This document shows positions 1 through 22,998 of a stretch of 22,998 nucleotides of DNA, piece by piece. Source of the stretch: a virus. A model generated the notes under the pieces. The model was not told the origin of the DNA, searched no databases, and saw only the letters and a list, made by a program, of their open reading frames with translations. The translations under genes were made by a program, and so were the position numbers. Where the stretch lies: positions 1 through 22,998 of the IMG/VR virus record IMGVR_UViG_3300042305_001309; one strand, written 5' to 3'. Numbering within the stretch: the first letter of the stretch is position 1; each line of letters starts with the position of its first letter.

Positions 1-3000
1 GCCCCCTTCGTCACCAAGACCGACAGCTGGGTCAGCCTGGCGCTGAAGCGCATCATGGTCATGGCCGCCGAGGGCGGTTACGACCGCGTGGCTTTCATCA
101 CCGGCCAGCAGGCGGTAGACCTGTACGACCTGAGCAAGCAGGTCGATGAACTTAGGTACGGGGAGGGGATGCTTGTCGCTATTAAAAACGGCACCATCAT
201 CTCGTCCAGAGAAGTGTCCAAGGAAGAGCTCCCCGACAACGTGGGCAAAGAGGCGGCCGATCGGCTGCTGAACAACCCGACGGAGACGACGCCTAACGGC
301 TACGCCGTTTTGTCAGGCGTCGACCTCAAGGTCGGCGGCGAGGGCATGCGCGCGTTCTACGACCAGATCGTGCCGGCTGCCGTCAAGAAGCTGCTGCCGA
401 AGGCCGGTGGTGGGCGGATGGCAAGCGTCTTGATTGGAAAGCCTGCCTATGACTTCACCATCCGCCAGGATGGAGCCAATGAATTTAGCGTTCTTGGTCC
501 CGATTACAACGTGGTTTCAACTTACTCGACATGGGGCGCGGCAGAAGCAGATGCCGAACGCAGGAATGAGGCATCCGACGGCAAGATAACGCGCCAACCC
601 GGCTTCGACGTCACCGACGCCATGCGTCAGGCCGTGGGCGTAGGCCTGCCGCTGTTCAACATCAGCCAGTCCCCCGCCCCCGCCTTTGCCCAGGTCGACC
701 CGAAGCGCCGCGAGAACTTCCGCGGCCGCATCGATGGCCTGCAGAAGCGCCTCGACGCCGGCAAGATGACGGACGCCGAGTTCCAGCTTGCCGTCAAGGA
801 AGCGGTCAGCTCGATGCGCGCCGAGCGCGATGCGCGCCGGGCGACCACGACCGGCAAGGACCGGCGCCGCGGTGCGGACTGGGTGAAGTCGCGGCTCCGC
901 AAGGCGGCCTCGAACAACGAGATCCCGGCCGTTGAGGCCGCGTTCGCCGAGTGGCTGATCGACCAGAACCCGGCGATCGCGGAAGACCTCGCCATCAGCA
1001 TCCGCCGGGCGCCGGAAGGCAGCAGCGCCGCTGCGAACTACAGCCCAGCAGCACGGCTCGTCAGTATCTTCAAGGGCGCCTCGGACGGCGACTCCACGAA
1101 TCACGAGATCCTGCACCACACCGAGCGCATGATGCCGGAGGAAGTGCAGGCCGGCATCTTCGCCGAGTGGCAAAAGGCCTTCATGGCCGCGCTTCGTGGC
1201 GCCGACAAAGAGACGCGCAAGCTGTTGCTCGACATGCTGGCGGCCTCCTATGGCAGCCAGTCCGCCAAGGAGCGCGTGACGAGCGCCTTCAACAACGGCT
1301 TGCTGACCTACAACCCGCACTACCAGCTCTACAGCCCGTCGGAGTTCTGGGCGGTCAACGGCAGCCGAATCCTGGCCGACCGGTTCATGGCCCAGAAGTC
1401 TTGGGTCAAGCGCGCGAAACAGTGGCTCAAGGAGATGATAGAGCACGTCAAGGGCTTGCTCGGCCTGCCCTCCGACGCCCCGGTGCTGAGGGCTCTCAAG
1501 GCCGTGCTGGAAGGCGACGGCGAGTTCCAGCCCGGCGCCGGGATGCTCACGGACAGGGATCGGTCGTCGCTCGTCAACGAGATCGCCAACGACGCGGAGG
1601 TTTCGGAAGCGGCCGCCAGCGCCGCGGAGACTCAGAGCTTCGACAACATCCAGCGCCGCGTACGGAACAACGTCATCCAGTTCTGGGGCAACCGCAAGGG
1701 CTCGATCAAGAACTTCAGCGGCTACGACCGTACTATCGCCACGCAATACCACAAGGCGCTCAAAGACCCGGACTTCGGCAAGGTGTTCGCGCTCGTCAAC
1801 GCGACGCTCAACGCCGTGTCGACGACTTCGATCCGCCCGGCCGAGCTCGCCCCCGGCATCTTGCCGAAGGTCGAGGACGTGCGCTCGGCGGTCCGCGCGG
1901 CCTTCGGCCGCGGTCTGGCGCGCCGCGACCTCGAGGTGGCGGCCAACGCCGTCTTCGCCGGCACCCTCGTTGGCAAGAGCGCGATGGACGGCCGAGTGTG
2001 GTCGGAAGCCGAGTTCATGAGCAAGTTTGATGGCGCGAACGCTGCGTCGTGGGCGCTCTACAAGCAGTCCCGGGCGGCGATCGACGCCAGCCTGGACGAG
2101 CTGGCGGCCGCCGAAGCCTACTCGATCGTGCAGGACATGGTGCCGCGCAGCGCGCGCAGCAGGATCTTGGACGACGTGAACACGGCGCGCCCGACCATCT
2201 TCGGCGCCATCGACCTGCGGATTCGCATGATGAAGCGGAATCTGGAGCAGGCCGTAGCCTCGAAGAACGACCAGGCCGTCGCGGAGATCCAGGCCGAAAT
2301 CGACGCGATGCAGGTCACGCGAGACAAGGTGCTCAAGATCTTCGGCATCGCCAAGCAGCTCAAGGAAGGAGGCTACGCGCCGCTGATGCGGTTCGGCCGG
2401 TTCGGTGTGACCGTGACCAAGATCGACCCGCTGACCGGGCAGCCGGACAGCGCGGACGGCGATGCCACGCTGTTCTTCGCGCGCTACGAGTCCGAGTCGG
2501 AGGCGAAAGCCGCTCTCAGGGAGCTCAAGGCCCAGTACGGCGACGACAAGACCATCAAGATCACGGCGGCGCCGGTATCCGAGAAGTCCCACGAGCTCTA
2601 CTCCGGTATCTCGCCGGAGACCATCGCCATCTTCGCCGAGACCATCGGCGCGGAATCGGCGATGAAGAAGTACATCGAGAACGTCGCCAGCGAACGCTCC
2701 GCGCTCAAGCGGCGGCTCGACCGCAAGGGCACCGCCGGGTTCAACCGCGAGATGCCGCGCGTCCTCTCGAACTTCATCACCTCGAACGCCCGGTACAGCG
2801 CGCAGCGGTACTTCATGAAGGAGATCGACCGCTCGATCTCGCGCATACCGAAGCAGACCAAGGGCGACGTGCGGGACGAGGCGATCGACCTCAAGAACTT
2901 CGTCATGAGCCCGTCGGACTCCGGCGCGGCCGCGTCCTCGGCGATGTTCGTCTGGTTCCTCACCGGCTCGGTCGCGGCGGCGGCGGTCAACCTGACCCAG

Positions 3001-4401
3001 ACCGTTACGATGACCATGCCGTACCTGTCGCAGTTCGGCGGCCCAGGTGCGCTGCCGAAGGCGATGGCCAAGGCGATGCCGGTGGCGATGGGCAAGCGCG
3101 AGGCGGACCCAGAGTTGCGCGCCGCGCTGAAGCGCGCCAATCAGGAAGGCATCGTCGACGCGCAGGAGATCTTCCACCTCTACAGCGTCGGCGCTCAGAG
3201 CGTGGCAAAGGGGGTCGGCAAGCTGGTCGGCGCGGGGGACAGCGCCAGGGCGCGGCTCAATGCGACCCTGACCCTGCTCGGCTCGATGTTCTCGCTGGCC
3301 GAGAAGTTCAACCGCAAGCTGGCATTCACAACCGCTTACGAGCTCGCGCGCGAGATCGGCGCCGCTGACCCCTACGCTTTTGCCGTCCGCACGGTCAACA
3401 CGACGCAGGGCGTCTTCAGCAAGGCCGGGCGCCCCAACTGGGCGCGCTCGATCCCGGGGCGCCTCATCTTCACCTTCAAACAGTTCTCCATCATGTATGT
3501 GGAGATGTTCGTTCGGATGTGGAAGCACGGCGGCCCGGAGGGTAAGCGCGCGTGTTTGATCATGCTCGGAGTCCTCATGCTTCTGGCCGGTGAGGAAGGT
3601 CTGCCGTTCATGCAGGATCTGAACGACCTGATCGACACGCTCGGCCAGATCGCAGGCTACGACACCAACGTCGCGCGCTCGAAGCGCCGCTTGGCGCACG
3701 AGCTGCTTGGCAAGGAGCTGGGCGACTTCTTCCTGTACGGCATGTCGTCGGCGCTGCCGCTCGACTGGCACGGGCGTCTCGGCGTCGGCAACCTGATCCC
3801 GGGCACCGGCCTGTTGAAGCCGTCGAACGAGGGCAGGCGGACACGCGAGATCGCGGAGATCATCGGCCCGAGCGCCGGCGCGGCCACGCAGATGTCGGAC
3901 GCGGTCGACGCGGCCTTCGAGGGCAAGCCCCTGAAGGCGCTGCAGAACGCCTCCCCGAAGTTCATCAAGGACGCCATGCAGGCCGCGGAGTGGGGCTCGA
4001 AGGGCTACGCCACGGACAGCCGCGGCCGGATGCTCACCGAGGTCGACGGCCTCGATGTCGCCCTCAAGGGCATCGGCTTCCAGCCCACGGCGGTCGCCGA
4101 GAGGCAGCGCGCCGCCGGTCCGCTGTATCAGGACATCGCGCTGCAGAAGCGGGTCGAGTCGAGCATCATCGACGCCTGGGCGTCGGGGATCGTCGCCGGG
4201 GACGACAAGGCGATCGACAAGGCCGCCAAGAAGCTCGACGACTGGAACAGGAAGAACCCGGACACCCCGGTCGTCATCACGCAGCAGCAGCTCATGGATC
4301 GGGTCAAGACCATGTCGCTTGGCCGCGACCAGGCGCTACTCAAGACTGCGCCGCGTGAGCTGCGCGGCCGGGTCGCGGAAGGGCTCGACTCCGTCGAGTA
4401 G
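1..4401 (+). CDS. Giant polyvalent virion protein (PLxRFG type), 3' part
   Basis: The frame is open from base 1, so the gene starts upstream; 1466 residues are present (residues counted from base 1). Residues 10-80 and the phrase around 200-217 (FDVTDAMRQAV, GLPLF) match conserved segments of huge phage polyvalent proteins. A zinc-metallopeptidase motif HEILHH lies at residues 368-373, and Glu448 in SPSEFWA is a plausible third ligand. The signature PLMRFG is at 794-799. Hydrophobic segments at about 980-1000 and 1184-1197 could be membrane helices, and FTFKQFSIMYVEMF just before the second is typical of the family. These proteins are packaged in podovirus-like virions and are thought to be ejected into the host, combining protease, membrane and anti-host functions. 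The gene ends only 15 bp from a convergent minus-strand operon, with no terminator visible. The family call is firm; the separate activities are inferred. Confidence 0.9.
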   Translation, partial: APFVTKTDSWVSLALKRIMVMAAEGGYDRVAFITGQQAVDLYDLSKQVDELRYGEGMLVAIKNGTIISSREVSKEELPDNVGKEAADRLLNNPTETTPNGYAVLSGVDLKVGGEGMRAFYDQIVPAAVKKLLPKAGGGRMASVLIGKPAYDFTIRQDGANEFSVLGPDYNVVSTYSTWGAAEADAERRNEASDGKITRQPGFDVTDAMRQAVGVGLPLFNISQSPAPAFAQVDPKRRENFRGRIDGLQKRLDAGKMTDAEFQLAVKEAVSSMRAERDARRATTTGKDRRRGADWVKSRLRKAASNNEIPAVEAAFAEWLIDQNPAIAEDLAISIRRAPEGSSAAANYSPAARLVSIFKGASDGDSTNHEILHHTERMMPEEVQAGIFAEWQKAFMAALRGADKETRKLLLDMLAASYGSQSAKERVTSAFNNGLLTYNPHYQLYSPSEFWAVNGSRILADRFMAQKSWVKRAKQWLKEMIEHVKGLLGLPSDAPVLRALKAVLEGDGEFQPGAGMLTDRDRSSLVNEIANDAEVSEAAASAAETQSFDNIQRRVRNNVIQFWGNRKGSIKNFSGYDRTIATQYHKALKDPDFGKVFALVNATLNAVSTTSIRPAELAPGILPKVEDVRSAVRAAFGRGLARRDLEVAANAVFAGTLVGKSAMDGRVWSEAEFMSKFDGANAASWALYKQSRAAIDASLDELAAAEAYSIVQDMVPRSARSRILDDVNTARPTIFGAIDLRIRMMKRNLEQAVASKNDQAVAEIQAEIDAMQVTRDKVLKIFGIAKQLKEGGYAPLMRFGRFGVTVTKIDPLTGQPDSADGDATLFFARYESESEAKAALRELKAQYGDDKTIKITAAPVSEKSHELYSGISPETIAIFAETIGAESAMKKYIENVASERSALKRRLDRKGTAGFNREMPRVLSNFITSNARYSAQRYFMKEIDRSISRIPKQTKGDVRDEAIDLKNFVMSPSDSGAAASSAMFVWFLTGSVAAAAVNLTQTVTMTMPYLSQFGGPGALPKAMAKAMPVAMGKREADPELRAALKRANQEGIVDAQEIFHLYSVGAQSVAKGVGKLVGAGDSARARLNATLTLLGSMFSLAEKFNRKLAFTTAYELAREIGAADPYAFAVRTVNTTQGVFSKAGRPNWARSIPGRLIFTFKQFSIMYVEMFVRMWKHGGPEGKRACLIMLGVLMLLAGEEGLPFMQDLNDLIDTLGQIAGYDTNVARSKRRLAHELLGKELGDFFLYGMSSALPLDWHGRLGVGNLIPGTGLLKPSNEGRRTREIAEIIGPSAGAATQMSDAVDAAFEGKPLKALQNASPKFIKDAMQAAEWGSKGYATDSRGRMLTEVDGLDVALKGIGFQPTAVAERQRAAGPLYQDIALQKRVESSIIDAWASGIVAGDDKAIDKAAKKLDDWNRKNPDTPVVITQQQLMDRVKTMSLGRDQALLKTAPRELRGRVAEGLDSVE

Positions 4402-4416
4402 CTTTATTGGATCACG

Positions 4417-4617
4417 TCAGAACGGGATCTCGTCGTATTCCCAAGACGAGCACCCGGACTTGATGACCTCGACCGGTGGCTCTTCGCCGTTCGCCAGGAC
4501 GCACCCGGCGCTGTGAAAGTGGACGCAAGTCCGGCATCCGGTGTCCATCGTCTCGAGATACTGGATCTCGGCCTTCAGGTGCGTGATGCGCCTGTCGATC
4601 TCGGCTTTCGTTTTCAC
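4417..4617 (-). CDS. Small Cys-rich putative zinc-binding protein
   Basis: A 66-residue protein, last gene of the leftward early operon. The start is GTG, forming a GTGA overlap with the upstream stop. The N-terminal 25 residues are charged and helix-like (KAEIDRRITHLKAEIQYLE), followed by CRTCVHF, a Cys after GSAG-like sequence (SAGC) and a late Cys (SGCSSWEY). Four spaced cysteines suggest one zinc site. The pattern of a short coiled coil followed by C-x2-C...C...C is common among small phage proteins, but I do not recognise a named family. A role in nucleic-acid or protein binding is only an inference. Confidence 0.75.
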   Translation of the reverse strand: MKTKAEIDRRITHLKAEIQYLETMDTGCRTCVHFHSAGCVLANGEEPPVEVIKSGCSSWEYDEIPF

Positions 4618-4784
4618 TCGTCTTCCTCGTTCAAAACCTGCGACACGGTGACGCGGTCGGCGCCCCAGAGTCGGCGCAACACGCTCTCGTCCGCCATCAC
4701 GGCGTCGACCAGCGTGTCAGCCTCTTCCTCTCCGGGTGCGATCACGCGATCGAACCGAACCTGAATCGTGACTGTCATGGGCAT
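4614..4784 (-). CDS. Small early protein of unknown function (56 aa)
   Basis: The chosen start (MPMTVTIQVRFDRV) follows a good ribosome-binding site CAGGAG seven bases upstream at 4792-4797. A longer version starting at 4823 is possible, because its ATG overlaps the helicase stop as ATGA, but its leader (MMGSGVGAFRSKA) is low in information. The N-terminus looks like a beta strand, followed by an acidic helix (APGEEEADTLVDAVMADES). The stop overlaps the GTG of the next gene. No family is recognised. The position at the end of a replication/recombination operon suggests an accessory early function. Confidence 0.65.
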   Translation of the reverse strand: MPMTVTIQVRFDRVIAPGEEEADTLVDAVMADESVLRRLWGADRVTVSQVLNEEDE

Positions 4785-4819
4785 GGCTTTACTCCTGAAA
4801 GCACCCACCCCGGAGCCCA

Positions 4820-6463
4820 TCATGCGATCTCGAAAGCCCTAATGTCGATCGGGCGAACGACCTCGGAGATGTCGAGGCGCATCGAGCCCATGTCGGCGCG
4901 GACGACCTCCCAATACTTCCCGTTCCGCTTCACGCTGATCCGGTCGGGGGCGGGGATCCTGCCTTGCCCGAGCAGCTCAAGCGCCGCCGTAACCGTGTCC
5001 GGGCACATGGCGCCGCGCTGCCAGAACCACGAGACAGCGTGTTTCTTGACGTTGCTCTTCGGGTCTTCGACTGGGATCCACTCGTCGAAGGACGTCGCGC
5101 CGCACCAGTAGGTCACGCGCACGGAGTCCGGGCGACCCTCCTTCTTGTGCCGGCGGTACTCGACCTTGGTCACGTCGTACCACTTCGGCTCGGCCAGGGC
5201 GGCCACGATCACGCCGTCGGCGGCCTCGGTGCCGTGCTTCGGCTTGACCGGCCACTCGTACCCGCAGGCGGGGCAGGTCATCAGCGAGGCGAAGAGCAGC
5301 TCGTGGCATTGGGGGCACTCCTTGGCGGGGGCCACGCTGACCCCCTCGCCGCCGCCCTTCGAGCCCTTGACCCGGATCTGGTCGATGGGGCCGTGCCGCT
5401 CGATGTTCCCGGCGAAGTCGAGGACGAGCGTGTTCTCCTTGCTCGGGTGCGTCCGCAGGCCGCGCCCCATGATCTGAACGTAGAGCCCGGTGCTCTTGGT
5501 CGGGCGAAGCATCACGATGCAGTCGATGTGCGGGGCGTCGAACCCGGTCGTGAGCAGCATCGCGTTGAATAGGATGCGAGTCCGGCCGTCCTTGAACGCC
5601 TTGATCTTGGCGTCGCGCTCCCCGGCGGCCATGTCCCCTGTGACGTAATCGGCCGACCAGCCGCGAGACGCGGCGATCTCGGCGGCGTGTCGGGCGTGGT
5701 CGACCCCGGCGCAGAACCCAAGGATGTGCTTGCGGTCGTGCGCGTACTGGGTGATCTCGTCGAGCGCGCCGTTGATCAGGTTGTCCTTGTCCATCGCGGA
5801 CTGCAGGTCGGACGCCACGAACTCGCCGCCGCGCGTCGCCACTTTCGAGAGGTCGGCCTTCGTCGCGCCGCCCTTGGCGGTCAGCGGACAGAGGTACCCG
5901 GCCTTGATCAAGTCGCCGACGTTGGCGTCGTAGGCGATGTCGGTGAACACCCGATCCTCGCCCTCGGTCAGAACGCCGGAGTCCATGCGGTACGGCGTGG
6001 CGGTCAGGCCGATGACCTTGAGCGCGGGGTTGTAGGCGCGCAGCCCCTTCAGGAAGCGGCCGTACATGGTGTCGCTCTTCTTCGAGAGTAGGTGCGCCTC
6101 GTCGATGATCACGAGCTCGGTGCCGGCGAACGTGGCCGGCAGCCGGTGGATGGACTGGATGCCGGCGACCGTGATCAGGTGCTTGGCCTTCTGATTGAGC
6201 CCAGCCGACCAGATCCCGATGGGCGCCTCCGGCCAGTAGCGGATGATGGCGCGCGCGTCCTGCTCGATCAGCTCCTTGACGTGCGTCAGCAGGATGATGC
6301 GGACGTCGCCGTAGCGGTCGAAGGCGTCCTTGATGAACGCGGCCATCGTCAGGCTTTTGCCGGCGCCCGTGGGCAGGACGATCAGCGGATTCCCCGTCTC
6401 GCGCTCGAAGTAGTCGTAGATGGCCTGCACGGCCTCCTTCTGGTAGTCGCGCAGCTCGATCAT
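4820..6463 (-). CDS. SF2 DEAH-box helicase (ResIII type) with zinc ribbon
   Basis: 547 residues starting MIELRDYQ, with an ATGA overlap with the nuclease gene. Helicase motifs in order: Q-like RDYQ (5-8), Walker A LPTGAGKS (30-37), DEAH (121-124), TATP (154-157), TTGFDAP (305-311) and the arginine-finger motif QIMGRGLR (330-337). A zinc ribbon CPQC...CPAC at 383-400 follows, then about 140 residues of phage-specific C-terminus. This is the usual layout of phage SF2 helicases next to PD-(D/E)XK nucleases, which remodel forks or recombination intermediates in the cytoplasm by ATP hydrolysis. The coupling to the Cas4-like nuclease supports a joint helicase-nuclease job. The in-frame extension upstream of 6463 is only an antisense-like read of the nuclease gene in another frame. 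Confidence 0.93.
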   Translation of the reverse strand: MIELRDYQKEAVQAIYDYFERETGNPLIVLPTGAGKSLTMAAFIKDAFDRYGDVRIILLTHVKELIEQDARAIIRYWPEAPIGIWSAGLNQKAKHLITVAGIQSIHRLPATFAGTELVIIDEAHLLSKKSDTMYGRFLKGLRAYNPALKVIGLTATPYRMDSGVLTEGEDRVFTDIAYDANVGDLIKAGYLCPLTAKGGATKADLSKVATRGGEFVASDLQSAMDKDNLINGALDEITQYAHDRKHILGFCAGVDHARHAAEIAASRGWSADYVTGDMAAGERDAKIKAFKDGRTRILFNAMLLTTGFDAPHIDCIVMLRPTKSTGLYVQIMGRGLRTHPSKENTLVLDFAGNIERHGPIDQIRVKGSKGGGEGVSVAPAKECPQCHELLFASLMTCPACGYEWPVKPKHGTEAADGVIVAALAEPKWYDVTKVEYRRHKKEGRPDSVRVTYWCGATSFDEWIPVEDPKSNVKKHAVSWFWQRGAMCPDTVTAALELLGQGRIPAPDRISVKRNGKYWEVVRADMGSMRLDISEVVRPIDIRAFEIA

Positions 6464-7545
6464 CCCGTCACCTTGGCTCCGAACCTGGCGCGGAACGACT
6501 CGACTTCCTTGTTGCAGATGGCGCGATGGTCGGCGGCCGCGGCGATCTCCGGGCTGCGGTAGATCGGCGTCGTCACCGGCAGGTCGGCCGGGGGCATGAC
6601 GTCTTCCGCCGCGACCACGAACTCGTCGCCGTTGTCCTTGCGCTTGAACAGGATCCATTGGTCGCCAGAGTCGATGGCGTCGGCGTAGGTCACGAGGAAC
6701 GGCAGCGGCAGATGCGCCTGGCACCCGGCGCGCTGCACCTCGAGCGGGATCTCGGGCTCCTTGTAGAAGGCGCACGACCAACGGGCGTTGCCCTCGCGCT
6801 CGGGCGTCGAGTGGACGCACGACCGGCACGACTTCTTGAAGCCCTTGCCCTGATGGCAGACCGCGCTGAACGGACACCAGTTGCAGAGGTAATACTTGGG
6901 GTCTTCGCTGATCCGTGGAGGCGGCGCCTGGGCGAAGATGATGCCCTCGGCCTTCACCTCGATCCGCGCGAACTCCGCAGGGTCGAACTCGACCCGCTCG
7001 AAGTGCAGGTCGTCGTTGTCCTTGTTCACCGCGCCGTACAGGGCGCGATCCATCCCGGACTTGCCCATGTACCAGATCATCTGCGCGTAGTGCTCGGGCT
7101 TGGCCTTCTTCACGCCGTTCTTCTTCAGCTCGGCGAAGCTCTTGCCGGAGTGGGTCTTGTATTCGAGGACGTGCCACCGCTGACCGCCGCCGGGGACGTT
7201 GGTCGCCGCGCCGTCCATGTGGCCCTTCATGTGGCCGCCAAGACTCTCGAAGCCGAACTGCTTGCCGCTGGCCGGGTCCATGTCGTGCACCTTCATGCCG
7301 ATGGCGCGCAGGTCGGCGGTGAACCTGGCCTCGGCCATGTGCCCGGTCTGGAACAGGCGCAGGGTGCGGCCGTCGAACCGCTCCTTGTCGGCCCAGCGGA
7401 AGGCGTACCAAAGCGCACGGCTGCAGGGGCGCCCGATGACGGACGCGCCAAGGTAGTTGCGCTGCTTCTCCGACTCGCCGCGCCGCTCGTAGATCTCGAA
7501 TACGGACGCCGCGATCGGATCGACGTGCTCAGAGATGTCAGCCAT
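6460..7545 (-). CDS. Cas4-like PD-(D/E)XK nuclease with Fe-S cysteines
   Basis: 361 residues. The nuclease core shows GHMDG (Asp111), VLEYKT (Glu128, Lys130) and HYAQM (Gln155), that is, the D...ExK...Q pattern of RecB/Cas4-type exonucleases. Cys41 (GRPCSRALWY) together with C-x2-C-x5-C at 221, 224 and 230 matches the four-cysteine 4Fe-4S arrangement of Cas4 and AddB. A second group (Cys240, 243, 258, 275) may bind zinc and is extra to the usual fold. The protein is longer than most Cas4-like phage nucleases. It probably trims DNA ends to give 3' single strands for the Sak4-like ATPase and DUF669 protein encoded upstream. It overlaps the preceding gene by 8 bp and the helicase by 4 bp. No cas1, cas2 or CRISPR array is nearby, so a CRISPR role is not implied. 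Confidence 0.88.
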   Translation of the reverse strand: MADISEHVDPIAASVFEIYERRGESEKQRNYLGASVIGRPCSRALWYAFRWADKERFDGRTLRLFQTGHMAEARFTADLRAIGMKVHDMDPASGKQFGFESLGGHMKGHMDGAATNVPGGGQRWHVLEYKTHSGKSFAELKKNGVKKAKPEHYAQMIWYMGKSGMDRALYGAVNKDNDDLHFERVEFDPAEFARIEVKAEGIIFAQAPPPRISEDPKYYLCNWCPFSAVCHQGKGFKKSCRSCVHSTPEREGNARWSCAFYKEPEIPLEVQRAGCQAHLPLPFLVTYADAIDSGDQWILFKRKDNGDEFVVAAEDVMPPADLPVTTPIYRSPEIAAAADHRAICNKEVESFRARFGAKVTG

Positions 7546-7852
7546 TGAACTTCTCCGGCTTGTAGTGCTTGTCGAGGAATTCTTCGGTGGTCACGAGCTG
7601 ATCCTGTTCGCTCTCGGCCTTCACCTTGGCGACGATGGCCTTCTCGTGCATGAACATCGCGTGAGCGCGGATGCTGAGGAAGACGGTTTCGAGGATCTCG
7701 TTGACCGCCTTCTTGTTCTCCGCCATGCCGCAGAGGGTTCCGATCGCCTTGCCAAGCTCGACGACGAGCGCGGACGCATCCTTTGCGTTTTGCTTGTTGC
7801 AGGCGTCAAACAAGAGAAATTCGATGGTTGTTTTGTAGTCGAGATTGCTCAT
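7538..7852 (-). CDS. Conserved-looking helical early protein, unknown function
   Basis: 104 residues, starting MSNLDYKTTIEF after a GAGGT ribosome-binding site. Predominantly helical with alternating charged and hydrophobic residues, no membrane segment and no catalytic motif that I can see. The last 8 bases overlap the start of the Cas4-like nuclease, so translation is probably coupled. A partner or regulator of the nuclease/helicase pair is possible, but only by position. Confidence 0.8.
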   Translation of the reverse strand: MSNLDYKTTIEFLLFDACNKQNAKDASALVVELGKAIGTLCGMAENKKAVNEILETVFLSIRAHAMFMHEKAIVAKVKAESEQDQLVTTEEFLDKHYKPEKFNG

Positions 7853-7915
7853 TGGGTACCTCGTTGGAAATGCCGTCTCTCCGAGCTGTCACGCTGTTGT
7901 ATCCCGCGTTTGGGG

Positions 7916-7947
7916 CCTGGCGGTGGGGGTGGGAGGGCTCCGCCAGG
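7916..7947 (-). other. Intergenic hairpin within early operon
   Basis: CCTGGCGG (7916-7923) and CCGCCAGG (7940-7947) form a perfect 8-bp stem with a 16-base loop. It lies in the roughly 100-bp gap between two co-directional small genes (stop at 7956, next start at 7852). There is no T-run after it in the minus direction, so it is not a standard intrinsic terminator. It may be an attenuator, an RNA-stability element or an mRNA processing site. Confidence 0.45.
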
Positions 7948-7955
7948 TTTGTCAG

Positions 7956-8165
7956 TTACTCGGCCGCGTCGGCGATCTCCGCCTCGACGTCGGAGCCCGG
8001 CGCCAAGAGCGACACGATGTCCTCGGCGCCGGCGACCTCGACCTTGTAGGCCGTGGCGGTGACGTACCGCAGCGCCTGAGCCGGGCTCTTGGCGCGGACG
8101 AGACGCTGCCTCATGGCGGCCTGGTCGGTGACGATGTAGTAACGGCTGTTGGTCTTGCTGCTCAC
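7956..8165 (-). CDS. Small early protein of unknown function (69 aa)
   Basis: Starts with GTG in a GTGA overlap with the upstream gene. The sequence (SSKTNSRYYIVTD, then VRAKSPAQALRYVT, then an acidic C-terminus) resembles small phage proteins with a beta-hairpin followed by a helix that carry a conserved ARSPAQA-like phrase. I cannot assign a function. It is followed by a hairpin and a 100-bp gap. Confidence 0.75.
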   Translation of the reverse strand: MSSKTNSRYYIVTDQAAMRQRLVRAKSPAQALRYVTATAYKVEVAGAEDIVSLLAPGSDVEAEIADAAE

Positions 8166-8407
8166 TTGACTTCCTCTTGGGTGGTGGCCGCCGCGTGTTG
8201 AGCCTCGGCGGCCTGGATCTGCTGCACGGCGTGTCCGCGCAGCGCGGTGATGAACTCGCTGACCTGATCGTAGGGCAGCTTGCTCAGCCCCTTGATGATC
8301 AAGTCAACCTGCGCGAAGTTGAAGACGAACCGGAGTCCCACGGCGTTCGGGTTGAACGCCGTGGGGGTGGTGGTGACGGCCGGCGCCTGCACGGCGCCCT
8401 CGATCAC
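8162..8407 (-). CDS. Small early protein of unknown function (81 aa)
   Basis: The start is the GTG at 8407 (MIEGAVQAP), which overlaps the stop of the DUF669 gene as GTGA; longer readings only run antisense-like through that gene. The core FVFNFAQVDLIIKGLSKLPYDQVSEFITAL looks like a strand followed by helices, and the C-terminus is Ala/Gln/Glu-rich. No family is recognised. Tight coupling to DUF669 suggests work in the same recombination module. Confidence 0.75.
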   Translation of the reverse strand: MIEGAVQAPAVTTTPTAFNPNAVGLRFVFNFAQVDLIIKGLSKLPYDQVSEFITALRGHAVQQIQAAEAQHAAATTQEEVK

Positions 8408-8907
8408 TTCCGCCACGGCGCGGAGGCCGCCGGAGCGGCTGCCGGTGCGGAGGCGGACGGGCGCGAGAAGGGTGCCGACGTGGCCGCAGCCGGGGCTGCC
8501 GCCTGCGCCTGCGCCACAGGCTCGTACTTCTTGATGCTGTTCCCCTCGCGGTTGCGGTCGTCGACCTCGATGCCGACGGTGGCGAGGAACGGCTTGTTGT
8601 GCAGCTCCGAGCTGTTCGACGGCTTGATGATGCCGACGGCGCGGCACAATGCGCCCAGCTCACGCTGAGCGATGTCGACCGCCGTCTGGTTGGGGTTCTT
8701 GAGGTTGAGCCGCGCCCACGCCTTGCGGCCCTTGAACGGCCCGTCGAGAACCTCGAAGACGAACTGGAGGTACTCGCCGGTGCCCTTCTTCGTGGCCTTC
8801 CACTCGGAATTGGTGGCGATCATGACGTACTGTCCCTCGGGCAGCGCGGTGAACTCCTGCTGCTCGGGAACCTGGCTTGCGTCGAACCCTGAAAGGTCTG
8901 CGCTCAT
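8404..8907 (-). CDS. DUF669-family phage protein, probable ssDNA-binding
   Basis: 167 residues. The N-terminal 125 residues fit DUF669: LPEGQYVMIATNSEWKATK, then GEYLQFVFEVLDGPFKGRKAWARLNL, then TAVDIAQRELGALCRAVG. The rest is a flexible Ala/Pro/Gln tail ending in APWRK. DUF669 proteins sit beside Sak4/AAA ATPases in many phages and are believed to bind single-stranded DNA during replication or annealing. A ribosome-binding site GAAGGAG precedes the ATG in a leader also found before other genes here. The tail resembles the intrinsically disordered tails of single-strand binding proteins, but lacks the usual acidic end. Confidence 0.82.
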   Translation of the reverse strand: MSADLSGFDASQVPEQQEFTALPEGQYVMIATNSEWKATKKGTGEYLQFVFEVLDGPFKGRKAWARLNLKNPNQTAVDIAQRELGALCRAVGIIKPSNSSELHNKPFLATVGIEVDDRNREGNSIKKYEPVAQAQAAAPAAATSAPFSRPSASAPAAAPAASAPWRK

Positions 8908-8929
8908 TGAGAGATACTCCTTCGGTTGG

Positions 8930-8944
8930 TTGAGAAAAACTCGA
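8930..8944. promoter_or_regulatory. Operator-like palindrome between ATPase and DUF669 genes
   Basis: TTGAGAAAAACTCGA is a near-perfect inverted repeat around an A5 core, placed in the 37-bp gap right after the ATPase stop. It matches the elements at 10342-10356 and 10476-10490 (xAAAAACTCAA) and, inverted, at 10521-10535. I infer an extra binding site for the same regulator, or a site for internal transcription control. Confidence 0.45.
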
Positions 8945-9700
8945 TCACTTGGTCGTCATGGCGGTCGAGAGCGCCGCCGCGAAGTCCGACCACGACAGGG
9001 GCACGTCCGGCATCCCGTACCGATTGCCGGCGATGTACGCCGGGTGCGGGTTCAGGTGCAGTTTGCGCTTGCCAGTCGAGATCGCCTTCGTTTCCTTCTG
9101 GTTGAAGCCGGCGTCGGTCTGGCGCGTCAGCACTTCGTGCTGCGCGAAACCGATCACGTCGGCCCACTCGTTGATGATGCCGACCGCGCGCTTGTTCAGC
9201 TTGAGGCTGTAGGCGTCGTAGTCGTCGGGCAGGGTCGGGTTCTTGACCTTGTTGATCTGCTCGTGCGCGATGCAGATGACGGTCATGCCGCGATCGTTCC
9301 GGAGCGCGTCGAGCCCCTCGAAGAACTGGCGCCACAGGTCGTCGGCCATGATGTAGCCCTTGCCGTAGCCGATGTCCTCGATGTTCTTGACGCGGTGCGT
9401 CTCGCAGACCTTGGCGAGAACGAGCGGCTCGAGCCAGTCGAGCGAGTCCACGAACACCGACTCGTACTCGTGCGGCTCGGTGTAGAGGGTGCCGAGCGCC
9501 GCCAAGACGTCCTCGTACCGCTTGGCCTTCGGGAAGGCGTCCACGTCGAGGTTGTCGAGGCCTTCCTCGGTGATGATGCCGATTGCCTTCGGCGCGGACG
9601 CCGCGAACGTGGACTTGCCGACCTTCGGCGGCCCGTACACGACGATCTTGGGAGCGCGGAGTCGCTTTCCGCGATTGATGCTGGACAGGTCAAATGCCAT
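8945..9700 (-). CDS. Sak4-like RecA-fold ATPase (AAA_24), recombinase
   Basis: 251 residues. Walker A GPPKVGKST is at 23-31; a Walker B-like strand SVFVDSLDW has Asp85; later phrases VICIAHEQ and NEWADVIGFA are typical of this group of phage RecA-like ATPases (Sak4/AAA_24). These promote single-strand annealing or recombination-dependent replication together with the neighbouring single-strand-binding protein. A strong ribosome-binding site GAAGGAG lies 8 bases before the ATG. The upstream gene's stop overlaps this start by 11 bp, so the two are co-translated. The family is confident; the exact mechanism is inferred from relatives. Confidence 0.88.
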   Translation of the reverse strand: MAFDLSSINRGKRLRAPKIVVYGPPKVGKSTFAASAPKAIGIITEEGLDNLDVDAFPKAKRYEDVLAALGTLYTEPHEYESVFVDSLDWLEPLVLAKVCETHRVKNIEDIGYGKGYIMADDLWRQFFEGLDALRNDRGMTVICIAHEQINKVKNPTLPDDYDAYSLKLNKRAVGIINEWADVIGFAQHEVLTRQTDAGFNQKETKAISTGKRKLHLNPHPAYIAGNRYGMPDVPLSWSDFAAALSTAMTTK

Positions 9701-9926
9701 TTTCGTTGGCTCCTTCGGTGGTGATGATTCGGTTCGGTTCGACGTTGACTTCGGGGGCGGTGTCCTCGATCCGCTCGAAGCTCTTGGCGGACTCCAAGAT
9801 GTTCTGGACCAGGACGTTCGCGCACTGGTGAGCCTGGCTCCCCTGCTCGACCCTCTCGCCGTAGTCGGCGGAAATGGTCATGCTGCCATCTTCGGAGTCG
9901 GTGAGGGTGATGGTGACGGTGGCCAC
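9690..9926 (-). CDS. Small early protein of unknown function (78 aa)
   Basis: The start is the GTG at 9926 (ATVTITLTDSEDG), with a GAGGAA ribosome-binding site inside the 3' end of the upstream gene, only two bases away. The N-terminus alternates as a beta strand (ATVTITLTDSEDGSMTISADYG), followed by a helix (SQAHQCANVLVQNILESAKSFERIE) and an acidic tail. The strand-then-helix pattern recurs in small phage proteins, but I know no function. It overlaps the ATPase start. Confidence 0.75.
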   Translation of the reverse strand: MATVTITLTDSEDGSMTISADYGERVEQGSQAHQCANVLVQNILESAKSFERIEDTAPEVNVEPNRIITTEGANENGI

Positions 9927-9928
9927 GG

Positions 9929-10297
9929 TTACTTCCTCGTGACCTTGACGCCGGTCTTGCCGGGCGTGGCGGTGATGGGCAGGAGCGCGTAGATCTCCGG
10001 CTCGTTCGCCTGCAGGTACTTGACGCCGGGGACGTCGAGCTCTTCCTTCAGCTTGACCGGGCGCAGCGCCTCGGGGATCTGCCCCGCGACATCCGCCCAC
10101 TTCGTCCAGTCCATCTTGCGATTGATGACGGCGGTGATCTCGACCTTGAACTCGCTGGCCGTGTGCGTGACCGAGCCCTCGTCTCGCGTCCCGCACAACT
10201 GGACGATCTCTTCCTCGACCGCGACGCGGTGGGCCTTGGCGATCTCTTCGGTGGCCTTCGCCTGCGTCAGCTTGATGCACAACTCGTAGAGGGTCAT
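9929..10297 (-). CDS. First gene of early operon, conserved phage protein
   Basis: 122 residues, starting MTLYELCIKLTQAK after AAAGGAG. A helical N-terminus (residues 1-35) leads into EIVQLCGTRDEGSVTHTASEFKVEITAVINRKMDWTKW and ends with a short basic tail. The phrases DEGS.TH and RK.DW look like a small phage family found beside Sak4/DUF669 modules (I think DUF7173, but I am not certain). The long N-terminal helix suggests an oligomeric protein. As first gene after the leftward promoter it should be made early. Its ribosome-binding site lies in a hairpin at 10303-10326. Confidence 0.8.
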   Translation of the reverse strand: MTLYELCIKLTQAKATEEIAKAHRVAVEEEIVQLCGTRDEGSVTHTASEFKVEITAVINRKMDWTKWADVAGQIPEALRPVKLKEELDVPGVKYLQANEPEIYALLPITATPGKTGVKVTRK

Positions 10298-10302
10298 CTG
10301 CG

Positions 10303-10326
10303 TTGCTCCTTTGTTGGGTGGAGCAA
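10303..10326 (-). promoter_or_regulatory. 5' mRNA hairpin covering the ribosome-binding site
   Basis: TTGCTCC and GGAGCAA form a perfect 7-bp stem with a 10-base loop in the leader of the first early gene. The 3' arm of the RNA stem contains the GGAG of the ribosome-binding site. The predicted transcript start (about 10320) falls within the 5' arm, so the structure would sit at the extreme 5' end. It may protect the mRNA or reduce its translation. Confidence 0.5.
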
Positions 10327-10356
10327 AGCATAGAACAGGCTGTTAGAAAAACTCAA
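10327..10356 (-). promoter_or_regulatory. Leftward early promoter with overlapping operator
   Basis: On the minus strand, TTGAGT (10351-10356) and TATGCT (10327-10332) are 18 bases apart and fit sigma70 -35 and -10 boxes. The -35 box is part of the operator-like element GTTAGAAAAACTCAA (10342-10356). A protein bound there would block the promoter of the whole replication/recombination operon. Transcription would start near 10320. Confidence 0.6.
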
Positions 10357-10462
10357 CCCCCCGGACGAAAATTGTCGGAACTTTACTTTCACGTTTCGTT
10401 CAGGTAATGGGGCGCGCCATCGGGTTAATATAGGTCGTTAGGTCGAATTATGGGATCTGCTG
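10357..10462. other. Gene-free centre of the divergent control region
   Basis: I see no credible gene here on either strand. The segment is less GC-rich than its neighbours (for example the stretch around 10430-10450) and contains CGGGTTAATATAGG, which could host further promoter elements, but no clear -35/-10 pair was found. It separates the two divergent promoters. Confidence 0.5.
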
Positions 10463-10475
10463 CAACATGATGTTG
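10463..10475. promoter_or_regulatory. Palindrome CAACATGATGTTG
   Basis: A perfect inverted repeat, CAACAT-G-ATGTTG, directly upstream of the rightward -35 box and abutting the operator-like element at 10476. Its position and symmetry fit a binding site for a dimeric regulator, perhaps an activator or a second repressor. The sequence differs from the CTCAA-type operators. Confidence 0.45.
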
Positions 10476-10506
10476 TCTTGAAAAACTCAACCTGCGCGAG
10501 TATCTT
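10476..10506 (+). promoter_or_regulatory. Rightward promoter with overlapping operator
   Basis: TTGAAA (10478-10483) and TATCTT (10501-10506) are separated by 17 bases, a good sigma70 fit. The -35 box lies inside the operator-like element TCTTGAAAAACTCAA (10476-10490), mirroring the leftward promoter. Transcription would start near 10513 and drive the Cro-like and primase genes. Confidence 0.6.
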
Positions 10507-10520
10507 GAGCGACACTAGGT

Positions 10521-10535
10521 GTGAGTTTTCCTCAC
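10521..10535. promoter_or_regulatory. Operator-like palindrome in 5' leader of the Cro-like gene
   Basis: GTGAGTTTTCCTCAC is a perfect 5-bp inverted repeat around TTTTC. Read on the other strand it gives GTGAG-GAAAA-CTCAC, matching the consensus of the other operator-like sites. It begins about 8 bases after the predicted start of the rightward transcript. Confidence 0.5.
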
Positions 10536-10561
10536 TCTCGCAACAAAAGGCTGTGTCTGGC

Positions 10562-10810
10562 ATGAAGCGAAAACTGCAACGAACCTTTGGCGACGAGCCT
10601 GTGGGGTATACCGTTGAAGGCGTCTTGGCGCAAGCAGGCGGACGCGGCGCGGTCGCCCGTCGCCTCGGCGTCTCCATCCAGAGCGTGTCGAAGTGGGGGC
10701 GTCGGATACCTGGCCCCCATGCTCGTGAGGTTGCGATCATGGCCGGGCTCCCGCTTGCCGTGGTGCGACCGGATCTCGTCCGCGAAACTGCCAGCGACTT
10801 CGGGAAGTAA
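10562..10810 (+). CDS. Cro/YdaS-like helix-turn-helix regulator
   Basis: 82 residues starting MKRKLQRTFG. Residues 29-46 (GAVARRLGVSIQSVSKWG) form a helix-turn-helix of the Cro/YdaS type, followed by IPGPHAREVAIMAGLP, which is the usual continuation (WxxxIPxxRxxEI) in this family. Such proteins bind operators between divergent phage promoters and set the switch between programmes. An in-frame TTG at 10478 would start inside the promoter, so the ATG at 10562 is preferred although its ribosome-binding site (AAAGG) is rather far away. It is followed by the primase after 5 bp. The operator-like sites at 10342, 10476 and 10521 are its likely targets. Confidence 0.82.
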   Translation: MKRKLQRTFGDEPVGYTVEGVLAQAGGRGAVARRLGVSIQSVSKWGRRIPGPHAREVAIMAGLPLAVVRPDLVRETASDFGK

Positions 10811-10815
10811 GCGGC

Positions 10816-13242
10816 GTGGCGGGGGAAAGCGTGTTCGAGCGCCATGCGTGGCGCTTCATCGAGCGGAACATCTCCGTCGTCCCCATCGCGCCGGGCTCCA
10901 AGCGCCCCGGGCGGTGGAGCGAGGCGGGTGGGTGGGAAGGCATGGGCGACTGGACTCGGTTCGCGCAGCGGATGCCGACCGAGATCGAGCTCAAGCATTG
11001 GGGCCAATGGCCGGACGCCGGCATCGGCGTGGTGCTGGGCGAGTTGTCCGGCGTCATCGGCCTCGACCGCGACTATGACGTGCCGGGTGCGTCCGACGCA
11101 CTCGACAAGCTCATTCCGTTCAGCCCGGTCGCCAAGAAGGGCGAGAAGGGGTGGACGAAGTTCTACCGCTACAACGGCGAGAGGTCGTGCAGCTTCAACG
11201 TGCAGGGGCACCGCGTCCTCGATGTGCTGTCGAACGGCCGCCAGACCGTCGTGCCGCCGACCGCGCACCCGAGCGGCTGCAGTTACGTCTGGATCACCGT
11301 CGATACGCTCGACGACATCACGAGCGTATCAGACCTGCCGACGCTGCCGGACGACTTCCTCGCGCAAGTCGAGGCGCTCCTTGCCCCGTACCAGAACGAC
11401 ACCGACAAGAAGTACCAGCGCAAGACCATCGCGCCGAACGAGGACACCTCAAAGATCGACACCGGGCTGTCGATCCAGGCGCAGTATTTCAGCGACCTCA
11501 ACCGAGCCGCGCTCACCCGCCTCGATGAATGGGTCGAGCGGCTGATCCCGACCGCCAAGACCAACAAAGACGGCTTCCGAGCCGTGGCGACGTGGCGCGG
11601 CGCCAAGAACCCGAACGTGGGCATCCACCCGTCCGGCATCTTCGACTTCGGCGGCAACTACGGGATGACGCCGATCGACCTGGTGATGTACTCCAACGGG
11701 CTCCCGTTCGCCAAGGCGGCGGAGACCCTCCGGGGGTGCCTCGCCCTGTCCGAGCCGGAGCCGATCACCTTGGGCGGCGCCACGCCGACGCAGAGCCCGT
11801 CTGAGCCGACCGCCCCGGCGTCCATGCCCACGATGCCGTGGCGCAAGCCGGCCGCCCCTGCGGCCTCCGTGGCGCCCCCACCGGCCATCATCCTCCCGGC
11901 CACCACGTCCGAGGCGCCGGCCAAGGCCATCCCGGCCTTCATCACCGACCCGCCCGGCATCCTCGCCGACATGGCGGGGTGGATCACGGCGACCGCCCCC
12001 AAGTCGCAGCCCGAGCTCAGCCTCGCCGCCGCGATCGCCATGGCCGCGGCCTGCACCCAGCGGATCTACCGGTCGAACCTGTCGAACTTCACGAGCCTGT
12101 ACCTCGTCATGGTGGCCAAGTCCACCGAGGGCAAGGAACACCCGCAGTCGTGCGTCGAGCGCGTCCTGACGGCGGCGGGGCTCGAGCACCTGGTCGCCGG
12201 GTCTGGCTACACCTCGAGCGGCGCCGTGTTCTCGGCGCTCCTGCGCCAACCGGCCCACCTGGCCATCATCGACGAAATCGGCAAGCTCCTGAAACTGTCG
12301 CGCGCGAAGGGCAACGCGAACTCGGAAGCGGCCATCGACAAGTTGGTCGAGGCGTTCGGCAAGCTGAACGGCGTCATGCGCCCCCCGGTCTACTCGACGA
12401 TGACGATGACGCAGGCGCAGGTCGCGGCCAGCAGCGTCGAGCGGGTCATCCATAACCCGGCGGTCAGCCTGCTCGGCGCGACCACCCCGGCAACCTTCTG
12501 GTCGTCCCTGACGGACGACCTGATCCAAGACGGCTTCCTTGGCCGCCTGATCGTGGTCGAGTCGAGCCAGCCCCGCCAGTTGGCGCGGTTCGTAGACCAG
12601 ACCGACCCCCCGGCACGGGTCGTCGAGTGGTGCCAGGCCGTGAACGCCCCAGCGCAGCGCCAGGGCGACCTGGCCTCGCGGAGCCTCGCGGAGCTGGAGC
12701 CGGTCACGGTCTCCATGACCATTTCCGACGGGTGTCAGGACGTCATGCGGTCGTTCGAGTCGGAGCTGAACAAGCTGAAGGACGCCTTCGAGGCCGAGGG
12801 GCTCGATGTCCTGCTCGGGCGAACTTTCGAGAAGGCGCTGCGCCTTGCCATGATCGCCGCGAAAGCGCGGGACGCCGGAGCGGCGCGCGTCGAGCTGCAG
12901 GATCTGGAGTGGGCAATCTCGTACATCCGGCACTACGACATGGCGCTCGTCCGTGCCGTGAGGAAGAACCGGGTTCGCAGTCAGACCGACGCCGACACCA
13001 AGCGGGTGCTCGAGTACCTGAAGGCGGCCAAGAGCTTCGCGGGGGAGCAGAAGAACCCGCGCCTCGCCTCCGTGCTTGCGACCGGCGCGATGCCCCACGC
13101 CCTGCTACTGAAGAAGATGCACATGAAGTCGAGGGAGTTCACCGAGCTGATGAACACGCTCGTCGAGGCGGGGATCGTGATGAAGAGCCCCGGCGCGCAC
13201 TTGCACTACGCCGGGGATGTTTACTTCACGGGCGAGGAATGA
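10816..13242 (+). CDS. Prim-Pol/DUF3987 primase-helicase
   Basis: 808 residues from a GTG with GGAAG eight bases before it. The N-terminal ~200 residues fit the bifunctional primase/polymerase (archaeo-eukaryotic primase) domain: VVPIAPGSKRP, then GVVLGELSGVIGLDRDYD with the catalytic-like Asp84 and Asp86, and VVPPTAHPSG with His151. A Pro/Ala-rich linker (about 315-370) leads to a DUF3987 helicase-like domain: VMVAKSTEGKEHP (Walker A-like, Lys440), LAIIDEIGKLL (Walker B, Asp486-Glu487) and IQDGFLGRLIVVE. The Walker A ends in GKE instead of GKS/T, as in some phage relatives. It should prime and unwind DNA for phage replication. The C-terminus looks like a winged helix (AKSFAGEQKNPRL, MKSREFTELMNTLVEAGIV). 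Its 3' end overlaps a convergent gene by 17 bp. Confidence 0.9.
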   Translation: MAGESVFERHAWRFIERNISVVPIAPGSKRPGRWSEAGGWEGMGDWTRFAQRMPTEIELKHWGQWPDAGIGVVLGELSGVIGLDRDYDVPGASDALDKLIPFSPVAKKGEKGWTKFYRYNGERSCSFNVQGHRVLDVLSNGRQTVVPPTAHPSGCSYVWITVDTLDDITSVSDLPTLPDDFLAQVEALLAPYQNDTDKKYQRKTIAPNEDTSKIDTGLSIQAQYFSDLNRAALTRLDEWVERLIPTAKTNKDGFRAVATWRGAKNPNVGIHPSGIFDFGGNYGMTPIDLVMYSNGLPFAKAAETLRGCLALSEPEPITLGGATPTQSPSEPTAPASMPTMPWRKPAAPAASVAPPPAIILPATTSEAPAKAIPAFITDPPGILADMAGWITATAPKSQPELSLAAAIAMAAACTQRIYRSNLSNFTSLYLVMVAKSTEGKEHPQSCVERVLTAAGLEHLVAGSGYTSSGAVFSALLRQPAHLAIIDEIGKLLKLSRAKGNANSEAAIDKLVEAFGKLNGVMRPPVYSTMTMTQAQVAASSVERVIHNPAVSLLGATTPATFWSSLTDDLIQDGFLGRLIVVESSQPRQLARFVDQTDPPARVVEWCQAVNAPAQRQGDLASRSLAELEPVTVSMTISDGCQDVMRSFESELNKLKDAFEAEGLDVLLGRTFEKALRLAMIAAKARDAGAARVELQDLEWAISYIRHYDMALVRAVRKNRVRSQTDADTKRVLEYLKAAKSFAGEQKNPRLASVLATGAMPHALLLKKMHMKSREFTELMNTLVEAGIVMKSPGAHLHYAGDVYFTGEE

Positions 13243-13552
13243 TCTGGTTCATTCGCCCCCCCCCCCTCACACGGATGGCCTCGGCGCAGTCCCGCGCAGT
13301 CCCGCCAAACCTCTCGGCAATTTCAGCGCATTCCTTTTCACACGCCTCCCGCTCGGCCTCGACCGCTGCTGCAATCTCGCGCCGTCGGTTCACGCACAGG
13401 GGCTTCTGGCAGTCTGGGCCGCAGGTGTGGATATGCTCCGGCTCCGCGAGCGCGGCGTCGAGGGCGGCGAGGGCGGCGTAAAGTCTTTTGCCTGAAACCA
13501 ATGCTTGCCGTATCTGCTCGGCTTCGGCGCGGGGCAGGGTGATGTTGCTCAT
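13226..13552 (-). CDS. ITLPRA-family small protein, paralogue 1
   Basis: 108 residues starting MSNITLPRAEAEQIRQAL; the ATG overlaps the stop of the membrane mini-protein as ATGA. The first 45 residues (NITLPRA...YAALAALDAALAEPE) match two further genes at 13985 and 14191. This copy then adds HTCGPDCQKPLCVNRRREI, a Cys-rich stretch, and a charged helix with two more cysteines. ITLPRA proteins are common in phage genomes and of unknown function. The C-terminus is encoded across a run of eleven G, so the last ~15 residues depend on that run being correct. The gene is last in the accessory array and its 3' end overlaps the primase gene. Confidence 0.75.
   Translation of the reverse strand: MSNITLPRAEAEQIRQALVSGKRLYAALAALDAALAEPEHIHTCGPDCQKPLCVNRRREIAAAVEAEREACEKECAEIAERFGGTARDCAEAIRVRGGGRMNQIIPRP
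13256..13266. repeat. Homopolymer run of 11 C (G on the coding strand)
   Basis: Eleven consecutive C on the plus strand near the 3' end of the paralogue-1 gene. A change of one base would replace the tail RMNQIIPRP by another ending, for example one that runs on to a TAA near 13216. It can be a slippage site or a sequencing/assembly error. Confidence 0.9.
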
Positions 13553-13725
13553 GACAGCACCACCGCAGCCCACGCCTTGACCAGCAGCGGCACGGCAAAC
13601 ACCGCCCATGGCACAAGAAGCCACCACGGGGGCGGCTTTTCAATATCGTGCCAATAAGCCAAATTCGCATAGGTCAGAAAAAGCAGCATAAGCGTGTAAA
13701 TAAGAGCACTTAGTTCAACGCTCAC
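13549..13725 (-). CDS. Two-helix membrane mini-protein (58 aa)
   Basis: Starts with GTG overlapping the upstream stop (GTGA) and ends with an ATGA overlap with paralogue 1, which is strong evidence for a real gene. Residues about 5-23 (LSALIYTLMLLFLTYANLA) and 35-57 (WLLVPWAVFAVPLLVKAWAAVVL) are hydrophobic helices joined by a short polar loop (HDIEKPPP). This is a hairpin topology in the inner membrane. It could be holin-like, an exclusion factor or a small regulator of a host membrane protein. The sequence does not decide. There is no signal-peptidase site. Confidence 0.75.
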   Translation of the reverse strand: MSVELSALIYTLMLLFLTYANLAYWHDIEKPPPWWLLVPWAVFAVPLLVKAWAAVVLS

Positions 13726-13988
13726 GGCTTTGCCTCCTTGATCGCGTCGATGGCATCCTGCGCGGCTTCGTCAGCCTCCCTCGCCACCCTTGCCGCCGCC
13801 GCCGCCGCCGCCCACGGAGCCACCGCCACCGCCGCCGCCGCCGCAGACCCTGCAGGCGCGGCATAGTAAGCATCCCGCATTGCCTTTTCCGTGCGCTCAC
13901 GGCACATCGTCTGCCACGCATCGGCATAACTCCGTTTCGGCTTGTGCGCCTCAAACGCCGCCCACATTTCGGTCAGTTTGTCGCTCAC
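13722..13988 (-). CDS. Ala-rich small protein of unknown function
   Basis: 88 residues from a GTG in a GTGA overlap. The N-terminal half is charged and aromatic (MWAAFEAHKPKRSYADAWQTMCRERTEKAMRDAYYAA), then comes an Ala-rich helix (SAAAAAVAVAPWAAAAAAARVAREADEAAQDAIDAIKEAKP) encoded by GCC/GCG trinucleotide repeats at about 13792-13851. The repeat tract may vary in length. Similar small Ala-rich proteins (with AWxxxCxER... phrases) occur in many phages next to ITLPRA genes. Function unknown. Confidence 0.75.
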   Translation of the reverse strand: MSDKLTEMWAAFEAHKPKRSYADAWQTMCRERTEKAMRDAYYAAPAGSAAAAAVAVAPWAAAAAAARVAREADEAAQDAIDAIKEAKP

Positions 13989-14194
13989 GGCTTCACCTCC
14001 TTGATCGTAAAGGTCGGCTGGTCGCGGTTGGTGTTGTAGCCCTCGACCTGTGGCTTCTGCTCCGCAAGCGCGGCGTCGAGAACGGCGAGGGCGGCATAGT
14101 CAGCACCGTCCCACCAGTCCGGATTTTCGTAAGCCTCCAACAATTTCCGCAGCACTTTGGCATGGGCGCGGGGCAGGGTGATGTTGTCGGTCAT
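13985..14194 (-). CDS. ITLPRA-family small protein, paralogue 2
   Basis: 69 residues starting MTDNITLPRAHAKVLRKLLEAY, chosen because AGGAGAGAACA stands just before the ATG and because the ATG overlaps the stop of paralogue 3. It shares ITLPRA and ALAVLDAALAE with its neighbours. The middle (ENPDWWDGADYA) and the C-terminus (NRDQPTFTIKEVKP) are unique. It is the shortest of the three. Probably an orphan of the same duplication; function unknown. Confidence 0.8.
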   Translation of the reverse strand: MTDNITLPRAHAKVLRKLLEAYENPDWWDGADYAALAVLDAALAEQKPQVEGYNTNRDQPTFTIKEVKP

Positions 14195-14541
14195 TGTTCT
14201 CTCCTGTGTACCCATACTTCGGCTCCTGTCTCGGGATCGCGGTAGTTCAGTTCGGGGTTGCACCAGCAAGGGCTTCCGTCCGTGACGTGTTCGCGGTATG
14301 CTCCGCCCGTGAGGGTGTCGATTTTGCCTTCAACACCACTACGGGCCGGGGCTGCAACCTCGGCCCGTTCCTTTTTCGGCTCCGCGAGCGCGGCGTCAAG
14401 GGCGGCGAGGGCGGCGTCTATTTCTCGACACCAGAACGCGCCGTCGCTGTTCGGAATGCTCAAGACATCCCATTCCCGCAAATGATGCAGAAAATTCCGC
14501 GCTTGCTCGGCGGCGCGGCGCAGGGTGATTGTGTCGGTCAT
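14191..14541 (-). CDS. ITLPRA-family small protein, paralogue 3
   Basis: 116 residues starting MTDTITLRRAAEQARNFL; ATG overlaps the stop of the upstream membrane mini-protein. It has the family start (ITLRRA for ITLPRA) and ALAALDAALAEPKKE, then a unique C-terminal half with PCWCNPELNYRDPETGAEVWVHRREQ, where the Cys pair may bind metal. The C-terminal domain thus differs between paralogues, so the common N-terminal part could be a docking or dimerisation unit. Confidence 0.8.
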   Translation of the reverse strand: MTDTITLRRAAEQARNFLHHLREWDVLSIPNSDGAFWCREIDAALAALDAALAEPKKERAEVAAPARSGVEGKIDTLTGGAYREHVTDGSPCWCNPELNYRDPETGAEVWVHRREQ

Positions 14542-14717
14542 CCGAACACCCCCTTAATCCAGAGCATCGTCATCGGCGGGAGCCACCAGAGCGCAACCCA
14601 CACCACACCTCCTATGCGGACTCTCTTTGAGCCGCCAGCAGGCTCGAAAGCCGCACACGCTCCGGGTATGCCAATCAAAAGCATCGCCCACAAAGCCCCA
14701 AACTGCATATCGCTCAC
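14538..14717 (-). CDS. Two-helix membrane mini-protein (59 aa)
   Basis: Starts with GTG in a GTGA overlap with the upstream gene and stops in an ATGA-like overlap with paralogue 3; an alternative internal ATG lies three codons later. Helix 1 covers about residues 5-23 (FGALWAMLLIGIPGACAAF) and helix 2 about 36-57 (GGVVWVALWWLPPMTMLWIKGV), with a polar, basic loop (EPAGGSKRVRI). It shows the same two-helix plan as the gene at 13549 but no clear sequence identity. Likely an inner-membrane protein; function unknown. Confidence 0.75.
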   Translation of the reverse strand: MSDMQFGALWAMLLIGIPGACAAFEPAGGSKRVRIGGVVWVALWWLPPMTMLWIKGVFG

Positions 14718-14902
14718 GACCGCACCCCCTCGATGACAGCCAGGGCGGTCTTGGCGATGGTGCCGAGCCGGAGCGCGGCGACCGCGCCGTTGCCACGGTT
14801 CAGGTTGCGGTCGGTCGAGCGCCTGGCGATCTCGCGAAGCGCCTCCTGCGCGATTTCCAGCTCCTTGCTCAGATCTCGTGCGAACTCGGTCTCAGTCGTC
14901 AT
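14714..14902 (-). CDS. Small helical protein of unknown function (62 aa)
   Basis: Starts MTTETEFARDLSKELEIAQEALREIARR; the ATG lies within the 3' end of the upstream gene. The acidic first helix is amphipathic, and the second half is helical too (NGAVAALRLGTIAKTALAVIEGV). It overlaps the following membrane mini-protein by GTGA. No recognised family. Confidence 0.7.
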   Translation of the reverse strand: MTTETEFARDLSKELEIAQEALREIARRSTDRNLNRGNGAVAALRLGTIAKTALAVIEGVRS

Positions 14903-15119
14903 GCTTCATCCTCCGTGCGGCGTCGATGGCCGCGTTCAGTTTCTTGATCCACCATCGAGCGACGGCTGCGCGTCTGCGCTCCGCCGCCCACATCCTCCAG
15001 AGGCGAACCTGCTCGGGCGTCGCCTTCTGCTTCTTGCGCTGTAGGCGCTGCCGGGGCGCCTTGTGCGGCTTCCTCGGCAGTCCCCAAATATCGCGCCACT
15101 CAGAGCCGCGCCCGGTCAC
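14892..15119 (-). CDS. Basic small protein of unknown function (75 aa)
   Basis: Starts with GTG at 15119 inside the 3' end of the upstream gene (20-bp overlap). Strongly basic and Trp-rich: KPHKAPRQRLQRKKQK, then RLWRMWAAERRRAAVARWWIKKLNAAIDAARRMKHDD. The charge suggests nucleic-acid or membrane-surface binding. The long overlap on one side and 11-bp overlap on the other leave the start uncertain. I do not recognise it. Confidence 0.6.
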   Translation of the reverse strand: MTGRGSEWRDIWGLPRKPHKAPRQRLQRKKQKATPEQVRLWRMWAAERRRAAVARWWIKKLNAAIDAARRMKHDD

Positions 15120-15306
15120 GCGAAAGGCTATCAGCCAGGTCTAGGTATGGCTGGACGCAGGGCTGCTCGTAGCCTAGCGCGACCATGAGGTTGCAGGTAG
15201 CCTCGATCACTTCCTCGACCGTGCTACAGGCGTCCACATGGACGGATAACTCGCACCTCGGGAGCCGCCCGGAGATGGTCATGAACTGGTGCGCCGGGTC
15301 AGTCAT
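15100..15306 (-). CDS. Small protein of unknown function (68 aa)
   Basis: ATG start at 15306, overlapping the stop of the upstream membrane protein by 8 bp. The sequence (RCELSVHVDACSTVEEVIEATCNLMVALGYEQ, then PYLDLADSLSRDRARL) suggests a strand-helix fold with three cysteines, not arranged as an obvious metal site. No family recognised. Confidence 0.7.
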   Translation of the reverse strand: MTDPAHQFMTISGRLPRCELSVHVDACSTVEEVIEATCNLMVALGYEQPCVQPYLDLADSLSRDRARL

Positions 15307-15568
15307 GCCGCACTTCCCACGGCTTCCTGGATCTCGGCTTGCGCTTCACCTCGTTCTTCGGGTGCAGCAGCCACGACTCGCCGGCTGCTTCGACCGCCTG
15401 CCGGCGCTTCGCTTGCAGCGCCTTGAGCGTTTCCTCGTCCTGCACGGGCGTGGCGCAGAAGAACCCGCGCCTACGATTGCGCGACTCGTGGAGCCGCCCG
15501 TAGCCCACGGCTGCGACGACGATGGTCGTCACGACTGTTCCCACCACAATCAAAGTCTCGGTCATCAT
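15299..15568 (-). CDS. Single-pass membrane protein with basic C-terminus (89 aa)
   Basis: Starts MMTETLIVVGTVVTTIVVAAVGYGRL with a good AGGAG ribosome-binding site and an ATGA overlap. One N-terminal transmembrane helix (residues 5-22) is followed by about 65 hydrophilic residues rich in Arg and Lys (ESRNRRRGFFCAT, then KPRSRKPWEVRHD). The positive residues after the helix predict a cytoplasmic C-terminus, which argues against a spanin. It may tether something to the inner membrane. Function unknown. Confidence 0.75.
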   Translation of the reverse strand: MMTETLIVVGTVVTTIVVAAVGYGRLHESRNRRRGFFCATPVQDEETLKALQAKRRQAVEAAGESWLLHPKNEVKRKPRSRKPWEVRHD

Positions 15569-15810
15569 CCGTTGTCTCCTGCCTTCTCGGGCTTGCTCAC
15601 GAAAAACGAATCTGTCGAATCCTCGTCCTCTTTGCCGACCGGCCAACATTGAATCAGGACGCCGGTCTCCACGACTCGGATGCGGATGGCGAGGCCGCTC
15701 ACTTCGATCCACGCCGCGCCGTCGCGCAGGATGTAGTCGCCGTCCGCCAGTTTCCTCGGCGCGCGGGTCTTGATGTTCGGCAGCGGGATCAATTCGGTCT
15801 GGCCGCTCAT
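15565..15810 (-). CDS. Small beta-rich protein of unknown function (81 aa)
   Basis: ATG at 15810 in an ATGA overlap. The sequence LADGDYILRDGAAWIEVSGLAIRIRVVETGVLIQCWPVG predicts alternating beta strands; this YILRDG.AWI.V...AIRI pattern is familiar from small phage proteins that I cannot name. The C-terminus is acidic (KEDEDSTDSF). Longer in-frame readings upstream lie out of frame with a real gene and are not used. Confidence 0.75.
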   Translation of the reverse strand: MSGQTELIPLPNIKTRAPRKLADGDYILRDGAAWIEVSGLAIRIRVVETGVLIQCWPVGKEDEDSTDSFFVSKPEKAGDNG

Positions 15811-16061
15811 GCGAACAACTCCATCTGCGGTGGGTCGTAGACCAGGCGGGAGCCCTCCCACACGCGCCCGTTGCCGTTGAGCGTGTACCAACGCCCGTAC
15901 AGGCGCAGGGTGCCCTGCGGGAACGGGGGCGCGACACGCGCCTCCGCCGTGGCCTCGTGGTACTCGTCGCGCATGGCCTCGTAGAGTTTCGATGCGTCCG
16001 CGAACGACGTGACAGGCCACTCGTTCGAGCCGACTTTGAGGGATCCGGTGTCGCCGGTCAT
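15807..16061 (-). CDS. Small protein of unknown function (84 aa)
   Basis: ATG preceded by GGAGG six bases upstream and overlapping the previous stop as ATGA. The N-terminal part has a helical stretch (SFADASKLYEAMRDEYHEATAEA) and the C-terminal part a strand-turn-strand (GTLRLYGRWYTLNGNGRVWEG). It ends PPQMELFA. No family recognised and no catalytic motif seen. Confidence 0.75.
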   Translation of the reverse strand: MTGDTGSLKVGSNEWPVTSFADASKLYEAMRDEYHEATAEARVAPPFPQGTLRLYGRWYTLNGNGRVWEGSRLVYDPPQMELFA

Positions 16062-16549
16062 TTGATACCTCCATTGAAAAACTTGCCGCTCTCCGTGAAC
16101 TGGTAGCCGTTGATCTCGATGGATTCATCTGCGGCTTCGTCCGACAACTGATATTCCATATCCTCGCGCCATTCTTGAAATGCCGCGTCGATGGCTGCGC
16201 GGAACGCTGCGCGTGGATCGCTTGTCCGCTTCCACTCGTCGTGGAAAGTCATGTAAAGCGCACAATCAAGGCAATACCCGGTCGGCATATCGTCGCGGTT
16301 GATGTCACGCAACTTGACGCCGCGCAGCATCCCGGCAGGCATATCCAGTCGATAGTGAATCGGGCAGCCCGCACTTATGCTCCAGTCCGTCAGCTTCGCC
16401 CCGTATCGTTCGCAGAATCGCTCGATAGACTGCCGCGATTCCTCCGTCCAGGCGTAGTCCATCCCGTCTCGGTACCATTCCCGCGCCTTTCCTTTCGCCG
16501 CTGGCGTCAATTCGCTGAATTCGTAGACGGAGATCAATACATTTTTCAC
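16058..16549 (-). CDS. YEFSEL-type conserved phage protein
   Basis: 163 residues from the GTG at 16549, in a GTGA overlap. The start (VLISVYEFSELTPAAKGKAREWYRDGMDY) is a widely seen N-terminal phrase in phage proteins, sometimes annotated as an antitoxin of a stability system, without proof. Four internal cysteines (SAGC, YCLDC and one near ERFC) might be structural. The C-terminus ends in NGYQFTESGKFFNGG, also a recurrent phrase of this family (the predicted FTEDGKF motif). Function unknown. Confidence 0.8.
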   Translation of the reverse strand: MKNVLISVYEFSELTPAAKGKAREWYRDGMDYAWTEESRQSIERFCERYGAKLTDWSISAGCPIHYRLDMPAGMLRGVKLRDINRDDMPTGYCLDCALYMTFHDEWKRTSDPRAAFRAAIDAAFQEWREDMEYQLSDEAADESIEINGYQFTESGKFFNGGIK

Positions 16550-16848
16550 AGCGTCACCTCCACAATCAAAGACTGAACCTCGTGCGACTTTCCTTTGGGC
16601 GGGTAGTACCACACGCTGACCTTCAGCACGAACTTGCCGTCTGCTTCGCTGACGCGCCACAGGCCATAGTTGCACTCGCCCTTGAACAACCACACGCCGC
16701 GCACCTGCTTGCCGTACTTGCTCCAGTCGAGCAGGGCTTCGCGCAGGCAGTCCGCATCTGGCAGGTTGTCGGGGTCGATGTCCGTCCGGCTGACCACCTT
16801 GTAGTCGATGGCACTCGTGGCGGACTTCACCGCCTCGCCCCCGCTCAT
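16546..16848 (-). CDS. Small protein of unknown function (100 aa)
   Basis: ATG in an ATGA overlap with the upstream gene. The C-terminal half is beta-rich (GVWLFKGECNYGLWRVSEADGKFVLKVSVWYYPPKGKSHEVQSLIVEVTL) and may form a small beta barrel or sheet. The N-terminal half has a short helix (DCLREALLDWSKYG). I do not recognise the family. Confidence 0.75.
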   Translation of the reverse strand: MSGGEAVKSATSAIDYKVVSRTDIDPDNLPDADCLREALLDWSKYGKQVRGVWLFKGECNYGLWRVSEADGKFVLKVSVWYYPPKGKSHEVQSLIVEVTL

Positions 16849-17387
16849 GCTGCCTCCGCGCTGCCGTTCTTGGCAGTCAACACGCAGACCGCTTCCACGG
16901 AATACTCGTAATCGTCTGGGTCGTCGCCTCTGTCCTCGACTTCCTGTCGCGCGTTTTCGATGACGACATCATCGAAACCAAGAGGGCATCCGTACAGATC
17001 GGACAGGTCGAAACGAATTTCCCTCTCGCTCTCGGCGATAGTTCCGATGTTGAGCAGCTCGGTGGCTTCGCCCTGGCTTTGCAGCGCGTGGTCGCCCTCG
17101 ACGTAGGCAAGGGCGCACCCGTGCATACGGGCGCGCTCGATGTCGTCGCTCGTAAAGTGCAGGATGAAGTTGTCGATAGCGGTGAGGGCTTCCTTCTGCG
17201 CTTGGTTCAGCGGCGTCGTCGGCGCGTCCTCGGCCACGGCATCGTCCACAAAGATGGAATCGGCGTTGGTGGACACGAGCATAACCTCGATGGCCTTCGA
17301 CAATTCCGCCACCGCTGCGTCCGCTTCCTCTCCGTCAGGCAGGGCGATGCCCTCGTACCGAGCCTTGATGATGATTTCCAGAGCCAT
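16845..17387 (-). CDS. Acidic protein of unknown function (180 aa)
   Basis: ATG at 17387 with GGAG in a leader carrying the recurring CCGAACGAAGGAG element. The protein is acidic throughout (for example ALPDGEEADAAVAELSK, DRGDDPDDYEYSVE). Residues 75-125 (KEALTAIDNFILHFTSDDIERARMHGCALAYVEGDHALQ) look helical, the rest mixed. No motif identifies an enzyme. It is first in a run of coupled genes after a 44-bp gap. Confidence 0.8.
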   Translation of the reverse strand: MALEIIIKARYEGIALPDGEEADAAVAELSKAIEVMLVSTNADSIFVDDAVAEDAPTTPLNQAQKEALTAIDNFILHFTSDDIERARMHGCALAYVEGDHALQSQGEATELLNIGTIAESEREIRFDLSDLYGCPLGFDDVVIENARQEVEDRGDDPDDYEYSVEAVCVLTAKNGSAEAA

Positions 17388-17431
17388 GTCGTTCTCCTTC
17401 GTTCGGTTGGTGTTTGAGTGTATGGCGCGGG

Positions 17432-17818
17432 TCAGCCCCGCGCCTCGGTATCTGCGGTCGCGTCCACGGTGCGGTCGTCTTGCACCGGCTCGACCTTGTA
17501 TCCCCGGTTCATCCAGACTTCCATCTTGATGTTGCGGAACCAGTCGGCGACCGTCGGGATTCGCCCACCGCAATCCTCCTTGACGTGCTGCTCCCCGATG
17601 TAGCGCACGGGCACGATCCGCCCGTCGCTGTTGGTGATGGTGCGACCAAAGACGCGCTCCGCCTCGAATATGCCTTGCGAGTGGTGGCGCAGGGCGCGAT
17701 GCCTCGCGTCCGCGAAAACCTCCTTCGTCGCGTCGAACCAGTCGTGGATGGGGGCGTAGTCCTCGACCTGGCCTCCCCAGAGTTTCACGCTCGTCAGCGA
17801 GTGGTGGTGCGGGTGCAT
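17432..17818 (-). CDS. DUF6915-like protein
   Basis: 128 residues starting MHPHHHSLTSVKLWGGQVEDYAPIHDWFDATKEVF, followed by ADARHRALRHHSQGIFEAERVFG and RIVPVRYIGEQHVKEDCGGRIPTVADW. I know this order of motifs (HP.HH...DY.PIH.WFD...FAD.RHRALRHH..GIF..E..FG) from a widespread family of unknown function, called DUF6915 as far as I recall. The many conserved histidines could form a metal site, which is an inference. It overlaps the previous gene by one base (TAATG). Such proteins occur on plasmids, phages and conjugative elements of proteobacteria. Confidence 0.82.
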   Translation of the reverse strand: MHPHHHSLTSVKLWGGQVEDYAPIHDWFDATKEVFADARHRALRHHSQGIFEAERVFGRTITNSDGRIVPVRYIGEQHVKEDCGGRIPTVADWFRNIKMEVWMNRGYKVEPVQDDRTVDATADTEARG

Positions 17819-18330
17819 TACTTCGACTCCTGCTGCTTCATGCCGGAGAAGTTGAATCCGTAGGTGTTGACCTCGGTGTAACGCTCGTTGACTTCGAGCT
17901 TGAATTCCAGTTTGCCGCTCTCGGTCACGGTGATGGTGCATTCGCCAAAACCGCCGATGCCGTTGTACCAGTCAACCCCGGCTCGATCTAAAGCCTCGTC
18001 CACAAGCCGCTCGATGTGATTTTTGAGGCTGGTCTTGTCTCGTCTTTCTTCACGGGTGTAGCCCGTTGCGGGGCTAAATGAGGAATAACGCTCCCACGAC
18101 TCGACGATGATTCCACCAACGCCCCTAACCGGGGTCGCATTCGCCTCTCCGTTCTCGTCGATGGTGGTGGCGTAGAAGTCGACCCTTTCGATGGAGCCGC
18201 TGTCGCCGCTGCCATCGAAAGACACGTCGATCCCGGTGATGCCGTTCTCGCGCAGCACCTTCACGAGCGCGTCGCGGTCTTTGGCGGAGGGGAAGATTTT
18301 AAAGTCATGTGTGTTGTCGCCCACGTTCAT
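17818..18330 (-). CDS. DUF6878-like protein
   Basis: 170 residues. The C-terminal part (HIERLVDEALDRAGVDWYNGIGGFGECTITVTESGKLEFKLEVNERYTEVNTYGFNF) resembles the family I remember as DUF6878, which has W.N..G..G.F..DV....I.L..NERY. The N-terminal half (RENGITGIDVSFDGSGDSGSIERVDFYA) fits as well. Function unknown; found on proteobacterial mobile elements. Ribosome-binding site GAAGGAG very close to the ATG, in a 93-bp leader. Confidence 0.75.
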   Translation of the reverse strand: MNVGDNTHDFKIFPSAKDRDALVKVLRENGITGIDVSFDGSGDSGSIERVDFYATTIDENGEANATPVRGVGGIIVESWERYSSFSPATGYTREERRDKTSLKNHIERLVDEALDRAGVDWYNGIGGFGECTITVTESGKLEFKLEVNERYTEVNTYGFNFSGMKQQESK

Positions 18331-18423
18331 GCTCTCCTTCGGTCGGTTGATTGGTCGGTCGTTGAAGTCTAGGGGTCGGTTCTGGTCGTTGCTCGGCTAT
18401 CGTTCGTCGCGTCCACGGCGCGG
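18331..18423 (-). other. Leader region before the DUF6878-like gene
   Basis: This 93-bp gap has no gene. Read on the minus strand it ends in a repetitive CGACC/CAACC run before GAAGGAG. The part near 18410-18424 resembles the 3' coding end of the DUF6915-like gene (shared GCGTCCACGG and flanks near 17460), perhaps a small relic of duplication. No convincing promoter was found. Confidence 0.4.
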
Positions 18424-18990
18424 TCAGTCGTCGTCCGCTTCGAGTTCTTCGTCGGTCAGGTCGAGCAGCGGCGTGGATGCGTCCGTCGCGGCTGCGATGG
18501 CGGTGTGGGCGGCTGCCATAAACTCGTCGGAAATGATGTAGGCGCGAGTCCCCGCAGGGCCGGACATCGAGACGCACCGCACTACATTCCGCAACGCCTC
18601 CAACAGCAGCGGCGCGGCCTTGATGAGCCGAGCGTTCGCCTCGCCTGCGCCGCGCTCCGTGCCCTCGGCGAACACGAGCGCGACGTTGCCGTTGAAGTCC
18701 GCCCCGATGATGATGTTCTCGTTCACGCCGTCGTCGTCGAAGTCGTGCCACGCGAACCACGGTGCAGGGGTGTGGGTAGCGCCGTCATCTTCGAGGTGCG
18801 CGCGGAAGGTCAGCGTCGTGCCGGTAGTGCTGTAAAGGCTGCCGATCTCAACGACGCCCTGCCCGTTCTCGGCTTCGGTCAGCCAATGCCCGAATTGCTC
18901 GTCAACGATAGGACTGCCCACAAATAGCCGATGATTCTCGTTCAGCCACTCCCGCAGTCGCTTCGCGGATTCGTCCGTGACTCGCTTCAT
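18424..18990 (-). CDS. Acidic phage protein with ANARLIKAAPLLLEAL motif
   Basis: 188 residues. The core THTPAPWFAWHDFDDDG...GNVALVFAEG...EANARLIKAAPLLLEALRNVV is a very common phage small-protein domain (HTPGPW...ANARLIAAAPELLEAL) of unknown role. Here it is embedded between an N-terminal extension (RLREWLNENHRLF, then a beta-like SLYSTTGTTLTFRAHLEDD) and an acidic C-terminus ending DLTDEELEADDD. The extension makes it longer than the usual 80-110 residues. ATG overlaps the upstream stop. Confidence 0.8.
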   Translation of the reverse strand: MKRVTDESAKRLREWLNENHRLFVGSPIVDEQFGHWLTEAENGQGVVEIGSLYSTTGTTLTFRAHLEDDGATHTPAPWFAWHDFDDDGVNENIIIGADFNGNVALVFAEGTERGAGEANARLIKAAPLLLEALRNVVRCVSMSGPAGTRAYIISDEFMAAAHTAIAAATDASTPLLDLTDEELEADDD

Positions 18991-19400
18991 GCCTCGCCCT
19001 CCTTCTTGCCGTTGGAGTAGTAGTCGTCGAGCGCGGCCTGCACGTCGTCGCTCTGGTGAACCCAGACCACCGCGGAGTCGGGGTTGGCCTCGTCGAGCAA
19101 TATCTCTGCGTCTAGGTCGTCAGCCGCCTCGCACTTGAAGGCGAGGGGCGCGTCGAGCGGCTTCGAGCCGGGGGGGCGGTACAGGACGATGTAGGGGTAG
19201 AGGTCGCTTTCGTCGTCCTCGTCCGTGTCGTCGTCCTCGATGAACTCGTTGCTCTCCGCCATGTCCTTGACCTCGGCCTCGCTCATGTGGTCGAGGCAGG
19301 CGTTGGCGAGGGTTCGGGCATCGAGCAGCCCCGCGTCCATCATTTCGATCAGTCGGACGGTGCTCGGTCGTGCGTTTCTCATGAACTTTGATGCTGTCAT
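18987..19400 (-). CDS. Acidic protein with AEVKDMAESNEFIE motif
   Basis: 137 residues from the ATG at 19400, one base after the upstream stop, with AAGGAG about 11 bases before it. The N-terminal 55 residues (RLIEMMDAGLLDARTLANACLDHMSEAEVKDMAESNEFIE) resemble a helical phage domain that I have seen often (…ACLKWMSEDDVKDMAECNEFL) but cannot name. A very acidic linker (DDDTDEDDESD) and a beta-rich part (YPYIVLYRPPG) follow. Strong negative charge could allow mimicry of DNA; that is speculation. Confidence 0.75.
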   Translation of the reverse strand: MTASKFMRNARPSTVRLIEMMDAGLLDARTLANACLDHMSEAEVKDMAESNEFIEDDDTDEDDESDLYPYIVLYRPPGSKPLDAPLAFKCEAADDLDAEILLDEANPDSAVVWVHQSDDVQAALDDYYSNGKKEGEA

Positions 19401-19401
19401 T

Positions 19402-19740
19402 TCACAATGCTCCTTGTGGTATCCAATCGTTCGCGGATTTAACTCGGTCAATCAGGCTCCGGCTCGGGATGTCCGGGTCTTTGTCGGTTTTCAGCTCGTC
19501 GTAGAAAACGAGAAGGAGGACGAATGCCTCGCAATCCTCCTCCCACCAAATCGGTTTTGTGCCGTATCTTGACGGCGCGTTCTGCGCCCACTCCGGTAGC
19601 GCGGCACGGCGCTCTGGCGAAAGCCAGATGCCGCCGTGCCCCTCGGTGCTGACGAACCAGATGCCCGGCGCCAACATCTCCGCGCTCTGCACAAGACCCC
19701 ACGGGGTCGTCTGCGGCGGTCGGTCGAGGGCGGCGCTCAC
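19402..19740 (-). CDS. DUF7007-like protein
   Basis: 112 residues from the GTG at 19740 (GTGA overlap). TPWGLVQSAEMLAPGIWFVSTEGHGGIWLSPERRAALPEWAQ followed by WWEEDCEAFVLLLVFYDEL matches the family I recall as DUF7007 (TPWG..Q......G.....T..HGG..LS..R...MP.......WYEED.....V..AF). It is carried by plasmids, phages and integrative elements. Function unknown; conserved His, Glu and Asp positions might be catalytic, which is untested. It precedes the acidic protein by one base. Confidence 0.8.
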   Translation of the reverse strand: MSAALDRPPQTTPWGLVQSAEMLAPGIWFVSTEGHGGIWLSPERRAALPEWAQNAPSRYGTKPIWWEEDCEAFVLLLVFYDELKTDKDPDIPSRSLIDRVKSANDWIPQGAL

Positions 19741-20294
19741 AGCACCGCCCCCGGAATCGCGCCGCCGTGACGCGCCGACCAGTCCGCCTTCCACTCCTTC
19801 GCCAACTGCGCGGCGTCCGGGTGGAATTTGATGTCGAGAATGGCGTTCAGCACCCAAGCCGCTGTCATGGTGCGCGGGTTCGGCTTCGTCCTTTCCCAAA
19901 TGTCGAGGATGGAGAAAGCAGCGGCGCGGAGGTCGGCGGTGACTTGCAGCTCCGGTGCGGCGTTCTCCGAGATCGGCTGCGCCGCCTTCTTCGCGTCCTC
20001 GATGGCCACCGCCTCGTCCACGGTCATGTAGAGGCTGCGAAGGGCGATGCGAAGGTCGTAGTCGGTCGCGTCGTCGCTCACCTCGTCCGCCGCGATGTCG
20101 TCGAGTTCGGCGATGGCCGTCCGAAGCAGGTCGTCGTCGCACTCGTGAAGCGGCACGATGGTGTCCTCACCGTAGGCCGTGCGTCCGCCGTCGCCGTAGA
20201 GCGTGACGGAGACGATGAGGCCGTCCGTGGTGTCGTCGTAGTCGAAACTGGCGCGGCTCGGGAAGTCGGTGATGCTGTCGATGGTGCGCTTCAC
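19737..20294 (-). CDS. Acidic protein of unknown function (185 aa)
   Basis: GTG start, in a GTGA overlap. The N-terminal half is acidic and strand-rich (FDYDDTTDGLIVSVTLYGDGGRTAYGEDTIVPLHECDDDLLRTAIAELDDIAADE), the C-terminal half helical (LRAAAFSILDIWERTKPNPRTMTAAWVLNAILDIKFHPDAAQLAKEWKADWSARHGG). No recognised family. Part of the acidic group between 18.4 and 20.8 kb. Confidence 0.75.
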   Translation of the reverse strand: MKRTIDSITDFPSRASFDYDDTTDGLIVSVTLYGDGGRTAYGEDTIVPLHECDDDLLRTAIAELDDIAADEVSDDATDYDLRIALRSLYMTVDEAVAIEDAKKAAQPISENAAPELQVTADLRAAAFSILDIWERTKPNPRTMTAAWVLNAILDIKFHPDAAQLAKEWKADWSARHGGAIPGAVL

Positions 20295-20815
20295 TTGCCG
20301 CCCTCCGTGGTGGTGTCGTCGTCCTCGTCGCAGTCGTCGAACAGCGGGTTGTACGGGTCGATGGGTTGGTGGTACTCGCCCCCGGTCTCGATGATGTCGA
20401 GGCCGTCGTAGAAGTGATAAATCTCGGCCTCGTCGTCGTACTCGGCGCGAAGCAGGTCGCGCACCTTACCGGCGAGGCGGATGAACTGCTTTTCGGTCAT
20501 CACCTCGTTGCCGTTGTTAAGCGTGGCCAACACCTCGATGTCGCCGTCGGTACGCTCGAAGCCAATCGTCACCTTGTCGATGCGGGACGGGCGCACGGGC
20601 GCGGTGGTCGGGGCGGGGGTCGGCTCGTCGTCCTCGTCCTCCCACTCCGTCCAGTACGAATCGCCCTCGCCGTCGTCGTGCATCTCGGCGTAATCTTTGG
20701 GCGTGTAGGTCTTGTGGAGGCACACGTCGGAGCAGTAGTACTCGCGTCCGCCGTCGATGCAGTATCCCTCGGTCATGTGCTTGCCGCACTCTTTGCAGGT
20801 TCGTTCGGTCGTCAC
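20291..20815 (-). CDS. Zinc-ribbon protein with very acidic linker and tail
   Basis: 174 residues from GTG, with GGAGG eight bases upstream. Residues 1-33 contain CKECGKHMTEGYC...YYCSDVC, a treble-clef or ribbon-type zinc site with five cysteines. An acidic linker (DSYWTEWEDEDDEPTPAP) connects to a domain at about 80-140 (KVTIGFERTDGDIEVLATLNNGNEVMTEKQFIRLAGKVRDLL) and an acidic tail (DDCDEDDDTTTEGG). The charge and the zinc site suggest binding to a protein or mimicry of nucleic acid; neither is shown. It follows RadC after 60 bp containing a strong hairpin. Confidence 0.8.
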   Translation of the reverse strand: MTTERTCKECGKHMTEGYCIDGGREYYCSDVCLHKTYTPKDYAEMHDDGEGDSYWTEWEDEDDEPTPAPTTAPVRPSRIDKVTIGFERTDGDIEVLATLNNGNEVMTEKQFIRLAGKVRDLLRAEYDDEAEIYHFYDGLDIIETGGEYHQPIDPYNPLFDDCDEDDDTTTEGGK

Positions 20816-20828
20816 TTTGGAAACCTCC

Positions 20829-20844
20829 GGGGGCTTGCGCCCCC
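20829..20844 (-). promoter_or_regulatory. GNRA-capped hairpin before a ribosome-binding site
   Basis: On the minus strand GGGGGC-GCAA-GCCCCC forms a six-base GC stem capped by a GCAA (GNRA) tetraloop. It ends immediately before CGGAGG, the ribosome-binding site of the zinc-ribbon gene. There is no following T-run, so it is not a typical terminator. It may protect mRNA ends, cause pausing or modulate translation. Confidence 0.6.
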
Positions 20845-20875
20845 ATCGTTGTTGTGTGCGTTCGGTGAGCGGGTA

Positions 20876-21382
20876 TCAGAGCAGACCGCGAGAGGCGAGG
20901 GAAACGGTTTCGCGTCCCGCGACCACTAGGTGGTCAAGTACCCGGATGTCCACGAGCGCGAGGGCATCGCGGAGGCGGGTGGTAATCATCTCGTCCGCCA
21001 TGCTCGGCTCGGCGACCTGCGACGGGTGGTTGTGGGCGAAGATGACGGCGGCGGCGTTGTGCCGCAGCGCGGCCTTGACAACTTCGCGGGGATGGACGGT
21101 CGCGCCGTCGATGGTGCCCCGGAACAATTCTTCGGTCTCGATGACACGGTGGCGGTTGTCGAGGTAGATGGCGGTGAACACTTCGTGTTCGAGGTTCGCC
21201 AACTTCAGGACGCAGAACGAGGCGGTGTCCGCCGGGCTGTGCAGCGGCACACCGATTTTTTTGAGCCGTCGTTCCACGATGTCGAGGGCTTGCGCGATGA
21301 CGGCGTTATCGGCGACCTCCTGCGGGTCGATGGCAGGCACAGAGCGGAGGCGGCGGCGGGTCTTGGTGGCGGTCGTTTCCAT
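20876..21382 (-). CDS. radC: RadC-family JAB/MPN+ domain protein
   Basis: 168 residues. The RadC/JAMM signature is present: [28 protein letters not shown] (His117, His119), Ser127 and Asp130, so the metal ligands are complete. The usual HNHPSG reads HNHPSQ here. An upstream helix ([13 protein letters not shown]) precedes, but the UPF0758 helix-hairpin-helix domain of chromosomal RadC is absent, making this the short form seen on phages and mobile elements. The function is unproved; on mobile elements it is often beside anti-restriction genes. It has ribosome-binding site GGAG and is coupled to the preceding 59-residue gene. Confidence 0.9.
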
Positions 21383-21383
21383 T

Positions 21384-21563
21384 TCAGTAATCTCCGAGAG
21401 TTGCGTTGAAGGCCAAGCGATCGGTTATCAGATTGGCGCGGCGGAGCGCGTCGATGTACTCGACGAAGGTCTGGCGCACGAGGCACGGGTCGTTCGAGCC
21501 GTGGAGGTGCGCGTGGCGCGACCAGAAGGCGCGGCGCAAGTCACGGGTGCGGATGTAGCGCAT
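21384..21563 (-). CDS. Small protein of unknown function (59 aa)
   Basis: [24 protein letters not shown] and so on, ending [13 protein letters not shown] three bases after the upstream stop with GGAGGG in the leader. The mixture of Arg, His and aromatic residues suggests a small helical DNA- or RNA-binding protein. Its stop is one base before the RadC start codon. It is shorter than 60 residues but the gapless fit between neighbours supports it. No recognised family. Confidence 0.7.
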
Positions 21564-21566
21564 GGG

Positions 21567-21707
21567 TCAGCCCTCCGCCCGAAGTCGCGCAGCCACCGCC
21601 AAGACGCAGATGCCCATGACGATGGGCACGGCGCTGAACAGGGCGAGGCCGCAGTAAACGAGGCCGAAGGCTAAAAGGTTGAGCGTGGCGCAGATGAGGT
21701 ACTTCAT
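21567..21707 (-). CDS. Two-helix membrane mini-protein (46 aa)
   Basis: The peptide runs from MKYLICATLNLLAFG to VAARLRAEG and is hydrophobic almost throughout, with a likely helix-turn-helix in the inner membrane (about residues 3-20 and 24-41). ATG preceded by GGAGGGCTGACC, which is repeated before the next gene at 21563. Holin-like, exclusion or regulatory roles are all possible. Confidence 0.7.
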   Translation of the reverse strand: MKYLICATLNLLAFGLVYCGLALFSAVPIVMGICVLAVAARLRAEG

Positions 21708-21709
21708 GG

Positions 21710-21844
21710 TCAGCCCTCCCCCCCGTTTTTCGGCGGGAAGTCGTCCGGGTCGGTGTAGGTGGCGATGTAGACCGCCACAGCCCACACAGGGGCGCACAGC
21801 ACGAGGGTGAGGGCGATGGACAGGATGTAGTCGAGCGTGGTCAT
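21710..21844 (-). CDS. Single-pass membrane mini-protein (44 aa)
   Basis: MTTLDYILSIALTLVLCAPVWAVAVYIATYTDPDDFPPKNGGEG. A hydrophobic helix (about residues 6-29) is followed by a short acidic tail. Ribosome-binding site GGAG before the ATG in the recurring leader (CACCAATCGAACGGAG). It ends within the ribosome-binding site of the following membrane gene. Function unknown. Confidence 0.65.
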   Translation of the reverse strand: MTTLDYILSIALTLVLCAPVWAVAVYIATYTDPDDFPPKNGGEG

Positions 21845-21879
21845 AGCGTGGTTCTCCGTTCGATTGGTGAGGGGTTAGG

Positions 21880-22209
21880 TCAGACGGCGAGGGACGGGAC
21901 TTCTTCGGTCAGGGCGATGAGTTGGTTGAGCATCTCGCCGTAGTAGAGGTACTCGCCCGAAATCATGTCGGCGCGGACGGTTCGGTTGTGGTCGTAGGCT
22001 TCCATGACCGCCGACACCGTGAGGTCGCACGGCGCGGTGGTGCAGTAGTCGAGGCCGCGAGTCACGTCGATGAACAGCACGCGCCCGTCGTCGAGTTTGG
22101 TGGCGGCGATGATTTGCCCGTGCGGGGCGTAGACGCGCCCGGACTGGAAGGCGATGGCGGGAAGGGTCAGGCCGATGGGGTCGGTGATGGTCGTTCGGAT
22201 GATGGTCAT
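21880..22209 (-). CDS. First gene of accessory array, unknown function
   Basis: 109 residues starting MTIIRTTITDPIGLTLPAIAFQSGRVYAPHGQIIAATKLDDGRVLFIDVTRGLDYCTTA; strand-rich N-terminus and helical C-terminus (SGEYLYYGEMLNQLIALTEEV). ATG preceded by CGGAG. It is the first gene after the putative origin, so its promoter should lie in 22210-22330. No recognised family. Confidence 0.75.
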   Translation of the reverse strand: MTIIRTTITDPIGLTLPAIAFQSGRVYAPHGQIIAATKLDDGRVLFIDVTRGLDYCTTAPCDLTVSAVMEAYDHNRTVRADMISGEYLYYGEMLNQLIALTEEVPSLAV

Positions 22210-22340
22210 GGGTCGGTCGCTCCGTGGTTGGTGATAGGTCGTGGGCGAGATTGAGCGCCGAGCAATTCGGGGTCAAATAGTTTCGTGCGACGCGACCACT
22301 ATGCGGACAGAGGCCGGGGCCGGGAGTCGGTCGAGGGTCG
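22210..22340. other. Leader and presumed promoter region of accessory array
   Basis: No gene seen. On the minus strand TTGACC (22271-22276) looks like a -35 box, but the expected -10 at 22248-22253 (CAATCT) is poor. Promoter position is therefore not settled. Confidence 0.4.
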
Positions 22341-22366
22341 GCGCGGTTCCCGGCAGTTCCCCAAAG

Positions 22367-22383
22367 TTCCCAAGACTTGGGAA
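22367..22383. repeat. Paired iterons, TTCCCAAG A CTTGGGAA
   Basis: A perfect 17-bp palindrome formed by two TTCCCAAG units facing each other across one base. It sits just before the AT-rich tract and is the likeliest binding site of an initiator dimer. Confidence 0.8.
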
Positions 22384-22401
22384 GCGGTATTAGACCTGGA
22401 G

Positions 22402-22456
22402 TAAAGGATATAAGTATATGATTAATATATATTTTTTACTTTATTTCTCTATCTCT
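22402..22456. other. AT-rich tract (presumed unwinding element)
   Basis: About 55 bases with very few G or C, including TATAAGTATATGATTAATAT and a T-rich end, inside an otherwise GC-rich genome. It fits a DNA unwinding element between iterons and DnaA box. It could also serve as a promoter. Confidence 0.75.
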
Positions 22457-22467
22457 CACCCCCTGCG

Positions 22468-22563
22468 TTTCCCAAGTTCCCAGTCATCCCCCCTTGCTTG
22501 GACTTATCCACAGGTAGGTATCCCCGGACTCAGGGAACACGGGGATGTTGGGAACTTGGGAAA
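22468..22563. repeat. Long inverted repeat of iterons
   Basis: TTTCCCAAGTTCCCA (22468-22482) and TGGGAACTTGGGAAA (22549-22563) are perfect 15-bp inverted copies, enclosing the DnaA box. Between them TCCCCG...CGGGGA (22521-22545) forms a smaller inverted pair. Confidence 0.8.
22504..22512 (+). promoter_or_regulatory. DnaA box TTATCCACA
   Basis: Exact match to the consensus high-affinity DnaA box. Its place between the iteron copies and beside the AT-rich tract makes a chance occurrence unlikely. Confidence 0.75.
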
Positions 22564-22618
22564 TTGAGGGTGTTTTCGGTCGGTTTTTCTTTCACGGTCA
22601 ATGGGTTAGGCGCGGAAA

Positions 22619-22664
22619 GGCGTTTCCCGAGGCTTGGGAACTTCGGGGAATCGTGGGAAACGCC
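22619..22664. repeat. Inverted repeat GGCGTTTCCC...GGGAAACGCC
   Basis: Perfect 10-bp arms (22619-22628, 22655-22664) around an inner CTTGGGAA iteron and GGGGAA variant. It marks the right end of the iteron region and may be an initiator or accessory-factor site. Confidence 0.7.
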
Positions 22665-22696
22665 GTGGTGTGGTGTGTTGGTGGTGTAGAGCGGTG

Positions 22697-22729
22697 GGCC
22701 GGATGCCGGGTCGAATGCCCCGGTCGGCC
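22697..22729. other. Imperfect GC stem-loop upstream of the nuclease gene
   Basis: GGCCG/CGGCC outer and CCGGG/CCCGG inner stems with a bulge, followed on the plus strand by a C/T-rich run. No strong T-run. It could end transcription weakly or belong to the origin. The rest of 22665-22799 holds nothing else that I recognise. Confidence 0.35.
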
Positions 22730-22799
22730 TGTCCCCTCCCTCCTTTCCTCTCTCGTGAGGCTTGCCGGGAGCGGTTGACCGGAGCTAGAGTCGGCGCTC

Positions 22800-22998
22800 A
22801 TGGATAGAGCAAAACGCAATCGGGTCGAGGAACGGGAGCAGGCACGGGTGGTGCGGTGGTCGCACCTGCAAGCGGTGAGGGCGGTCGCGCCGGAACTTCG
22901 ATGGCTGCATCACTCGCCGAACGGTGGGCGCCGGGACGGCTTCACCGGGGCGCAGATGGTGGCACTCGGCGTCAAGCGCGGGTGGCCGGATTTAGTCC
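22800..22998 (+). CDS. VRR-NUC nuclease, 5' part
   Basis: 66 codons to the window edge. HLQAVRAVAPELRWLHHSPNGGRRDGFTGAQMVALGVKRGWPDLV fits the VRR-NUC domain (PNGG.R......A..L...GVK.G.PDL), a PD-(D/E)XK-type nuclease module common in phages and thought to act on Holliday junctions or flaps. The Asp of WPDLV is expected to be catalytic; the later ExK motif lies outside the window. The ATG at 22800 is the first after an in-frame TGA; its ribosome-binding site (GGAG, 14 bases away) is poor. Confidence 0.85.
   Translation, partial: MDRAKRNRVEEREQARVVRWSHLQAVRAVAPELRWLHHSPNGGRRDGFTGAQMVALGVKRGWPDLV

Follow-up and report, generated by a model that had tools for sequence, protein, structure and literature searches.

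Near the right end of a linear viral DNA record lies a segment free of long genes, in which short repeats in both orientations surround an AT-rich tract. What does this segment do, and which protein reads it? The window analyzed here is the whole 22,998-base IMG/VR record (IMGVR_UViG_3300042305_001309), a 23-kb fragment. Megablast of the window DNA against a phage collection returned no matching record, and Rfam and tRNA searches of the window found nothing.

The segment is bounded by a leftward open reading frame (ATG at 22209) and a rightward VRR-NUC open reading frame (ATG at 22800), with only short overlapping frames inside. A leftward cluster of small genes, one of them a RadC-domain gene, lies to the left of the array. 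At the far end of the window, positions 1–4401 (+ strand) encode a large protein that is open at the record's left end and matches a PHROG annotated as DarB-like antirestriction. The features discussed below are as follows (F, forward; R, inverted).

10816–13242, + strand: gene for a Prim-Pol primase of 808 aa with a helicase-like middle and a C-terminal winged helix; proposed iteron-binding initiator
22347–22383, no single strand: left iteron group FFFR, with TTCCC at 22347, 22357 and 22367 (forward, 10-bp spacing) and inverted GGGAA at 22379–22383; aligned in five TTCCC-type relatives
22400–22454, + strand: AT-rich core, candidate DNA-unwinding element; its ATATAAGTATATGATTAATATATAT part corresponds to GTAAGTnnTTGATATATATATA of relatives and is followed by a T/pyrimidine-rich tract
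22469–22481, + strand: middle forward iteron pair, TTCCC at 22469 and 22477 (8-bp spacing); from the site map and alignment with relatives
22504–22512, + strand: DnaA box TTATCCACA, exact match
22533–22562, − strand: inverted iteron triplet, GGGAA at 22533, 22550 and 22558; from the site map and alignment with relatives
22624–22659, no single strand: right iteron group F, RRR, with TTCCC at 22624 and GGGAA at 22636, 22646 and 22655; from the site map and alignment with relatives
22800–22998, + strand: VRR-NUC-like nuclease gene (phrog_824), cut by the record end and lying right of the origin in relatives too; named from the annotated VRR-NUC gene at the same position in RHph_TM3_3_14B and from motif reading

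Thirteen short iterons mirror each other around an AT-rich core

The original prediction, made from the letters of the DNA, had read this segment as a replication origin built from exact 8-mers, an inverted pair, a DnaA box and an AT-rich tract. Five exact copies of TTCCCAAG were located at 22367–22374 (+), 22376–22383 (−), 22469–22476 (+), 22555–22562 (−) and 22633–22640 (−), spanning 274 bp, and the sole further copy in the window is at 4438–4445. When the window was dinucleotide-shuffled 100 times, no shuffle reached six copies. The perfect 15-bp inverted pair (22468–22482 and 22549–22563) is the only such pair within 500 bp in the window; a search of viral contigs for the exact palindrome pattern returned none. 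The DnaA box is perfect and has no second exact copy in the window, and the AT tract at ~22400–22454 reaches 84% AT over 55 bp, compared to 64% for the next most AT-rich 55-mer elsewhere in the window. All listed elements were therefore present where they had been placed, but the repeat unit proved to be shorter than the proposed 8-mer, namely TTCCC(A).

Repeat units were found by k-mer counts with shuffles, followed by seeded site maps whose seeds we picked from the k-mers and from reading the sequence; EM motif discovery was dropped because the AT tract swamped it. Within 22347–22659 there are 13 TTCCC/GGGAA sites with the mirrored layout FFFR / AT core / FF, RRR / F, RRR. The 324-bp segment thus holds 13 sites where 0.31 are expected, compared to 22 in the other 22.7 kb (Poisson P ~3.5e-17), and no dinucleotide shuffle of the array region matched its best 6-mer count. 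The array is the sole dense cluster in the window, as is its counterpart in each of five 55–65-kb relatives scanned with their own repeat.

The layout and core are conserved while the repeat changes

In about 20 related phages, the region upstream of the VRR-NUC gene has this layout too, with a core, GTAAGTnnTTGATATATATA, that hardly varies. There are relatives of 52–65 kb, and the relative L018 has terminase and portal-like genes, as read from translations. The shared plan consists of forward iterons with one inverted, the AT-rich core starting GTAAGTnnTTGATATATATA, a forward pair, an inverted group and a final forward/reverse group. Plan and core are kept, whereas the repeat differs among relatives (TTCCCA, TTCACA, TTCCGG, TTCCCC, TTCCAC, TTCTC and TT[AC]GTA); conservation is stronger in the core than in the repeats. 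In 19 of the 23 origin regions tested, no more than 2 of 200 dinucleotide shuffles reached the count of the commonest 6-mer; taken alone, the repeats of L019, L020, L092 and L095 were non-significant (18–20 of 200 shuffles). Exact DnaA boxes occur in 6/23 origins compared to 0.19 expected, and are missing from most relatives.

The surroundings of the core vary in places. An additional gene, downstream of the core, separates the core from the VRR-NUC gene in L076, L036, L037 and L028. In the origins of L002, L012, L033 and L035, the start of the core motif (GTAAGTcnTTGTC) appears a second time, right of the inverted iterons. Five relatives encode, between origin and VRR-NUC gene, a stand-alone protein of ~160–205 aa with a primase-type winged helix (from L022:9283, L025:481, L034:353, L028:1222 and L037:1109 on); a possible role is that of an origin-competing regulator.

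A similar order of primase, iterons with AT tract and nuclease occurs in more distant isolates, namely Rhizobium phage RHph_TM3_3_14B and Sinorhizobium phage AP-16-3 (repeat TTCCAA; primase ~30% identical), and a similar order with RusA replacing VRR-NUC is found in Stenotrophomonas phage Bhz54. In all three the array directly follows the primase gene, and the equivalents are unannotated. In Bhz54, ATCCCC/GGGGAT repeats surround an AT tract between the primase and RusA genes (L161:4321–4735), and the right end has a long direct repeat; this is a probable unannotated origin. An 82-kb bacterial contig has an AT-rich tract surrounded by TTTCACAT iterons (L154:10611–10905), with a distant primase on one side and a VRR-NUC-like gene on the other. 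The arrangement was not seen in Sinorhizobium NV1.1.1 and several other Prim-Pol phages, and the same scan detected no iteron cluster at several more distant Prim-Pol loci.

The primase winged helix is a candidate iteron reader

The original prediction had proposed a search for a Rep or initiator gene. The candidate initiator is the Prim-Pol primase, assigned by Pfam; no plasmid-type Rep was recognised among the window ORFs scanned. The primase was detected in 14 of the 18 related records searched, some of the remainder being fragments. Its best Foldseek match is the NrS-1 Prim-Pol (6a9w, E 1.3e-3, with a low TM score), and a PDB profile search with the primase gave nothing convincing past weak ORF904 hits. 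The C-terminal 176 residues are predicted by AlphaFold2 as a helical region plus winged helix (pLDDT 91.5), the latter at about residues 748–805 (near window 13057–13230). This C-terminus has 70-residue matches to MarR-type domains (Z ~9.7, rmsd 2.3); matches to an MCM lid plus winged helix were set aside, as their Z of ~10 came with an rmsd of ~11. In the full-primase prediction, confidence was too low in the helicase-like middle, which contains a P-loop-like motif, STEGKEHP, without the usual Ser/Thr. Self-loading helicase activity of the primase is therefore uncertain.

Judged from aligned sequences, the repeats and the primase apparently change together between relatives. The natural pair L071/L082 has primases that are 92% identical (66 differences over 798 positions), and 7 of the 66 differences fall within a 29-residue winged-helix stretch (Fisher P 0.007). 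Their cores are nearly identical, while all five comparable iterons read TTCCC in one and TTCAC in the other (C to A); the comparison covers the left group, as the L082 contig ends within the origin. In a scan of 580 variable primase columns, residue 766 ranked first for repeat base 4 (K with C/T, R with A and Q with G), scoring 0.63 with the next primase column at 0.44, and residue 769 ranked second for base 5. Family-wise permutation over all columns gave 4.8% for residue 766 and 9.1% for residue 769, values obtained from 16 sequences with shared ancestry ignored and with the K/R pattern noticed before the scan; one base assignment (L095) comes from a repeat that is non-significant alone (20/200 shuffles). 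The top covarying columns lie partly outside the winged helix, with residue 631 first for base 5 and residue 596 first for base 6, and one VRR-NUC column also reached an nMI of 0.52 for base 4, with one fewer lineage. The covariation of residue 766 with repeat base 4 is thus suggestive of a link to the primase winged helix.

The segment is very probably a phage replication origin

Taken together, the architecture present in ~20 relatives, the conserved AT-rich core, the excess of DnaA boxes and the coupling to the primase uphold the replication-origin reading, and we regard the segment as very probably the replication origin of a tailed phage. None of the contrary signs named beforehand (a skew minimum and replication start elsewhere, or conservation of the repeats as a packaging or transcription site in relatives) appeared. 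The GC-skew part of this check was uninformative: in four of five relatives the extremum lay 2–6 kb from the origin, but it had the wrong sign, being a maximum, and tracked the strand of the genes.

The sequence itself shows the iteron array with its layout, the core, the conservation of these features and their association with the primase and VRR-NUC genes. We infer that the primase is the binding protein, that DnaA participates, that the core is melted and that this is where replication begins. Copies of the Prim-Pol/helicase-like initiator would bind the 13 TTCCC(A) iterons through the C-terminal winged helix, placing bound initiator in mirrored arrays on either side of the AT-rich core. 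The core would then melt, helped by host DnaA where a DnaA box exists, and the initiator would be loaded onto the exposed strands and prime synthesis. That the origin is read by the primase C-terminal winged helix appears probable.

An unlikely variant keeps the origin and assigns the iterons to another small, unannotated phage DNA-binding protein, with the primase recruited later. The primase gene is 9 kb from the array in the window, for most of the small leftward genes no function could be assigned, and the top-ranked residues for bases 5 and 6 (631 and 596) fall outside the winged helix, all of which would suit such a protein. Set against this, residue 766 stands apart for base 4 (0.63 versus 0.44) within the predicted DNA-binding fold, winged helix and iterons changed jointly in L071/L082, and the array lies directly 3′ of the primase gene in the Rhizobium, Sinorhizobium and Stenotrophomonas phages.

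Two further readings deny the origin altogether. The iterons could be operators through which a transcription factor controls the VRR-NUC gene on the right and the divergent genes on the left, as the array sits between divergent gene groups in the window and L018 has a gene for a repressor of Cro/CI type whose C-terminus is S24-like (read by eye). This is very improbable, given that an 84% AT core, a DnaA box and 13 sites spread over 310 bp do not resemble operators, that in RHph_TM3_3_14B the array lies between two co-directional genes, and that the core outlasts the repeat sequence in conservation. We give equally little credence to a packaging (pac) site or partition centromere: terminase genes do lie ~2–3 kb downstream of the VRR-NUC gene in L018 and ~3 kb downstream in RHph_TM3_3_14B, but a pac site usually falls within the small terminase gene or next to it, no par gene was recognised among the window ORFs scanned, and the AT-rich core, DnaA boxes and primase coupling suit neither role.

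Under the preferred reading, an origin bound by the primase, unannotated origins would be assigned for a widespread Prim-Pol phage group, including isolated Rhizobium, Sinorhizobium and Stenotrophomonas phages. With one scaffold, many repeat codes and the near-minimal pair L071/L082, the recognition code of the initiator winged helix would be directly testable by few-residue swaps. In the literature searchable here, we found no description of a scaffold with switching repeat codes in Prim-Pol phages or of the adjacent stand-alone winged-helix gene. More speculatively, and with rather low expectation, a fixed 13-site scaffold might have its repeat code swapped together with a few winged-helix residues, some phages might encode the stand-alone winged helix as a competing regulator or as a weapon against code-sharing rivals, and an arms race over origin recognition might drive the switching.

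The phage family looks temperate and integrating

The original prediction had further suggested a phage-plasmid or a plasmid-derived origin, which the relatives do not support. Ten of 18 carry a tyrosine integrase, and one is integrated beside guaA in a Comamonas contig; because of these integrases and this prophage, the family looks temperate and integrating. The Comamonas odontotermitis relative occupies ~12946–68553 of a 77-kb contig, with guaA in one flank and genes for conjugation and restriction in the other, and a search for an attachment repeat of this prophage found none. Within it, tRNA-Arg, tRNA-Ser, a permuted tmRNA and tRNA-Met are clustered (L157:988–2000).

A phage-plasmid using the array as a plasmid-derived iteron origin for prophage maintenance is accordingly a remote prospect. 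The combination of iterons, DnaA box and AT tract does resemble iteron plasmids, but iterons are ordinary in phages and satellites too (lambda, P4 and SaPI) and are therefore no pointer to plasmids by themselves. Plasmid genes could also lie outside the window, and their absence from this 23-kb fragment proves little. Against this reading speak the integrases, the guaA-linked prophage and the lack of a recognisable plasmid-type Rep among the window ORFs scanned. The origin most likely serves lytic replication.

Comparison with known replication systems

The kind of system is already known, and its closest known mechanisms appear to be the P4 alpha and SaPI Rep replicons, which resemble it in how they work. 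P4 alpha combines primase, helicase and a C-terminal origin-binding activity in one protein and uses short bidirectional iterons near an AT-rich region (ori1); a second iteron site, crr, is needed for replication. It is the closest functional analogue: iterons of either orientation likewise lie close to an AT-rich stretch here, and the window primase may share the primase, helicase and C-terminal DNA-binding plan. Unlike P4, neither the window nor the five relatives scanned have a second dense cluster equivalent to crr, and the layout here is mirrored, with ~13 sites and, in some members, DnaA boxes. The lambda origin likewise joins phage iterons to an adjacent AT-rich region, although O is not a primase and its gene contains the iterons.

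SaPI Rep recognises an iteron origin via its C-terminal domain, and SCCmec Cch2 binds a putative origin in the same way (PMC7581432). Their origins lie just downstream of the initiator gene, an arrangement also seen in the Rhizobium, Sinorhizobium and Stenotrophomonas phages, whereas in the family described here the origin may be 5–9 kb from the primase gene, beside the nuclease gene. They also differ in having other domains (DUF927 or D5/Primase_Cterm) and in belonging to satellites or cassettes (PMC7581432). NrS-1 polymerase shares the N-terminal Prim-Pol with the window primase, with a related fold by Foldseek; in excerpts from PMC8718748, it recognises the template motif TTTGGTTA, and neither a mirrored iteron array nor a winged-helix origin reader is described for it. 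PLE of Vibrio cholerae is a satellite element with a RepA_N initiator and three ~30-bp repeats, and differs in these respects; its RepA offers a parallel for the switching repeats, as its DNA-binding domain varies in step with the origin in an otherwise conserved protein, and initiator and origin work only as a matched pair (PMC8263062).
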